Positions 1 to 64,000 of a stretch of DNA of 64,000 nucleotides are shown piece by piece. The stretch comes from Hyphomicrobium sp. LHD-15 (lineage in GTDB: Bacteria; Pseudomonadota; Alphaproteobacteria; Rhizobiales; Hyphomicrobiaceae). The stretch is taken from assembly GCF_031157355.1 (NCBI RefSeq), contig NZ_JAVIFT010000003.1, forward strand, positions 186,001 through 250,000, read 5' to 3'. A program made the position numbers and the translations under genes. Within the stretch, counting starts at the first letter, position 1. Each line of letters opens with the position of its first letter. The notes beneath the pieces were generated by a model that saw only the letters and a program-made list of their open reading frames with translations, made no database searches and was not told the DNA's origin.

Positions 1-317
1 ATCGCGCCATGGGCGTGGGCGATGTGCAGGCCTACATGCGCGGCAATTACCGCTTCCATTTCGCCATCTACCAGCGGGCGCACGCCGATATCCTCATTGC
101 ACTCGTTGAGAGCATCTGGCTCCAGTTCGGTCCCTTCATGCGCATGGCTTACGGACGTATTGGCACCTCGCTGCTGGAGGATCATCACCAGGCCGCCATC
201 GCCGCCATCGAGCATCGCGACCGGAAGGCCCTGAAGGCGGCCATCACAGCCGACATCGTCCAGGGCATGAATTTCATCGGCGAAGCCGTCCTGAAGCGCC
301 CCGACCTAAAGACTTGA
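1..317 (+). CDS. GntR-family regulator, FCD (FadR C-terminal) domain, 5' partial
   Basis: Only the C-terminal end of the protein lies in the window; the frame is open to the left edge, so the ATG at 9 is internal and not a real start. The visible 100 or so residues are helical and match the FCD ligand-binding domain of FadR/VanR-type GntR regulators: N-x-x-FH-x-x-IY-x-x-A, then a WLQFGPFMR stretch, then EDHHQAAIAAI with the paired histidines that usually help bind a metal or carboxylate ligand. The winged-helix DNA-binding domain would lie upstream of the window. It sits 198 bp before the first gamma-glutamyl-polyamine ligase gene on the same strand, so a role in controlling the polyamine block is plausible but inferred. 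Confidence 0.8.
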   Translation, partial: RAMGVGDVQAYMRGNYRFHFAIYQRAHADILIALVESIWLQFGPFMRMAYGRIGTSLLEDHHQAAIAAIEHRDRKALKAAITADIVQGMNFIGEAVLKRPDLKT

Positions 318-383
318 ACTCCAAGGCTGCTTGCCGCAACCAGCATGATATGCTCGCGCCGCCGCTTGAGTTTGCGTCCTTTT

Positions 384-393
384 TGTGATCACA
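384..393. promoter_or_regulatory. Candidate GntR-type operator, palindrome TGTGATCACA
   Basis: This is a perfect 10-bp palindrome, with AT-rich flanks on both sides, in the 198-bp gap between the FCD-type regulator gene and puuA. FadR-subfamily GntR proteins typically bind short palindromes with GT...AC half-sites, which this fits. The match to any defined operator is inferred, not shown. Confidence 0.35.
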
Positions 394-514
394 TTATCAT
401 CGACTGATACCCGGGCCACCCAGCGGCGAGCCCATGGCAAGGCGGCGCACCTTCTGCGTCTCCCCGCCGGTGTGCACCCGACTGCGTGAAGTGGCCGTCT
501 GACCAAGGTGATTT

Positions 515-1918
515 ATGTCTGCCGATAACGGAACGATTGGCTCCTCTTCCGAAACCTTCACGGTCGGAACGGAACCCGAGAACCTACGGGCCTGGCTGAG
601 CCATCACCGCATCGAGGAGGTCGATTGTGCGGTGCCCGATATCGCGGGCGTCGCGCGCGGCAAGACCATGCCAGCCGAAAAATTCGCCCAGCTCGGCGCC
701 GTCCACCTGCCCATCTCGATCTTCCACCAGACCATTACCGGCGACTACGTCGGCTTCGAGGAGGGCGCCCAACAGATCCTCTACGCCGAAAGCGACCTCA
801 TCATGGTGCCGGATCTCTCTACGATCCGCCCCGCCCCTTGGGCTTCGAGCCCGACGGCGCAGGTCATTCACGACGCCAGATGGCAGAACGGCGACCCGGT
901 CGAGATCTCCCCGCGTAACGTCCTGAAGCGCGTCGTCGATCTCTATCGGCAGGAGGGCTGGAAACCGGTCGTCGCGCCCGAGCTTGAATTCTATCTGACC
1001 AAGACCAACCCGGATCCGGACTACCCGCTCGAGCCGCCGATGGGCCGCTCCGGACGCCCCGGCGCGGGCCGCCAGGCCTACAGCCTCGGCGCCGTCGACG
1101 AGTATGACAAGATCGTCGACGACATCTATGATTTCGCCGAACGCCAGTATCTCAAGATCGACACCATCATTCAGGAAGGCGGCGCCGCCCAGCTCGAGAT
1201 CAACCTCGTGCATGGCGATCCCGTCGATCTCGCCGATCAGATCTTCCTGTTCAAGCGCACCATCCGCGAAGCTGCCTTCACGCACAATTGCTACGCGACC
1301 TTCATGGCCAAGCCCCTCGCCAACGAGCCCGGCAGCGCCATGCACATCCATCAAAGCATCGTCGACACGAAAACCGGGCGCAATATTTTCACCAACGACG
1401 CCGGCGGCCCGACCGAGCTGTTCTATAACTTCCTGGCCGGTCAGCAGACCTACCTACCCCCCGCCATGTGCATCCTCGCGCCCTACGTCAACTCGTACCG
1501 CCGCCTCGTGCCGAACGGCGCCGCGCCGATCAACGTCGAATGGGGCCAGGACAACCGCTCGGCAGGCTTACGCGTGCCGATCTCGCCCGACAGCGCTCGC
1601 CGCGTCGAGAACCGCCTCGCCGGCGCCGATTCCAACCCGTATCTCGCTCTTGCCGTCAGCCTCGCCTGCGGCTACCTCGGCATGAAGAAGGGCCTGAAGC
1701 CGCGGGATGCAGTGATCGGAAACGCTTATCGCAATTCCCATCAGCTCCCCCGCGGTTTGCTCGAGGCCTTGACCGAATTCGAGGACTCGACCGACCTGCA
1801 CGACATCCTCAACAAGCGCTTCTGCCAGGTTTATCTGGAGCTCAAGCGCAGCGAGTTCGAGGAATTCATGCGCGTCATCAGTCCCTGGGAGCGCGAGCAT
1901 CTCTTGCTCAGCGTTTGA
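515..1918 (+). CDS. puuA: Glutamine synthetase family protein, probable gamma-glutamylputrescine synthetase (copy 1)
   Basis: A 467-residue protein of the glutamine synthetase superfamily. It is predicted to use ATP to join glutamate to an amine such as putrescine, the first step of the Puu pathway, in the cytoplasm. Seen in the sequence: an N-terminal beta-grasp region with DIAGVARGK, the first catalytic strand APELEFYLTK (about 158-167), the GSAMHIHQSI motif (about 273-282) and the C-terminal ENRLAGADSNPYLAL segment that completes the active site. The length suits PuuA-type enzymes and is close to GlnA, but the neighbours (PuuD, PuuC, PuuR-like) point to polyamines. The start is set by AAGGTG at 505-510. 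A second, clearly divergent paralogue lies at 4354. The amine substrate could instead be spermidine, ethanolamine or another monoamine. Confidence 0.8.
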   Translation: MSADNGTIGSSSETFTVGTEPENLRAWLSHHRIEEVDCAVPDIAGVARGKTMPAEKFAQLGAVHLPISIFHQTITGDYVGFEEGAQQILYAESDLIMVPDLSTIRPAPWASSPTAQVIHDARWQNGDPVEISPRNVLKRVVDLYRQEGWKPVVAPELEFYLTKTNPDPDYPLEPPMGRSGRPGAGRQAYSLGAVDEYDKIVDDIYDFAERQYLKIDTIIQEGGAAQLEINLVHGDPVDLADQIFLFKRTIREAAFTHNCYATFMAKPLANEPGSAMHIHQSIVDTKTGRNIFTNDAGGPTELFYNFLAGQQTYLPPAMCILAPYVNSYRRLVPNGAAPINVEWGQDNRSAGLRVPISPDSARRVENRLAGADSNPYLALAVSLACGYLGMKKGLKPRDAVIGNAYRNSHQLPRGLLEALTEFEDSTDLHDILNKRFCQVYLELKRSEFEEFMRVISPWEREHLLLSV

Positions 1919-2213
1919 TCGGACGCAACCGCCGAAGCAAGAGCCCGTTGAGGACAAAGGAATTGGAAAGCGTAACGCCAGCCATCGGCAAAGCCTCGAA
2001 AACGCGGAAGACGGAGCTTCTCGAACTCTGCGCGCGCATCGGCTTTACGCCGCCATTGCCGGTCTGAGCCGCTGCCGCCGCAAGGTGGCAATCCGAAGAC
2101 GCACAAGGAAACAAGTGCTCGCTAAAGCCAGTGTCCCCGGCAAGCCGGAGCCGGCTTTCAAGCGAGACGCATCACCGATTAAGGCCCCCGCTCACGCTGG
2201 AGGAACATCCCCC

Positions 2214-3620
2214 ATGTCCCAGACCGACAAATCCCCCACCAAATTGAAGAATAGCACCACCGAGCTGCGGGATCTCGACGCTCTCCATCATCTGCATCCC
2301 TTCACCAACCATGCGTCGCTCCGCGGCAGCGGCGCGCGCGTCATCGTCAAGGGCGAGGGGTCCTACATCTGGGACAGCGAAGGTCATCGCATCCTCGACG
2401 GCATGGCAGGCCTATGGACCACGAACATCGGCTACGGCCGTGTCGAACTGGCCGACGCCGCTCGCGATCAGATGATCGAGCTGCCGTTCTACAATACCTT
2501 CTTCAAGACCACGCACCCGCCCGTCATCGCGCTCTCGCAGAAGCTGGCCGAGATCACCCCGCCCCACATCAATCAGGTGTTCTACGGCTCGTCCGGCTCT
2601 GAATCGAACGACACCGCCATTCGCCTGATCCGCCACTATTGGACGCTCAAGGGCGAGCCGAAGCGGCGCATCATCATCTCACGCCGCCAAGCCTACCACG
2701 GCTCGACCATCGCCGCCGGCTCCATGGGCGGCATGTCCCACGTCCACCAGCACAGCTATCCGGTCTACGAGGGCTTCCGCCACATCATCGACCCGTACTG
2801 GTACGGCGAAGGCAAGGACGGAGAGACGCCGGAAGAATTCGGCCTCCGCGCCGCCCAGGCGCTCGAAGACGAGATCCTGGCGGTTGGCCCCGAGAATGTC
2901 GCCGCGTTCGCAGGCGAGCCGGTGCAAGGCGCCGGCGGCGTCAAGATTGCGCCCGCCACCTATTGGCCCGCGGTCCAGAAGATCATCGACAAGTACGGCA
3001 TCCTGTTCCTGGCCGACGAGGTCATCACCGGCTTCGGCCGCGTCGGGACCTGGTTCGCGTCGGATTACTACGGCCTCAAGCCGAACCTGATCACCTTCGC
3101 CAAGGCTGCCACCTCGGGCTATATCCCGCTCTCCGGCCTTCTGATCGACGATCTCATCGTCGAAGCGTTGATGGGCCACAACGACGACTTCAACCACGGC
3201 TACACCTTCTCGGGCCATCCCGTGGCGTGTGCGGTGGCGCTGAAGAACCTCGAGATCATGGAGCGCGAGAAGCTTGTCCCGCGCGTAAAGGACTATGCCG
3301 GCCCCGCCCTCGCCAAAGTGCTCTCCAAGTTCAAAGATCATCCGCTTGTGGGCGAAGTCCGCTCGGTCGGCATGCTCGGCGCCATCGAGCTCGTCGCCGA
3401 CAAGCGCACACGGCGCCGCTTCGACAACCCCGGCCGCGTCGGTCTCATCTGCCGCGACCACTTCTTCCGCGAAGGCTTCATCATGCGCGCCGTTTTCGAC
3501 ACCATGGTCTGCGCCCCACCCCTCATTTGGGGCGACCAAGAGTTCGCGGAGGCCGAGCGCATCATCGGCAAGTGCCTCGATCTGACGCTCGCTGACGTCG
3601 CCGGAGAACTCGCTGCATGA
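2214..3620 (+). CDS. Class III aminotransferase, putrescine/omega-amino acid:pyruvate type
   Basis: A 468-residue PLP-dependent class III transaminase resembling SpuC-type putrescine:pyruvate aminotransferases. It would convert putrescine (or another omega-amine) to 4-aminobutanal while making alanine from pyruvate. Seen: YGSSGSESNDTA around the PLP phosphate, [11 protein letters not shown] with the pyridine-binding Asp268, and TFAKAATSGYIP with the Schiff-base Lys297. The ATG at 2214 follows a GGAGG at 2199-2203; the frame is open 43 codons further up to 2085 but that part looks non-coding. The 295 bp between puuA and this start show no other gene. The stop overlaps the puuD start by 4 bp (ATGA), so the genes are translationally coupled. 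It gives a direct transamination route beside the gamma-glutamyl route. Confidence 0.8.
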   Translation: MSQTDKSPTKLKNSTTELRDLDALHHLHPFTNHASLRGSGARVIVKGEGSYIWDSEGHRILDGMAGLWTTNIGYGRVELADAARDQMIELPFYNTFFKTTHPPVIALSQKLAEITPPHINQVFYGSSGSESNDTAIRLIRHYWTLKGEPKRRIIISRRQAYHGSTIAAGSMGGMSHVHQHSYPVYEGFRHIIDPYWYGEGKDGETPEEFGLRAAQALEDEILAVGPENVAAFAGEPVQGAGGVKIAPATYWPAVQKIIDKYGILFLADEVITGFGRVGTWFASDYYGLKPNLITFAKAATSGYIPLSGLLIDDLIVEALMGHNDDFNHGYTFSGHPVACAVALKNLEIMEREKLVPRVKDYAGPALAKVLSKFKDHPLVGEVRSVGMLGAIELVADKRTRRRFDNPGRVGLICRDHFFREGFIMRAVFDTMVCAPPLIWGDQEFAEAERIIGKCLDLTLADVAGELAA

Positions 3621-4357
3621 GCCGGCCTATCGTCATTATCCCCGCCGACACCAAAGTCATCGAAACCATGACCTTCGATGCGGTGGGTAGAAAATACTCG
3701 TCGGCGGTCGCCGAGGTCGCGGAATGTCAGCCGCTGCTCGCTCCTCTGGGGCCGAGCATGCTCGACATGGGCGCACTCCTCGATATCGCCGACGGCATCC
3801 TGCTTTCGGGCAGCATCTCGAACGTCCACCCGAGCCTCTATGGGTTGGACGAGCCGCCGCTCAACGAAAGCGCCCTCGATCATCAGCGCGATGCGCTGAC
3901 GCTGCCGCTCGTTCGCGAAGCGCTCAATCGCAAGCTGCCGCTGTTTGCCATCTGCCGCGGCTTCCAGGAAGTGAACGTCGCCCTCGGTGGCACGCTCGAT
4001 CAGGCGGTGCATACCGTTGACGGCCGCCACGATCACCGCGAGCGCTCCGACGTCCCGATCGACGACCGCTTCGGCCCCGCCCATCCGATCAGGCTCTCTG
4101 GCACCTTGAAGAACTGGATCGGCGAAGACGAGATCATCGTGAACTCGCTCCACTGGCAGGGCATCCAGCGTCTCGCCCCGCCCCTGACCGCCGAAGCCCA
4201 CGCCAAGGACGGACTGATCGAAGCCGTCCGCGGCCCGAACGAGCATCCCTTCTTTCTCGGCGTCCAATGGCATCCCGAATTCCAGGCGCGAAACAACCCC
4301 GCATCCGTCGAGCTGTTTCGCCGCTTCGGCGACGCCGTCAAAGGTTCCTCTAAATGA
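3617..4357 (+). CDS. puuD: Gamma-glutamyl-gamma-aminobutyrate hydrolase
   Basis: A 246-residue class I glutamine-amidotransferase-like hydrolase (peptidase C26). In the Puu pathway it removes glutamate from gamma-glutamyl-GABA to release GABA. Seen: the nucleophile elbow FAICRGFQE with Cys113, the GGTLDQAVH motif typical of PuuD-like proteins, and the GVQWHPEF box with His219 and Glu221 completing the triad. No synthase domain or ammonia channel partner is attached, as expected for a free hydrolase. It overlaps the transaminase before it by 4 bp and the second GS-like gene after it by 4 bp (4354-4357), so these three genes are one tightly coupled operon segment. Confidence 0.88.
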   Translation: MSRPIVIIPADTKVIETMTFDAVGRKYSSAVAEVAECQPLLAPLGPSMLDMGALLDIADGILLSGSISNVHPSLYGLDEPPLNESALDHQRDALTLPLVREALNRKLPLFAICRGFQEVNVALGGTLDQAVHTVDGRHDHRERSDVPIDDRFGPAHPIRLSGTLKNWIGEDEIIVNSLHWQGIQRLAPPLTAEAHAKDGLIEAVRGPNEHPFFLGVQWHPEFQARNNPASVELFRRFGDAVKGSSK

Positions 4358-5703
4358 CCAACACGTTCCTTACCGTCGACGAGGCAAAAGCGTTCCTCGC
4401 CACCCACCCGTCCGTGCAGTGGATCGATGCATTCGTGCTCGACATGAACGGGCATCCGCGCGGCAAACGTTTGCGCCGCGACGATCTTCCGGGCATCGCC
4501 AAGGGCGGCATGATGATGCCGGGCTCCGTATTCATCATGGACCCGCGCGGCAACTGCATCGCCGAGACCGGCCGCTTGTGGGAGACCGGAGACCCCGACT
4601 ATAACTTCCGCATTCTCGCCGGAACGCTGGGTCCTGTTTCGGTTGACGGCGGCCGTTTCGCGCAGTGCGTCATCGTCCCCGAAAAGGACGATCCGCTCGA
4701 TCCGCGCTTCGTGCTGGCCACCCAGCAGGCGCGCCTCAAGGCGTCCGGCTACACGCCCGTCGCCGCCGTCGAGCTCGAGTTCTACGTGACGAAGCCGGGC
4801 CCCAACGGAGAGTTCACGCTCGACATCCCCCCCGGCGTCTCGCGTGAGACCGACATCCCGCTGACCTTCCAGTTCGACGACATGGACGCGCTGCAAGCGT
4901 TCAACGACGACATCTACCGCATCGCCGAAGCCCAGGGACTTCCCGTCGATGCCCTGACGCAGGAAAGCGGTCCGTCCCAGTTCGAGATCAACCTCAAGCA
5001 TTGCGACGACGCGGTGAAGGCCGCGCTCGACGGTCTGCTTCTGAAGCGCGCCGTGAAGGCCGCCGCCCGCGCTCATGGCCTCGTCGCCACGTTCATGGCC
5101 AAGCCCCACCACGACTGGGCAGGGTCGGGCATGCACATTCACATGAGCATCGTCGACAAGGCAGGCGCCAACGTGTTCGCCGGCAAGCCGATCTCGCCGT
5201 TGTTCCGCAACGTGCTCGGCGGCCTCAAGGACACCATGGCGGATTTCATGGCCGTCTGGGCCCAGTCCGCGAACGCCTATCGGCGCTACGTACCCGAATC
5301 CTACGTCTCGATGGCCGCCCACTGGGGCTTCAACAATCGCACCGTCGCGCTGCGCATTCCCGACCAGGGCGGGCCCGCCACCCGCGTCGAGCACCGCGTT
5401 GCAGGGGCCGACGCCAATCCCTATTTGGTGATTGCGGCGATCCTTGCGGGCGCGGCGCACGGTATCGCCGGCAAGATCGACCCCGGCCCAGAGGTCAACG
5501 GCAACAGCGAGAAGCTCCAAACAACGCCGCTGCCGACGACCTGGACCGAAGCGCTGAAGCAGTTCGAGCAGTCGGCTGTGGTCCGCGAAGCGTTCGGCGC
5601 CGATTTCCAGCACGTGTTCACGCGCCTCAAGGAAACCGAGCGCGCGAACTTCGAACGCATTGTTACCTCGCTCGACCACCTCTGGTACGCTCATGTTGCA
5701 TGA
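4354..5703 (+). CDS. puuA: Glutamine synthetase family protein, probable gamma-glutamylpolyamine synthetase (copy 2)
   Basis: A 449-residue GS-superfamily ligase, second in this cluster. Seen: VQWIDAFVLDMNGHPRGK near the N-terminus, AAVELEFYVTK (about 135-145) as first catalytic strand, HDWAGSGMHIHMSI (about 252-265) in the active site and EHRVAGADANPYLVI near the C-terminus. It begins inside the last codons of puuD (ATGA overlap), which ties it firmly to gamma-glutamyl-amine metabolism. It differs markedly from copy 1 in the middle region (DIPPGVSRETDIP against the proline-rich DYPLEPPMGRS region), so the two probably differ in amine preference, for instance putrescine against spermidine or a monoamine. 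That division of labour is inferred. Confidence 0.8.
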   Translation: MTNTFLTVDEAKAFLATHPSVQWIDAFVLDMNGHPRGKRLRRDDLPGIAKGGMMMPGSVFIMDPRGNCIAETGRLWETGDPDYNFRILAGTLGPVSVDGGRFAQCVIVPEKDDPLDPRFVLATQQARLKASGYTPVAAVELEFYVTKPGPNGEFTLDIPPGVSRETDIPLTFQFDDMDALQAFNDDIYRIAEAQGLPVDALTQESGPSQFEINLKHCDDAVKAALDGLLLKRAVKAAARAHGLVATFMAKPHHDWAGSGMHIHMSIVDKAGANVFAGKPISPLFRNVLGGLKDTMADFMAVWAQSANAYRRYVPESYVSMAAHWGFNNRTVALRIPDQGGPATRVEHRVAGADANPYLVIAAILAGAAHGIAGKIDPGPEVNGNSEKLQTTPLPTTWTEALKQFEQSAVVREAFGADFQHVFTRLKETERANFERIVTSLDHLWYAHVA

Positions 5704-5726
5704 GGCACGCCCATGACCTCGACGGA

Positions 5727-5769
5727 GTGCTTCCGGAAAAGTGGAACCCGGTTTTCCGATAAGAAGCAC
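5727..5769. repeat. Short palindromic intergenic repeat, copy A
   Basis: A 43-bp imperfect palindrome in the 116-bp gap before puuC. The outer arms are GTGCTTC (5727-5733) and GAAGCAC (5763-5769); the inner arms are CGGAAAA (5734-5740) and TTTTCCG (5752-5758). A related element lies at 32089-32130 with the same outer arms, and a diverged one at 8857-8945. It resembles the abundant short palindromes known between genes in Rhizobiales genomes. It could act as an RNA hairpin in the puu transcript. Confidence 0.7.
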
Positions 5770-5819
5770 GACAACAAAACAAGCGAGGGTGCCGAAACCG
5801 ACGGCGAACGAGGAAACCG

Positions 5820-7319
5820 ATGACGAAGCAAAGCACCCTCGCGCACTTTGAAAAGCTAGCCGGCTCCATCGCATTGCCCGGCAAAGCCGTCATCGGCGGG
5901 CATAAGGTTGCAGCGGTCGGCGGCACGACGTTCGACAACGTCTCCCCACGCGACGGCCGCGTCCTCAATCAGGTTGCGGCGTGCGGCGCGGCGGACGTGG
6001 ACATCGCTGTCGAGAGCGCCCGTACCGCCTTCGCGGACGGACGCTGGCGCAAGCTGTCGTACAAGGACAAGAAGCGGATCCTGTTCAAGCTCGCCGACCT
6101 GATGGAACGCGAGACCGAAACGCTGGCCCTGCTTGAAAGCCTCGACGTCGGCAAGCCGATTTCGAACACGCTATCGGCCGATATTCCGCAGGCGATCCGC
6201 ACCACCCGCTACTACGCCGAAGCGCTCGACAAGATCTACGGCGAAGTAGGCCCCGAAACGCCGGACCGCTTCTCGTTCGCCGTCCACGAGCCGCTCGGCG
6301 TCATCGGCGCGATCGTGCCATGGAACTTCCCGCTTCACATGGCGATGTGGAAAGTGGCGCCCGCGCTTGCCATGGGCAATTCCGTGGTGCTGAAGCCCGC
6401 CGAGCAATCGCCGCTGACCGCCCTGAAACTCGGCGAGCTGGCGCTCGAAGCCGGCCTTCCCCCCGGCGTGCTCAACGTCGTGCCCGGCATGGGCAGCGAA
6501 GCCGGCAAGGCACTCGCTCTTCATAACGACGTCGACATGATCGCCTTCACCGGCTCTGGAGCCGTCGGCCGGCTGCTGATGCAGTACTCCGGCCAAAGCA
6601 ACCTGAAGCGCGTGAGCCTGGAGCTCGGCGGCAAATCTCCGCACATCATCTTTGCCGATTGCCCCGATCTCGAAACCGCCGCCACGCATGCGGCATGGGG
6701 CATCTTCTACAATCAGGGCGAAGTCTGCACAGCCGCCTCGCGCCTGCTGGTTCACGAGAGCATTGCCGACGCCTTCGTCGACAAGCTGCTCGGTGTCGCT
6801 CGCACCATCGCAGCGGGCGATCCGCTCGACCCCGCCACCGTCTTCGGCGCGATGGTCTCGACCGAGCAGATGAAAACTGCGCTCCGCTACATCGACACCG
6901 CCAACAAGGAAGGCGGCGCGCTTCGCCTCGGCGGCAACCGCACGCGCATCGAAAGCGGCGGCTTCTACGTCGAACCGACGATATTCGACCACATCGCCCC
7001 CTCCGCCACCCTCGCCCGCGAGGAGGTCTTCGGTCCTGTGCTCGCCGTTACCCGCTTCAAAGGCGTCGAGGAAGCCCTGAAGCTCGCTAACGACACGCCG
7101 TTCGGGCTCGCGGCCGGCCTCTGGACGCGCGACGTCAGCCTCGCCCATCGGGCCGCGCGCGAGATTCGCGCCGGCCTCGTCTGGGTCAATGGCTGGGACA
7201 GCTGCGATATCACCATGCCATTCGGCGGCTTCAAGCAATCGGGCTTCGGCCGCGACCGCTCGCTCCACGCACTCCACAAATATGCCGACCTGAAATCGGT
7301 CTCCATCACGCTGGTCTGA
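5820..7319 (+). CDS. puuC: Gamma-glutamyl-gamma-aminobutyraldehyde dehydrogenase
   Basis: A 499-residue NAD(P)-dependent aldehyde dehydrogenase. In the Puu pathway it oxidises gamma-glutamyl-gamma-aminobutyraldehyde to gamma-glutamyl-GABA; such enzymes also accept other aminoaldehydes such as 4-aminobutanal, which would be the product of the transaminase at 2214. Seen: PWNF with Asn169, FTGSGAVG of the cofactor-binding fold, LELGGK with the general base Glu268, and NQGEVCTAASR with the catalytic Cys303. The N-terminal 30 residues and the overall length match PuuC better than betaine-aldehyde dehydrogenases. It lies in the puu gene order, after a gap that carries a palindromic repeat, and 9 bp before gabD. 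Confidence 0.82.
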   Translation: MTKQSTLAHFEKLAGSIALPGKAVIGGHKVAAVGGTTFDNVSPRDGRVLNQVAACGAADVDIAVESARTAFADGRWRKLSYKDKKRILFKLADLMERETETLALLESLDVGKPISNTLSADIPQAIRTTRYYAEALDKIYGEVGPETPDRFSFAVHEPLGVIGAIVPWNFPLHMAMWKVAPALAMGNSVVLKPAEQSPLTALKLGELALEAGLPPGVLNVVPGMGSEAGKALALHNDVDMIAFTGSGAVGRLLMQYSGQSNLKRVSLELGGKSPHIIFADCPDLETAATHAAWGIFYNQGEVCTAASRLLVHESIADAFVDKLLGVARTIAAGDPLDPATVFGAMVSTEQMKTALRYIDTANKEGGALRLGGNRTRIESGGFYVEPTIFDHIAPSATLAREEVFGPVLAVTRFKGVEEALKLANDTPFGLAAGLWTRDVSLAHRAAREIRAGLVWVNGWDSCDITMPFGGFKQSGFGRDRSLHALHKYADLKSVSITLV

Positions 7320-7328
7320 AGGTGCCCC

Positions 7329-8780
7329 ATGAACGTCTCTCCTCCCCGCTATCCGAGCGCAGCCCTCATCGGCGGCGAATGGGTCACGGCGCCGGACACG
7401 TTCCCGGTGCTTGATCCCGCAACCGGCGCCGAAATCGCCCGCGTCCCCAATCTCGGCGCGGCCGAAACCAAGCAGGCAATCGATGCCGCCGAAAAGGCGC
7501 TGCCGGCCTGGTCCGCCAAGACCGCCAAGGAGCGCGCGCAGATCCTGAAGCGCTGGTTCGATCTCGTGACCGCCGAAACCGAGCATCTCGCGCAGCTGAT
7601 GACGGCCGAGCAGGGCAAGCCGTTGGCCGAAGCGCGTGGCGAGGTGGCTTACGGCGCCTCCTTCATCGAGTGGTTCGCTGAGGAAGGAAAACGCGCCTAC
7701 GGCCGCACCATCCCGACCACGATGGCGGGCAAGCGTTACATCACCATCAAGCAGCCGATCGGTGTCGTCGCCGCCATCGCGCCATGGAACTTTCCGATCG
7801 CGATGATCACCCGCAAGGTCGCCCCGGCGCTCGCCGCGGGCTGCACCATTGTCGTCAAACCGGCCGAGGACACGCCGCTCTGCGCGCTTGCCATTGCCAA
7901 GCTCGCGCTCGATGCCGGCGTACCGCCCGGCGTGTTCAACATCGTAACCACCAACAATGCGCCGCCGGTCGGTACCGTGCTGTGCGAAGATCCGCGCGTA
8001 CGCAAGCTCTCGTTCACCGGCTCGACGGAAGTCGGCAAGGCGCTCTACCGCCAGTGCGCGGGCACCGTGAAGAAACTCACGCTCGAGCTCGGCGGTAACG
8101 CACCGCTGCTGGTGTTCGACGATGCCGATCTGAAACAGGCCGTCACCGGCGCCATGGCCTCGAAGTATCGCAATGCCGGCCAAACCTGCGTCTGCGCCAA
8201 CCGCGTCTTCGTCCAGTCCGGCATCTACGATCGTTTCGCCGAAGCGCTCGCCGCCGAGGTCAAGAAGCTCACGGTAGGTCCCGGCCGTGACGCAGGCGTC
8301 GTGATCGGTCCGCTCATCAACGCGGAAGCCGCCAAGAAAGTGGAAGGCCTCGTCCGCGATGCAGTGGGCAAGGGCGCCAAGGTCGTCGTCGGCGGCGCGC
8401 CCGCGCCGGCCGGTCCGCTGTTCTATCAGCCGTCCGTTCTCACCGGCGTCACCCCCGACATGACGATCGTGCACGAGGAGATTTTCGGCCCCGTCGCCGC
8501 CCTCATCCGATTCGAAACAGAAGAGGAAGCCATTCGCCTCGCCAACGACACGCCGTTTGGGTTGGCAGCCTATCTTTTCAGCCAGAACATCGGCCGAGCT
8601 TGGCGGGTTGCAGAAGCCCTTGACGCCGGCATGGTCGGCGTCAACGAAGGCATTTTCTCCAACGAAACCGTACCCTTCGGCGGTGTAAAGGAGAGCGGCC
8701 TCGGACGCGAAGGTGCTGCCGAAGGCCTCGATGAATACCTCGAGACCAAGTTCATCTGCCTCGGAGGCATCGCCGCATAA
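7329..8780 (+). CDS. gabD: Succinate-semialdehyde dehydrogenase (NADP+ type)
   Basis: A 483-residue aldehyde dehydrogenase that would oxidise succinate semialdehyde to succinate for the TCA cycle, closing putrescine and GABA breakdown. Seen: APWNFPIAMITRK (Asn154 region), FTGSTEVGK, the general base in LELGGNAPL (Glu253) and GQTCVCANR with catalytic Cys287 and the neighbouring Cys289; this Cys-x-Cys pair is characteristic of GabD. The length equals that of enterobacterial GabD. The gene starts 9 bp after puuC and so shares its transcript; the partner transaminase gabT is encoded at 10965, beyond the binding protein and the repressor. Confidence 0.88.
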   Translation: MNVSPPRYPSAALIGGEWVTAPDTFPVLDPATGAEIARVPNLGAAETKQAIDAAEKALPAWSAKTAKERAQILKRWFDLVTAETEHLAQLMTAEQGKPLAEARGEVAYGASFIEWFAEEGKRAYGRTIPTTMAGKRYITIKQPIGVVAAIAPWNFPIAMITRKVAPALAAGCTIVVKPAEDTPLCALAIAKLALDAGVPPGVFNIVTTNNAPPVGTVLCEDPRVRKLSFTGSTEVGKALYRQCAGTVKKLTLELGGNAPLLVFDDADLKQAVTGAMASKYRNAGQTCVCANRVFVQSGIYDRFAEALAAEVKKLTVGPGRDAGVVIGPLINAEAAKKVEGLVRDAVGKGAKVVVGGAPAPAGPLFYQPSVLTGVTPDMTIVHEEIFGPVAALIRFETEEEAIRLANDTPFGLAAYLFSQNIGRAWRVAEALDAGMVGVNEGIFSNETVPFGGVKESGLGREGAAEGLDEYLETKFICLGGIAA

Positions 8781-8856
8781 CGAGGCAGCAAAACCCGCCA
8801 GTGACTATACTTTCCGCACACCGTTTTCACGAAGCCCGGTTATTGTCGTGTTGAGT

Positions 8857-8945
8857 GCATCCCGGAAAATCTGACTACTCCAAAACCCGTTCCCGGCGTT
8901 CACCCTAACACCTTAGGGATGGGAAACCGTTTTCCGGCAGGATGC
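8857..8945. repeat. Diverged palindromic repeat upstream of the polyamine-binding protein gene
   Basis: The arms GCATCCCGGAAAA (8857-8869) and TTTTCCGGCAGGATGC (8930-8945) are imperfect inverse copies. Between them is a small perfect hairpin, CCCTAA (8903-8908) and TTAGGG (8913-8918). The CGGAAAA / TTTTCCG core is shared with the element at 5727. It sits in the 242-bp gap after gabD. Confidence 0.5.
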
Positions 8946-8969
8946 GCGACAGGACAAGAACCTGTAGAC

Positions 8970-8993
8970 CGTTCAGGATTCGGCACCTGAACG
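8970..8993 (+). other. Leader hairpin upstream of the polyamine-binding protein gene
   Basis: CGTTCAGG (8970-8977) pairs perfectly with CCTGAACG (8986-8993) over an 8-nt loop, ending 29 bp before the ATG at 9023. No U-run follows, so it does not look like an intrinsic terminator. It may be a transcript-stabilising or regulatory stem in the leader. Confidence 0.4.
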
Positions 8994-9022
8994 ATCCGGC
9001 TTCTGAAAACGGGGAGTCACGA

Positions 9023-10111
9023 ATGGCGAACGCGTTCGCTTCCAAGCTCAACCGGCGAACCAACCGCCGTTCGTTCCTGGCCGGCCTTGGCGCGGCCGCC
9101 GTCGGCCTCACCTTTACCCGAAACGCTCGCGCTTCCGAGGAAAAGAAGCTCAATTTCTACAATTGGGACACCTACATCGGAAACACGACGCTCGACGACT
9201 TCAAGAATGCCACCGGCATCGACGTCAACATGAGCCTCTACGCGACGAACGACGAACTGTTCGCCAAGCTCAGCTCCGGCAACTCCGGCTTCGACGTTGT
9301 TGTGCCCGGGAGCGAGTTCGTGGAGCCGATGATCGCAGCCGGCCTACTCGAGCCGCTGGACCACGCAAGAATTCCGAACATCAAGAATATCGACCCGACG
9401 TTCATCATCGACGCCCCGTATGACCCGGGCCGCGTCTACAGCCTCCCCTACACCTACCTCGTAATCGGCATCGGCTATCGAAAAAGCCGCGTGAAGAGCG
9501 TTCCCGATACGTGGAAAGTTCTGTTCGACTCGGATCAATACAAAAGCCGCATCGCGGTAGTGTCGGATGCCAGCGAGCTCTATCGCCATGTCTTCAAGTA
9601 TCTCGGTGAATCCGCAAACAATCCGACCCCCGAGCTGATCAAAAGGGCCGAAAGAATTCTCGCGATGCAAAGGCCCTACATCAAATCCTTCCACGAGGAC
9701 AACGGCCAGGACCTCCTGCTCTCCGGTGAGGTCGATCTCGTGATGGAGTACAACGGCGACATCGCTCAAATCATGGAAGAGGACGACGACATCGATTTCG
9801 TCGTGCCCAAGGAAGGCGCGCTGAAGCAGTCCGATACGCTTGCGATTCCGAAAGGCGCCCCGCATCCCGAGAACGCCCACGCCTTCATCAACTTCCTGCT
9901 CGACGCCAACGTCGGCAAGGACATCTTCACCACGATCAAGTTCCCCTCGCCCAACGCGGCCGCAACCGCGCTCATGCCCGAGAGCTACAGGAACAATCCC
10001 GTCATTTTCCCGCCGGCCGAAGTCATGGCGAAATGCGAATACCCGCGATACGCGGGGCAGGAAATTTCCCGCCTGTTTGACGAGAGCATGACGCGCCTGC
10101 GCACCGAATGA
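9023..10111 (+). CDS. Polyamine ABC transporter substrate-binding protein, Tat-exported
   Basis: A 362-residue periplasmic binding protein of the PotD/PotF family. The mature part begins with KLNFYNWDTYIGNTTLDDF, the diagnostic opening of spermidine/putrescine-binding proteins, and contains the VVPGSEFVEPMIAAGLLEPLD region. Residues 10-35 form a signal with RRSFLAGLGAAAVGL; the twin arginine followed by S-F-L indicates Tat export rather than Sec. The ATG at 9023 has GGGGAG at 9011-9016; the open frame reaches back to 8942 but that part covers the repeat element. No permease or ATPase gene of the transporter is in the window, so it must work with components encoded elsewhere. It ends 17 bp from the convergent repressor gene. 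Confidence 0.88.
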   Translation: MANAFASKLNRRTNRRSFLAGLGAAAVGLTFTRNARASEEKKLNFYNWDTYIGNTTLDDFKNATGIDVNMSLYATNDELFAKLSSGNSGFDVVVPGSEFVEPMIAAGLLEPLDHARIPNIKNIDPTFIIDAPYDPGRVYSLPYTYLVIGIGYRKSRVKSVPDTWKVLFDSDQYKSRIAVVSDASELYRHVFKYLGESANNPTPELIKRAERILAMQRPYIKSFHEDNGQDLLLSGEVDLVMEYNGDIAQIMEEDDDIDFVVPKEGALKQSDTLAIPKGAPHPENAHAFINFLLDANVGKDIFTTIKFPSPNAAATALMPESYRNNPVIFPPAEVMAKCEYPRYAGQEISRLFDESMTRLRTE

Positions 10112-10128
10112 TCCTGCCCGCCGCGGGG

Positions 10129-10719
10129 TCACATGAACGGCGGCGTACAGGCACTGATAATCACCGAGGCCGTCTTGCCGACGTTGCGGAACCGATGCGG
10201 GATGGTACTTTCGAAGTAGTACGCATCTCCAGGCCCCAGCACGCGCCGCTGGTCGCCGACCGTCAGCTCGATGTGGCCCGAAAGCACGAGCCCCCCCTCT
10301 TCGCCCTTGTGGGTCAGCATCGTGGCACCGGTATCGCCGCCCGGCTCGTAAACTTCGTGCAGGATCTGCAATGCCTTTTCCGGCCGCTCGCCGGCCACCA
10401 CCATGAAGCGCACTTTCCCCTCGGTGAGCGCCACAAGCTCCTCCTTGAGGTAGAACACGCGCGGCGCCTCTGGTAGCGCAATCGAGAAGAACTCCGCGAA
10501 CGAAAGCCCCAGCGCGTCGGTCAGGCGGTTCAGCGTCGCCACCGACGGACTGTGCTTGTTCTGCTCGATCATGCTGATCATGCCGTTCGTGACGCCGGCT
10601 TTCCCCGCAAGATCCCGCTGCGTGAACCCGCCCTTGATGCGAAGCGCTTTGAGGCGTGCTCCGACATCGACAGAGCTGCGCCCGTGCCCTGCGTCCCTGG
10701 AACGTTTGCGTCGTGCCAT
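10129..10719 (-). CDS. puuR: PuuR-type transcriptional repressor (XRE helix-turn-helix plus cupin)
   Basis: A 196-residue regulator. Residues about 20-75 are an XRE/Cro-type helix-turn-helix (GARLKALRIKGGFTQRDLA then SMIEQNKHSPSVATL), and residues about 110-190 are a small cupin (GGDTGATMLTHKGEEGG, then GPGDAYYFESTIPHRFRN) that would sense the ligand. This HTH-cupin pairing is that of PuuR, the repressor of putrescine use, which is released by putrescine. It converges on the binding protein gene and diverges from gabT. A palindrome 73 bp upstream of its start (10792-10811) is a good candidate for its own operator. Other HTH-cupin regulators look similar, but the context favours PuuR. Confidence 0.85.
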   Translation of the reverse strand: MARRKRSRDAGHGRSSVDVGARLKALRIKGGFTQRDLAGKAGVTNGMISMIEQNKHSPSVATLNRLTDALGLSFAEFFSIALPEAPRVFYLKEELVALTEGKVRFMVVAGERPEKALQILHEVYEPGGDTGATMLTHKGEEGGLVLSGHIELTVGDQRRVLGPGDAYYFESTIPHRFRNVGKTASVIISACTPPFM

Positions 10720-10791
10720 GCCGATCCGGCTCCACCTGTCGCGTTCGAAGCGAAAACCCTAGCACAAGGCGCCACTTTGAAACGACTACAT

Positions 10792-10811
10792 TTGATCAAT
10801 TTATTGATCGA
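10792..10811. promoter_or_regulatory. Probable PuuR operator
   Basis: In the 245-bp divergent gap between puuR and gabT, GATCAAT (10794-10800) and ATTGATC (10803-10809) form a perfect inverted repeat about a TT centre. The symmetry extends to 20 bp with one mismatched pair. AT-rich dyads of this kind are typical of PuuR sites. Its position suits control of both puuR and gabT. Confidence 0.6.
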
Positions 10812-10964
10812 ACGAACACACAACTGCGACTTTAGGCGTGAAACACAGTGCTTGAACGGCCATAAGCTGTAGAGTAATTTGCGTCTGCAGCTCAAAATAA
10901 TGAGCAAACCTGATGCGGCCGAGCGCTTCGCGCGCCGCCTCACAAGCTACGAAGGGTGAGACCG

Positions 10965-12260
10965 ATGGCGACCTCAGCCGAACTTCACGCACGCCGCACC
11001 GCAGCCGTCCCTCGCGGCATCGGCCACGCCACCGCCATCTACGCCAAGCGCGCCGAAAACGCCGAGATCTGGAGCGAGGACGGCAAGCGCTACATCGACT
11101 TCGGAGCCGGCATCGCCGTCGTCAATACCGGCCATCAACACCCGCGTATTCTTGCGGCCGTCGCCGAGCAGATGAAGTCGTTCAGTCACGTCTGCTTCCA
11201 GGTTACGCCGCACGAGAACTACGTCTCGCTTGCCGAGCGCCTGAATGCCATCGCACCCGTCTCTGGGCCTGCGAAAACGATGCTGGCGTCCACCGGCGCC
11301 GAAGCCGTTGAGAATGCCGTCAAGGTCGCGCGCGCTTTCACGGGCCGCCCCGGCATCATCTCGTTCTCGGGCGGTTTCCACGGCCGCACCCATATGGGCA
11401 TGGCCCTGACCGGCAAAGCCGTTCCCTACAAGAAGGGCTTCGGTCCGTTCCCGGCCGACATCTACAATGTCGCCTTCCCGAACCTCTATCACGGCACCTC
11501 GGTGGCCGAGAGCATCAAGGCGCTGAAGTCTCTCTTCAAGCACCAGGCCGACCCGTCGAGCATCGCCGGCATCATCATCGAGCCGGTGCAGGGCGAGGGC
11601 GGATTCAACATCGCGCCGCCTGATTTCCTCGCAGCCCTCCGCGCCATCTGCGACGAGCATGGCATCGTTCTCATTGCCGACGAAATCCAAACCGGCTTCG
11701 CGCGCACCGGCAAGATGTTCGCGCTCGATCACACCAGCGTAAAGGCCGATGTCGTGACGCTCGCGAAAGGCCTTGCTGGCGGCTTGCCGCTTTCGGCCAT
11801 CACCGGCCGGGCCGACATCATGGACGCGTCCAACCCCGGCGGCCTCGGCGGCACCTACGCCGGCAACCCCGTAGCCTGCGCCGCGGCCCACACCGTGCTC
11901 GACATCATCAAGGACGAAAAGCTCTGCGAGCGCGCGACCGCAATCGGCGAGATCATCCTCGGCCGCTGTCGCGAGCTGGCCGCCCGCTCGAACCTCAACT
12001 GCATCGGCGACGTGCGCGGTGTCGGCGCCATGTGCGCGGTCGAGTTCGTGAAAGACACCAACAGCGGCGAACCGGCCCCCGAGCTTACCTCACAAGTGCT
12101 GAAGTCCGGCAACGAGCGCGGCCTGATCCTGCTCTCGTGCGGCACCTACGGCAATGTCATCCGCTTCCTGCCGCCACTGACCGCGAGCGATACACTGGTC
12201 AAGGAAGGCATGGATGTCTTCGAGGCGAGCCTGACCGAGGCCGTCAGCAAGCTTCAGTGA
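10965..12260 (+). CDS. gabT: 4-aminobutyrate aminotransferase
   Basis: A 431-residue class III PLP transaminase that transfers the amino group of GABA to 2-oxoglutarate, giving succinate semialdehyde for GabD. Seen: STGAEAVENAVKVAR near the PLP phosphate site, ISFSGGFHGRT, IIEPVQGEGGF with the substrate-gating Glu, LIADEIQTGFARTG with Asp239, and VTLAKGLAGGLPLSA with the Schiff-base Lys268. The IQTGFARTG and AGNPVACAAA motifs are those of GabT rather than pyruvate-dependent transaminases. A GTG three codons upstream (10956) is possible, but the ATG at 10965 has AAGGG at the right spacing. The gene diverges from puuR over a palindromic operator. Confidence 0.88.
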   Translation: MATSAELHARRTAAVPRGIGHATAIYAKRAENAEIWSEDGKRYIDFGAGIAVVNTGHQHPRILAAVAEQMKSFSHVCFQVTPHENYVSLAERLNAIAPVSGPAKTMLASTGAEAVENAVKVARAFTGRPGIISFSGGFHGRTHMGMALTGKAVPYKKGFGPFPADIYNVAFPNLYHGTSVAESIKALKSLFKHQADPSSIAGIIIEPVQGEGGFNIAPPDFLAALRAICDEHGIVLIADEIQTGFARTGKMFALDHTSVKADVVTLAKGLAGGLPLSAITGRADIMDASNPGGLGGTYAGNPVACAAAHTVLDIIKDEKLCERATAIGEIILGRCRELAARSNLNCIGDVRGVGAMCAVEFVKDTNSGEPAPELTSQVLKSGNERGLILLSCGTYGNVIRFLPPLTASDTLVKEGMDVFEASLTEAVSKLQ

Positions 12261-12340
12261 CGGCGCCGCCAGCGTAACCACGCGATCGGCCCCACAACGC
12301 ATCCGGCGCTCACGTTTCACCCGACGGGAACATCACACCC

Positions 12341-13663
12341 ATGACCGTTCAGCTCAAGACCAACGACCTCGAAGCCTTCTTCATGCCGTTCACCGCAAAC
12401 CGGCAGTTCAAGAAGGCGCCGCGCCTGCTCGCCTCCGCGAAGGACACCAACTATTTCACCGAAGACGGCCGCAAGGTTCTCGACGGCACATCTGGCCTCT
12501 GGTGCGTAAACGCCGGCCACTGCCGTCCCCGCATCGTAGAGGCCATCCAGAAGCAGGCCGCCGAATTGGATTTCGCCGGCACCTTCCAGATGGGCCACCC
12601 CAAGGCGTTCGAAGCCGCCTCCCGCCTCGTCAACATTGCGCCCAAGGGCTTCGACCACGTCTTCTTCACCAACTCGGGCTCCGAGTCGGTCGAGACCGCA
12701 TTGAAGATCGCCCTCGCTTATCACCGCGCCAAGGGCAACGCCTCGAAGGTGCGCCTCATCGGCCGCGAGCGCGGCTATCATGGCGTGAACTTCGGCGGCA
12801 CGTCGGTCGGCGGCATCTCACCCAACCGCAAGATGTTCGGCTCGCTTCTCGCGGGCGTCGATCATCTCCGCCACACCCACGATCTCGCCAAGAACGCCTT
12901 CTCGAAAGGCGAGCCCGAGCATGGCGCGGAGCTGGCCGACGATCTCGAGCGCCTCGTCGCGCTGCATGACGCCTCCACCATCGCCGCCGTCATCGTCGAG
13001 CCCGTCGCCTGCTCAACCGGCGTTCTGATCCCGCCCAAGGGTTACCTGAAGCGCCTCGAAGCCATCTGCCGCAAGCACGACATACTGCTTATTTTCGACG
13101 AGGTCATTACCGGCTTCGGCCGCCTCGGCACGCCGTTCGGCGCCGACTATTTCGATGTCTCGCCCGACATGATCACCGGCGCCAAGGGCGTCACCAACGG
13201 CACCATTCCGATGGGCGTCGTGTTCCTCAAGAGCCACCTCTACGAGGCCTTCGCCACCGGCCCGGAGAACATCATCGATCTCTTCCACGGCTACACCTAC
13301 TCGGGCCACCCGATGGCCTCCGCCGCCGCGCTCGGCACCCTCGACACCTACCACGAGGAAGGCCTGCTGACGCGCGCAGCAAAGCTCGCCGCTTACTGGG
13401 AAGAGCGCCTGCACGCCTTGAAAGGGCTGCCGCACATCATCGACATCCGCAACATCGGCCTGATCGGCGCCATCGAGTTCGCGCCCATTGCCGACGCGCC
13501 CGCAAAGCGCGCCTACGATCGCTTCGTCAAATGCTTCGAGCGCGGCGTGCTTGTCCGCCAGACCGGCGACATCATCGCGCTCTCGCCGCCGCTCATCATC
13601 AAGGAGAGCGAGATCGATCATCTGTTCGACGTCGTCACCGAAGTCCTCAAGGAAGCCGACTGA
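12341..13663 (+). CDS. Omega-amino acid (beta-alanine):pyruvate aminotransferase
   Basis: A 440-residue class III transaminase of the beta-alanine:pyruvate type (BauA/OapT-like). It would turn beta-alanine into malonate semialdehyde with pyruvate as acceptor. Seen: [17 protein letters not shown] at the N-terminus, the [13 protein letters not shown] segment, [31 protein letters not shown] with Asp253, and [14 protein letters not shown] with the Schiff-base Lys282. These N-terminal and central motifs are characteristic of this subgroup. It ends 8 bp before mmsA, whose product handles malonate semialdehyde, and this supports the assignment. It may also act on other omega-amines such as 4-aminobutanoate. 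Confidence 0.83.
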
Positions 13664-13671
13664 AGGGTCCC

Positions 13672-15168
<1,497 letters not shown>

Positions 15169-15173
15169 GGCGG

Positions 15174-15860
15174 ATGGCTTCGGCGCCGGATCTGAAGCAT
15201 TGGACTCCGAGACCGCGCCCGGCCCGCTCGACGCTCGAAGGCCGTTTCGTGCGGCTGGAGCCGATCGATGCCGCGCGCCACGGCGATGATCTGTTCGAGA
15301 TCTCGACGACGCCCGACGCGGCCGACCGCTTTCGCTACCTGCGCGAGGAGCCGCCCACGAGCCGGGCGGAATTCCAGGCTTGGCTCGAAAAGGTTGAGGC
15401 GAGCGAAGATCCGCTCTATTTCGCCGTCGTCGACAAGGCGTCGGGCAAGGCATCCGGCCGGCAGACTTTTCTGCGCATCGAGCCGGCTCATGGCTGCATC
15501 GAGATCGGCCACATCCTTTGGGGTCCGGCCATCGCCCGCAAGCCGGCCGCAACGGAAGCCCACTACCTGTTCCTGCGCCACGCCTTTGACGACCTCGGCT
15601 ATCGCCGCTGGGAATGGAAGTGCAATAACCGCAACGACGCCTCGAAGCGGGCAGCGGAGCGGTTTGGGTTTAAGCCCGAAGGACTCTTCCGTCAGCACAT
15701 GATCACCAAGGGCGAGAGCCGCGACACCGCATGGTATGCGATCATCGACAGCGAGTGGCCCAAGCTGAAGCGCGCCTACGAAGGCTGGCTCGATCCCACG
15801 AATTTCGACGGCCTCGGCCAACAGCGCCGCCGTCTGCAAGACCTCATCGCCACGGCGTGA
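15174..15860 (+). CDS. GNAT acetyltransferase, RimJ/RimL-like
   Basis: A 228-residue acetyltransferase of the GNAT fold (Acetyltransf_3 type). Seen: LEGRFVRLEPIDAARHGDDL as the first strand and helix, GCIEIGHILWGPAIARKPAATEAHYLF over the acetyl-CoA pyrophosphate loop, and YRRWEWKCNNRNDASKRAAERFGFKPEGLFRQ as the last conserved block, where the N-x-x-S-x-x-A-A-x-x-x-GF pattern is diagnostic. It starts 5 bp after the mmsA stop with a GAGG site, so it is probably the last gene of that transcript. The substrate is unknown; RimJ/L relatives act on protein N-termini, but many acetylate small amines, and polyamine acetylation would suit the context. That is speculation. Confidence 0.78.
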   Translation: MASAPDLKHWTPRPRPARSTLEGRFVRLEPIDAARHGDDLFEISTTPDAADRFRYLREEPPTSRAEFQAWLEKVEASEDPLYFAVVDKASGKASGRQTFLRIEPAHGCIEIGHILWGPAIARKPAATEAHYLFLRHAFDDLGYRRWEWKCNNRNDASKRAAERFGFKPEGLFRQHMITKGESRDTAWYAIIDSEWPKLKRAYEGWLDPTNFDGLGQQRRRLQDLIATA

Positions 15861-15896
15861 GCAACCCGCGTCAGCGCCGATTTGCTCTCCTCCCCT

Positions 15897-16007
15897 GTCA
15901 TCCTAGGCCTTGTGCCTAGGAACCAAATCTCAGCACGGGAAGGCTCCGTAGAAAAAAGAGCCGCAAACCCACGGACCATGGATCCTCGGGACAAGCCCGA
16001 GGATGAC
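15897..16007. repeat. Composite inverted-repeat element (MITE-like)
   Basis: A 111-bp element begins with GTCATCCTAGGC and ends with CCCGAGGATGAC; its two ends are inverse copies of one motif. Each end is itself a hairpin: TCCTAGGC / GCCTAGGA (15901-15908 and 15914-15921) and ATCCTCGGG / CCCGAGGAT (15982-15990 and 15996-16004), both with 5-nt loops that are variants of one sequence (CTTGT and ACAAG). The GTCATCCTCGGGCTTGTCCC type of end is common between genes in many Hyphomicrobiales genomes. It carries no coding sequence and occupies the 237-bp gap before the transglycosylase gene. Confidence 0.75.
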
Positions 16008-16097
16008 AATGGACGGGAAAAAGTGCCGCGCCGAGGCGGCTTTCCCAATCCGCCTCATCCCGCTAACGTCCCGCCCAAAACGTGAGGACGCCAAACC

Positions 16098-16922
16098 ATG
16101 ACCCACAAGACCGCAGCCTTCTTCGTTGCACCGCTTGCGCTTCTACTCGCAGCCGCTGCCCCTGCCCACGCCGCCACCTGCGGTAACGGCCCGGGCGGCT
16201 TCGGCTCGTGGCTCGCAAGCTTCAAGAAGCAGGCGGCCGCACAGGGCATCTCGGCGTCCTCCATCTCCGCCGGTCTCGCTGGCGTCTCCTATGATCCGCG
16301 CATCATCCGCCTCGACCGCAACCAGAAATCCTTCAAGCTGTCGTTCGAGCAGTTCTACGCCCGCCGCGTCGGCACCGCCCTCATCGGTCGCGCACGCGCC
16401 CGTCTCAAGACCCATCGCGCCACGTTCGACCGGGTCGAAAAGCAGTTTGGCGTGCCGCGCGAAATCGTCGTCGCCATCTGGGGCCTCGAAACCAACTTCG
16501 GCGCCGATACCAGCGGCAAGTTCTCGATCCTTCGCTCACTCGCAACGCTGGCTTACGATTGCCGCCGCTCGCCGTTCTTCACCGGCCAGTTGCTCGACGC
16601 CCTGCGCATCATCGACAACGCGCACATGTCGCCCGACGAGCTGCGCGGCGGCTGGGCCGGCGAAATCGGCCAGACCCAATTCCTGCCGACACCCTACGTC
16701 AAATACGCAGTGGATTTCGACGGCGACGGCAAAAAGGATTTGATCCACAGCGTGCCGGACATCCTCGCCTCCACCGCAAACTTCCTGAAGGGGCACGGCT
16801 GGCAGGCCGGGCAACCCTGGCATCCTGGCACCGCGAACTACGCCGTCATCAAGGACTGGAACCGAGCCGAGGTCTACCAGCGCACAATCTCGGTGATGGC
16901 CTCGAAGCTCGCTGGCCACTGA
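16098..16922 (+). CDS. mltB: Lytic murein transglycosylase, MltB family
   Basis: A 274-residue exported enzyme that cleaves peptidoglycan glycan strands to form 1,6-anhydromuramyl ends. Residues 1-25 are a Sec signal peptide ending in AHA. Seen: FKKQAAAQGIS and the LDRNQKSFKLSFEQFYARR block typical of SLT_2 domains, WGLETNFGADTSGK with catalytic Glu131, and GEIGQTQFLPTPYVKYAVDFDGDGKKDL. It is shorter than E. coli MltB (361 residues) and lacks the C-terminal peptidoglycan-binding domain often fused in alphaproteobacteria. No lipobox cysteine follows the signal directly, so it is probably periplasmic and soluble. It is followed by a convergent terminator pair shared with xoxF. Confidence 0.88.
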   Translation: MTHKTAAFFVAPLALLLAAAAPAHAATCGNGPGGFGSWLASFKKQAAAQGISASSISAGLAGVSYDPRIIRLDRNQKSFKLSFEQFYARRVGTALIGRARARLKTHRATFDRVEKQFGVPREIVVAIWGLETNFGADTSGKFSILRSLATLAYDCRRSPFFTGQLLDALRIIDNAHMSPDELRGGWAGEIGQTQFLPTPYVKYAVDFDGDGKKDLIHSVPDILASTANFLKGHGWQAGQPWHPGTANYAVIKDWNRAEVYQRTISVMASKLAGH

Positions 16923-16960
16923 GCCCGTCTCAACCGCAAAACATCGCACAAGACCGAAAT

Positions 16961-16994
16961 AAAAAGGACCGGCATGGAGCGTGATCCATGCCGG
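16961..16994 (-). terminator. Intrinsic terminator of xoxF
   Basis: CCGGCATGGA (16969-16978) and TCCATGCCGG (16985-16994) form a perfect 10-bp stem with a 6-nt loop. On the minus strand the stem is followed within 3 nt by five Ts (complement of 16961-16965). It lies 88 bp past the xoxF stop. Confidence 0.8.
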
Positions 16995-17031
16995 CCCAGT
17001 GGCTCGCAACCAGAACTTCGGAGGAAGCGCC

Positions 17032-17083
17032 GGCCTCGCATCGCACGGACGGACGTCCGCCGCGCGATGCGAGGCCAGTTTTT
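17032..17083 (+). terminator. Intrinsic terminator of mltB
   Basis: GGCCTCGCATCGC (17032-17044) pairs perfectly with GCGATGCGAGGCC (17064-17076); the 19-nt loop contains a further GGACG/CGTCC stem. A T5 run (17079-17083) follows on the plus strand. The U-run touches the xoxF stop codon, so the two genes converge tightly. Confidence 0.75.
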
Positions 17084-18902
17084 ATGGCAGCGAGAAAACA
17101 GTCAGAGAGCCACCAAGCGCGGTGAACTGCTTGAGGCCGGAGTAGCCGCCGACAGCACCGAGGCCGTCCGTCGGCTTGTCGAGACCGGCCGCAAGGCCGA
17201 TGCCCGCCCAGCCGCCGATGCCCGAATAGACGCCGACGAACTGCTTGCCCTTGTGCGCATAGGTGAACACGTTGCCGATGATCCCGGAGGGCGTCTTGAA
17301 GCGGAACAGCTCCTTGCCATCCTTCTGGTCCACGGCCTTGATGTAGCCTTCGAGCGTGCCGTAGAAGGCTAGCCCGCCGGCAGTCGTGAGTGCACCCGAC
17401 CACACCGAGAACGGCTCATTGTTCGACCAGACGATCTTGCCCGTCGCATGATCCCAGGCGATGAAGTTGCCGAGATGGCTGTCGCCTTCAGGCGGGAACA
17501 TCGAGAGCGTCGCGCCCACGTACGGCTGACCCGGCGTGTACGAAACCTTGAACGGCTCGTAGTCCATCGCGACGTGATTGGTCGGCACGTAGAACAGCTT
17601 TGTCAGCGGCGAGTAGGCGGCCGGCTGCTGATCCTTGGTACCGAGCGCCGCCGGAACGACGCCCTTCGTGTTCACGTCCGCGCCGTTGAGGAAGGTCGAA
17701 TATTTCGCGACCACCTTCGGACGCCCGTAGGTCGCACTCTTCGGATCGAGATCGACACCCGTCGACCAGTTGACCGCCGGATCGTACTTCTCCGCAACGA
17801 GCGGAATGCCGGTCTTGCGATCGAGGGTATAGGCGAAGCCGTTGCGATCGAAATGCACGAGCACGTTGTGCTTCGATCCCTTGATGTCGACGTCGTCGAC
17901 AAGGATCGACTCGTTGATGCCGTCATAGTCCCACTCGTCGAACGGCGTCAGCTGATAAGACCACGCCGCCACGCCCGTATCCACGTCACGCGCGATGATC
18001 GAGAGCGACCATTTCTGGTCGATGGCCTTGCCGTCGGGTCCCGCCCGCTGGGCCGGGTTCCACGTCGAAGGGTTGCCGGTGCCGTAATAGATCAGGTTGA
18101 GCTTGGGATCGAAGGAGTACCAGCCCCAGGTCGTGCCGCCGCCGATCTTCCACTGATCGCCGGTCCAGGTCTTGATCGAGCTGTCCTTGCCGACCGGCTT
18201 TCCAAGCGACGTGGTCTTTTCCGGATCGAACAGGATCTGATCGTCGGGTCCGACCGAATAGCCGCGCCACGCCCGCTTGCCGTCCTTGATGTTATAGGCG
18301 GTGATGTAGCCCTGCACGCCGAACTCGGCGCCCGAAATGCCGACGATCACCTTGTCTTTCGCGACAACCGGTGCACTGGTCGCGGTTTCGCCGCGCTTGG
18401 TGTCGCCGTTGACGACCTTCCAGACTTCCTTGCCGGTCTTCGCATCGAGCGCGACCAGCGCCGTATCGGCCTGATAGAGGAAGATCTTTCCATCCGCATA
18501 GGCCACACCGCGATTGACGGTGTCGCAGCACATGATGGCAATGACGGACGGATCCTGCTTGGGCTCGTACTTCCAGATGATCTTCTGCTCGTCATCGAGA
18601 TTGAGGGCGAACACCGTGTTCGGGAACGGAGCGTGCAGATAGAGCGTGCTGCCGACCACCAGTGGAGAGCCCTCATGTCCGCGCAGAACGCCCGTAGAGA
18701 ACGTCCACGCAACCTTGAGATCCTTCACGTTCGAGGTGTTGATCTGGTCGAGTTTCGAATAGCGAGTGAGCGCATAGTCGCCGTTCTGCTGCGCCCAGTT
18801 GTTGGGGTCGTCCGATAGCTTCTGAACTTCGTCGTTCGCCAATGCCGGGGCCGATAGCAAAACCGTTCCCAGCAAGGCAGCCGCAATTGAGCTGCGTTGC
18901 AT
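17082..18902 (-). CDS. xoxF: Lanthanide-dependent methanol dehydrogenase, XoxF type
   Basis: A 606-residue PQQ-dependent periplasmic alcohol dehydrogenase with a Sec signal (residues 1-22, ending ALA). It oxidises methanol, probably to formaldehyde or formate, and passes electrons to a cytochrome c. Seen: the vicinal disulphide Cys125-Cys126 that stacks on PQQ, the eight-bladed propeller repeats ([12 protein letters not shown] type), metal ligands Glu193 and Asn277, catalytic Asp325, and Asp327 in DEWDYDGIN. That extra Asp, Ala in calcium-dependent MxaF, is the lanthanide ligand that defines XoxF. The start has AGGAGG at the correct distance. No cytochrome (xoxG) or binding protein (xoxJ) gene follows; the gene has its own terminator. 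Confidence 0.93.
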
Positions 18903-19116
18903 GTTTTATTTCCTCCTTCTATTCCCGCTGCCGCTTCGCCATGTCGCGGATCGGGAAGAAAAGGAAATCACATCGGGATACATTCCCTAACGAAGATGAG
19001 ATGCAAATCTATGCAGCCCCGCACGCCTTTGATTATGCGAATTCGTGCTGCCGTCATTTGAGAAGACGCCACAAGCATCGCAGAGGCGCACAAGCGAGCA
19101 CGGCACGTTGTGTGCG

Positions 19117-21657
19117 CTATCGCGGATCTTCCTCCGTGTTGAGCATGCCGGTGAAGCCCGTGATGGCGAGCGAGGTCAGCACCAGACCCAGGATCATTTC
19201 CAGCACCGAGAGCATGTAAAGCAGAACGCCCGCCGTTATCGTGAGACGCGGTCCTCCGTTGCCGTCCCCTGTGGCGAGCCACTCCGGCGCCGGGATTTCC
19301 ACCAGCGGCTTATAGCCAAGCCGCGGCCGCCAATGCCCCTCGAAGCCGAAATCGACGAACGGCACAAATAGATCAAACGAATAGGCAAGCGGTGCAAACG
19401 GCGGATAGTTGGCCTCGGACTTCGCGTCGTTCTGGCCGAAGTTGCCCTTGAGCGCCATGACGAACACCTGCTCGTCCTTGCAGTCGCGCTGGCTGCACCC
19501 CTGTGCCGCAAACGACCAGATCGCGCCGAACGTCAGTACGAACACAGCCATCCAGATCACCGTGCGCCACGGGTTGAATCCGTAAAGCGCGAACACGTCG
19601 AGACACCAATTCTGGAGCCGCTGAAGCCGCCCGACCGAAACACTGCGGCGTTGGCGGCGGCGGCGCGCGATGGCGATCTCGCGCGCCTCGTCCTGATAGC
19701 CTTGCGCCGCGAGCCGCCGCGAAAGTTGCATCCACGCCTGCGGCTTGAAATGGCGATCGAGGTCGGTTGCGCTTTGCCCTTCGAGCCAGCGCGAACGCAT
19801 CAGCGCGGCGTTGCGCTCGCCCTTGGCCTTCGGATCGTCGTCGCCCGGTTGCCCGGCGGGATGCTCCAAATGCTCGTAACGGAAGCCGTCGAGCACGAGA
19901 TGATCGATGTCGCGGCCGTCAGAAGTGCGCCCTCGCTTCTCGGAGCCTTTGCCACGCGCCGGCGGCGGCCACGCCTGGGCCGCATCCTCGTAGCTGCCCA
20001 CGTGTGCCCGCGAGAGATCGATGATGCCACGCGGCCGGTCAGCGGCCGCATGCGGCATGACGAGCCGGTCGGCGCGCGCATCGACAAGGCTGATTGCAAG
20101 CTCGTCGTAGCGCTGATCGAGCACCGGATCGTAGTTGCTGGCGTGGGGCGCATCGCCCCGTGCAAGCTTGGCCGAGACAATCTGGCTGCCGCTGAAATCG
20201 ATCGTTCCGTCCACTTGCGCGTGATCGAGCGCGATCGCGCCCGTCGCCTGGAAACCGCCGTCGAGCACGAGTTCGCGTGCGATGCGCACGCCGTTGGCGA
20301 ACAAAGCCGGCCCGCTTGTAACGAAAATCTTCGTATCGCGCAGCCGCAGCTCGTTACCGACGCGCGCCGCAGGCAGCCGCACGAGACCGCGGATCTGCGC
20401 CCGTCCCATGAACCACCCGCCCTGGATCTGCGCGCCGTCAGCGCGGATCGCGAGATCGCCGCCCCCTTCGATCTGGCTCGCCGTGAATCCGATCTGCCCT
20501 TCGATCTGCGCGCCCGCGAAGCGAATGCTGCCCTTGATCTTGCCGTTCCGCATGATCCAGTTGCCGCCGAGATGCAGCACATCCGCCTCGATGGCCCGTC
20601 CGGGACCATCAATGGTCACGTCGTTGGCGTGAATGCCCTGGCTGATGCGCGCGCCTGCTAGCGACACACCGCCCGTAAGCGTCGCGCCGGCGAGGTTGAC
20701 GCCCTGATCGACGATCAGCCCCGCGCCCGCCAGCGCCCAGTCGGTGCCCGAGCCGGAGATCTCCGCGCCGCGAACGGAAAGCTCTCCGCCGATCCGCGTG
20801 CGCCCGAGCAGAACGCCGCCGACGATCCGCGCCCCGTCGAGAATGACGTCGCTGCCGATGTCCGCGCCCCGCGCGTTCAATGCTTCGCCTGGCGCCGTGA
20901 TCGCGATGTTCTGCGCATCGATGGCCTTGATCGCGAGGCCGCGCACGCGCACCGCGCCTCTGATCTTGGCCCGGCGCAAAATCCAGGCGCCCTCGCCCAT
21001 CGCCCCATCGCCGTTGATTGCGACCGTAGGCGAGCCGAGCTCCGCCTCCTCCCAAAGCAGGCCGCCACCGATCCGCGCGCCGGCGAACCGCGTTTCGCCC
21101 GAAACTTTTGCCGCCCGCAGAATCCACGGGCCTCCAAGCTTGAGTCCATCCGCCAGGATCGCCGTATCCGAGCCGTTGCTGATCGTCGAAGCATCCATCG
21201 CCAGCGCTTCACCGATCGAGGCGCCGCGCAACCGCACGAGCCCGGTGACGGTCGAGGTCGTGAGAAAGAACGCGCTTTCGATGAAGCACCGGTCCGCCTT
21301 GATCGCGCCGTTGACGGTGCATTCGTAGAGCGCGATGCGCTTCAGACGCGCGTCGCGCAGGCTCAGCGCCGAACGCTCTCCCGCAGCCGGCGTGAAGCGG
21401 CAGCGTAGGAACACGATCGGCTTGTCGACGGTGGAGCCTTCGAGATCGAGCGATCCTTCGATCGTCGCATCGTGGATGGTAAGGCCCGCGAACGGCACCA
21501 CCCAGTCGGACCGGCTTTCGGTTGCGAGCGCGCGCAGCACGGACGCACGAACGGTCTGTCCGCCCATCTCGGCGCGCCGCCCCTTCAGGATCGCTTGCAC
21601 GAGCTGTTGCTCGGCCTGCGAAAGATCCATCTCGGCCACCGGTGCCAGATCCTGCAT
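19117..21657 (-). CDS. Large beta-helix repeat membrane protein of unknown function
   Basis: An 846-residue protein not assignable to a characterised family. After a short N-terminal helix, residues about 65-520 consist of tandem units of roughly 20 residues with a recurring G-x-(V/I)-x-(L/F)-x-GA-x-I-x-G pattern (for example VRFAGAQIEGQIGF-like turns), which predicts a long right-handed beta-helix related to pentapeptide-repeat or bactofilin-like solenoids. A charged linker (DGRDIDHLVLDGF, then RRRRQRRS near 680) leads to a membrane helix at about 698-719 and another at about 811-838, separated by a loop with PLAYSFDLFVPFVDF. The C-terminal helix pair recalls ion-channel-2 proteins, but no selectivity filter is seen. 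The start at 21657 follows a GGGGGG site. It stands alone between xoxF and ald. Confidence 0.75.
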   Translation of the reverse strand: MQDLAPVAEMDLSQAEQQLVQAILKGRRAEMGGQTVRASVLRALATESRSDWVVPFAGLTIHDATIEGSLDLEGSTVDKPIVFLRCRFTPAAGERSALSLRDARLKRIALYECTVNGAIKADRCFIESAFFLTTSTVTGLVRLRGASIGEALAMDASTISNGSDTAILADGLKLGGPWILRAAKVSGETRFAGARIGGGLLWEEAELGSPTVAINGDGAMGEGAWILRRAKIRGAVRVRGLAIKAIDAQNIAITAPGEALNARGADIGSDVILDGARIVGGVLLGRTRIGGELSVRGAEISGSGTDWALAGAGLIVDQGVNLAGATLTGGVSLAGARISQGIHANDVTIDGPGRAIEADVLHLGGNWIMRNGKIKGSIRFAGAQIEGQIGFTASQIEGGGDLAIRADGAQIQGGWFMGRAQIRGLVRLPAARVGNELRLRDTKIFVTSGPALFANGVRIARELVLDGGFQATGAIALDHAQVDGTIDFSGSQIVSAKLARGDAPHASNYDPVLDQRYDELAISLVDARADRLVMPHAAADRPRGIIDLSRAHVGSYEDAAQAWPPPARGKGSEKRGRTSDGRDIDHLVLDGFRYEHLEHPAGQPGDDDPKAKGERNAALMRSRWLEGQSATDLDRHFKPQAWMQLSRRLAAQGYQDEAREIAIARRRRQRRSVSVGRLQRLQNWCLDVFALYGFNPWRTVIWMAVFVLTFGAIWSFAAQGCSQRDCKDEQVFVMALKGNFGQNDAKSEANYPPFAPLAYSFDLFVPFVDFGFEGHWRPRLGYKPLVEIPAPEWLATGDGNGGPRLTITAGVLLYMLSVLEMILGLVLTSLAITGFTGMLNTEEDPR

Positions 21658-21741
21658 CGTTCCCCCCATTCCAGCGCGGCGCGATACTGGTTGGCAATTG
21701 TGAGAGCCGCAAGGCACATCTCAAATGCCGGAGCACCAAAG

Positions 21742-21773
21742 AAAAAAGCCGGCCCGCGGGGGACGGGCCGGCT
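21742..21773 (-). terminator. Intrinsic terminator of ald
   Basis: AGCCGGCCCG (21747-21756) and CGGGCCGGCT (21764-21773) make a perfect 10-bp GC-rich stem with a 7-nt loop. On the minus strand a run of six Ts begins at the end of the stem. It lies about 130 bp after the ald stop codon and upstream of the beta-helix protein gene, so it separates the two transcripts. Confidence 0.85.
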
Positions 21774-21903
21774 GGGAGTGCCGCTTGGATGTCGGGATCG
21801 GTGAGCCGATCACAGGCACTCCGGGAGGCGGGCGCGTGGGTGTTCACGGGGGGAGGACGCGCCCGAATTGAGTGGTTTCTCGCCTTCCTACCTTAAGGCC
21901 ACC

Positions 21904-23028
21904 TTAAGCCGCCGCGACCGGCCGCGCCTTGGCGTCGTCCAGGCGATCGAAGCCCAGCGAAGCCGCCACCGCCTGATGCATGATCCGCCCGCCCTTGACG
22001 TTGAGCCCGGCCGCCAGATGCGGATCGCGATCGAATGCCGCGAGGCCCTTGTCGGCGAGCTTGAGGACGAACGGCAGCGTCGCATTGTTGAGGGCCTGCG
22101 CCGAGGTGACCGGCACTGCGCCCGGCATGTTCGCGACGCAGTAGTGGATGATGCCATCCACCTCGAACGTCGGATTGGCGTGCGTCGTCGGCCGCGAGGT
22201 CTCGAAGCAACCGCCCTGGTCGATCGAAACATCGACCAGCACCGCGCCGCGCTTCATCGACTTCAGCATCGCTCGCGAAACGAGCTTCGGCGCACTCGCG
22301 CCCGCAACGAGCACCGCTCCGACCACGACGTCCGCATCCAGCACCGCTTCTTCGATCGCATGCATCGTCGACGCCAACGTCTGCACGCGGCCCTCGAACA
22401 GCTCATCGAGCTGGCGCAGGCGCGGCAGCGACTTGTCGATAATGGTGACGTCTGCACCAAGCCCTGCCGCCATACGTGCCGCGTGCGTGCCCACGACGCC
22501 GCCGCCGAGTACGACGACCTTGGCCGGACGCACGCCAGGCACGCCGCCCATGAGAACACCACGCCCGCCGGTCGGGCGGCGCAAGGCAATCGCAGCAGCC
22601 TCGATCGAGAGACGACCCGCTACCTCGCTCATCGGCGCCAGCAGCGGCAGCGCACCCGAGGCGTCGGTCACTGTTTCATAGGCGATCGCCGTCGCGCCGG
22701 AGGCGAGCAGCCCGCGTGCCTGCTCCGGATCCGGAGCCAGATGCAAATAGGTGAACAGGATCTGGTGCGGCTTGAGACGCTGGTACTCGACCGCCTGCGG
22801 CTCCTTCACCTTGACGATCATCTCAGCCATGTCGAACACCGCTTCGGCGGTCGGCAGGATCTTGGCGCCTGCTCGCTCGTAGGTGGCATCATCGGCGAAG
22901 ATACCGCCACCGGCGCCGGACTGAATGAACACCTCGTGCCCCCGCGCGGAGAGTTCCCGCACCGATCCCGGCACCAATCCGACGCGGAACTCGTTGCTTT
23001 TGATCTCAGTCGGCACACCGATGCGCAT
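21904..23028 (-). CDS. ald: Alanine dehydrogenase
   Basis: A 374-residue NAD-dependent enzyme that deaminates L-alanine to pyruvate and ammonia, or runs in reverse. Seen: MRIGVPTEIKSNEFRVGLVP with the N-terminal substrate arginine, VKVKEPQ with the substrate lysine, TYLHLAPD with the catalytic His, VVLGGGVVGTHAARMA as the Rossmann nucleotide-binding loop, and DVSIDQGGCFETSRPTTH near the catalytic Asp. The length matches Ald. The ATG at 23028 has AAGGAGG 7 nt upstream. In this window the pyruvate-dependent transaminases generate alanine, and Ald would recycle it to pyruvate and ammonia, so the gene complements the polyamine block. It is divergent from an Lrp-type regulator. Confidence 0.93.
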   Translation of the reverse strand: MRIGVPTEIKSNEFRVGLVPGSVRELSARGHEVFIQSGAGGGIFADDATYERAGAKILPTAEAVFDMAEMIVKVKEPQAVEYQRLKPHQILFTYLHLAPDPEQARGLLASGATAIAYETVTDASGALPLLAPMSEVAGRLSIEAAAIALRRPTGGRGVLMGGVPGVRPAKVVVLGGGVVGTHAARMAAGLGADVTIIDKSLPRLRQLDELFEGRVQTLASTMHAIEEAVLDADVVVGAVLVAGASAPKLVSRAMLKSMKRGAVLVDVSIDQGGCFETSRPTTHANPTFEVDGIIHYCVANMPGAVPVTSAQALNNATLPFVLKLADKGLAAFDRDPHLAAGLNVKGGRIMHQAVAASLGFDRLDDAKARPVAAA

Positions 23029-23127
23029 GAAAGCCTCCTTGGGGCGGCGCAATTCAAATGACAGATAGAAGTTTACCAAACATCCGACATCAGAACTCCG
23101 CAAATTTCGTTGAACGGGAGCCGATTA

Positions 23128-23144
23128 GCGCAGATAATCTGCGC
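23128..23144. promoter_or_regulatory. Operator-like palindrome in the ald/Lrp divergent promoter region
   Basis: GCGCAGAT-A-ATCTGCGC is a perfect 17-bp palindrome centred on 23136. It lies 28 bp before the Lrp-type regulator start and 100 bp before ald. A partial copy (GCGCAGATCAT) overlaps its right end. Such dyads are typical Lrp/AsnC binding sites, so both autoregulation and ald control are likely. Confidence 0.65.
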
Positions 23145-23171
23145 AGATCATAAGTTTTTCGCAGAAATCAA

Positions 23172-23651
23172 ATGCCTCAGAACCTCGACGCGCTCGATCG
23201 CGCCATTGTCGCAGCTCTTCTCGAAGATGGCAGGTTGAGCCAGGTCCAGCTTTCCGAGCGCATTCCGCTCTCGCCGACCGCCATCGCCCGCCGCATTCGC
23301 GCCCTCGAACAGGGCGGCATCATCCAAGGCTACCAGGCCCGTATCGACCGCAAGGCGATGGGCCTGGAAATCACCGTCCATGTCTTCATCAGCCTGCAAA
23401 ACCAGAGCGAGCAGCAACTCGAAAGCTTCGAGACAGCCGTCCTTGCCGCGCCATCCGTGATCCGCTGCCAGATGATGTCGGGCGAAGACGACTACCTGCT
23501 GACGGTCCACGCACGGGACCTTTCCGATTTCGAGCGCATCCACAAGCAAGAGCTGTCGCGGCTGCCTGGCGTCACCCGGCTCCGCTCGAGCTTTGTGCTG
23601 CGCGACGTCAAATCCCGGCCGATCCCGGCGTCCGTTCTCCTTGGCACGTGA
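23172..23651 (+). CDS. Lrp/AsnC family regulator, probable regulator of ald
   Basis: A 159-residue feast/famine regulator. Residues 4-55 are the AsnC-type helix-turn-helix (LDRAIVAALLEDGRLSQVQLSERIPLSP followed by the recognition helix), and residues about 70-150 are the RAM/effector domain with LEITVHVFI, IRCQMMSGEDDYLLTV and LPGVTRLRSSFVLR. The G-x-D-Y-x-L motif that shapes the amino-acid pocket is present. It is divergently transcribed from ald across a perfect palindrome, the arrangement seen for AldR-type activators that respond to alanine. The specific ligand is inferred from that context. Confidence 0.88.
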   Translation: MPQNLDALDRAIVAALLEDGRLSQVQLSERIPLSPTAIARRIRALEQGGIIQGYQARIDRKAMGLEITVHVFISLQNQSEQQLESFETAVLAAPSVIRCQMMSGEDDYLLTVHARDLSDFERIHKQELSRLPGVTRLRSSFVLRDVKSRPIPASVLLGT

Positions 23652-23691
23652 GAGCCCGCCACGGCGCTTCCGAGGTCGCCTCTCGCGAGGA

Positions 23692-23708
23692 AACTATATA
23701 ACATAGTT
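23692..23708. promoter_or_regulatory. AT-rich dyad upstream of the histidine kinase gene
   Basis: AACTAT (23692-23697) and ATAGTT (23703-23708) form an inverted repeat around ATAAC in an otherwise GC-rich gap of 151 bp. The segment also reads as a CTATAT-type -10 element. Which role is real cannot be told from sequence. Confidence 0.35.
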
Positions 23709-23802
23709 GTGATACGACGAGGCGCCGCACCTATGGTGTCTCTAGCGCTCTCGATCACAGCCGCCGCGGCACCACCCGCGGCCCTCCTGTCCGGACCCCG
23801 GA

Positions 23803-25290
23803 ATGCCCAATACCCCGAGCCAATCGGAGCCCCCCGCCGCTGCCCGCACCGGCAACCGCGCCCAGGCCCTCTTCGAAAACATATCGAACGGCTGGTACGC
23901 GTGTCCGTTCCGCTGGCAGATCCTGATCGCAATTACGCTGCTGACGATGTTCACGGGCCTCATCGGCGGCGTCCTCGCCGTCCTGGACGCCCGCAACCGC
24001 GCCGCCATCGAAACGCAATCGAACGTCGAGCTGTGGCGCCATCACATTGCGGCGCAAGCCCGCGAGATCGACGCACCGGCCGACCTCGCGCCCTTCTCCT
24101 GGCGCCTCGCCCACGAGATGGCACAGGTGCGCCATGTCACCATCCGCGTGCTCGATGCCAACGACAAGCCGCTGGCGGAAGCCCAGAACGGAAGAACAGT
24201 CGCCGCGCGCGGTGAGCGCGAGGCAGCCCCGCAATGGTTCATTGATCTCGCAAAGCCCGCGAGCGAAGTCCAAAGCGTGCCCATCACCGCCGAAGGAAAA
24301 CGCCTCGGCACCGTACTCATTCAGGGCGAGCCGGACGACGAGATCGCGGAGGCCTGGGAGCTTCTCGAGCTGATGTCGATCCTGTGGCTCGGCGGCACGG
24401 CGCTGATGATGACGGGACTCTATTTTGTACTCGGCTTCGTCCTCGATCCGCTCGTCACCTTGGCTGACGGCATGCGCGAACTTGAGGACGGTCATTACGG
24501 CCTCCGCATCGAGCCGCAGCCGAAAGTCCGCGAGCTGGCTGCGATCGTCGGCTCGTTCAACACGCTCGCCGAAGCTCTCGACAACGCCAACGCCGAGAAT
24601 AGCCGCCTCTATCGCCAGCTCATCGCCGTCCAGGAGGACGAGCGCCGCCAGATCTCCCGCGATCTCCACGACGAGTTCGGCCCCTGCCTGTTCGGCATCA
24701 CCGCCGGAACCGGCTCCATCGAGCGTCACGCCCGCAATCTGCCCGAGCCGCAGTCCTCGGCCATCCTGTCCTGCGTCACCGAGATCGCTCACGTCTCGGA
24801 TCGCCTGAAAAGTCTCACCCGATCGCTTCTGAACCGCCTGCGGCCCGTCGCACTCGGCCGCGTGACGCTGTCCCAGCTGCTCGAAGAGTTGATCCTGACC
24901 TTCGAGCGTCGCCACTCGGGAACGCGCTTTGCGCACGAATTCCAGGGGCTCGCCGCAAGCTATGGCGAGGACATCGACCTCACGCTCTACCGCTGCGTCC
25001 AAGAGGGACTGACCAACGCCATGCGCCACGGCAAGCCCAAGCTGGTATCGATCGCCCTTGCCGTCCAGGAAGCACCGTCTGGACCCGGTATCCGGCTACG
25101 CATCGCCGACGACGGCGTGGGCATCTCCGAAAGCGCAGCCATCGGCTTCGGCCTATCCGGGATGCGCGAGCGGGTCCGCGCCCAATCCGGCACGCTCGTC
25201 ATCGAACCGCTGCAACCGGCCGGAACCGCCTTGCTAGTAACGTTGCCGGTCCGCGATACGGGCCCGGCCGCAATCCCCGTCCTCCAATAG
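23803..25290 (+). CDS. Orphan sensor histidine kinase, NarX/MoxY-like
   Basis: A 495-residue membrane kinase. Transmembrane helices at about 38-60 and 188-212 enclose a periplasmic sensor of about 125 residues; a HAMP-like segment (about 213-265) follows. The phosphoacceptor block RRQISRDLHDEFGP places His289 in the HisKA_3 class, and the ATPase has the N-box EGLTNAMRHG (Asn405), DDGVGI and GFGLSGMRERV. HisKA_3 kinases pair with NarL-type regulators, yet no response regulator gene is adjacent; the gene converges on the transglutaminase operon. The domain order resembles MoxY, a kinase linked to methanol oxidation in Paracoccus, and xoxF is 5 kb away, so a methylotrophy role is possible but unproven. 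Confidence 0.85.
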   Translation: MPNTPSQSEPPAAARTGNRAQALFENISNGWYACPFRWQILIAITLLTMFTGLIGGVLAVLDARNRAAIETQSNVELWRHHIAAQAREIDAPADLAPFSWRLAHEMAQVRHVTIRVLDANDKPLAEAQNGRTVAARGEREAAPQWFIDLAKPASEVQSVPITAEGKRLGTVLIQGEPDDEIAEAWELLELMSILWLGGTALMMTGLYFVLGFVLDPLVTLADGMRELEDGHYGLRIEPQPKVRELAAIVGSFNTLAEALDNANAENSRLYRQLIAVQEDERRQISRDLHDEFGPCLFGITAGTGSIERHARNLPEPQSSAILSCVTEIAHVSDRLKSLTRSLLNRLRPVALGRVTLSQLLEELILTFERRHSGTRFAHEFQGLAASYGEDIDLTLYRCVQEGLTNAMRHGKPKLVSIALAVQEAPSGPGIRLRIADDGVGISESAAIGFGLSGMRERVRAQSGTLVIEPLQPAGTALLVTLPVRDTGPAAIPVLQ

Positions 25291-25324
25291 GACACGCGCG
25301 ATCGACCGGAGGGCGTGCGGCGTA

Positions 25325-26212
25325 CTACGCCTCTGCCCGTTCGGTGACGTCGACCGCCACTGAAACCGAATGGCGACCGGAATCGAAGATCACGCCATCG
25401 ATCGGCGAGACGTCGGAATAGTCCCGTCCGAAAGCGAGCGGAACATGATCCCCGCCGCCGGCGCGGATCGCGTTGGTCGGATCGAGATCCTGCCACCCCG
25501 CGCGCTCGCCGCACCAGACAGACACCCACGCATGCATTGCGTCCGCGCCTTCGAGCCGCGGCATGCCCGGCAACGGATGCGTCCGCAGATAGCCGCTGAC
25601 ATAAGCAGCCGCGAGACCGAGCGATCTGAGACAGCCGATCATAATATGGGCGAAGTCCTGGCACACGCCGCGCCGGAACGCGAACGCGTCGCGTGCCGGC
25701 GTCATCACGTCGGTCGCGGCCGGATCGTAGCGAAAATCTGTGTGGATCTGCGTCATGAGATCGATCGCCGCCGCGAGGATCGGCCGACCCGGGGCAAACA
25801 GCGGCGCGGCGTAGTCGAGAAACGCTGCATCGATCGGAACGTGCTTCGAAGCGAAAATCTGATGCGCCGGCGATCGCGGCGCGAGGCTCGGCGTTGCATG
25901 CGCGGCACCGCGCACCGCTTCCCACGGCGGCGTCGTCAAGGGATCGATCAGCGGTCCGACGGCGAGTTGCACGACCGACCGGCTTTCCACCACGAGACGG
26001 TTATGCGGCGCCTTGAGCGTGACGTGGGTCGTAGCGTTGCCGAAGAAATCCCGTGTTACCGCGTACTCGCTGGGCTTGGGATCGATGATCATGTCGCATT
26101 CGAGAACGTCGAGACCGGCATTCGAAAGCGGCATCAGCCTCAAAACGTGCGCGGCGAACGGCACGAACGAGCCATAGGCATACGAAGTCGTCTGGCGAAT
26201 GTCATAGATCAC
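25325..26212 (-). CDS. Transglutaminase-like cysteine protease/ligase with bacterial N-terminal domain
   Basis: A 295-residue cytoplasmic protein with no signal peptide. Residues 1-85 match the bacterial transglutaminase N-terminal domain (YDIRQTTSYAYGSFVPFAAH, then DFFGNATTHVTL), and residues about 140-250 are the papain-like transglutaminase core: Cys184 in RRGVCQDFAHI, His227 in DAMHAWVSVW and Asp244 in QDLDPTN. All three triad residues are present, so it should be catalytically active, as either a peptidase or an acyl-transferase. The start is a GTG that overlaps the stop of the ATP-grasp/alpha-E gene by 4 bp (GTGA), so the two proteins are made together. Its substrate is unknown. Confidence 0.85.
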   Translation of the reverse strand: MIYDIRQTTSYAYGSFVPFAAHVLRLMPLSNAGLDVLECDMIIDPKPSEYAVTRDFFGNATTHVTLKAPHNRLVVESRSVVQLAVGPLIDPLTTPPWEAVRGAAHATPSLAPRSPAHQIFASKHVPIDAAFLDYAAPLFAPGRPILAAAIDLMTQIHTDFRYDPAATDVMTPARDAFAFRRGVCQDFAHIMIGCLRSLGLAAAYVSGYLRTHPLPGMPRLEGADAMHAWVSVWCGERAGWQDLDPTNAIRAGGGDHVPLAFGRDYSDVSPIDGVIFDSGRHSVSVAVDVTERAEA

Positions 26213-28680
26213 GACGCCTCGCCCTCCGTCGCGAAGGGATCGCGCACGCGGAAATACGACATCGAGATTTCGTCCGAGAGCTGCATGAGGCCGTTCTCGA
26301 TGCCGAGAATATCGTCGTGCCGGATTTTCACCGGATCGAGAACGGACACGATCGCGTGCAACCGGTCGGCCACCGCGAGTGCCGGCGACGGCCGGTTGGT
26401 GGGCGGCAACAGCGGCAGCGCCAGCACGTGCCCCTTGAGGCGCGAAAGCTGGAACAGGAGCGAGCGCGGGTTGCTCTCGTCGAGCAGCACGAGATCCATG
26501 ACCGGCGCGAACGCGGCGCCAAGCGGATAGCGTGAACGATAAGTGATATGGCAATCGTTGAGTTCGAGCAGCAAATCGAGTTCGTCGCGCGACCCACCTT
26601 GCGCCCGCGCGAACTGGCGCGCGAAGCGGCAGGTCGCGAGTGCCCGCTCGATCCGGAGCCCGAGCTTCACGAACCGCCAGCCTGCCTGCCGGTTCATAGT
26701 CTCGAGCTGAAAGCCTGTAACCGCCGCGATCAGGCGGATCGCGGTACTCGCTTTTTCGAGAACCGCGACCTCGGCGATCTCGCGCGTCTCGGGCGAAAGC
26801 AGGAAGGCGTTGAGATCTTCAAGCGCGCGCCATGCATCGGCCGGAAAGCGGTCCCGCGTCACCGACGCCGCCCGCCGCGCCGCCGCAACCAACGCCGGCA
26901 CTGCGCCGTCGAATTGAGAACGAGCCAGCGCCGTCAAACCGATCAGCGCGGGATTGGCGTGCGGGTCGGTCGGCGCCGCCCCCCAGCGCACTAGAAGTTC
27001 CGCGATCCCCCCGACACCAGGCAATCCCTCGCTGCGCTCGGCCGAAACCCGCACGGCAAGCGCACGAACCAGCCGCAGCGTTTCTTCCGCGCGTTCGATG
27101 TAGCGGGCAAGCCAGAACAGATTGTCAGCGGCCCGGCTCGGCAGCACGCCCGCCGCGCGCCGCACGACGATCTGCGTTTCCGAAGGGATCAGCGTCGTCT
27201 GCTGCACCGGGCCGTCCGAAAGCACCCACACGTCCGCCGATCGCGCGCCGCGCTGCATCGAGACGGCGCCGAGATCGTGAGGCCCAACCAAAGCAAACCC
27301 GCCCGGCATCACCTTGTAGCCGTCTGCCGTCGCCGCCACGAACACGCGGAAGGTGAACGGCTGCGGTTCGAGCCGGCCATCGACCCACACCGGCATCGTC
27401 GAGAGCTTCAGCATCTCCTGCCCGACGAAGTCGACGCCGCGGCGCTCGATGGCAGCCCGCAGCGTCTCACGCTGCGACCCGTCGAGATCCGGCATCACCC
27501 ACGGCCCGCCCTGCGGAATACCGCCGGCGACGCGTGAATAGGCGGGCGCAATGACACGTTGACCGAGGGATTCGAGCACGGCCTCGCGCGCGGCAGGCTG
27601 GCCGCACCACCACGTCGCGACGTTCGGCAGCGTCAACCGCTCGTTGATCAGCGGCTCGGCGAGCGTCGGCAGAAACCCGAGCAGCGCGCGCGCTTCCGCA
27701 AGTCCCGATCCGAGGCCATTGGCGAGCGTGACATTGCCGCGAAGCGCGGCCTGCACGAGACCCGGAATGCCGAGCCGCGAACGCCCGTTGAGCTCCAGCG
27801 GATCGGCAAAGTCGCCATCTATGCGCCGCAGCAGAACCCTCACCTTGCGCAATCCGCCGACTGTCCTCAGGTACACGGATCCGCCGAGCACCAGAAGATC
27901 GATGCCTTCCACGAGCCGCAAGCCGAGATAACGCGCAAGATAGGCGTGCTCGAAATACGTTTCGTTGAGCGGGCCTGGGGTCAGCAGGCACACGCCCGCG
28001 TCATCCGTTTCCCGGTGGCTTGCGAGCTCTACCCTGAGCGCGTCGAAGAACGGCGCCAACCGCTCGACATCGAACCCGCGAAACACGTCCGCCATCGCCC
28101 GCGACAGCGCGATCCGGTTTTCGAGCGCGAAGCCCGCCCCCGAAGGCGCCTGCGTGCGATCGCGCAGAACCCACCATTGCCCGTTCGGGCTGCGGCCGAT
28201 GTCGACCGCATAGAGATGCAGCTGGCGCGGCGACGGCTGGTCGGTCTGCACCAGCGGCCGGAGAAAGTCGGGGCTGCCCGCAATCAGCGACGCCGGAAGC
28301 CCCAGCGCCGAAAGCTGCCGCCCGCCGCTGTAGACGTCTTTCAACACCGCTTCGATGAGCTTGGCGCGCTGGATCACGCCCGCTTCGATTGCCGCCCAAT
28401 CCTGCGGCGAAATCAGAAGCGGTACATGGCTCAGCGGCCATTGCCGCTCTCCGGCCGTCGGATCGTCGTAGACGCGATAGTAAACGCCGGAATCCTTGAG
28501 ATAGCGGTCGGCGGCGTTGAAACGCTGAGCAAGAGACGCTTGCCCTTCCGCGGCAAGCCGGTCGACGAACGCGGTCCAATGCGGACGCACCCGCCCCGCC
28601 GCATCGACCATCTCGTCATAGACGCCGGGCAGTGGCCGATAGCCGGCGATCAACGCCTCGCTCGCCCCAGCTTCCGACAT
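26209..28680 (-). CDS. Circularly permuted ATP-grasp ligase fused to alpha-E domain
   Basis: An 823-residue fusion. Residues 1 to about 490 are a circularly permuted ATP-grasp (DUF404/DUF407 type): YDEMVDAAGRVRPHW, the DRYLKDSGVYYRVY block, LLTPGPLNETYFEHAYLAR, the R-K-V-x-V-L-x-R-R segment near 278-286 and FVGQEMLKLSTMP. ATP-grasp enzymes activate a carboxylate as acyl-phosphate and join it to an amine. Residues about 510-823 are the helical alpha-E domain, with its hallmark NLFWLARYIERAEETLRL. In many genomes these are two adjacent genes; here they are one chain. A GTG at 28701 is an alternative start, but the ATG at 28680 has a GAGG at good spacing. It lies 88 bp after the DUF2126 gene and overlaps the next by 4 bp. 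Confidence 0.88.
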   Translation of the reverse strand: MSEAGASEALIAGYRPLPGVYDEMVDAAGRVRPHWTAFVDRLAAEGQASLAQRFNAADRYLKDSGVYYRVYDDPTAGERQWPLSHVPLLISPQDWAAIEAGVIQRAKLIEAVLKDVYSGGRQLSALGLPASLIAGSPDFLRPLVQTDQPSPRQLHLYAVDIGRSPNGQWWVLRDRTQAPSGAGFALENRIALSRAMADVFRGFDVERLAPFFDALRVELASHRETDDAGVCLLTPGPLNETYFEHAYLARYLGLRLVEGIDLLVLGGSVYLRTVGGLRKVRVLLRRIDGDFADPLELNGRSRLGIPGLVQAALRGNVTLANGLGSGLAEARALLGFLPTLAEPLINERLTLPNVATWWCGQPAAREAVLESLGQRVIAPAYSRVAGGIPQGGPWVMPDLDGSQRETLRAAIERRGVDFVGQEMLKLSTMPVWVDGRLEPQPFTFRVFVAATADGYKVMPGGFALVGPHDLGAVSMQRGARSADVWVLSDGPVQQTTLIPSETQIVVRRAAGVLPSRAADNLFWLARYIERAEETLRLVRALAVRVSAERSEGLPGVGGIAELLVRWGAAPTDPHANPALIGLTALARSQFDGAVPALVAAARRAASVTRDRFPADAWRALEDLNAFLLSPETREIAEVAVLEKASTAIRLIAAVTGFQLETMNRQAGWRFVKLGLRIERALATCRFARQFARAQGGSRDELDLLLELNDCHITYRSRYPLGAAFAPVMDLVLLDESNPRSLLFQLSRLKGHVLALPLLPPTNRPSPALAVADRLHAIVSVLDPVKIRHDDILGIENGLMQLSDEISMSYFRVRDPFATEGEAS

Positions 28681-28768
28681 CTTCGCAGCCTCAAACGTCA
28701 CGGCACATCACACGGAGCCCCAGCCTCGGAAGGCCGAAGCAGGCACGACGGCATCGCAAATCCGTGCG

Positions 28769-31700
28769 TCATGCTGGCGGCCGCCTGAGATCGAGCGTGC
28801 AAGGATACTCGTCGTTGCGTTCGAGCGGCGGAACCGTCATCAGGCCCGGCGTGTGGCCATGGTCCTGGAATCGCGCCAGCCGGCGCGCCTCGGCCTCGTA
28901 GGTGTTGACCGGGAACGTGTCGTAGCTGCGCCCGCCCGGATGCGCGACGCTGTAAACGCATCCACCGAGCGAGCGATGGCTCCACGTATCGAGTACGTCG
29001 AACGTCAGCGGCGCATGCACCGGTATCGTCGGATGCAGCCCCGAGGCGGGATACCATGCCTTGTAGCGAATACCTGCCACGAACTCTCCCGAACGCCCGG
29101 TGGAGGCAAGCGGCACGCGCCGCCCGTTGCAAGCGAGAATATGCCGGCGCGGATTGAAGCCGTCAGCTTTCACCTGAAGCCGTTCCACAGAGGAATCCAC
29201 GTAGCGCACCGTGCCCCCCGCCGAGCCTTCCTCGCCCATCACATGCCACGGTTCGAGCGCCTGGCGCACTTCGAGCTTCACGCCACCGTGCTCCACGGCC
29301 CCGTAGTAGGGAAAGCGGAACTCCCGCTGCGCTTCGAACCATTCTGTCTTGAAAGCGTAGCCTGCCCGCCTGAGCACGTCGAGCACATCGAGAAAATCGG
29401 CCCACACATAATGCTCGAGCATGAAGCGGTCGTGCAGCGCCGTGCCCCAGCGCACGAGGTCTCCGCGCTCGGGCGCCTTCCAGAATTTAGCGATCAGCGC
29501 GCGCAGAAGAAGCTGCTGCGCAAGGCTCATGCGCGCATCCGGCGGCATCTCGAACGAGCGGAACTCGACGAGCCCGAGCCGTCCCGAAGTGCTGTCCGGC
29601 GAATAGAGTTTGTCGATACAGATCTCGCTGCGATGCGTATTGCCGGAGGAATCGACCATCAGGTTGCGTAGCAGCCGGTCCAGCAGCCACGGCGCGGCCG
29701 GCGGCCCCTCGCCCGGACCGGGAATCATGCCCAGCGCGATCTCGAGCTCGTAGAGGCTTTCGTGGCGCCCCTCGTCGACACGCGGCGCCTGGCTCGTCGG
29801 CCCGATAAACAGTCCCGAGAACAGATACGACAACGACGGATGCCGCTGCCAGAACACGACCAGGCTCTTCATCAGGTCGGGACGGCGCAGGAACGGGCTC
29901 TGCCAGGGCGTCGCCCCGCCGACCACCACATGGTTGCCGCCGCCGGTTCCGGTATGGCGCCCGTCGGTCATGAACTTGTCGGTGCCGAGCCGCGAGAGCC
30001 GTGCCTCGTGGTAGACGGTCTCCGTCGTGTTCACGCACTCGCGCCACGTCGCGGCCGGATGGATGTTGACCTCGATGACACCCGGATCCGGCGTGACCTT
30101 TATGACGTTCAGGCGATAGTCGGCCGGCGGCGGATAGCCCTCGATATGCACCGGCACGCCAAGCTCCTCGGCCGTGGCCTCGACCACCGTCAACAGCTCG
30201 AGGTAGTCGTCGAGCGCAGCGAGCGGCGGCATGAACACGCAGAGCTTGCCCTCGCGGAGCTCGACCGCGAGCGCGGTCCGTACCGAGGCGCCTTCGATAT
30301 CCTGCGACAGCGGGAACGGCTGCCGGTACGGATTGTCACCGACCCGGCGATAGACCTGCATGACCTCGTCCGGATCGGGAAGCTCGCCGCGCTCCATGAA
30401 CGGATCGTCCTCGACGACCTGCGGAACCGCGAGTGGCGGCAGCCACGGCAAACCGTTGAGCGGCAGCCTCAGTCCGAGCGGACTGTCGCCCGGCGTCAGG
30501 TAGAGCTGTCCGCGCCTAAGCTTCCACTTCTCGCTCATCCAGCCGATTCCGGCGCGCGAGTTCCAGCGCTGGATCGGCAGCACGAAGCCCGACGCAGTTC
30601 CGAGGCCGCGATCGAAGACGCGTGCGATGCGGGCCCGCTCCTCCTTGTCGTCGAGCTTGCTATCGAGCGGATCGACGTTGACCGGAAGCTGGGCTTCTCT
30701 CACGATCCAATGGGCCGGATCCTCGTAGGCCGGAATAATGTATTCGCGCCCGACGCCGAGGCGCTCGGCAATGCCGTCCGAGAAAGCCTTGGCACCCGCA
30801 ACGTCGGTCGGCGCGCGATAGCCTTCCCGGGCAACCAGCGCATCGTTGCGCCAGATCGGCTTCCCGTCCTTGCGCCAGTAAAGCGAGAACGTCCACCGCG
30901 GCAGGCTTTCGCCCGGATACCACTTGCCTTGCCCGTAGTGCAGAAATCCGCCCGGCCCGAACTTCGCTCTGAGCCGGCGAATGAGATCGTCGGAACGCGC
31001 GCGTTTTGTCGGTCCGACCGCCGAGGTGTTCCATTCCGCGGTTTCGTAGTCGTCGATCGAGACGAACGTGGGTTCGCCGCCCATGGTGAGACCGACGCCC
31101 TCGGCTTCGAGATCGACATCGACCCTGTCGCCGAGCGCGACGAGTTGCTCCCAGCTCTCCTCGGAGAACGGCAATGTCACGCGCGGCTTCTCGGCGACGC
31201 GCGTGACCTTCATATCGAACGAGAACGTGACCTCCGACGGGTCGACGCTGCCGCTGATCGGCGAAGCACTGCGATAATGCGGCGTGGCGGCAAGCGGAAT
31301 ATGCCCCTCACCGCAAAACAGGCCCGAGGTCGGATCCAGTCCGATCCAGCCCGCTCCCGGCAGATAGACCTCCGTCCAGGCGTGAAGATCCGTGAAGTCG
31401 ACCTCCGTTCCCGCAGGACCGTCGAGCGACTTGATGTCGGGCTTGAGCTGAATGAGGTAGCCGGAAACGAAGCGCGCCGCGAGGCCGAGGTGGCGCAGCA
31501 CGTGGACCAGCAGCCAAGCGGAATCGCGGCACGATCCCGACTTGAGCGCGAGCGATTCTTCCGGCGTCTGCACGCCGGGCTCCATGCGGATGAGATAGCT
31601 GACTTCGCGATTGATCAGCGAATTGAGTTCGACCAGATAGTCGATGGTGCGCTCAGCCTTGCGCGGGATCTTGGCCAGCAGCGCCTTCAGCATCGGCCCG

Positions 31701-32068
31701 GCCTTCTCCGTTACGAGATAAGGCGCAAGGTCGGCTTCGAGCGCATCGGCGTAGGCAAATGGAAAACTTTCCGCATACCCCTCGACGAAGAAATCGAACG
31801 GATTGACGATCGCCATTTCGGCCAGAAGATCGACCGTGACGCTGTATTCCGTCGTCTTTTCGGGAAACACGTATCGCGCGAGCCAATTGCCGTGCGGATC
31901 CTGCTGCCAATTGATGAAGTGGTTTTCCGGCGAGACCTTCAGCGAATAGCTCGGGATTCGCACCCGGCAGTGCGCGGCCGGCCTGAGCCTTATGATCTGC
32001 GGCCCGAGTGCGACGGGGCGGTCGTAAACGTAGCGGGTAACGTGATGCAGGCTGGTTAGGATGGCCAT
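28769..32068 (-). CDS. Transglutaminase / DUF2126 putative amidoligase fusion protein
   Basis: A 1099-residue protein and first gene of the operon. Residues 1 to about 290 are a bacterial transglutaminase with intact triad (Cys180 in [10 protein letters not shown], His229 in [11 protein letters not shown], Asp245 in LDPTSGLF). Residues about 310-1099 are DUF2126, starting at [14 protein letters not shown] and including [33 protein letters not shown] and [17 protein letters not shown]; the last two look like a glutamine-synthetase-like catalytic region with acidic and His residues, in line with the family's prediction as a COOH-NH2 ligase. The start at 32068 is the point where family similarity begins; the open frame to 32230 runs through a palindromic repeat. 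No signal peptide, so it acts in the cytoplasm. Confidence 0.88.
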
Positions 32069-32088
32069 TGCTGGCGAGAACCTCTCAA

Positions 32089-32130
32089 GTGCTTCTCCGG
32101 AACAGAGACCGGATTTCCGGTGCGAAGCAC
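32089..32130. repeat. Short palindromic intergenic repeat, copy B
   Basis: A 42-bp element with outer arms GTGCTTC (32089-32095) and GAAGCAC (32124-32130), identical to those of the element at 5727-5769, and with CCGG-rich inner arms. Both copies are followed by the same GAC. It lies 21 bp upstream of the transglutaminase/DUF2126 start, in its leader. Confidence 0.7.
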
Positions 32131-32197
32131 GACCAAAATTAAGGCTGACCGGCGAAAGCAAAGCAAGAACAACAAAATAACAACTTGAGGCTGGTAT

Positions 32198-32210
32198 TGT
32201 GCATTGCAGC
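32198..32210. promoter_or_regulatory. Candidate PhaR-type operator 1
   Basis: TGTGCATTGCAGC is a TGC-rich motif; with the bases after it, TGCAGC-GAT-GCTGCA (32205-32219) forms a perfect inverted repeat. Its inverse copy (12 of 13 bases) is at 32349-32361, nearer phaZ. PhaR repressors of PHB metabolism bind TGC-rich dyads, so this is a reasonable candidate in the phaZ / transglutaminase divergent region. Confidence 0.5.
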
Positions 32211-32223
32211 GATGCTGCATTGT

Positions 32224-32290
32224 CAGGCAATTGATGGTCAAGCCGGGTTCTGGAGGCATCTCGACTAAAGATTAGTCACATAATTGCCTG
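32224..32290. promoter_or_regulatory. Inverted CAGGCAATT / AATTGCCTG pair in the divergent promoter region
   Basis: CAGGCAATT (32224-32232) and AATTGCCTG (32282-32290) are perfect inverse copies 49 bp apart, between the two TGC-rich motifs. A direct CAATTG repeat (CAATTG-CGA-CAATTG, 32300-32314) follows. The 321-bp gap between the divergent genes holds no coding sequence; it appears to be a dense control region. Confidence 0.4.
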
Positions 32291-32348
32291 CGCTTTCATC
32301 AATTGCGACAATTGTAAGACGGAAAGCTTGACGTCAGGGGATGGCCCT

Positions 32349-32361
32349 GCTGCATTGCACA
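32349..32361. promoter_or_regulatory. Candidate PhaR-type operator 2
   Basis: GCTGCATTGCACA lies 28 bp upstream of the phaZ start and is the inverse of the motif at 32198 with one mismatch at the centre. Its position would let a bound repressor block phaZ transcription. Confidence 0.5.
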
Positions 32362-32389
32362 TGTCCGGGGCTTCGGGAGAGCTAGGTGA

Positions 32390-33748
32390 ATGCACTATTA
32401 CTCTTATGAGCTTGCTCACGCATTGATGCACCCGGTGCGCCTCATGACCCGCGCGGTCAAGGCTCAGGTCGAGGCGCCCTTTAATCCCTTTGCCAATACT
32501 GAATTTGCCAAGAACATCGCCGCGGCCTGCGAAGTCTTCGAGGGCATGACGCGCCGTTACGGCAAGCCAGAGTTCGGCATCAAGGAAACCAAGATCCACG
32601 GTCTCACCGTCCCGGTGACGGAAGAGATCGTGCTGAAGAAGACGTTCTGTAATCTTCTTCACTTCAATCGCGACGAGAGCGTCGTCGGCAAGCGCTACGA
32701 TCCGAAAGTGCTGCTCATCGCGCCGATGTCGGGCCACTACGCGACGCTGCTGCGCGGCACCGTCGATGCGATGATCAAGGAGCACAATCTCTACATCACC
32801 GATTGGGCCGACGCGCGCGACATCCCCATGTACGAAGGCGACTTCGGCTTCGACGACTTCGTCGACTACATCATCGAGTTCATCCAGTTCCTCGGTCCCA
32901 ACACCCACGTGATCGCGGTGTGCCAGCCTGCGGTTCCCGCGCTTGCCGCCGTTGCGGTCATGGCCGCCAAGGATGATCCCGCTCAGCCGGCCTCCATGAC
33001 GCTGATGGGCGGTCCGATCGATACGCGTCGCAATCCCACCCAGGTCAACAAGCTTGCCGAGGAGAAGCCGCTCTCCTGGTTCGAGAACAACGTCATCAAC
33101 TACGTGCCGTTCCCGAACGCGGGTATGGGCCGCCGCGTCTATCCGGGGTTCATCCAGCTCACCGGCTTCATGACCATGAACCTCGAGCGCCACACGCAGG
33201 CGCACATGAAGCTGTTCGAGAACCTCGTCAAAGGCGACTGCGACAGCGTCAACCAGCACAAGGCCTTCTACGAGGAATACCTCGCGGTCATGGACTTGCC
33301 CGCGGATTTCTATCTCGAGACCGTCAAGGCCGTGTTCCAGGAACATCTGCTGCCGAAGGGTGAGCTGATGCACCGCGGTGAGCGCGTCGATTGCTCGGCG
33401 ATCCGCAAGACGGCGCTGATGACCGTCGAGGGCGAGCGCGACGACATCTGTGGCCTCGGCCAGACACAAGCCGCCCACGACCTCTGTCCGAACATTCCGG
33501 TCGACGAACACTATGGTTACGTCCAGCCGGGCGTCGGACATTACGGCGTCTTTAGCGGCACCCGCTGGCGCACCGAGATCCAGCCGCGCATTCGCGAAAT
33601 GATCCGCACCGTCCAATTCAAGCGCCGCACCGGAAGCGACGAGACCAAAATGCCGCTTCCCTACCGGTCGCTGCATCAGGCGCGCGAACAGGTCGTCGAC
33701 TGGCGCACCCATCAGGTCGCCACCCCGCCGAACGGCTCCGCGCGCTGA
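32390..33748 (+). CDS. phaZ: Intracellular polyhydroxybutyrate depolymerase
   Basis: A 452-residue alpha/beta hydrolase of the intracellular PHB depolymerase family (PhaZ1 of Cupriavidus type). It degrades stored, native PHB granules to 3-hydroxybutyrate or its CoA ester. Seen: MHYYSYELAHALMHPVRL at the N-terminus, KVLLIAPMSGHYATLLRGT around the oxyanion region, HVIAVCQPAVPAL with Cys178 as nucleophile in place of the usual Ser, MTVEGERDDICGLGQT with the catalytic Asp region and QPGVGHYGVFSG with the catalytic His near 390. No signal peptide, as expected for a granule enzyme. AGGTGA precedes the start. The promoter region carries TGC-rich inverted motifs like PhaR sites. Confidence 0.9.
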   Translation: MHYYSYELAHALMHPVRLMTRAVKAQVEAPFNPFANTEFAKNIAAACEVFEGMTRRYGKPEFGIKETKIHGLTVPVTEEIVLKKTFCNLLHFNRDESVVGKRYDPKVLLIAPMSGHYATLLRGTVDAMIKEHNLYITDWADARDIPMYEGDFGFDDFVDYIIEFIQFLGPNTHVIAVCQPAVPALAAVAVMAAKDDPAQPASMTLMGGPIDTRRNPTQVNKLAEEKPLSWFENNVINYVPFPNAGMGRRVYPGFIQLTGFMTMNLERHTQAHMKLFENLVKGDCDSVNQHKAFYEEYLAVMDLPADFYLETVKAVFQEHLLPKGELMHRGERVDCSAIRKTALMTVEGERDDICGLGQTQAAHDLCPNIPVDEHYGYVQPGVGHYGVFSGTRWRTEIQPRIREMIRTVQFKRRTGSDETKMPLPYRSLHQAREQVVDWRTHQVATPPNGSAR

Positions 33749-33783
33749 TTTTTGGCTAACGCCTCCGGTTGGGCGCTAAACGC

Positions 33784-33822
33784 GGGGCCATCCGGCCCCT
33801 TAACGGCGGCATTTCATGCCGC
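33784..33822 (+). terminator. Tandem hairpins after phaZ, possible terminator
   Basis: GGGGCC-ATCC-GGCCCC (33784-33799) is followed by GCGGCAT-TTC-ATGCCGC (33806-33822). Neither has a strong U-run, so termination would be weak or factor-assisted. They lie in the 157-bp gap between phaZ and the malyl-CoA lyase gene. Confidence 0.4.
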
Positions 33823-33905
33823 GCCCCGTCGCGTTGACTCTTGCCGCCCACCCACTAGATTGCGGCCAACCTTCCCATCCGATCCGAAATCTTGAGGTCC
33901 GCCCG

Positions 33906-34958
33906 ATGAGCGCTGTCCGTACGCCTGCGAAGCACTTTGCGCCCCTAGCCATCGGCGCGCCCGAGCCCTATCGCGCGCTGCCGGTCCGCATCGAGCGCAT
34001 GATCCATTTCGTGCCGCCGCACAACGAGAAGATCCGTTCGAAAATCAAGGATATCGCCTCCCAGGTCGACGTCGTGCTGGGCAACCTCGAGGACGCCATC
34101 CCCGTGGGCGACAAGGAAGCCGCACGCAAGGGCTTCATCCAGATGGCGCGCGAGAACGATTTCGGCACGACCGGCCTCTGGACGCGCATCAACTGCCTGA
34201 ATTCGCCGTGGATGCTCGACGACGTGACGGAAATCGTGCGCGAAGCCGGCAACAAGGTCGACGTAATCATGCTGCCAAAGGTCGAAGGCCCGTGGGACAT
34301 CCACTACCTCGACCAGCTGCTCGCTCAGCTCGAAGCCAAGTACGCCGTCACCAAGCCAATCCTGATCCACGCCATTCTCGAAACCGCCGAAGGCGTCAAG
34401 AATGTTGAAGCCATCGCCGCGGCTTCCCCGCGCATGCACGGCATGAGCCTCGGCCCGGCCGATCTCGCCGCTTCGCGCGGCATGAAGACGACCCGCGTCG
34501 GCGGCGGCCATCCGGATTACTACGTGCTTGAGGACGCCGGCGGCGAAGGCGCCGCACGCGCCCGCTTCCAGCAGGATCTTTGGCACTACACCGTCGGCAA
34601 GATGGTCGACGCCTGCCTCGCCTACGGCCTCAAGCCGTTCTACGGACCGTTCGGTGATTTCTCCGATGGCGCCGCCTGTGAAGCCCAGTTCCGCAACGCC
34701 TTCATCCAGGGCTGCCTTGGCGCCTGGTCGCTGCATCCGACCCAGATCGATATCGCCAAGCGCGTGTTCTCGCCGGACGTGAAGGAAGTCGCCTTCGCCA
34801 GGCGCATTCTCGAAGCCATGCCGGACGGCACCGGCGCCGTGATGATCGACGGCAAGATGCAGGACGACGCCACCTGGAAGCAGGCCAAGGTCATCGTCGA
34901 TCTCGCCCGCCTTGTCGCCAAGAAGGACCCGGAGCGCGCGACTGCCTACGGGTTCTAA
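33906..34958 (+). CDS. mcl1: L-malyl-CoA/beta-methylmalyl-CoA lyase
   Basis: A 350-residue CitE-like lyase. It cleaves beta-methylmalyl-CoA to glyoxylate and propionyl-CoA, and malyl-CoA to glyoxylate and acetyl-CoA, as needed in the ethylmalonyl-CoA pathway. Seen: [15 protein letters not shown] and [17 protein letters not shown] at the N-terminus, [20 protein letters not shown] with the Mg-binding acidic residues, [45 protein letters not shown] and the C-terminal [21 protein letters not shown]. These features match the Chloroflexus/Rhodobacter Mcl1 group rather than the MclA type of Methylobacterium. The ATG at 33906 has GAGG at good spacing. Its place next to phaZ links PHB-derived acetyl units to C2 assimilation. 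Confidence 0.88.
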
Positions 34959-35158
34959 ACCTTAGTCGCTTCGGCCTGACCGCCTGCAGCGCAATTCCCA
35001 AGTCTGACGACAAACCAATGACCGCTTCGGATCCCGTCGATTCGAAGCGGATCACGCCGGCTCGCCGGCCAGGAACCATAGCCAATCAACTATGTTACAC
35101 AGAACCGTTGACATCCGGAGCACCGTCCCTTCGAATGTAAATTCCTAGGAACGAAGCT

Positions 35159-35572
35159 ATGCCGCGCAAACCCGCATCGACGACAACACCGCGCCGCCCC
35201 CGCACCAAGCGCGCCACGCGCACGCCCGCCAAGGGGAAAAAGTCTCCCGCAATCCGGAAGGCGAAATTCGCGCTCGGCCAGGTCGTGCGCCATCGCGTCT
35301 ATGCGTTCCGCGGCGTGGTGTTCGACATCGACCCGGTCTTCAACAACACCGAGGATTGGTGGCAATCGATTCCGGCCGAGATCCGTCCGGTCAAGGACCA
35401 GCCGTATTATCATCTGCTGGCCGAGAACGCGGAAACCGAATACGTCGCCTACGTCTCCGAGCAGAACCTGCTTGCCGACACCAGCGGAGAGCCGCTGCGC
35501 CATCCACAACTGGGCGAATACTTCGTCGAGGATGAGGACGGCCGCTATCGCGCGGTGTTCCAACCGCACTGA
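35159..35572 (+). CDS. hspQ: HspQ / hemimethylated-DNA-binding family protein
   Basis: A 137-residue protein of the HspQ (YccV) family. In enterobacteria HspQ is a heat-shock protein that delivers or enhances substrates for the Lon protease. The conserved core (about 36-137) has KFALGQVVRHRVYAFRGVVFDIDP, NNTEDWWQSIP, QPYYHLLAENAE and EYVAYVSEQNLL. The first 35 residues are an added Lys/Arg/Thr/Pro-rich tail (PRKPASTTTPRRPRTKRATR and on) absent from the 105-residue enterobacterial protein; it may bind nucleic acid. The gene is followed by a bidirectional terminator. Regulation by heat is known for the family, but no clear sigma-32 promoter could be picked out. Confidence 0.85.
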   Translation: MPRKPASTTTPRRPRTKRATRTPAKGKKSPAIRKAKFALGQVVRHRVYAFRGVVFDIDPVFNNTEDWWQSIPAEIRPVKDQPYYHLLAENAETEYVAYVSEQNLLADTSGEPLRHPQLGEYFVEDEDGRYRAVFQPH

Positions 35573-35618
35573 GGTCGTCCGCCGGCTCGGAGACGATTGA
35601 TCGAGCCCCGTTCAAACG

Positions 35619-35647
35619 AAAAAGGCCGCCCGAAAGGGCGGCCTTTT
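35619..35647. terminator. Bidirectional intrinsic terminator between hspQ and the IalB gene
   Basis: AAAGGCCGCCC (35621-35631) and GGGCGGCCTTT (35636-35646) form a perfect 11-bp stem with a GAAA tetraloop. T4 follows on the plus side and T5 on the minus side. It serves the convergent hspQ and IalB genes. Confidence 0.9.
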
Positions 35648-35677
35648 CCATGTCTAACGTTCTAAGAAGAGATCGGC

Positions 35678-36517
35678 TTACTTCTTCTCGGCCGGCTTCT
35701 TTGCATCCTTGCCGGCAGCTGCAACGCCTTCGGCACCCGGCTGCGGCGGCAGGTTCTTCATCTGCTCGGCCTTGTACTTCTCGTAAGCTTCCTGCTGACG
35801 CTGACGGATCTGCGCCATCAGCTGGCCGCGGGCCTTCTTGTATTCGGCGTTGTCGACGGGCTTGCCGGCGAATGCCTCGGTGAAGCCGTCGAGCGGAACC
35901 GGGAAGCCGATCGGCTGGGCCTGCGCATTCATGGCGAGAACCATGATACCGCCGCCCGTCTTCATCTGATCGACGATGTCCTTGGTCGCCTCGACTTCAG
36001 CCGTGCAGCCCGACGGATGGCAGAGCGAGAACTTGAGATCGATCGGCTTCAGATCCTTGTCTTCGATCTTCTCGTTCTTGGCAGCCTTCTCCCACTGGTC
36101 CTTCGAGTAGACAGCGGCCTTGATGCCCGGCGGAATGGCCATTCCAAGCGGAACCATGATCATCAGGTGATCATGCTCGCTGCCCTCGACCTGACGGATC
36201 GCTGCCGAAACCAGCACCATGCCCGAGTTGCCATCGAGGCGCTCGTGGTGCGTCAGGCAGATATCCTTCTCTTCCTTGACCTCTTTGCCGTCCTTGTCCT
36301 TCTTCACGAGCGGCGACTTCTCGCAAAGCTTGACCCAGGCGCTCTGCTTGCCAGCCGGTGCACCGCCCTTGGCATCCTTAGCCGCGGGAGCGGCGTCTTT
36401 CTTGTCCTGTGCGTACGCCGGACCACCTGCAGCGATTCCAAAAATCAGGGCGAGTGTGGCGCCGCACGCCAAAACGCTGCGCCCCAAACCCGTTGCGATG
36501 CCATCTCTGTGTGACAT
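35678..36517 (-). CDS. IalB-family exported protein
   Basis: A 279-residue exported protein of the invasion-associated locus B family, common in Rhizobiales. The signal peptide spans about 1-36 (ending AYAQ). A low-complexity Ala/Lys/Asp region (36-55) precedes the core domain: WVKLCEK, DICLTHHERLDGNSGMVLVSAAIRQVEG, HLMIMVPLGMAIPPGIKAAVY, LCHPSGCTAEVEA and GGGIMVLAMNAQAQPIGFPVPLDGFTEAF. Four cysteines occur in positions suited to two disulphides. A Lys/Gln-rich helix and a second low-complexity tail end the protein. In Bartonella IalB affects erythrocyte invasion; in free-living relatives the role is unknown, probably in the cell envelope. Confidence 0.85.
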   Translation of the reverse strand: MSHRDGIATGLGRSVLACGATLALIFGIAAGGPAYAQDKKDAAPAAKDAKGGAPAGKQSAWVKLCEKSPLVKKDKDGKEVKEEKDICLTHHERLDGNSGMVLVSAAIRQVEGSEHDHLMIMVPLGMAIPPGIKAAVYSKDQWEKAAKNEKIEDKDLKPIDLKFSLCHPSGCTAEVEATKDIVDQMKTGGGIMVLAMNAQAQPIGFPVPLDGFTEAFAGKPVDNAEYKKARGQLMAQIRQRQQEAYEKYKAEQMKNLPPQPGAEGVAAAGKDAKKPAEKK

Positions 36518-36968
36518 AAGGAATTCGACCTTTCGTTTTCAGCCAGTTCACGAGCCGCCCAGCGTTCCCCAGCCGGCAACTCAGCCCCACTTCGCAGCGC
36601 TCAAATCGGCAATTCCTGGGCGCGCTCGTATTGACGCTCGCGGCGTCATCCGGCCCGGCAGTAAAGCCCGGAATACGGCAATCCCGTGGCCATAGAAACG
36701 AAGCGGGCATATTCAACAACCGTAGCAACAGAGCGTTGCAAACCCGCAACGCTCTGTCACCGACCGCTTGCCTTGGAGCAGCCTTTCCGCGCTGCTACGG
36801 ACGCTTGACGACGCCAGCAAATCCAACACCTTGCCAAGCGGCTCTACAGCGACGAGAACGCCGGGACACACGAGCTCGACACGTTAGAACCATGACAAAT
36901 CAGGTATCTATGCAGTGGTAGGGCTCGGCGCCGCGGCCCAAACGTCCGATCCGGTCGAGGAGACCTCC
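36518..36968. other. 451-bp intergenic region with a strong hairpin at 36728-36757
   Basis: No convincing coding sequence was found between the divergent IalB and binding-protein genes. ACAGAGCGTTGC (36728-36739) pairs perfectly with GCAACGCTCTGT (36746-36757) over an AAACCC loop, with no U-run on either side. A smaller stem AGCAGC / GCTGCT (36777-36782 and 36791-36796) follows. The region is long enough for promoters in both directions and a small RNA. Confidence 0.4.
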
Positions 36969-38768
36969 GTGCAAAGACTGACCTGCGCAAGTCTTTTGGC
37001 CTTCGCCGCGATCCTCGGAGCCTTGCTGGCAAGCCCCGACGCCCGGGCCGAGCCGGCACACGCGATTGCCATGCACGGTGACCCCGCGCTTGCCGAAGGG
37101 TTCACGGCCTTCCCTTACGTCGACCCCGATGCCCCCAAGGGCGGGCGTATCACGCTCGGCTCGTCCGGCTCCTTCGACAACCTCAATCCGATGATCGTCC
37201 GCGGTGAGCCCGTCCAGGGCATCCGCGAGTTTGTCATCGAAAGCCTGATGGCCCGCAGCCAGGACGAGCCGTTCACGCTTTACGGCCTGATTGCCCAATC
37301 GATCGACGTTCCGGACAGCCGCGACAGCGTCACCTTCCGGCTCGACCCGCGCGCGAAATTTTCCGACGGCACGCCGCTCACCGCCGCCGACGTGCTGTTC
37401 TCGTTCGAAGCTCTGCGCGACAAGGGCCGTCCCAACTACCGCACCTACTACGCCAAGGTCACCAAGGCAGAAGCTCTCTCGGACCACGAGGTGCGTTTCC
37501 AGTTCAAGGACGCCGAGGATCGCGAGCTGCCGCTGATCCTGGCGCTGATGCCGATCCTGCCGCGCCATGCCATGAGCCTCGAAAAGTTCGACGAGACCAC
37601 GCTCACCCCCCTGATCGGCTCGGGGCCTTACCGCATCAGCGCCGTCAATCCCGGCCGCTCGATCACCTATCAGCGCAACCCCGACTATTGGGGCCGCGAT
37701 CTGCCGGTCAACCGCGGACGCTTCAATTTCGATGAGATCCGTTTCGACTATTATCGCGAGGGATCGACCCTGTTCGAAGCCTTCAAGACCGGTGCCATCG
37801 ACCTCCGCAACGAAGACGATCCCGCGCTCTGGGCGAAAGGCTACGACTTTCCGGCGGCCAACGATGGGCGCATCGTGCGCGAGGAAATGCCGATCGGGCT
37901 CCCCGCCGGCATGACCGGCCTCGTCTTCAACACCCGCCGTGCCGTTTTCGCCGATCCGCGCGTCCGCGAGGCGCTGATCCTCCTGTTCAACTTCGAATGG
38001 GTCAACAAGAGCTTCTTCAACGGCCTCTACAAGCGCAGCGCCAGCTATTTCGAGCGCTCGATGCTGTCGTCGGCCGGCAAGCCCGCCGACGAGCGCGAAC
38101 ATACGCTGCTCGCACCGTTCCCCGATGCCGTGCGCCCCGACATCCTGGACGGCACCTATCGCGTCCCCGAAAGTGACGGGACCCCCCAGAACCGCACCAA
38201 CGCGCGCCGCGCCTATCAGATGCTCGAAGCCGCCGGCTATACCCTGCAAGGCGGACGCCTCGTCGACAAGAGCGGCAAGCCGCTCGCCTTCGAAATCCTG
38301 GCCGCGACCACCAGCCAGGAACGCCTGCTCGGTGCCTTTACCGCGGACCTGCAGAAGATCGGCATCGCCGCACGCATCCGCGTGGTCGACAGCGCCCAAT
38401 ACCAGGCCCGCCTCAAAGACTACGACTTCGACATGATCCAGTTCACCTGGCCATCGTCGCTGTCGCCGGGCAACGAGCAGCTGTTCCGCTGGTCGTCGAA
38501 GGTCGCCGCGTCGCCCGGCTCCTACAATTACGCCGGTGTGCAGAACCCGGCCGCAGACGCCATGATCGCCGCGATGCTGGCCGCCGAAGGCAACGAGGAT
38601 TTCGTCTCGGCCGTCCGCGCCCTCGACCGCGTGCTGCTATCGGGCCAGTATGTGATCCCGCTGTTTCACGCGCCTGCCCAGTGGATCGCTTCCTGGAAGC
38701 GCCTCGCCCATCCCGGCAAGATCCCGCTGTTCGGCTTCAATCTCGACACCTGGTGGGCCCGACCCTAA
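36969..38768 (+). CDS. Oligopeptide-type ABC transporter substrate-binding protein (YejA-like)
   Basis: A 599-residue periplasmic binding protein of solute-binding family 5. The signal peptide covers about 1-26 (LLAFAAILGALLASPDARA). Mature motifs are AIAMHGDPALAEGFTAFPYVDPDAPKG, the family-5 signature region ITLGSSGSFDNLNPMIVRG, TFRLDPRAKFSDGTPLTAADVLFSFEAL, LIGSGPYRI and the C-terminal QYVIPLFHAPAQWIASWKR. The YVDPDAPKGG motif and length above 590 are typical of YejA-like microcin C/peptide-binding proteins. The start is a GTG at 36969 preceded by GAGGAG; the ATG-like frame upstream to 36915 lacks a site and would break the signal peptide. No permease or ATPase genes follow, so those components lie elsewhere. 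Confidence 0.87.
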   Translation: MQRLTCASLLAFAAILGALLASPDARAEPAHAIAMHGDPALAEGFTAFPYVDPDAPKGGRITLGSSGSFDNLNPMIVRGEPVQGIREFVIESLMARSQDEPFTLYGLIAQSIDVPDSRDSVTFRLDPRAKFSDGTPLTAADVLFSFEALRDKGRPNYRTYYAKVTKAEALSDHEVRFQFKDAEDRELPLILALMPILPRHAMSLEKFDETTLTPLIGSGPYRISAVNPGRSITYQRNPDYWGRDLPVNRGRFNFDEIRFDYYREGSTLFEAFKTGAIDLRNEDDPALWAKGYDFPAANDGRIVREEMPIGLPAGMTGLVFNTRRAVFADPRVREALILLFNFEWVNKSFFNGLYKRSASYFERSMLSSAGKPADEREHTLLAPFPDAVRPDILDGTYRVPESDGTPQNRTNARRAYQMLEAAGYTLQGGRLVDKSGKPLAFEILAATTSQERLLGAFTADLQKIGIAARIRVVDSAQYQARLKDYDFDMIQFTWPSSLSPGNEQLFRWSSKVAASPGSYNYAGVQNPAADAMIAAMLAAEGNEDFVSAVRALDRVLLSGQYVIPLFHAPAQWIASWKRLAHPGKIPLFGFNLDTWWARP

Positions 38769-38803
38769 AAGCGGTGGAGCACGCCGCCACTCAGAACAAG
38801 AAC

Positions 38804-40339
38804 ATGCTGACGCCGCTCTTTACGCCCGCCGAAAATCCTCCCTTCAACATGGCCCGCTATTGCCTGGCGGGAGGCTCCTCCGCGACGCCGGACAAGCCTG
38901 CGCTGATCGTGATCGGCGAAGTCGGCGCGCCGCCGCTCGAGGTCTGGTCCTACGCCGATCTCGAGGACGCGGTGTTGCGCACGGCTGGCGCGCTGCGCAA
39001 AGCGGGCCTCGTCGAAGGCGACCGCGTGATGATCCGCCTCGACAACACCAGCGCCTACGCGATCCTTTTCTTCGGCGCCATCGCGGCGGGCCTCGTCGCG
39101 TTGCCGGCTTCGAGCCAGCTCACCGACCGCGAGGCTCTATTCCTGCTCGAAGACAGCGGCGCGGCAGCGATTGCGTGCGCAAGCGCACTACCGTTCACTG
39201 CCACCAACGGAGCGCCGCTCATCCTCTCGCCCGACGATGTGGCCCGCATGATGCGCGAAGGCCCGCGCATCGACTACGCCGCGACCCGCGCCGAAAGTCC
39301 CGCGTTTCTGATCTACACATCGGGAACCACCGCAAATCCGAAAGGCGTGCTGCACGCCCAGCGCGCAGCCCTCGGCCGCCGCCCGATGTATCAGGGCTGG
39401 TACGGCATCGGCGCCACGGATCGCGTGCTCCATGCCGGTGCCTTCAACTGGACCTTCACGCTCGGCGTCGGACTGACGGACCCCTGGGCCAACGGCGCAA
39501 CGGCGCTCATCTTCACCGGCGAAAAGGAACCGGCGCTCTGGCCGCGCCTGATCGACGCCACCGAAGCCACGCTGTTCGCAGGCGTGCCGGGCCTCTTCCG
39601 GCAGATCCTCAAATACGCCGACCTCGCCCCCGCCGCGATGCCGACGCTCCGTCACGCCCTTATGGCCGGCGAAGCACCCCCTCCCGGCCTGTTCGAGGAT
39701 TGGACGAGCCGCACCGGCAAGCCGCTCTATGAAGCCTTGGGCATGAGCGAGATCTCGACCTACATCTCGACCGGGCCGCACGTACCGAGAAAGCCCGGCA
39801 CAGTCGGCAAGGCGCAGGCTGGCCGACGCGTCGCCATCCTGCCGGCCGACGGAGGCGACACGCCCCTGCCGCCGAATACCGAAGGCCTCATCGCCGTTCA
39901 CCGCTCCGATCCGGGTTTGATGCTCGGTTATTGGAACCGCCCGGACGAGCAGATCGACGTGTGCCGCGGCGAGTGGTTCACCGGCGGGGATTTGGGGCTC
40001 ATGGATGAAGCGGGCTACATCGCGCACCTGGGGCGAAACAACGACGTCATGAAAGCCCTCGGCTATCGCGTCTCGCCGATGGAAGTGGAATCCGTGCTCG
40101 CGACCCATCCGGATGTTGCGGAAGTCGCCTGCGCCGAGGTCGCCGTGCGCGCCGATGTGCATGTGGTCGGCGCGTTCGTCGTGCTCAAACCGGGTGCGAA
40201 ACCGGACAGCGCCGATCTGCTCGCCTTCGCGGCCGAGCGCCTCGCCGCCTACAAATGCCCGCGTGAGATCCGCTTCCTCGACGCCCTCCCCCGCACCCCG
40301 AACGGCAAGGTCAAGCGTTCTGCCCTCGCCAGCTCGTGA
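38804..40339 (+). CDS. AMP-dependent acyl-CoA synthetase/ligase
   Basis: A 511-residue member of the ANL adenylating superfamily. It activates a carboxylic acid with ATP and transfers it to CoA; the acid is unknown but the size and motifs fit benzoate/short-chain acyl-CoA ligases. Seen: the P-loop-like FLIYTSGTTANPKGVLHAQ (A3), the hinge and A7 motif GEWFTGGDLGLMDE, GRNNDVMKALGYRVSP (A8) and the catalytic lysine motif PRTPNGKVKRSAL (A10). The ATG at 38804 is chosen because family similarity begins there; a GTG at 38774 is possible and neither has a good ribosome site. It starts 35 bp after the binding protein gene, so co-transcription is likely; the two might handle uptake and activation of one class of compound. 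Confidence 0.83.
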   Translation: MLTPLFTPAENPPFNMARYCLAGGSSATPDKPALIVIGEVGAPPLEVWSYADLEDAVLRTAGALRKAGLVEGDRVMIRLDNTSAYAILFFGAIAAGLVALPASSQLTDREALFLLEDSGAAAIACASALPFTATNGAPLILSPDDVARMMREGPRIDYAATRAESPAFLIYTSGTTANPKGVLHAQRAALGRRPMYQGWYGIGATDRVLHAGAFNWTFTLGVGLTDPWANGATALIFTGEKEPALWPRLIDATEATLFAGVPGLFRQILKYADLAPAAMPTLRHALMAGEAPPPGLFEDWTSRTGKPLYEALGMSEISTYISTGPHVPRKPGTVGKAQAGRRVAILPADGGDTPLPPNTEGLIAVHRSDPGLMLGYWNRPDEQIDVCRGEWFTGGDLGLMDEAGYIAHLGRNNDVMKALGYRVSPMEVESVLATHPDVAEVACAEVAVRADVHVVGAFVVLKPGAKPDSADLLAFAAERLAAYKCPREIRFLDALPRTPNGKVKRSALASS

Positions 40340-40392
40340 CACTTCGCAGCCGCCGAGACGCGGTATCCCGGCGGCACATCCACGGCGTCAAA

Positions 40393-41175
40393 CTAGAAAT
40401 CAAACCCGATGCCGGCGGTTGCCAAGTGGTGAGACGTACCATCGAAGCGGACCGTCCACGCGCTGGTCTGAACATGGCTGGCATCCACGGTGGGACCGAA
40501 CGTCTGATCGACGGAGCCGACATACAGATAGCGATACTCGCCGAACACGTAGGCGTTGCGGCCAAGAGCGATGCGAACACCGGCTTTGACTTGTGCCGCG
40601 AAGGTCCACGCCTCTGAATCAGTACTGGAATTAAAGTGATTCAGGTTGCCCTCCGAAGGATCGGTCTGGAGCGATTTCGCGCCCTCGATCGAGACGCGCG
40701 CGCCGCCGATGCCGCCACCGATATAGGGCGTCACACCCGGATAGGACGTCGGAAAACTGAAAACCATATTCGCCAGAAAAACGGCGCTATTCATTGGGTA
40801 GGTCGTGTCGAACGTATGCTCGGGCAGCCGGTTCGTCGGGTTTTGCAGCGTCGCGCGCCGGGTCCCGGTATCGAGATAAAAACCTTCGATCTCGAAAGCG
40901 GGCAGCACGACCGAGGGATACGCCAATTCATAACCGACCTGCCCACCGACAAACCCGCCGCCACCGCTGTCGGTTCGCCCCGTTGCATTGACGGCTAACG
41001 GACCTCCCTCGGCCTCAGTAAAAAATGCGGTGCCGAGCTGGCTGACATCAGTAGCGCTGCTGAAGCTCGCCCCGCCGAAAACGCCGGCGTAGATACCGCG
41101 TGCCGGGCTGTCGGCAGCGATAGCCGGAGCCGCCAAAAGATTCGCAATAATCGCCAGCGTCAGTTTGAATCGCAT
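40393..41175 (-). CDS. Outer-membrane beta-barrel protein
   Basis: A 260-residue porin-like protein. Signal peptide about 1-21 (LTLAIIANLLAAPAIAADS). The mature part alternates aromatic and glycine residues in amphipathic strands, with GIYAGVFGGASFSSA at the first strand, GGFVGGQVGYELAY, PYIGGGIGGARVSIEG, VKAGVRIALGRNAYVFGEYRYLYVG and a final strand ATAGIGFDF that ends in Phe, the usual outer-membrane assembly signal. It resembles the eight-stranded Omp25/Opa-type barrels of alphaproteobacteria. The start has GGGGGAG upstream. Function beyond surface structure cannot be told. Confidence 0.85.
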   Translation of the reverse strand: MRFKLTLAIIANLLAAPAIAADSPARGIYAGVFGGASFSSATDVSQLGTAFFTEAEGGPLAVNATGRTDSGGGGFVGGQVGYELAYPSVVLPAFEIEGFYLDTGTRRATLQNPTNRLPEHTFDTTYPMNSAVFLANMVFSFPTSYPGVTPYIGGGIGGARVSIEGAKSLQTDPSEGNLNHFNSSTDSEAWTFAAQVKAGVRIALGRNAYVFGEYRYLYVGSVDQTFGPTVDASHVQTSAWTVRFDGTSHHLATAGIGFDF

Positions 41176-41424
41176 GACAGCTCCCCCTCTGATGACAGGT
41201 AGAATCACCTGTTGAATGCGATTCAAATTATTTGAGCTTAGCTATAAGTACACAGAGGATTGTTCCGGAGGACGTCAATCGTGTGCGCATATCGGTGCGC
41301 ATCGCCTCCGCTCTGCGGCCGAGCGGCTATGATGTCCATGACGTGGAGCGAGTGATCGATTCTTTCCGCCGGTAGAACCCGTGCGCGTGCAGCCTCACAT
41401 GGCTGATCCGCCGAAAGACCGCGG

Positions 41425-41871
41425 CTACGATCTTGTGAAAGTCCACACCCAAATAGGCCCGTCTTCAGGATGGTCGATGGACGCCGTCCGCGTGAAGCCG
41501 CTTTTGCGAAGAACCTGACAAGAAGGCCCTTCCTCCGGCAACGTGTGGGCGGTGATCACGAGCCCTGATTTCGCGTCCTGAGCGATGCGCACGAGCGCCT
41601 GCGCCGCTTGTTGCGCGAAGCCTTTTCCCTCGTGTTCTGGAAACGTGTAGTAGGCGACCTCCACCACGTCGCCTGTCGGCGGCATCGTGAAACCGCAGGT
41701 TCCAACATTGATGCCAGCATCGAATGTCATATAGCAAAGCCACGGCGCGAAGTTGCCGCGCGCTTTGTAGTTGTCGAGCGTCGCTAAGATGACTGGCGCA
41801 GCGTGTTGGCTGAGTTCAACCGAGGTGTCGACGCTCCCGTCGGGCGCGATGGCGACAAGCGTGATGCCCAT
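41425..41871 (-). CDS. Small GNAT acetyltransferase
   Basis: A 148-residue acetyltransferase of the GNAT fold. Seen: GTCGFTMPPTGDVVEVAYYTFPEHEGKGFAQQAAQALVRIA, in which the E-x-K-G-F-A-Q-Q-A loop binds the acetyl-CoA pyrophosphate, and a final strand with CQVLRKSGFTRT. It is compact, with no extra domain. The 249 bp upstream of it on the plus-coordinate left side, back to the barrel gene, contain no gene. The substrate is unknown. It stands alone on the minus strand. Confidence 0.75.
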   Translation of the reverse strand: MGITLVAIAPDGSVDTSVELSQHAAPVILATLDNYKARGNFAPWLCYMTFDAGINVGTCGFTMPPTGDVVEVAYYTFPEHEGKGFAQQAAQALVRIAQDAKSGLVITAHTLPEEGPSCQVLRKSGFTRTASIDHPEDGPIWVWTFTRS

Positions 41872-41953
41872 TGTAACTCCTCATGCCGATACTGAGCGGA
41901 CGTTTACGCGCCGCACATCGTGAAACCGTTTCACGAAGGGCTGAGATCCGCAT

Positions 41954-42856
41954 TCAATTGACCAGCTCTGTGACGACGTTCGCCGCAGTCAGCTCCTTGG
42001 GGCTAGGATACCAGGCGCTTTCGACTGGCGTAGCGAGCATGCGCTCAATAAATGGGTCGGGCACATTCGCCGCCCGATAGACCGACAGCACTTTTTCAGT
42101 GCCTGCTGAAATCGAATTGCCCGCTTCGCCACCGACGGCGTGAAACCCCAACTTCGCGCCCTTCTGCAGATACCTGTTGTTGCCTGCAAGGAACGGGATG
42201 ATACACGCGCTCGCACATAGCTCCGTCGTATAGGTATCGAGCCCGCGCGACTTGATGATATCGTAGAGACGCGTCCCGACGCCGACATGCCCGCCCGGAC
42301 TGTTCAAGATGAACATTTGAATACCAGGATTGGCAGAGAGTTCACGCGACACGGCATCGAGCATGCCCCAAGCCAGATGTCCCGAGATGACAAGGTTCTC
42401 ATCCTCGATCGTGACGGAATAACCGTTCTGGCCGATCCAGTCCTGATCCGTCGCCTGCAGATAAAGCGACGACATGCCCCGAGGGATCCCGCTCAGCATC
42501 AACAGACCGCCGATACAAACGACGATTGCCACCGACCGCGCGATCCAGCGGCTGATCCACCAGCGCTCCGGCGTCTTCGTGCGCGCACTCGCCCGCCATG
42601 TGCCGACAAGCTGCCAGATCGCAACGCCTCCGATCAGCACGGCTGCGATCACACCCTGGATCATGCGAGACACGGGCGTATCCTGCAGCGACCATTGCGT
42701 CAGCCACAGCATGGCAACGACATAGACCGATATCGTCAGCGCCAGCGTCCATCCGATCAGCCCCAGCCAGAATGGGGCTTCACCCTTCCAATGCCATGCG
42801 ATGAAGGCCGGAGTGATACGCCATCGCGACCGCTCAGCGCTTGAGCTCTCCGGCAT
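41954..42856 (-). CDS. Membrane-anchored ClpP-like serine protease-fold protein
   Basis: A 300-residue protein. Three hydrophobic helices lie at about 30-55, 65-90 and 105-130. The C-terminal half (about 140-300) has a ClpP/crotonase-like fold signature: ISGHLAWGMLDAVSRELS, FILNSPGGHVGVGTRLYDII (oxyanion-type SPGG) and LCASACIIPFLAGNNRYL, where the Ser between Ala and Ala is in the position of the nucleophile, then LGFHAVGG with a His in place of the catalytic His. This resembles SppA/SDH-type membrane proteases. The start at 42856 follows GGGGA and overlaps the end of the upstream exported protein gene by 23 bp, so the two are coupled. Its target is unknown. Confidence 0.72.
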   Translation of the reverse strand: MPESSSAERSRWRITPAFIAWHWKGEAPFWLGLIGWTLALTISVYVVAMLWLTQWSLQDTPVSRMIQGVIAAVLIGGVAIWQLVGTWRASARTKTPERWWISRWIARSVAIVVCIGGLLMLSGIPRGMSSLYLQATDQDWIGQNGYSVTIEDENLVISGHLAWGMLDAVSRELSANPGIQMFILNSPGGHVGVGTRLYDIIKSRGLDTYTTELCASACIIPFLAGNNRYLQKGAKLGFHAVGGEAGNSISAGTEKVLSVYRAANVPDPFIERMLATPVESAWYPSPKELTAANVVTELVN

Positions 42857-43286
42857 CGTCGAGTTCCCCATAAGGCTTGGCATCAGTCACGATAATATCT
42901 GCGGTATCGCGCGCGTCGCGAAAGCCGACGATCTTGCCTTTGAACCCAATCGGCATACCCAACTGCTCGTCCATCTTCGCGAGATCGACGGATTTCGCGA
43001 AATCGATTTGGATGTCGAGCTGGTTTTTCCAGGTTACGTCGCCAATCGTCACGCAAACGGGCTCGCTCGGCACGATGTGCCAATTGGTGATCAATTGACT
43101 GTTTTCCGGATGCCGAATGGTGACTTTGCGCAGCGTGCCGGCGACAGCATCATTGGGCGACAAGCATTTGGCAGTCGCTCCTCCGGGCAAGGCGAGAAGC
43201 GCGATGCCAGCGATTGCCATGCAGATACCCAACCGCAGAGATGAAGCTAGTCCAATTGAACCTCTCCGCAAGCGCTCCTCCCGCAA
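42834..43286 (-). CDS. Small exported protein of unknown function
   Basis: A 150-residue protein with a signal peptide (about 16-40, ICMAIAGIALLALPGGATA). A shorter form starting at 43220 is possible. The mature part of about 110 residues contains KCLSPNDAVAGTLRKVTIRHPENSQLITNWHIVPSEPVCV-like strands and two cysteines likely to be disulphide-bonded, and looks beta-rich. I do not recognise the family with confidence. It overlaps the downstream ClpP-like membrane protein gene by 23 bp, which suggests a joint function in the envelope. Confidence 0.65.
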   Translation of the reverse strand: MREERLRRGSIGLASSLRLGICMAIAGIALLALPGGATAKCLSPNDAVAGTLRKVTIRHPENSQLITNWHIVPSEPVCVTIGDVTWKNQLDIQIDFAKSVDLAKMDEQLGMPIGFKGKIVGFRDARDTADIIVTDAKPYGELDDAGELKR

Positions 43287-43472
43287 AGCTCATCAAACGG
43301 CTGAAGACTAGACCAACCCGAGCGGCCCGCAATCCAAAACAACGCCAAGGCTCATCTGCCACCCGGTTAGTCTTAAGCAAAAGCCGGTTCGGATAATCGC
43401 AACGCACAATTGCCGCCATGCCGATGGCCCACTAGGGTTACCGTCGCTAGATGGCGACCCGAGGAGGCAAGA

Positions 43473-44021
43473 GTGCAGAAATTTCTTTCGATCGCGACGG
43501 CCATTGTCACGCTGCTGATCGCTGGAGCACCGAGCGCCTCCGCCGAGCCGGAAACACCGATCCTGACGATCGCGGGCGAAATTTCGCATCCAAATCGCGG
43601 CGCACTCGACCCGTTCCGCGACGCATTCCTAAGTCACAAGGACAAGACCTTTACGAAGGCCTTTGTCTTCACGCGCTCCTCACTCGCGTCTCTGCCGCAA
43701 ACCAAGATTTCAACCAACGTCGAAGGCTGGCCGGGAAAGATCGAACTCGAAGGACCGCGGTTGCTCGATGCGTTGGCCGCGGCCGGCGTCGCAGCGGATG
43801 CCACCATCGTCGCGACCGCGCTCGACGGTTACAACATCGAGCTGACGCCCGAGGCGAGAACCGCACACGATTGGATCTTGGCCATCGGCGCCGACGGCGC
43901 GCCCTTGTCGATCGGCGGCCGCGGCCCGGCCTGGCTGATCCACGGCACCGACGGCAAGGCAGTCTCGCAGGAGGTGGAAGCGACCTGGGTCTGGGCGCTG
44001 TATCTTCTGGAAGTCAAATAG
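43473..44021 (+). CDS. Exported molybdopterin-oxidoreductase-fold protein lacking cofactor ligand
   Basis: A 182-residue protein with a signal peptide (about 1-24, ending ASA). The mature part follows the fold of the sulfite-oxidase-type molybdopterin-binding domain: ILTIAGEI at the first strand, FTRSSLASLPQTKIST, ELEGPRLLDALAAAGV, VATALDGYNIEL and a terminal GRGPAWLIHG. There is no cysteine anywhere, so it cannot supply the Mo ligand, and the domain is much smaller than YedY. It therefore looks like a cofactor-less relative, perhaps a binding or structural protein. The start is a GTG at 43473 with GAGGAGG 5 bp upstream; no better ATG exists. Confidence 0.65.
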   Translation: MQKFLSIATAIVTLLIAGAPSASAEPETPILTIAGEISHPNRGALDPFRDAFLSHKDKTFTKAFVFTRSSLASLPQTKISTNVEGWPGKIELEGPRLLDALAAAGVAADATIVATALDGYNIELTPEARTAHDWILAIGADGAPLSIGGRGPAWLIHGTDGKAVSQEVEATWVWALYLLEVK

Positions 44022-44237
44022 CTTTACGCGAGAGCGAACGTCGTTGCGGGGCGTAACGAACCACACCCAACACGCCTCAGACGAGTGGGTCGAACATGAT
44101 CTCCCGAACCTCAGAGTCCGTCTTCTCTCTAGAGGTTACGGACACACGACCGTGGTTGCCGACACTTTCCGCTCTAGGAAAGGAGTAGACCGGGCGGCAA
44201 GCGAGCGTCTGCAACACTGCATGTCTACTAATGGCCC

Positions 44238-45038
44238 TTAGCGGACTTCAGCTGGAAGGGGGTCAATGCTCGCGATCACCTGTTTTAGCAGCTGCGGTCC
44301 GACGGAGTTTGCGCCCGTAAAGGGACGGCTGTAAGCGGCAATGAGCAGCACCGACAGCGCGATGCCCGTCGCGAACAGCGTCAACGATATCGCGCAGGCA
44401 CGCCGATTATCGCTGTGAACCATAGCGATGGCGAGCAACGTGCAAAGTGCCTGAAGCAAAATCCCTACCCATTTGACCTCACCAACAGCAGACTCGCTGA
44501 TAACGATGCGCTGACGTCTCGCATCGAGCGCTGACTGGAGCGCCCTGATCATTTCGGGTTGTGCGGCTCGTTCCCGATCGTCGGCTGCTTTCATCGAGAG
44601 GGTGTCGTGCAGCGCACCAATCAAGGCCGTGGGCAAAAGCGACAGCGTCGCTCTCTGCTGTGCCATCTCCGGCCACTCTTCATTGACAGCGACCTCGACG
44701 TGGCGGCTGATCAGACCATAAAGGCGGGCCTTTTGTTCTTGCGGGAAGGTTTCGGCCAGCAGGACAGCGGAACGAAGGGCGCTCGCCTCAGCGGTCACCG
44801 CGGCCTTCGCTTTATCGAAACTGCTCCAGACCTCGACGGCGATGAAGCCAATCAATAGTGCGAACAAAATGCCCAGTGGAGACAACATCCCAGGCGACAC
44901 TGCCTTGAATGCTCGCGCCCACTCAGTCGCCGCGAACTTCATCACGACCCAATACACGCTGCCCGCGACGAGATAGGTCGCGAGAAAAACAAGCAGCGCC
45001 ATTCCCGGCAAGGGTAGATTGAGCAACCAGTCGACCAT
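44238..45038 (-). CDS. DUF4239-like integral membrane protein
   Basis: A 266-residue membrane protein. Helices are at about 12-35, 50-72, 190-210 and 218-240. Between helices 2 and 3 is a long amphipathic helical cytoplasmic segment with EVWSSFDKAKAAVTAEASALRSAVLLAETFP, which is the typical DUF4239 region (V-x-x-x-W-x-x-x-x-x-A-x-x-x-V-x-x-E-A-x-x-L). That family resembles bestrophin channels in layout, but function is unproven. The ATG at 45038 has AGGAAGG upstream; the longer frame to 45128 is unlikely. The 216 bp on the other side, up to the preceding gene, hold nothing recognisable. Confidence 0.7.
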   Translation of the reverse strand: MVDWLLNLPLPGMALLVFLATYLVAGSVYWVVMKFAATEWARAFKAVSPGMLSPLGILFALLIGFIAVEVWSSFDKAKAAVTAEASALRSAVLLAETFPQEQKARLYGLISRHVEVAVNEEWPEMAQQRATLSLLPTALIGALHDTLSMKAADDRERAAQPEMIRALQSALDARRQRIVISESAVGEVKWVGILLQALCTLLAIAMVHSDNRRACAISLTLFATGIALSVLLIAAYSRPFTGANSVGPQLLKQVIASIDPLPAEVR

Positions 45039-45221
45039 GATCGATTTGCCTTCCTGATTGGGTAGCAACGCCATTGCACACTGGCGGCAGCTGCTGGCCC
45101 CGCCGAAGAGGGCGACGTCGGCAGACATTTACCAGGTGGGTTGCGGAGCCAGTGCGCCTGCCAATAACACTCACCCGGCTTCTGCTTCTGGCCCAAAGCG
45201 GACATCACAGACTTGCACTTT

Positions 45222-47621
45222 TCAATCCATGCGGGTCGCGAGCTTCAGGCGCTCCATGCCAGTCGGCTGTTTGCTGGAACCGAATGTGAACGTGACGGAA
45301 TCAATGCGGCCCGTGAATGGGAAGACACCTTTGTCCTCATAGTCGGTGCAGACTGGCGACACCGAATCCATCCCGACGTCCATGCATTCGGTGCCGCAGC
45401 GCTGTGGCACCTGTTCATCGATGCGACCCTTGGCGACCTTCTTGCCTTCGATCGACATCACGATGTTAGCCGGCGCGCCGGGCTTCTTTGAGTCCGGCGT
45501 GAATTCGATCTCGACCACGTGTTTGCCAGGCGAGAGTTTTTCCGGTGAGACCACATCGTAGCGGCGGATGCCGAAGAAGTTGTAGTGGAAGCGCAGCTTG
45601 CCCTCCCATAGAAAAAGACACCAGCCGGCTGCATCGCCGCCAAGGGCGAAGATCACGCCCTCCGCACCAGTCTTCGGGATCTCGATCGGAGCCTTCATCC
45701 GGAATGGCACACCGACGAGTTTCGGTCCGCTGCCTTCAGGAAGGCGCGTCATCCCTGGATAAAAGGTAATCACGTCGCGGCCGGCGAAGAAGCTGGGCCT
45801 GAGTGTCACGTCGAGGCGTTCGGCAAAACTGTCGTCAAGCGGCAGCACGTTGTATTTCGCGGCCTCGGCCATGAAGAGATCCTGCAGCTCGCGCAGCTTC
45901 GCTGGCTCCTTCTTCGCGAGATCGGTCGCTTGCGTGAAGTCCTCTTCGAGATTGTAGAGTTCCCACTTGTCGTTATCCCAACTTGCCGAGCCTGATGTTT
46001 CCCACGGCAGACGGCCGTGCCGGCAACACGCGATCCAGCCGTTGCTGTAGATGGCGCGGTTGCCGAGCATCTCGAAATACTGAACCGTATGCGTGGTCGG
46101 TGCGTCGGCGTTCTTGGCATCGAACGTATAGGCGAAGCTCGTGCCCTCGATCGGCCGCTGAATATAGCCGTTGACCTCCTTGGGCTCCTTGATGCCCACG
46201 ACCTCCATGATGGTGGGCATCACATCGATGCAGTGGTGAAACTGCGAACGCACTTTGCCTTTATCCTTTATCCGATCCGGCCACGAAACGATCATGCTGT
46301 TGCGAGTGCCGCCGAAGTGGCTGGCCACCTGCTTCGTCCATTGGAAGGGCGTATCGCCCGCCAAGGCCCAGCCGACGGCGTAATGCGGCGAGGTGCCCGG
46401 CATACCCCATTTGTCCATGAACCCGATCGCCTCCTCCATCGAGGGCTGGCGTCCGTTGAGGCTCATGATCTCATTGGGCGTTCCAACAAGCGAGCCTTCC
46501 GCGCTCGATCCATTGTCCCCGATGATGTAGACGATCAGCGTGTTGTCGCCTTCTCCCATGGCCTCGATGGCATCGACGACGCGGCCAACCTCATAGTCCG
46601 CGTGTTCGAGGAAATCGGCGTAGTTCTCCGCCTGCACCGCAAACAGCTTTTGGTGTTCCTTGGGTTGGCTGGCCCAGGAAGGAATCTGCTTCGGACGCGG
46701 CGTGAGCTTGCTACCCTTCGGAATGATGCCGGCCTTGATCTGGTTCTTGTGAACGATCTCCCGGTATTTGTCCCAACCCATGTCGAACCGGCCCTTGTTT
46801 CTGCCGCGCCAGTCGAGCGGCGGCTGATGAGGGGCATGGGCGGCACCGGTGGAAAAGTACGCCATGAAGGGCCGCTCGGGTGCGATCGCCTTCTGCTTCC
46901 TGATCCATCCGACGCACTCGTCGGCCAGATCGCGAGTGAGCTGATAGCCTTCCTCGGGCCGCTTCGGCGGTTGAACTGGATCGGTGTTGCGGATCAGTGA
47001 GGGATAGAACTGGTCGGTCTCGCCGGAAATGAAACCATAGAAATAGTCGAAGCCCTGATTTGTCGGCCAGTTGTCGAACGGACCGGCGGCGCTGGTCTGA
47101 TTGTCGGGCACGTTGTGGTTCTTGCCGAACCAGGAGCAGGTGTAGCCGGACTGCTTGAGCAATTCGGCGAAGGTAGCGCAACTCTTCGGAATGATGCCGC
47201 AATAGCCCGGATAGCCCGTCGCCATTTCGGCGATCACGCCTGTGGCGACGGAATGATGGTTACGTCCCGTGAGCATCGCCGCGCGCGTCGGCGAACACAG
47301 CGCGGTCGTATGGAACTGATTGTAGAACAGGCCGCGCTTGGCAAGCCTTTCGGCCGTAGGCATGCGCACCAGTCCACCGTTCACGCTTGGCCAGCCGAAA
47401 CCGACATCGTCGAGCAGAACGAGCAGGATATTGGGCGAGCCTTTGGGTGCCTGCTTGTTTGGGGGAAAGTCAGGCGTCGATTCCGTCGCATACATCTCGA
47501 TATGTGCGTTCGGAAATTCCCAGGGCGGCTCGGGCAGATGGTTCCGATCGAGGTTTAGCGGAAATGAGCTGTTGCCGGCGCCATTCGTTTTTTTGCCGTT
47601 CGTTTTGCCACGCTTCTGCAT
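45222..47621 (-). CDS. Arylsulfatase, large type
   Basis: A 799-residue sulfatase of the alkaline phosphatase superfamily. It hydrolyses a sulfate ester. Seen: ILLVLLDDVGFG with metal ligands Asp71 and Asp72, the sulfatase signature TTALCSPTRAAMLTGR with Cys109 (to be converted to formylglycine), GKNHNVP, a DNGSS metal site and GAAHAPHQPP. The C-terminal 200 residues form a second beta-domain. The CSPTR motif requires a formylglycine-generating enzyme, none of which is encoded here. No signal peptide is visible; the N-terminus is Lys/Asn-rich. It resembles the large AtsD-like group. The substrate is unknown. A second, different sulfatase gene lies just upstream in the same direction. Confidence 0.87.
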   Translation of the reverse strand: MQKRGKTNGKKTNGAGNSSFPLNLDRNHLPEPPWEFPNAHIEMYATESTPDFPPNKQAPKGSPNILLVLLDDVGFGWPSVNGGLVRMPTAERLAKRGLFYNQFHTTALCSPTRAAMLTGRNHHSVATGVIAEMATGYPGYCGIIPKSCATFAELLKQSGYTCSWFGKNHNVPDNQTSAAGPFDNWPTNQGFDYFYGFISGETDQFYPSLIRNTDPVQPPKRPEEGYQLTRDLADECVGWIRKQKAIAPERPFMAYFSTGAAHAPHQPPLDWRGRNKGRFDMGWDKYREIVHKNQIKAGIIPKGSKLTPRPKQIPSWASQPKEHQKLFAVQAENYADFLEHADYEVGRVVDAIEAMGEGDNTLIVYIIGDNGSSAEGSLVGTPNEIMSLNGRQPSMEEAIGFMDKWGMPGTSPHYAVGWALAGDTPFQWTKQVASHFGGTRNSMIVSWPDRIKDKGKVRSQFHHCIDVMPTIMEVVGIKEPKEVNGYIQRPIEGTSFAYTFDAKNADAPTTHTVQYFEMLGNRAIYSNGWIACCRHGRLPWETSGSASWDNDKWELYNLEEDFTQATDLAKKEPAKLRELQDLFMAEAAKYNVLPLDDSFAERLDVTLRPSFFAGRDVITFYPGMTRLPEGSGPKLVGVPFRMKAPIEIPKTGAEGVIFALGGDAAGWCLFLWEGKLRFHYNFFGIRRYDVVSPEKLSPGKHVVEIEFTPDSKKPGAPANIVMSIEGKKVAKGRIDEQVPQRCGTECMDVGMDSVSPVCTDYEDKGVFPFTGRIDSVTFTFGSSKQPTGMERLKLATRMD

Positions 47622-47971
47622 TTGTCACTCCTGACAAGCATCCACCAACGAAGCAGTGCTCGCGCTGAAGGCAGCACGAGCAACAATCAAATGTAATTTG
47701 AGATGAGAGAGGCCGGGAGACGGGGCACGAGCTTGATCGCGGTGAAATTCCCGCCGTAAAGCCTGGAAATTCGAACAACTCCGCCGAACCATTGGCTTCT
47801 TCTCCAGAAGCCCCCCGTCCGTAGACTAACCGTATCCACAATGTGAATTTTAGAAAAGCGCCAAAACGTATCTGGTTAACTTCGGCTCCTGGGGCTCCTC
47901 ATACGGAGCGATAGGCGGCCGCTCTCGCTACGCGACGCGACGCGCTATGGCCAGCGAGAGCGGCCGTGATG
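47622..47971. other. 350-bp intergenic region with a long hairpin at 47916-47966
   Basis: There is no gene in this gap between the two sulfatase genes. CGGCCGCTCTCGCT (47916-47929) pairs perfectly with AGCGAGAGCGGCCG (47953-47966), a 14-bp stem with a 23-nt loop that contains ACGCGACGCGACGCG. It begins 5 bp after the stop of the upstream sulfatase gene on the minus strand and lacks a U-run, so it may protect the message or be a repeat. The rest has no clear features. Confidence 0.5.
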
Positions 47972-49483
47972 TCACATCTTCGGCATCAGCTTCTCGACCA
48001 CCTGATCGACGCTGAAGCTCGCGGAACGAGCGCGCGGTGGAAACTCCTTAAAGCTCTGCAGCCACTGCATGAGGAGCGGCGGCGCCGCATACATCAGAAA
48101 GTTCTGTTCGAGGAACCAGTCATTGTACTTGATGCTCTCTTCGCCGCGCTCGAACGGATCGGCACGCAGATCGAAAAACTTGGGAATGCGCATCGGCGAC
48201 AAGGGTTCGCGCCAAACATCAATGCCTGTGGCCCTCTGTTCGGCAAAGACGATCTTGAACCGTCCCATGCGCATCGCCATGCAGTCGCCGTCATCGCTCC
48301 AGTAGATAAAGCCCTCGCGCGGAGACTTCTCTTCCTTGCCGGAAAGAAATGGCATCAAGTTGTAGCCATCGAGATGGACCTTGAAGGTCTTGCCATCGAT
48401 ATCGTAGCCCTTCTTCACCTTCTCGACGAGGTCGGGCTCGCCGTTTGCTGCCGCGAACGTCGGTATGAAGTCCTGCAGAGAGCAGACATCATTGACGACA
48501 CGGCCAGGCTCTATCACACCGGGCCATCGTACGACGCAAGGCACGCGCCAGCCGCCTTCCCAATTGGTGTCCTTCTCGCCGCGGAATGGCGTCGACCCGC
48601 CGTCCGGCCAAGTCATCACCTCGGCGCCGTTGTCGGTAGTGAAGACGACAATCGTGTTGTCGGCGCTGCCGAGGTCGTCGAGTTTTTCAAGGAGTTGGCC
48701 CACGTAACCGTCGAGCTCGACCATGCCGTCAGGATAGAGGCCGAGGCCAGTCTTTCCGATCGATGACGGTTTCAGATGCGTGAAGACGTGCATGCGTGTC
48801 GGATTGAAGTAGCAGAACCACGGAGCACCCTCCTTCGTCTTCCGATCGATAAAGTCGAGCGCGGCAGCGAGAAACTCCTCGTCCACCGTTTCCATCCGCT
48901 TGCGCGTGAGTGGACCGGTGTTCTCGATCACTTGCTTGCCGACTTTGCCGAACTGCTGGTCTACCGTCGCGTCGTCCTTGCTGGTGGCCGTGCACTTGAG
49001 CACGCCGCGCGGTCCATATTTCTTACGGAAAGCCGGATCCTTCGGATAGTTCGGGTATTCGGGCTCCTCTTCAGCATTGAGGTGATAGAGGTTGCCAAAG
49101 AACTCATCGAAGCCGTGAACGGTCGGCAGGTGCTCGTTGCGGTCGCCGAGGTGGTTCTTCCCGAATTGGCCGGTAGCGTAGCCGAAGCTCTTCATGAACT
49201 GCCCAATGGACGGGTCCTCGGCACTCAGACCCAGCGTGGCGCCCGGCATGCCGACCTTGGTCAATCCGGTGCGGATCGGCGATTGCCCCGTGATGAAGGC
49301 GGCGCGGCCGGCAGTGCAGCTCTGCTGTCCGTAGAAGTCCGTGAACATCGCGCCTTCACGCGCGATGCGGTCGATGTTGGGCGTTCGATAGCCCATGACC
49401 CCAAGATTGTAGCAACTGGAATTATACCAGCCGATATCGTCGGCCATAATGAACAGAATGTTGGGCTTCTTTGACCGTGCCAT
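47972..49483 (-). CDS. Sulfatase
   Basis: A 503-residue sulfatase. Seen: NILFIMADDIGWYN with metal ligands Asp15 and Asp16, QQSCTAGRAAFITG with Cys56 in the accepted C-x-A-x-R form of the signature, GKNHLGDRNEHLPTVHGFDEFFG, VVFTTDNGAEV and WRVPCVVRWPG. The CTAGR variant keeps the Cys, Ala and Arg needed for formylglycine formation. There is no signal peptide, so it should be cytoplasmic unless exported with another protein. It reads in the same direction as the larger sulfatase but is separated by 350 bp and a hairpin, so independent control is possible. The two sulfatases are not close copies. Confidence 0.87.
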   Translation of the reverse strand: MARSKKPNILFIMADDIGWYNSSCYNLGVMGYRTPNIDRIAREGAMFTDFYGQQSCTAGRAAFITGQSPIRTGLTKVGMPGATLGLSAEDPSIGQFMKSFGYATGQFGKNHLGDRNEHLPTVHGFDEFFGNLYHLNAEEEPEYPNYPKDPAFRKKYGPRGVLKCTATSKDDATVDQQFGKVGKQVIENTGPLTRKRMETVDEEFLAAALDFIDRKTKEGAPWFCYFNPTRMHVFTHLKPSSIGKTGLGLYPDGMVELDGYVGQLLEKLDDLGSADNTIVVFTTDNGAEVMTWPDGGSTPFRGEKDTNWEGGWRVPCVVRWPGVIEPGRVVNDVCSLQDFIPTFAAANGEPDLVEKVKKGYDIDGKTFKVHLDGYNLMPFLSGKEEKSPREGFIYWSDDGDCMAMRMGRFKIVFAEQRATGIDVWREPLSPMRIPKFFDLRADPFERGEESIKYNDWFLEQNFLMYAAPPLLMQWLQSFKEFPPRARSASFSVDQVVEKLMPKM

Positions 49484-49690
49484 GGCACTGCTCCCGGTTC
49501 GCGACTGTTAAGCGCTCCCCCTTGGATGCCCTCTTGGTGCAGTGCCCCGTAACGTGGAGATCTTGGACGAAGTAGATCCGCCGGCCGAGACTGATCCAAA
49601 AGTCGATGTCAGTCCACAAACGTTTCGCGTTCAGTAAATGTCCGCTTCCGGCGCGAAGCTGACGATCGACAATTCAAGTACAGCCCCGCC

Positions 49691-52600
49691 TCAAGCCGCC
49701 TTCTGGCCCTTGGCCGCGATCTCGGCCAGCGCCGACACCAGCTTGCGCACGCCCTTGAAGCGCACCTGCGGCTGGTCCCAATCGCCCTTGAAGATCAGCT
49801 TGTGATCCGGCTGCAGCTTGGCAAGCCCGCGCGAGCCCTGCAGGAATTGCGCGAGCCCCTGCGCATTAGCGAACGCATTGCGATGGAATGTAATGACCGC
49901 GCCCTTCGGACCCGCATCGACCTTTGCGATCCCCGCCGAACGGCACAGCCCCTTGATCTCCATGACGTCGAGCAAATGATCGACTTCCGCCGGCAGCTCG
50001 CCGAACCGGTCCACCAGCTCCGCCGCGAAGGAATCGATCTCGGCCCGCGTTTCGAGCGCCGAAAGACGCCGATAGAGACCCAGCCGAAGTTGCAGATCGG
50101 CGACGTACGTCTCGGGGATCAGCACCGAAAGACCGATTGCGATCTCCGGGCTCCACTTCTCTTCGGCATCGCCGAAATCGCCGCCCTTCATGGCCGCGAC
50201 CGCCTCTTCCAGCATCGACTGGTAGAGCTCGAAGCCGACCTCGCGGATGTGCCCCGACTGCTCTTCGCCGAGCAGGTTGCCGGCACCGCGAATGTCGAGA
50301 TCGTGGGACGCAAGCGAGAAACCCGCGCCAAGCGTATCGAGCGACTGCAGCACCTTGAGCCGCTTCTCCGCACCCTCGGTGAGCTTCTGCCCCGGCGGCG
50401 TGGTGAAGTAGGCATACGCGCGCCGCTTCGAGCGACCGACGCGCCCGCGCAACTGATAGAGCGCGGCGAGCCCGAACATGTCGGCGCGATGCACGATCAG
50501 CGTGTTCGCGTTCGGCACGTCGAGACCGGACTCGACGATGGCCGTCGACAGCAGCACGTCGTACTGCCCTTCGTAGAACGCCGTCATCACGTCTTCCAGC
50601 TCGCTCGGCGCAAGCTGCCCGTGCGCGCGGGCGACCTTAAGATGCGGCACCGCTTCCCGCAGGAATTCCGCCACATCGTCGAGATCGGAGATGCGCGGAG
50701 CGACGTAGTAGGTCTGCCCGCCGCGGTCCCGCTCGCGCTTCAGGGCATCGATCAGGATTACAGGATCGAACTGAGAGATGTAGGTGCGCACGGCAAGACG
50801 ATCCACCGGCGGCGTCGTGATCAGCGACAGTTCCCGCACGCCGGTCAGCGCCAATTGCAGCGTGCGCGGAATGGGCGTCGCCGACAGCGTCAGCACATGC
50901 ACGTCCTCGCGCAGCTGCTTCAGTCGTTCCTTGTGCGAAACGCCGAAATGCTGCTCCTCGTCGATCACCAGAAGACCAAGCCGTTGGAACTCGATCTGCT
51001 TGCCGAGCAGCGCGTGCGTGCCGACCACGATATCGAGGGTGCCGTTCTTGAGCCCGTCCTTGACCTCGGTCAGATCTTTCCCGGACACGAGCCGCGAAGC
51101 CTGGCCGATCTTGAGCGGCAGGTTCTTGAACCGCTCCAGAACCGTGCGCGAATGCTGCCGCGCGAGAAGCGTCGTCGGCACCACGATCGCAACCTGCAAG
51201 CCGTTCATGGCCGCGACGAACGCCGCACGCAGCGCCACCTCCGTCTTGCCGAAGCCGACGTCGCCGCACACCAGCCGGTCCATCGGACGGCCCGCCTGCA
51301 GATCGCCGAGCACCGCTTCGATGCTCGCGGCTTGATCTTCCGTCTCTTCGTACGGGAACCGCGCGACGAACTCGTCGTACGCGCCCTGAGGCGGTGCCAA
51401 TGCCGGCGCCTCGCGCAGCTGCCTAAGCGCCGCGATCTTGATCAGCTCAGCCGCCATCTCGCGCAGCCGCTTCTTGAGCTTGGCCTTGCGCGACTGCCAT
51501 GCCACGCCGCCGAGCTTGTCGAGCTGCGTGTTGCCCTCGTCCGAGCCGAACCGCGACAGCAGCTCGATGTTCTCGACCGGCAGATAGAGCGTATCGCCAC
51601 CCGCGTATTTCAGCTCGAGACAGTCATGCGGAGCGCCCAGCGCCGTGATCGTCTTGAGACCATGGAACCGGCCGATACCATGGTCGGCGTGCACGACGAG
51701 ATCGCCGACCGAAAGGCTCGTCGCCTCGGTCAAAACATCGGCCGCGCGTTTGGCTTTCCGCCGCGGCCTCACAAGCCGGTCACCCAGAATATCCTGCTCG
51801 GCGACGACCACCAGCTCGGGTGTCTCGAAGCCCTGCTCGAGGCCGAGTACGGCTAGACCCGTCACGTTCGTATCGAGCGCCAGCGCGTCCGAATACCCTT
51901 CGACCTTGGTTTGCGCCTTGAGCCCGTGATCGGACAGCAGCGACGAAAGCCGCTCGCGCGCTCCCGGCGTCCACGCCGCGACGATCACGCGACGATGCTC
52001 GGCGTGCACGCGCTTCAGATGCGCGACAACCGCATCGAACACGTTGGCATCCGGATTCTGACGCTCCGGCGCGAACGATCGCCCCGCGCGACCGCGCCAT
52101 GGCCGCACGCCGGGCCCATCCGCGATCTCGAACGGCGTCAGCCGCACCACCTTGTGCGGCGCCAGCGCTTTCGCCCATCCGGCTGCGTCGAGGAACATGC
52201 GATCCGGCGGCACCGGCTTGTAGGGCGGCGCACCAAACCGCTCCGCTTCGAGCCCTTCGGTGCGGGCCAGATAATGCTCGTTCACCTGATCGAACCGGCT
52301 CTTGACGGCATCGTCCACCAGGTGATCGAAGCTCAGCGTCGCGCCGTCCACATAGTCGAGCAACGTATCGAGCTTGTCGTGGAAGAACGGCAGCCAGTGC
52401 TCCTGTCCGCTGTAGCGGCTGCCGGCACTGACGGCCTCATACAGGGGATCGTCGCCGGTCGCGCCGCCGAACAGTTCCACGTAACGCGTACGGAACAGCG
52501 CGGTCGCCGCCTCGCCGAACGCCACTTCCGAAACCGGCATCAGGATGAGCTTGCGCAGCGTTTTCGAGGTGCGCTGCGTTTCCGCATCGAACACCTTGAT

Positions 52601-53170
52601 GGACTCCAGCGTATCGCCGAAGAAATCGAGCCGCACCGGGTTCTGCCGGCCCGGCGGAAAGAGATCCAGGATACCACCGCGCACCGCGAACTCGCCCTGC
52701 TCCATCACCGTGCCGGTGCGGGTATACCCCGCCAGAGAAAGCCGCGCGACGAAACGGTTGAGATCGACACGCTGGCCCGGCGCCACGCTCTTCATGGCGT
52801 TGCGGATGAAGGATTTCGGCGGCACGCGCTGCAAAATCGCGTTCACCGTCGTAAGCACGATCAACGGCTCGCTGCGGCTTCCAAGCGCCAGACGCGACAG
52901 CGCGGTCACGCGCTTGGCCACGATTTCGGCGTTCGGCCCGACGCGATCGTAAGGCACCGTATCCCAGGCCGGGAACGGCACCACGCGCACTTTCGGCGCG
53001 AAGAAGCGCAACTGACCTTCCAGCGCTTCGAGGCGCCGGTCGTCGCGCGTCACGTGCACGACGATGCCTTGCCGCTCCCCGTCCGCGCCTTCCTCGACCA
53101 GGCGCGCGAGCACGAGCGCGTCGAGACCTTCCGGCACGCCCGTAAAAATCAGATCCGCCCGCTCGCTCAT
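49691..53170 (-). CDS. mfd: Transcription-repair coupling factor
   Basis: A 1159-residue ATP-dependent translocase. Mfd removes RNA polymerase stalled at DNA lesions and recruits UvrA. Seen in order: the UvrB-homology N-terminus (GGILDLFPPGRQNPVRLDFFGD), the RNA polymerase-interaction domain (SVGDLVVHADHGIGRFHGL, about 470-540), helicase motifs GDVGFGKTEVA (Walker A, about 638), DEEQHFG (about 740), TLSATPIPRTL and QLRGRVGRS, and a C-terminal TRCF domain (about 1000-1110). Length matches the family. It follows sdhE by 67 bp on the same strand and so is probably co-transcribed with it. Confidence 0.97.
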   Translation of the reverse strand: MSERADLIFTGVPEGLDALVLARLVEEGADGERQGIVVHVTRDDRRLEALEGQLRFFAPKVRVVPFPAWDTVPYDRVGPNAEIVAKRVTALSRLALGSRSEPLIVLTTVNAILQRVPPKSFIRNAMKSVAPGQRVDLNRFVARLSLAGYTRTGTVMEQGEFAVRGGILDLFPPGRQNPVRLDFFGDTLESIKVFDAETQRTSKTLRKLILMPVSEVAFGEAATALFRTRYVELFGGATGDDPLYEAVSAGSRYSGQEHWLPFFHDKLDTLLDYVDGATLSFDHLVDDAVKSRFDQVNEHYLARTEGLEAERFGAPPYKPVPPDRMFLDAAGWAKALAPHKVVRLTPFEIADGPGVRPWRGRAGRSFAPERQNPDANVFDAVVAHLKRVHAEHRRVIVAAWTPGARERLSSLLSDHGLKAQTKVEGYSDALALDTNVTGLAVLGLEQGFETPELVVVAEQDILGDRLVRPRRKAKRAADVLTEATSLSVGDLVVHADHGIGRFHGLKTITALGAPHDCLELKYAGGDTLYLPVENIELLSRFGSDEGNTQLDKLGGVAWQSRKAKLKKRLREMAAELIKIAALRQLREAPALAPPQGAYDEFVARFPYEETEDQAASIEAVLGDLQAGRPMDRLVCGDVGFGKTEVALRAAFVAAMNGLQVAIVVPTTLLARQHSRTVLERFKNLPLKIGQASRLVSGKDLTEVKDGLKNGTLDIVVGTHALLGKQIEFQRLGLLVIDEEQHFGVSHKERLKQLREDVHVLTLSATPIPRTLQLALTGVRELSLITTPPVDRLAVRTYISQFDPVILIDALKRERDRGGQTYYVAPRISDLDDVAEFLREAVPHLKVARAHGQLAPSELEDVMTAFYEGQYDVLLSTAIVESGLDVPNANTLIVHRADMFGLAALYQLRGRVGRSKRRAYAYFTTPPGQKLTEGAEKRLKVLQSLDTLGAGFSLASHDLDIRGAGNLLGEEQSGHIREVGFELYQSMLEEAVAAMKGGDFGDAEEKWSPEIAIGLSVLIPETYVADLQLRLGLYRRLSALETRAEIDSFAAELVDRFGELPAEVDHLLDVMEIKGLCRSAGIAKVDAGPKGAVITFHRNAFANAQGLAQFLQGSRGLAKLQPDHKLIFKGDWDQPQVRFKGVRKLVSALAEIAAKGQKAA

Positions 53171-53237
53171 GGTCTCGTGCAGTCCCTTGTTCTAGGATCG
53201 GCCAGCGCATCCAACGCGCAGCCGAGAGGGCGCGCCG

Positions 53238-53507
53238 CTAGGCGAGCCCGTGAAACCGGCGGATGTCGGCAACCAGATCGGCAAACTCGCCCGTCGCGTC
53301 CAAAGGCGGCACCGGTCCGAGTAGCCAACCCTGGATTTCCGGATCGTTCTCCGCCAGAAAACGCTCGAAACGGTCGAGATCGGTCCCCGACATGCCCGGC
53401 AGGCGCTCCTCGGCAAACCGGCCGACAAGCAGGTCGAGTTCCTTGGTGCCCCGATGACCGGCGCGCCACGCTGCGCGCCGCCGCCGCACCTCGATATCGT
53501 CGCTCAT
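53238..53507 (-). CDS. sdhE: Succinate dehydrogenase assembly factor 2
   Basis: An 89-residue protein that helps attach FAD covalently to SdhA. Seen: VRRRRAAWRAGHRGTKELDLLVGRFAEE, where RGTKELD is the invariant flavinylation motif (R-G-x-x-E-x-D), and DPEIQGWLLG near the C-terminus. Length and motifs match SdhE/Sdh5. It lies between divergent recG and mfd, a gene order frequent in alphaproteobacteria; the succinate dehydrogenase genes are not in the window. Confidence 0.93.
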   Translation of the reverse strand: MSDDIEVRRRRAAWRAGHRGTKELDLLVGRFAEERLPGMSGTDLDRFERFLAENDPEIQGWLLGPVPPLDATGEFADLVADIRRFHGLA

Positions 53508-53690
53508 GGTGAGAAAAACCGTTTGCGCGCCGGGCCCGCTTTGCTTCGCCCGCTCCGAGGTGTCATATAGCGCCCTCTCCGGGGCCTGTCAGCCCATGGA
53601 GACGGCCTGCGCCGGCCCGTGTCGCCGCAGGCTGGTTTTCGTGCCTAAATCGGCCGATCGAGGCGAACAAAGTAGGTCCTGCCGGACGCC

Positions 53691-55805
53691 ATGCGGCCCA
53701 ACGAGCTTTCCCCCCTGTTCGCGTCTGCCGACACCCTTAAGGGCGTCGGCCCCCATGTGCTGACACTGCTCAAGAAGGCCCTGAAGCTCCCGCCCGGCGT
53801 CATCCAGCCCCGCATCATCGACCTTTTATGGCACCTGCCGACCGGCATCATCGACCGGCGCGCCGAGCCGACCGTCGTGGCCGCGATCCCCGGGACGATC
53901 GCCACCCTCAAGGTGCGGGTCCTGAAGCACAAGGCGCCGCCGCGCGGCAACAACAAGGCCCCCTACAAGATCGCAACCGAGGACGAAACCGGCCGTCTGG
54001 ACCTGATCTTCTTCCGCGCCGAGCGTTCCTTCATCGAGCGCCAGCTGCCGGTCGGCGAGGAACGTTACGTCTCGGGCCGTGTCGAGCGCTACGGCGAAAC
54101 ATTGCAGATGGCGCATCCGGATTACATCGTGGCACCGGAAGCGCGCGACGATCTCCCGCTGCTGGAGCCCGTCTATCCGTTGACCGGCGGCCTCTCCGGA
54201 AAAGTCATGCTGAAGGCCGAACGGCAAGCCCTCGGCAAAGCCCCCGCGTTCGCCGAATGGCAGGATCCCGCCTGGCTGAAGCAGCGCGGCTGGCCCTCAT
54301 TCGGCGAAGCCCTGAAACGGCTCCATCATCCCGATGACGCGGCCGATGTGTCGCTCGGCAGCGCGCCCCTCCAGCGGCTGGCCTACGACGAGCTGCTTGC
54401 CAACCAGCTCGCCCTCGCCATCGTCCGCGAAAGCTTCAAGGCCCAGCGCGGCCGCCCCGTCTCGGGCAACGGACGCCTGCGCGCGAAGATCGAAGCGGCC
54501 CTGCCGTTCAAGCTGACGAACTCGCAAGTCTCCGCCTTGAAGGAAATCGGCGACGACATGGGCTCGCCGCGCCGCATGCTGCGCTTGCTGCAAGGCGACG
54601 TCGGCTCCGGTAAAACCGTTGTCGCCTTGATGGCGATGGCAACCGCAGTCGAAGCGGGTGCCCAAGCAGCTCTCATGGCCCCGACCGAAGTGCTCGCACG
54701 CCAGCACGCCGAGACCATCGCGCCGCTGGCCGACGCAGCGGGTCTCCGCCTCGGCCTCCTGACCGGCCGCGAGAAAGGCCGCGCTCGCGACGAGCTTTTG
54801 AACCGCCTTGCGTCCGGCGAGATCGATATCCTCGTCGGCACCCACGCTCTGTTCCAGGATGACGTGGTGTTTCGCGATCTCGCGTTCGCGGTGATCGACG
54901 AGCAGCATCGCTTCGGCGTGCACCAGCGCCTCGCGTTGCAGACCAAAGGCGGCCAGGGCGGCGCCAACATGCTGGTGATGACGGCGACGCCGATCCCGCG
55001 CACGCTGTTGATGACCCACTACGGCGATCTCGAAGTTTCGCGCTTGAACGAAAAGCCCGCTGGCCGCAAACCGATCACGACCAAGCAAATCCCCAAAGCG
55101 AGCCTCGAAAAGCTCATCGCCCGCATCAAGGTGCAGCTCGCCGAAGGCGCGCAGGTTTACTGGGTCTGCCCCCTGATCGAAAGCTCCGACGTGTCCGATC
55201 TCGCCGCTGCCGAGGAACGCCACGCGCACCTGACGCAAATCCTGGGCGAAGGCGTCGGACTGCTCCATGGCGGCATGAACGCGACGGCCAAGGACGCGAC
55301 GATGGCGGCCTTCGCCGACGGCAATCTCAAGGTGCTCGTCGCCACCACCGTGATCGAGGTTGGCGTCAACGTGCCGAACGCCAACATCATGGTCATCGAG
55401 CACGCCGAGCGCTTCGGCCTCGCTCAGCTTCATCAGCTGCGCGGACGCGTCGGGCGCGGCAGCCGCGAGAGCTTCTGCATGCTGCTTTATCAGGAACCGC
55501 TGAGCAAGACCGCCGAGCAGCGCCTCAAGATGATGGAAGATACGGAAGATGGCTTCCTGATTGCCGAGAAGGACCTCGAACTGCGCGGCGGCGGCGAGGT
55601 ACTCGGCGCGCGCCAGAGCGGCGAAGCAGAATTCCGGGTCGCCGGCGGCGTGAACTTTTCGGAAATGCTGCAGGCGGCCCACGATGACGCCCGCTTGATC
55701 TATCAGGCCGACCCGGATCTCTTGTCGGAGCGCGGACAGGCGCTTCGCCGCCTGCTCTACCTGTTCGAATGCGACGAAGCCATCCGCCTCTTCCGCGCGG
55801 CGTGA
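53691..55805 (+). CDS. recG: ATP-dependent DNA helicase RecG
   Basis: A 704-residue branched-DNA helicase that drives fork reversal and Holliday-junction migration. Seen: the N-terminal wedge/OB domain (VRVLKHKAPPRGNNK and following, about 60-160), Walker A GDVGSGKTVVA (about 302), DEQHRFGVHQR (about 402), MTATPIPRTLLMTHYGD, GLLHGGMNATAKDA and the QLRGRVGRGSRESFC motif VI, then the GEVLGARQSGEAEFRVA C-terminal block. Length is typical. It diverges from sdhE-mfd over 183 bp and converges on the DUF502 gene, the stops being 5 bp apart. Confidence 0.97.
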   Translation: MRPNELSPLFASADTLKGVGPHVLTLLKKALKLPPGVIQPRIIDLLWHLPTGIIDRRAEPTVVAAIPGTIATLKVRVLKHKAPPRGNNKAPYKIATEDETGRLDLIFFRAERSFIERQLPVGEERYVSGRVERYGETLQMAHPDYIVAPEARDDLPLLEPVYPLTGGLSGKVMLKAERQALGKAPAFAEWQDPAWLKQRGWPSFGEALKRLHHPDDAADVSLGSAPLQRLAYDELLANQLALAIVRESFKAQRGRPVSGNGRLRAKIEAALPFKLTNSQVSALKEIGDDMGSPRRMLRLLQGDVGSGKTVVALMAMATAVEAGAQAALMAPTEVLARQHAETIAPLADAAGLRLGLLTGREKGRARDELLNRLASGEIDILVGTHALFQDDVVFRDLAFAVIDEQHRFGVHQRLALQTKGGQGGANMLVMTATPIPRTLLMTHYGDLEVSRLNEKPAGRKPITTKQIPKASLEKLIARIKVQLAEGAQVYWVCPLIESSDVSDLAAAEERHAHLTQILGEGVGLLHGGMNATAKDATMAAFADGNLKVLVATTVIEVGVNVPNANIMVIEHAERFGLAQLHQLRGRVGRGSRESFCMLLYQEPLSKTAEQRLKMMEDTEDGFLIAEKDLELRGGGEVLGARQSGEAEFRVAGGVNFSEMLQAAHDDARLIYQADPDLLSERGQALRRLLYLFECDEAIRLFRAA

Positions 55806-55809
55806 TGCT

Positions 55810-56619
55810 CTACGGCGTCCCTGCCTCAGGCGGTGGTGGCCGCCGCGTCTCGGTCTTGACGCCGCGTTCCGCGAGCAACTTCAGGCGGGCCTCGTAGTCC
55901 GGCACCACCATGCCCGCAGAGATCACGATCTTCGCCGCATCCTCGACGCTCATCTTGAGGAACGTCACGTCGCGCCGGGGCACGAAGCAGATGAAGCCGG
56001 TCGGCGGCACGATGCCGGTCGGCATGAACACGGTCAGCAGATCTTCCTCGCCGCCCGGCTGCGTGATCGAGATCTCGCCCTTCGTCTCGCCCGTCACGAA
56101 CACGATCGACCACAGCCCTTTCGAGGGAAACTCGATCAGGCCGACTTTCTGAAAGCCTTGCTGCTGACCCGTCGCGGTCGCCGAGACCAGCGACTCGAAG
56201 AACTGCTTCAGCGCCCGGTACACGTTGCGCACGATCGGCATCCGGTCGAGCGCCATCTCGCCAAACGAAATCAGCGAGCGGCCGAGCAGGTTGGCGGTAA
56301 GCGCGCCTGTGATCGTGAGAAACAGGATACCGAACAGAAGCCCGATGCCGGGCACCGCAAACGGAAGGTAGGTATCCGGCAGATAGGCCGTCGGCACGAA
56401 CGGCTTGAGCCACGCGTCGGTGACGTTGATCACCCACCAGATGATGTAGATCGTGAGCGTCACCGGGCCGACAATGATCAGACCCGTGAGGAAGTAGTTG
56501 CGCAGCCGCGCACCAATCCGAAGCGGCGCCCCATCGTCTGCCGCCAAAAGCTGAATCCCGGCAGAAAGACCGCCGTCGTCGCCGCTTTGAGGCTTCTTGC
56601 TTTTGGGATTGTCCGTCAT
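55810..56619 (-). CDS. DUF502 family membrane protein
   Basis: A 269-residue inner-membrane protein. Two hydrophobic helices at about 42-65 and 88-112 (YFLTGLIIVGPVTLTIYIIWWV and GIGLLFGILFLTITGALTANLLG) are followed by the conserved MPIVRNVYRALKQFFESL and a beta-rich soluble part with GLIEFPSKGLWSIVFVTGETKG and VFMPTGIVPPTGFICFVPRRDV. These blocks define DUF502, whose role is unknown. It lies tail-to-tail with recG. Confidence 0.9.
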   Translation of the reverse strand: MTDNPKSKKPQSGDDGGLSAGIQLLAADDGAPLRIGARLRNYFLTGLIIVGPVTLTIYIIWWVINVTDAWLKPFVPTAYLPDTYLPFAVPGIGLLFGILFLTITGALTANLLGRSLISFGEMALDRMPIVRNVYRALKQFFESLVSATATGQQQGFQKVGLIEFPSKGLWSIVFVTGETKGEISITQPGGEEDLLTVFMPTGIVPPTGFICFVPRRDVTFLKMSVEDAAKIVISAGMVVPDYEARLKLLAERGVKTETRRPPPPEAGTP

Positions 56620-56771
56620 CGCGGGCTATCGTGGGGTCTCGGAGTGCCTCTCGTCAACACCCGCCACTGAAGCGTGTTGTGTCCACCGCTCCGCGCCACC
56701 ATCGTCGCCCGACCCAAAACGCGGCAGGAAAACGAAACCGGCCCTCCAAAGGAGCGGCGAAAGCTTCACTT

Positions 56772-58223
56772 TTATTGAGTTACGACGAGACAGTCGAAGC
56801 CCTGCGGCCGCAGCGTCTTGCAAAGCTGCGTCGGCTCCTTCGCATCCGCGTAAGGCCCAAGCCGCACGCGATAGAAGGTCCCCATGCTGCCGATGACGGC
56901 CTCGTCGATCTCGGACGACACCGCCCCGCTCTGAACGCCCGGATAGGCGTCGAGCGATCGCGCAAGGCGCTCCGCCTCGTCGCGCGAGCGGACCGCAGCG
57001 ACCTGCAGCTTGTAGGCGCCGCCTGTCGGACCGGCGGACGCTGTCTTGGTCTTGGCCGCGACCGGAGGAGGAGCGGCTGCCGACTGCGGACCCGCCCAAG
57101 GCAGCTCCGTCGGGCTTTCTGGGCCACGCTGGACCATCGACGATGTCTGCGCGGTCGAAACCGTCGTCTCCTGCCCCCAGCCGAGGGATTGCGGGGTGGA
57201 GCCGGTCGTAACTGCGGTCGAACCATCAGTCGAAGCCGCCTGCGAGCTGGAGGTACCCGATCCGAAAATATTGCCGAAGAAGCCGCTGACTGCGGAGCCG
57301 GCGCCCGCAAGCGGGTTCGATGTTCCGGCGGACGAAGACGCGGCCGGTGCCGAGCCCATCGGATTGATGCCGTTCGTTTCCGGGGCGGGCGCGTAACCCG
57401 TCGCGGCGGCGACCTGCTGCGGTGGAGCTGCGGCTTGCGCGGCTGCCGCATCCGTTTGCGTTTCCCAAGAAGAGCCCTGAGCCACTGCAGGCGCGCCATC
57501 CGAAGACGGCCCGAAGGCACTGGCCTGCGGCGCGGCCGGAGCCTGAGCGACCGTCCCCGGCAACGTCGTCGGCGCGGCGGCCGGTTGTGTCTGAGCCGTC
57601 TGAGAGGAACCCGTCAGCGAAGGCAGCGTCGGCAGGAAATTCCAGAACGACGACTGCTGCGAAGCATTGACGACCTGTGCACCGGACTTTGCCCCAGGCG
57701 CCGAAGCCGTCCCTTGATCGAGCGGCGCCGCGCCGATTGTCGGCGGGTTGTCGCCCAACCCCGCTTCGCGATAAGCGAGCTGGCGTTCCTCGGTCGCCTT
57801 CTTCTTGAGATCATCCGGCAGGCCGCCCTTGAGCCAGACCGCCGTGGTGAGATCGGAAATCGCCTGCGCGGGGCGGCCCTGCTTGCGGTAGGCCGTGCCG
57901 CGATAGTAAAGCGCCCGCGCCATCTGCCCGTTCGGCAAACCGCCGCTCGCGAGCGCAGAACTCAGGTTCTGCTCGGCGCCGGCCATATCGCCGGCCTCGA
58001 ACGCCTTGAGCCCGGCGGCGTAAGCACGCTGCGTAGCGGCTGGATCTCTCTGGGCGTCGCCTTCGGACTTTTCCTTGGCGGCCTTTGCGCTCTTGCCGGC
58101 CTTCTTGGTTTCGCCAGCGGCATCGGCATTCAGCGGCAACCCCGCAAGCCCGACTGCCAGGCATGCAGCGGCGAGCCACGGCAGCCTCCCGGCGCCCGTC
58201 CAACGATGAGCAGCATTTACCAT
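56772..58223 (-). CDS. Exported protein with TPR-like helices and C-terminal SPOR domain
   Basis: A 483-residue envelope protein. The N-terminus has a signal peptide (about 10-36). Residues about 65-150 form tetratricopeptide-like helices (AGLKAFEAGDMAGAEQNLSSALA, ARALYYRGTAYRKQGRPAQAISDLTTAV). A long Ala/Ser/Thr/Pro/Gln-rich disordered linker (about 165-400) leads to a SPOR domain at about 405-483 (YKLQVAAVRSRDEAERLARSL, then FYRVRLGPYADAKEPTQLCKTL), which binds denuded peptidoglycan at septa. It therefore probably spans the periplasm and localises to division sites. It is upstream of the DUF502 gene on the same strand. Confidence 0.85.
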   Translation of the reverse strand: MVNAAHRWTGAGRLPWLAAACLAVGLAGLPLNADAAGETKKAGKSAKAAKEKSEGDAQRDPAATQRAYAAGLKAFEAGDMAGAEQNLSSALASGGLPNGQMARALYYRGTAYRKQGRPAQAISDLTTAVWLKGGLPDDLKKKATEERQLAYREAGLGDNPPTIGAAPLDQGTASAPGAKSGAQVVNASQQSSFWNFLPTLPSLTGSSQTAQTQPAAAPTTLPGTVAQAPAAPQASAFGPSSDGAPAVAQGSSWETQTDAAAAQAAAPPQQVAAATGYAPAPETNGINPMGSAPAASSSAGTSNPLAGAGSAVSGFFGNIFGSGTSSSQAASTDGSTAVTTGSTPQSLGWGQETTVSTAQTSSMVQRGPESPTELPWAGPQSAAAPPPVAAKTKTASAGPTGGAYKLQVAAVRSRDEAERLARSLDAYPGVQSGAVSSEIDEAVIGSMGTFYRVRLGPYADAKEPTQLCKTLRPQGFDCLVVTQ

Positions 58224-58332
58224 GCGCTTTTTGTTCCCTGCCGTCCGTAGAGACGCACAACCCCGTGAAACGTTTAGGTCAAGCAGACCTAAGAGGCAAA
58301 TCCGGGGCAGTACGGTGACGATCCTTATCCCC

Positions 58333-60153
58333 TCATTCCACCGTGACCGACTTCGCCAGATTGCGCGGCTGATCGACGTCAGTCCCCATGAACACCGCCG
58401 TATGATAGGCGAGCAGCTGCACCGGCACCGCGTAGATCAACGGGTTGGTCAACGCGTGTGCCGTCGGCGTCGAGATATGGGCCGCCAGCGCACATCCGAT
58501 TTTTTCTGGATTTGCATTCGAAATCAATATGATCTGCCCACCGCGCGCAGCCACTTCCTGCACGTTCGAGATGGTCTTTTCGAGGAGATCATCCTCTGGC
58601 GCCACCACGATCACCGGCACCCGCTCGTCGATCAGCGCGATCGGCCCGTGCTTGAGCTCGCCCGCCGCATAACCTTCAGCGTGGATGTAGGAGATTTCCT
58701 TGAGCTTGAGCGCCCCTTCGAGCGCCAGCGGATAGCTGGAGCCGCGCCCGAGATAGAGCACATCCCTCGCCTTCGAGAGCCCCTGGGCCAGCTCGATGAA
58801 CTGATCCTCGTTGCGCAGCATCGTGGAAATGAGCCGCGGAACCTCGACCAGCGCCGTAACCAGCTCCTGCTCGAGCGCGTCCGAAACAGTCCCCCGCGCG
58901 CGACCAAGCGCGATCGCGAGGCACGCGAGCGCTGCAAGCTGGCAGGTGAAGGCCTTGGTCGAAGCAACGCCGATCTCCGGCCCCGCCAGCGTCGGCAGCA
59001 CCGCATCCGATTCGCGCGCGATGGTAGAGGTCCGCACGTTGACGATCGACGCGATGCGCTGCCCGTTGGCTTTCGCGTAGCGCAGCGTCGCCAGCGTGTC
59101 GGCGGTCTCGCCGGATTGCGAGACGAAGAGAGCCAATCCGCCCGGCGGCAACGGCGCCTCGCGGTAACGCAATTCCGAAGCGACGTCGATCTCGACCGGC
59201 AAGCGCGCATAGCGCTCGATCCAGTATTTACCGACCAGCCCCGCATAGTAGGCCGTTCCGCAAGCCGAGATCGTCACGCGCGAGATCTTGGTGAGATCGA
59301 TGCCGAGATCCGGAAAGTTGACCTTGCCGTTCGCCATGTCGAGATAGTTCGACAGCGTGTGGCTGATCACGTCCGGCTGCTCGTGGATTTCCTTCGCCAT
59401 GAAATGGCGGTGATTGCCCTTGTCGACGAGCAGCGAGCTCGCGACCGACTTGATCAGCGGCCGCTTCACGGGCGCGCCATCCCGGTCGAACACCTCGACG
59501 CCCGCGCGCCGCATGACGGCCCAGTCGCCTTCTTCGAGGTAGGTGATCGCATCGGTGAACGGGGCCAGCGCGATGGCATCGCTCCCGAGATACATCTCGC
59601 CGCGCCCATGTCCGATCGCGAGCGGGCTTCCCTGCCGCGCCGCGATCATCAGATCGTCCTCACCCGCGAAGATGATGCCGAGCGCGAACGCGCCCTTGAG
59701 CTTCTTGAGCGCTTGCTTGACGGCCTCGACCGGCCCCGCGCCTTGCTGCATTTCGTCGGTGACGAGATGGACGACGGCTTCCGTATCGGTGTCGGTCTCG
59801 AAGGTGTGGCCCTTGGCGCTGAGCTCGGTCTTGAGCTCGCGGAAATTCTCGATGATGCCGTTGTGGACCACCGATACCTTCGCGCTCATGTGCGGATGCG
59901 CGTTGCGCTCGGTCGGCCGCCCGTGCGTGGCCCAGCGCGTATGCCCGATGCCCGTGTGCCCCGACAACGGCTCTGTCAGCAGGCGCGTTTCCAGATTGCG
60001 CAGCTTGCCTTCCGCGCGCCGCCGCTCGAGATGTCCGTTCTCGACGGTCGCGACGCCGGCGCTGTCATAGCCGCGATACTCGAGCCGCCGCAAAGCATCG
60101 ACAAGATCCGTCGCCACGGGCTTGTTGCCGAGAATGCCGACAATGCCACACAT
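58333..60153 (-). CDS. glmS: Glutamine--fructose-6-phosphate aminotransferase (isomerising)
   Basis: A 606-residue enzyme that makes glucosamine-6-phosphate from fructose-6-phosphate and glutamine for peptidoglycan and lipopolysaccharide. Seen: MCGIVGILGNKP with Cys1 (after Met removal) as the amidotransferase nucleophile, GHTRWATHGRPTERNAHPH, FETDTDTEAVVHLV in the glutaminase domain, and two SIS sugar-isomerase domains (ISACGTAYYAGLVGKYWIERYAR and YLGRGSSYPLALEGALKLKEISYIHAEGYAAGELKHGPIALI-type blocks). It ends with the conserved DQPRNLAKSVTVE. No glmS ribozyme is expected in Proteobacteria. It follows glmU by 119 bp. Confidence 0.97.
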   Translation of the reverse strand: MCGIVGILGNKPVATDLVDALRRLEYRGYDSAGVATVENGHLERRRAEGKLRNLETRLLTEPLSGHTGIGHTRWATHGRPTERNAHPHMSAKVSVVHNGIIENFRELKTELSAKGHTFETDTDTEAVVHLVTDEMQQGAGPVEAVKQALKKLKGAFALGIIFAGEDDLMIAARQGSPLAIGHGRGEMYLGSDAIALAPFTDAITYLEEGDWAVMRRAGVEVFDRDGAPVKRPLIKSVASSLLVDKGNHRHFMAKEIHEQPDVISHTLSNYLDMANGKVNFPDLGIDLTKISRVTISACGTAYYAGLVGKYWIERYARLPVEIDVASELRYREAPLPPGGLALFVSQSGETADTLATLRYAKANGQRIASIVNVRTSTIARESDAVLPTLAGPEIGVASTKAFTCQLAALACLAIALGRARGTVSDALEQELVTALVEVPRLISTMLRNEDQFIELAQGLSKARDVLYLGRGSSYPLALEGALKLKEISYIHAEGYAAGELKHGPIALIDERVPVIVVAPEDDLLEKTISNVQEVAARGGQIILISNANPEKIGCALAAHISTPTAHALTNPLIYAVPVQLLAYHTAVFMGTDVDQPRNLAKSVTVE

Positions 60154-60272
60154 CGGTGAGCCTTTCGCTGCATTGCTGGAATGAGATCCGAACGCGAGAA
60201 CACGCCCGAAATGCCGTACGAGAGGAGAGGCCGCCTGATCAAATCAAACAATATGTCGATTCTTAACTTAAG

Positions 60273-61628
60273 CTATTTTCCGGCGGCCTTCCGCCGCGCC
60301 ATCATGGAGCGGAACTTCTCCGCCCACCCTGGCCGCACGTCCTGTTCGCTGCGCTCGAGCGCGAGCGCACCTGCCGGAACGTCCTTGGTAATGACGCTGC
60401 CCGAGCCGACGTAGGCCCCGGCCCCGATCTTGAGCGGCGCCACCAGCGCCGAGTTCGAGCCGACGAACGCGCCCTCCCCGATCTCGGTCTTGTGCTTGAA
60501 GAAGCCGTCGTAGTTGCAGAAAATCGTACCGGCGCCGATGTTTGCCTTGGCGCCGACCGTTCCATCGCCGAGATAGGCGAGATGGTTGGCTTTCGCCCCA
60601 TCGCCCAGCGCCACGTTCTTGACCTCGACGAAATTTCCGATGTGCACGTCGCGTCCAAGCACCGCACCGGGCCTCAGCCGCGCATAGGGTCCAATCCGCG
60701 CGCCATCTCCGACCTGCGCGCCTTCGAGATAGGAATTGGCCTTGATCTCCACCTCGTCGCCGACCGTAACGCCAGGCCCGAAGAACACGTTGGGCTCGAC
60801 CAGAACGTCGCGGCCCAGCGCCGTATCAAAAGAGAACCAGACGGTCTCGGGCGCAATCAGGGTCGCGCCGTCCGTCATCGCCCGATCGCGCGCCCGGCGC
60901 TGCCAGATGGCTTCCGCCACTGACAGCTCGCGGCGCGAATTGACGCCCAGAACCTCGTCCTCCTCGCAAACGACGACGCCCGCGCGCCCGCCCGCGTCCC
61001 GCACCAGCGCAATCGCATCGGTGAGATAGAACTCGCCCTTGGCGTTGGCGTTGCCGATTTTGTCGAGCACCGCGAGCGGCCGATCCAGCCGGAACGCCAT
61101 CACTCCCGAGTTGCAGAGACGAATGGCGAGTTCGTCCGCACTCGCATCCTTGGCCTCGCGGATCGCAACCAGCGCGCCACTCGCGTCGGTAACGAGGCGG
61201 CCGTAGCTGCCCGGATCGCGCGCCTCGAACCCGAGCACGGCAACCTGCGCGCCGCGATCCAGTTCGCCGATCAGCGCCGAAACGGTCTCTTGCGTGATGA
61301 GCGGCGTATCCGCGAACAACACCAGAAGATCGCCCGTGTGCTGCGCAATGGCCTCCCGCGCGGCCAGCACCGCGTCCGCCGTACCGAGTTGGTTTTCCTG
61401 AACGAACACGGCGGCCCCCGAGGCCGCCGCCAGCGCTTCCGATCGCACGTCGTCCATGCCGGGACCGACGACGACCGCCAGCTTCTCGCCGCCCACGCCC
61501 TTTGCCAGCGCCAGCACGTGCCCGAGCATCGAGCGGCCCGCGATGCGATGCAGGACCTTCGGCGTCTGAGAGCGCATGCGCGTTCCCTTGCCGGCGGCAA
61601 GTATCACGGTGAGCAACGATCGGCTCAT
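60273..61628 (-). CDS. glmU: Bifunctional GlmU: N-acetylglucosamine-1-P uridyltransferase / glucosamine-1-P acetyltransferase
   Basis: A 451-residue enzyme making UDP-GlcNAc. Seen: VILAAGKGTRMRSQTPKVLH (pyrophosphorylase signature with the nucleotide-binding Arg and Lys), QLGTADAVLAA, GEFYLTDAI and the hexapeptide left-handed beta-helix from about 255 on (VWFSFDTALGRDVLVEPNVFFGPGVTVGD, IGNFVEVKN, NIGAGTIFCNYDG and FVGSNSALVAPLKIGAGAYVGSGSVI), with the acetyltransferase His/Asn in their usual places. It precedes glmS on the same strand, so both steps of amino-sugar supply are encoded together. Confidence 0.97.
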   Translation of the reverse strand: MSRSLLTVILAAGKGTRMRSQTPKVLHRIAGRSMLGHVLALAKGVGGEKLAVVVGPGMDDVRSEALAAASGAAVFVQENQLGTADAVLAAREAIAQHTGDLLVLFADTPLITQETVSALIGELDRGAQVAVLGFEARDPGSYGRLVTDASGALVAIREAKDASADELAIRLCNSGVMAFRLDRPLAVLDKIGNANAKGEFYLTDAIALVRDAGGRAGVVVCEEDEVLGVNSRRELSVAEAIWQRRARDRAMTDGATLIAPETVWFSFDTALGRDVLVEPNVFFGPGVTVGDEVEIKANSYLEGAQVGDGARIGPYARLRPGAVLGRDVHIGNFVEVKNVALGDGAKANHLAYLGDGTVGAKANIGAGTIFCNYDGFFKHKTEIGEGAFVGSNSALVAPLKIGAGAYVGSGSVITKDVPAGALALERSEQDVRPGWAEKFRSMMARRKAAGK

Positions 61629-61940
61629 GCTGAAATCCTGAAGGCTGACAGAATCGGCTGCAAGCTATCCCTCCCCACCGGCGGGCGCAAATGCCCCCGC
61701 CCGCGGACCGTCCGAGCCCAGCATTTGTGCTCGTTTCCGAGCCATCCCGGATCGGACCGCATTATCCCCAAATCGTCCACAGTTGCATCACCCCGTTGCG
61801 TTGACCCCCGGGGGCCGACTCAGACACCAACATTCCATGGCAGAGGCCGCGTTGCCCGGAATGGATTGGCCCAATCTCACGACCGGCTGCGACGCACGGA
61901 AACGCCTCGAACTGAAAGTTTAGGGTCCGGAAGAGAGATC
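61629..61940. other. 312-bp divergent promoter region, glmU / SPOR-like gene
   Basis: No gene is seen. The stretch holds near-matches to DnaA boxes (TTATCCCCA at 61763-61771 and TCGTCCACA at 61774-61782) but no cluster of perfect boxes, and a GGGTCCGGAAGAGAG Shine-Dalgarno-like segment before the plus-strand start. It should contain the promoters of both divergent genes. Confidence 0.4.
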
Positions 61941-62846
61941 ATGACGGAAAAAAGCCTCCCGCAACCGGCTTCGTCCTCGAGCGCGAACACCGCCCGAGGC
62001 CGCACGTTCACCCCGTATGTGCTGATCTGGGCCGGCCTTGCGACCCTATCGCTGGTCTATCTCGGACTGTTGGCGGCCCAACCGGCGATGGTTGCGGGCG
62101 TGCTGGGCGCTGCTCCACAACAGCAGACGGCAAACGCCGAGGAAGATGCCGCTCACAAGCAGGCGCTCGGCGAGGCCGTGGCAGAGGTTCGCACGCTGCG
62201 TGACACGCTCGACCAGTTCCGCAGCGAGCTGATCGAGATCCGCGCCCAGGTAACGAACCAGGGCGACGCGACGCGCGAAGTCGCAAACCGCATCGCAACG
62301 CTTGAAACCGATCCCACCGAGCTGCAGCGCCTCGCCAAGGACGCAACCGCCAAGAACGCCGCCCAGGTCAAGGCAGCCAAGGCCGCCGAAGCCGCCGCGC
62401 ACAAGGCGGAAGCCGCCCAGAAGCTTGCAGCCGAGAAGGCCGCCGGCGACGCCAAGAAAACTGCCAAGGCACCCGGCATCGAAACCGGCAGTGTTGCGCA
62501 GCCGGCCGCCGGAGCGGCCATCACCTTCGGCCCGCCGACAGTCACCCCGACGCCGGCCGCACTCCCGCCGGCCCCGAGCGCGGGCAAGCTCATCGGCGTG
62601 CAGATCGCGACCGGCCCGTCGGTCGACAGCCTGCGCTTGAGCTGGACTCTGCTCAACGAACGTCACGGCGATAGCTTCCGGTCGCTCGAGCCCCGCTACA
62701 CGACCGAAATGTCCGGCTCCGAGCAGACCTACGACCTCGTCGTCGGGCCTTTGGCAAGCACGGACGAAGCGCGCCGCCTCTGCCAGGAGCTGGCTATGAA
62801 GGCCACGCCCTGCACCATCAGCCGCTTCACCGGCGACGCGCTCTAG
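61941..62846 (+). CDS. Membrane-anchored coiled-coil protein with SPOR-like domain
   Basis: A 301-residue inner-membrane protein. One transmembrane helix at about 25-52 (YVLIWAGLATLSLVYLGLLAAQ) is followed by a coiled coil at about 70-135 (EAVAEVRTLRDTLDQFRSELIEIRAQV) and a Lys/Ala-rich helix. The last 85 residues resemble a SPOR domain: LIGVQIATGPSVDSLRLSWTLL and YDLVVGPLASTDEARRLCQELAMKA, with two cysteines. It is predicted to reach from the inner membrane to the peptidoglycan, as for cell-division SPOR proteins. The start at 61941 follows an AAGAGAG site. A strong terminator follows. Confidence 0.78.
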   Translation: MTEKSLPQPASSSSANTARGRTFTPYVLIWAGLATLSLVYLGLLAAQPAMVAGVLGAAPQQQTANAEEDAAHKQALGEAVAEVRTLRDTLDQFRSELIEIRAQVTNQGDATREVANRIATLETDPTELQRLAKDATAKNAAQVKAAKAAEAAAHKAEAAQKLAAEKAAGDAKKTAKAPGIETGSVAQPAAGAAITFGPPTVTPTPAALPPAPSAGKLIGVQIATGPSVDSLRLSWTLLNERHGDSFRSLEPRYTTEMSGSEQTYDLVVGPLASTDEARRLCQELAMKATPCTISRFTGDAL

Positions 62847-62874
62847 TTTTCCGGCGAAACACCTCGCGAAAACC

Positions 62875-62910
62875 AAAAGCCCTCTCCCCGTCCACGGGGA
62901 GAGGGCTTTT
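62875..62910 (+). terminator. Strong intrinsic terminator
   Basis: AAAAGCCCTCTCCCC (62875-62889) pairs perfectly with GGGGAGAGGGCTTTT (62896-62910): 15 bp around a GTCCAC loop. Because it is flanked by A4 and T4 it can act in either direction. It ends the SPOR-like gene transcript. Confidence 0.92.
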
Positions 62911-63033
62911 GCTTGGAAGATTTTTTGCGGAATATCTGCAGCCTGAAGCGCCACGCGTTCGCGGGCACACGACGGCCACACCTTTGGATCACGATTTCGC
63001 CGACCTCCAACCCGTCGCGAGGAGCACCGCGCC

Positions 63034-63516
63034 ATGAAGCCCTTCATGAACCTCGATGAGGTCGAATTCGACGACGTCGAGGAAAACGGCATCTACACGT
63101 CGAGCCGCGGCCAGATCAGCGACCACATCGGCGCGAAAAAGCTGGGCTACAATCTGACCGTCCTGCCACCCGGCAAGGTCCAGTGCCCCTTCCATTCCCA
63201 CCATGGCGAAGAAGAAATGTTCCTGATCCTCGAGGGTGAGGGCGAGCTGCGGTTTGGAGACAAGCGCTACCCGATCCGCAAGCACGATGTCATCGCCTGC
63301 CCGCCCGGCGGCCCTGAAGTGGCGCACCAGATCATCAATACGGGCACGACGACGATGCGCTATCTGGCGCTCTCGAACCTCGTCGATGTCGACGCTTGCG
63401 AGTATCCGGACTCTGGAAAGGTCTCGATCGTCTCCGGCAACCGCGGCGAGCGCGGCCTGCGCAAGATCTTCCGCGCCGAAAACACCGTCGACTATTACGA
63501 TCGCGAGAAGCCCTGA
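63034..63516 (+). CDS. Cupin domain protein
   Basis: A 160-residue single-domain cupin. Seen: YNLTVLPPGKVQCPFHSHHGEEEMFLILEGEGELRFGDKRYPIRKHD, where His-x-His-His and the downstream Glu form the metal-binding motif 1, then PPGGPEVAHQIINTG as motif 2 with the last His ligand. The metal and substrate are unknown; many such proteins act on sugars or bind metabolites. The ATG has GAGGAGC nearby. It stands alone between the terminator and a convergent methyltransferase gene. Confidence 0.85.
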   Translation: MKPFMNLDEVEFDDVEENGIYTSSRGQISDHIGAKKLGYNLTVLPPGKVQCPFHSHHGEEEMFLILEGEGELRFGDKRYPIRKHDVIACPPGGPEVAHQIINTGTTTMRYLALSNLVDVDACEYPDSGKVSIVSGNRGERGLRKIFRAENTVDYYDREKP

Positions 63517-63600
63517 GCAGTGGCGCCCCGAGCTAGGCCGGATTCAACGTAGCTCTAAAGCCCGCCTCGCTCCCGCGTTCCGCTATAGCCGGATGGGCTC

Positions 63601-64000
63601 TCAGGTCTTGCGGCCGATGCCGTACTGGAACAGCGTTGGCGTTTCCAACACCTCCACGGTAAGCCCCGCAGCCAAGCACTTGGCCTGCAAATCCGTCCGC
63701 GAATAATAATTCTTCACGACAGTCGCCTGCCGGCCGTCCGCAAGCCGGCGCCGTGTGAACTGGCCATCCTTCCCGAGCACATGAGGCGCCGTCTCCTCGG
63801 GCTTGCCGAGGTTGTCGACGAAAAACACCGACCCGCCCGGGTTCAACCAGGCCGCGACGTCGGCCAGAAAGTCCGCCAGAAGCTCGCTCGGAACGTGGGA
63901 AATCCAGAACGCGAACACCACGACATCGAATGAGCGATCGGGCCGCCACTGGAACAAATCCGCAATCACGGTGCGGACTTTGCCATCGCGGGCGGCGGGA
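63601..64000 (-). CDS. SAM-dependent methyltransferase, partial at right edge
   Basis: The C-terminal 130 or so residues of a class I methyltransferase; the frame continues past the right edge, so the GTG at 63969 is not a real start. Seen: VRTVIADLFQWRPDRSFDVVVFAFWISHVPSELL, which covers the end of motif II and the catalytic-domain strand 4, then LADVAAWLNPGGSVFFVDN (motif III with strand 5). The N-terminal SAM-binding glycine loop lies outside the window. The substrate cannot be inferred. Confidence 0.82.
   Translation of the reverse strand, partial: PAARDGKVRTVIADLFQWRPDRSFDVVVFAFWISHVPSELLADFLADVAAWLNPGGSVFFVDNLGKPEETAPHVLGKDGQFTRRRLADGRQATVVKNYYSRTDLQAKCLAAGLTVEVLETPTLFQYGIGRKT

Follow-up and report, generated by a model that had tools for sequence, protein, structure and literature searches.

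What reaction is carried out by an operon that joins two transglutaminase-like (TG) proteins to an ATP-grasp domain, an alpha-E domain and DUF2126, and which of these parts is the ligase? The question is raised by three adjacent minus-strand genes in Hyphomicrobium sp. LHD-15, found in a window of 64,000 nucleotides (the whole stretch of DNA that was analysed), in which genes for DUF2126, CP_ATPgrasp, Alpha-E and Bact_transglu_N lie side by side on one strand. The TG-DUF2126 protein (1099 aa; 28769..32068, minus strand, as are all features below) has an N-terminal bacterial transglutaminase-like domain (residues 7–246, 31331..32050; Pfam; Foldseek match to 3isr, E 1e-13) and DUF2126 (residues 277–1095, 28784..31240), its Pfam matches being Bact_transglu_N, Transglut_core and DUF2126 (1319 bits). 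The middle gene (26209..28701) encodes a fusion of 830 aa, modelled with a mean pLDDT of 88.6, which consists of a circularly permuted (CP) ATP-grasp domain (residues 94–472, 27286..28422; Foldseek; Pfam CP_ATPgrasp_2, E 1e-129) and an alpha-E domain with its ER motif present as RYIERAE (residues 520–817, 26251..27144; Pfam Alpha-E, E 2.3e-58). TG2, a stand-alone transglutaminase-like protein of 295 aa (25325..26212; Bact_transglu_N and Transglut_core), has a GTG start, and its gene overlaps the upstream ATP-grasp/alpha-E gene by the 4 bp GTGA at 26209-26212. ORFs, domains and coordinates are as first described, and together with Pfam they confirm the three-gene layout with its 4-bp overlap. 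No signal peptide was recognised by eye at the N-termini of the three proteins, and Rfam and tRNA scans gave no match.

Iyer et al. in 2009 reportedly predicted an ATP-grasp/alpha-E/transglutaminase/amidoligase system. In the available parts of articles that cite this work, the system is associated with peptide synthesis or tagging (PMC5666114, PMC6376114, PMC3597751). Of 398 genomes sampled from the phylum, 120 contain DUF2126, and every one of these also has alpha-E (counts without correction for phylogeny); at least two alpha-E matches, as tallied by eye, occurred in 111 of the 120. A control search for DUF2126 also gave a match in Synechococcus elongatus. Among 121 compared loci, which were collected through DUF2126 itself and all encode a TG-DUF2126 protein, a fused ATP-grasp/alpha-E gene is found in 112, and the one-chain fusion, earlier regarded as special to the window, is thus a common trait. 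Since the gene order recurs across many loci, the arrangement of the trio is not due to chance. The trio is a standard module, the DUF2126 branch of a widespread ATP-grasp/alpha-E/transglutaminase system, and its membership in the predicted peptide-ligation system, as proposed in the preliminary description, is borne out by the domain set and the recurring gene order. No extra neighbour gene was common to all 122 loci screened with a crude gene caller, the top neighbour cluster covering at most 31 of them; the biggest clusters were set aside as occurring only in the 80 closest loci and looking like shared synteny. A RidA-type gene recurs in 4 loci and a ComEC-like gene in 5. A defence or mobile-element role was set aside; among plasmid records, 25 of 256 matches span at least 80% of the searched protein.

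The ATP-grasp fold is present in the fused protein (Pfam, Foldseek), with 3n6x as the best structural match (E 4.8e-30), followed by glutathione synthetases, Gss (2io7), YjfC and YgiC. At the position of E-D-N in separate ATP-grasps the window protein has R180-D181-R182 (28156..28164), and Ala385 (27547..27549) occupies the position of a lysine that precedes a glycine-rich loop in those proteins; with R180, R182 and A385, the window protein lacks the canonical Mg/ATP residues. For E-x-N we assume the Mg2+ ligand role, and for the lysine and the glycine-rich loop the role, that they have in Gss and glutathione synthetase. The motif aligns with Gss, YgiC and YjfC in hhalign at a probability of 0.2%, and the residue roles therefore rest on the shared fold, the conserved motif and what is known of these enzymes. 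E and N are kept together in none of the 112 fused proteins (one keeps E alone), and two further fused copies (L229 and L230) likewise lack both, whereas all 23 separate ATP-grasps from the Anbu-type set, the own genome's copy included, keep E-D-N. K and GG are also kept in 22 of these 23, the sequence from L148 ending before those positions; a lysine at column 385 is still present in 13 of the 112 fused proteins. As the E-x-N pair is gone from 112 of 112, the 'ATP-grasp ligase' of the window is, judged by its residues, probably a pseudo-ligase. The preliminary description had regarded ATP-grasp and DUF2126 as two active ligases, which produce an amide-linked peptide or protein tag that the TGs trim or crosslink. 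The folds of both domains and the peptide synthesis or tagging named by authors citing Iyer et al. agree with that view, and the available part of one article reports Pi release from ATP by an ATP-grasp of the Yersinia bercovieri Anbu operon (PMC6376114); however, that protein is of the Anbu-operon kind, which keeps the catalytic residues in aligned relatives, while the pair is absent from every one of the 112 fused proteins. We consider two active ligases rather unlikely, the fused ATP-grasp being the part of the claim that was not supported.

With the catalytic metal site missing from the fused ATP-grasp, ligase activity probably resides in the neighbouring DUF2126 protein instead. In Foldseek, the TG-DUF2126 model retrieved the glutamine synthetase (GS) entries 4hpp, 9n4x and 8fbp with probabilities of 0.82–0.89 and E values of 0.06–0.12, other GS entries being weaker, and all of them had E > 0.05 and a target TM of about 0.3. 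Alignment of DUF2126 with GS and GCS2 sequence profiles, in original and permuted order, was not significant (hhalign, probability < 2%). The putative amidoligase assignment given to DUF2126 earlier is favoured by a weak glutamine-synthetase-like fold signal, with no support from the sequence profiles. Diphtheria-toxin entries in the same structural search were taken as chance matches (probability ≤ 0.08). About 70 charged or polar residues of the DUF2126 part are invariant in 65 sequences, including His713 (codon 29930-29932) in a ten-residue motif, which is a weak argument, since these sequences are 54–85% identical to that of the window. On the structural model, DUF2126 appears the likelier ligase of the two. 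A literature search on the name DUF2126 found nothing, and no product of DUF2126 or of the system was reported in the parts of the literature searched, in line with the earlier statement that the product is not established.

The TGs, in contrast to the ATP-grasp, retain their catalytic residues. The triad Cys180/His229/Asp245 of TG-DUF2126 (Cys180 codon at 31529-31531) is invariant in all 65 aligned sequences, these being the part of the 121 at hand that the alignment took in, and all 111 TGs that share at least 36% identity with TG2 keep its Cys184/His227/Asp244; among 8 less similar TGs set apart from that alignment, one has Asn instead of His. Intact triads in both proteins, as originally noted, are hence confirmed, and the loss of catalytic residues in close relatives, which had been named as evidence against the proposal, was seen in the ATP-grasp and not in the TGs. 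The occurrence of PF15887, a family of zinc metallopeptidases, follows that of the ATP-grasp/alpha-E/TG system: alpha-E is present in 70 of 72 PF15887 genomes (p=1.4e-19 in the 398 sampled genomes, without phylogeny correction), at least 15 of the 121 loci have a PF15887 gene close to the module, and one Caballeronia cluster contains the peptidase together with all parts of the system. In 10 of 20 hand-picked peptidase regions, including that of the own genome, no other part of the system lies inside the region. Sigma54 control of this peptidase was considered and set aside, as none of 34 upstream regions had a site scoring at least 10. Neither the peptidase link nor the residue loss of the fused ATP-grasp was found reported in the parts of the literature searched; Iyer et al. 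(2009) may mention them. The peptidase association, the intact triads and the lost metal-site pair would all suit a purely degradative set of TG-like cysteine peptidases and metallopeptidase, with ATP-grasp and DUF2126 as non-catalytic scaffolds devoid of ligase activity. We judge this quite improbable in view of the GS resemblance of the DUF2126 model, the second alpha-E set in 111 of 120 DUF2126 genomes and, more weakly at the identities given above, the invariant residues around His713.

The own genome carries a second, Anbu-type operon on contig C2 (about 665842-669984, in L115); the window operon, on C3, includes no Anbu gene. The preliminary description did not include this catalytically intact second set with Anbu, nor the zinc metallopeptidase, nor the nitrogen link described below. 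With the own Anbu as query, Anbu was found in 146 of 398 genomes, 142 of which have alpha-E. Anbu being a proteasome homologue, this link and that to the metallopeptidase would be expected if DUF2126, with the Anbu-type ATP-grasp, conjugated a peptide to proteins, and TG, metallopeptidase and Anbu took it off or broke it down during nitrogen starvation, a hypothesis already published, as far as the available text goes. Yet Anbu was undetected in 44 of 120 DUF2126 genomes, and in the accessible part of the Y. bercovieri study YbAnbu bound no operon partner specifically and cleaved no proteasome substrates (PMC6376114). Moreover, the enzymes that the ATP-grasp resembles in structure use small peptides as substrates; YgiC and YjfC of E. 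coli are annotated as 'peptide--spermidine ligase', and we counted these matches for small-peptide chemistry. Protein tagging and turnover is, in our opinion, unlikely.

Published data, in the parts available, connect the wider system with NtrC and with nitrogen starvation. When nitrogen was limiting, I35_5080-83 changed by log2 -8.2, -9.4, -9.4 and -6.0 in a Burkholderia cenocepacia ntrC mutant, and the authors listed this cluster among the targets shared by NtrC and sigma54 (PMC5491218). In Pseudomonas putida, PP_2685 and PP_2688 were up by log2 4.4 and 4.0 on nitrate versus ammonium (PMC8050072); PP_2686-2688 were 11- to 15-fold up in nitrogen limitation, with PP_2685 hardly up in the wild type (1.12), and the induction of PP_2686-2688 was undiminished in an rpoN mutant (14-, 16- and 20-fold; PMC7801951). 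Our scan, a simple consensus search that could miss weak sites, placed sigma54-like sites before 9 of 22 separate ATP-grasp genes (one of the 22, L015, being a cut fused gene) versus 21 of 956 other genes (p=2.5e-9), the own genome's Anbu-type operon being among those with a site. Before DUF2126 genes there was little excess (4 of 81 versus 18 of 736 controls; the window and the 80 closest loci), and no good -24/-12 site was found in 350 bp for the window operon, the best candidate having 8 of 12 positions.

Taken together, we tentatively favour a cytoplasmic make-and-break amide cycle for nitrogen shortage, with DUF2126 as the ligase and the fused ATP-grasp as a non-catalytic part. In this cycle DUF2126, as a glutamine-synthetase-like enzyme, would create the bond, an amide or isopeptide, on a small peptide or an amine; the thiol enzymes of the TG type would cut or pass on this amide, with the final steps left to peptidases encoded elsewhere, the zinc metallopeptidase, Anbu or both. 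The ATP-grasp/alpha-E fusion may bind substrate and partners without carrying out ligation of the canonical ATP-grasp type; the ATP-grasp with intact catalytic residues is the copy in the second, Anbu-type operon. It is possible, if far from assured, that in the DUF2126 branch the ATP-grasp is now a conserved pseudo-ligase (E-D-N to x-D-R), fused to alpha-E as a binding subunit for a new GS-like ligase, and that it cooperates with the intact ATP-grasp set and the zinc metallopeptidase in this nitrogen-starvation cycle. Of this picture, architecture, conservation, residue loss and co-occurrence are directly observed; we infer the reaction of DUF2126, what each part does, that the substrate is a small molecule, and that the window copy has a role in nitrogen shortage. 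The analysis adds the E/N loss in fused ATP-grasps, the PF15887 association and the nitrogen link, and by naming a likely ligase, a probable inert subunit, a partner peptidase and a possible starvation signal it makes the 'peptide tag' prediction testable at the bench.

Among known systems, that of Iyer et al. has the same families within one operon; the window module differs in having DUF2126, an ATP-grasp/alpha-E fusion that lacks the canonical E/N pair of the metal site, and no Anbu in the operon. The Anbu operons (P. putida PP_2685-2688 and the own C2 copy) share the ATP-grasp, alpha-E and TG families with the trio, but have them as separate genes with intact ATP-grasp residues, possess Anbu and lack DUF2126; the C2 operon also has a sigma54-like site. 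E. coli Gss, YgiC and YjfC have the ATP-grasp fold in common with the window protein, and Gss pairs its ligase with an amidase. The Gss letters D318, E330, N332, K498 and K533 were checked, their assigned roles being taken by us as given, and are to be set against R180, R182 and A385. The glutamine synthetase family (4hpp, 9n4x, 8fbp) resembles the TG-DUF2126 model weakly in Foldseek, without sequence-profile support. The B. cenocepacia NtrC-regulon cluster I35_5080-5083 is similar in comprising DUF404/407, DUF403, a TG and a 'large protein containing transglutaminase-like domain', which from its label (I35_5083) is probably a TG-DUF2126 protein; unlike the window copy, it has ATP-grasp and alpha-E as separate genes, and the window copy, in contrast to this cluster, shows no sigma54 site in the consensus scan.

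The three genes and all their domains named in the preliminary description were borne out by open reading frame and domain checks. On the minus strand of the window (contig C3:186001–250000), at 25325–32068, a gene for a transglutaminase (TG)-like domain joined to DUF2126 (TG-DUF2126; 28769–32068) is followed by the fused ATP-grasp/alpha-E gene (26209–28701) and a second TG gene (TG2; 25325–26212), with GTGA at 26209–26212 forming the stop/start overlap of the last two. Both TG triads, described earlier as intact, are so in 65/65 aligned TG-DUF2126 proteins and 111/111 TG2-like proteins. The best named relative of TG-DUF2126 belongs to an uncultured Hyphomicrobium (86% identity), and by sequence the window's genome appears Hyphomicrobium-like. 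Also on the minus strand, at 19117–21717, an 866-aa protein is encoded in which long repeats and, at the C-terminus, a hydrophobic segment are seen by eye, and for which an NCBIfam search gave no match. At the window start, two glutamine-synthetase-family genes (PF00120; 905–1897 and 4696–5688, plus strand) precede a gene for an HTH protein (10129–10719) and two apparent aminotransferase genes (10956–13663), these three labelled by eye; the group resembles a gamma-glutamyl-polyamine (puu-type) cluster, a candidate label likewise given by eye.

The fusion of ATP-grasp with alpha-E, noted in the preliminary description, is the rule for the DUF2126 branch, as judged from genome counts and its presence in 112 of the 121 loci compared (the window, the 80 best-matching relatives of TG-DUF2126 among at least 594, L005–L084, and 40 loci picked from other genomes of the phylum, L116–L155). 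The fused gene was not found in L015, L026, L076, L078, L124, L131, L134, L151 and L155: a contig end cuts within it in L015, separate ATP-grasp and alpha-E genes take its place in L131 and L134, and TG and DUF2126 are split genes in L155. In this last locus (genome G267, 7709–10736), the TG gene overlaps a second gene, for a divergent DUF2126 (32% identity), and no fused ATP-grasp lies within the 20-kb region, possibly an ancestral or a degenerate form. TG-DUF2126, the fused gene and TG2 usually follow one another in that order, with another order or strand in L008 and several other-class loci (L126–L128, L130, L133, L135, L136). L129, L142, L144, L145 and L151 each have a ComEC-like gene close to the module, and all but L151 have a RidA-family gene there as well. 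Of 398 phylum genomes, 120 contain DUF2126, 212 alpha-E, 146 Anbu (by a search with the Anbu protein of the window's own genome) and 72 the zinc metallopeptidase family Peptidase_Mx (PF15887). All 120 DUF2126 genomes had alpha-E, 111 of them with at least two matches as counted by eye.

This metallopeptidase, with a zinc ribbon (PF15887 + PF10005), is encoded close to the module in no fewer than 15 of the 121 loci, a lower bound since neighbour clustering overlooked some of its genes (e.g. in G050 and G162). It is directly divergent from TG-DUF2126 in 13 loci, follows TG2 in L143 and lies three genes off in L124; HExxH was present in all four proteins checked. By counts that ignore phylogeny, alpha-E occurs in 70 of the 72 metallopeptidase genomes (Fisher p = 1.4e-19), a few of which have only weak or broken matches (G200, G217, G287), and among alpha-E genomes the metallopeptidase occurs in 58/120 with DUF2126 versus 12/92 without (p = 3.3e-8). 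Twenty metallopeptidase regions, hand-picked partly for coordinates hinting at linkage, comprised 7 beside a DUF2126 module, 3 beside an Anbu operon (L157–L159) and 10, including L156 from the window's genome, with no other part of the system within the region. The gene also adjoins the module in a family relative (L116), and on a Caballeronia plasmid a single cluster brings together a separate ATP-grasp, alpha-E, the metallopeptidase, TG-DUF2126, a fused ATP-grasp and a TG.

An alignment set the catalytic residues of 112 fused ATP-grasps against those of 24 filed as separate, the latter reduced to 23 because L015 was a cut fused gene. D..R..E-D-N is present in 23/23 separate proteins, the Anbu-type copy of the window's genome among them, and K and GG in 22/23, the L148 sequence ending before these positions, whereas E and N occur together in 0/112 fused proteins (E alone in one, N in none). 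Position 182 is Arg in 94% of the fused proteins, and their lysine column holds Gly or Ala in 77 and Lys in 13. The substituted motif is nevertheless conserved, mostly as DRTQAPSGAG, and the loss therefore looks, from the alignment, like a change of role rather than decay. E. coli Gss has D, E, N, K and K at 318, 330, 332, 498 and 533, residues which we take to bind Mg and ATP. Further genomes had an intact separate ATP-grasp in four cases (L226–L229), and further fused copies in L229 and L230 were without the E/N pair. The window's genome supplies a separate, intact ATP-grasp from its second operon, of Anbu type (ATP-grasp, alpha-E, TG, Anbu; 7840–11985 of L115, contig C2:658000–677000).

Expression data and site counts make nitrogen control well supported for the wider system, contested in its sigma54 step and unproven for the window copy. 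A Burkholderia cenocepacia ntrC mutant under nitrogen limitation showed log2 changes of −8.2 (DUF404/407), −9.4 (DUF403), −9.4 (TG) and −6.0 (‘large protein containing transglutaminase-like domain’) in I35_5080–5083, which are listed among common NtrC and sigma54 targets (PMC5491218); Pseudomonas putida PP_2685 and PP_2688 were up on nitrate (PMC8050072); and marine metagenome counts linked TG/DUF403/404/407 domains to urea metabolism (PMC3597751). In P. putida under nitrogen limitation, PP_2686–2688 were up 11- to 15-fold, equally so in an rpoN mutant, and PP_2685 stood at 1.12 in the wild type (PMC7801951). With sigma54-like sites defined as at least 10/12 positions, a threshold set after viewing the distribution, such sites preceded 9/22 genes filed as separate ATP-grasps (the misfiled L015 among them) versus 21/956 others (p = 2.5e-9), and 10/121 DUF2126 genes versus 21/956 (p = 0.0013). 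The DUF2126 excess sits in other-class loci (6/30 versus 2/132); the window together with its 80 closest loci showed little (4/81 versus 18/736), and same-class loci had 0/10. The window operon has no site at this threshold; the Anbu-type operon of the same genome has one, TGGCCCGTCTCTTGCC, very near the called start.

The chemistry proposed in the preliminary description, with both DUF2126 and the ATP-grasp as ligases, needs revision: DUF2126 stands as the better ligase candidate, and the fused ATP-grasp is unlikely to be a canonical ligase. The TG-DUF2126 model (mean pLDDT 81.0) gave five matches at E ≤ 0.001, all TG-like (3isr, 6g49, 6g4h). Beyond that threshold it matched the glutamine synthetases 4hpp, 9n4x and 8fbp (probability 0.82–0.89, E 0.06–0.12, target TM approximately 0.3), with remaining glutamine synthetase rows down to 0.33; these matches concern the whole model and are not placed on residues. 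Sequence profile comparison gave no support for a link between DUF2126 and glutamine synthetase, the short stretch aligning with GCS2 in an unsupported match being the motif with the invariant His713. The fused-protein model (mean pLDDT 88.6) matched 3n6x, glutathione synthetases, Gss, YjfC, YgiC and the ligase Cp1B. The trio is a real but typical representative of a predicted system that is known yet unsolved. As for its product, a protein tag or a small-molecule amide, our analysis tilts towards the latter, because the fold relatives are glutathione synthetase, Gss and peptide–spermidine ligases and because of the nitrogen link.
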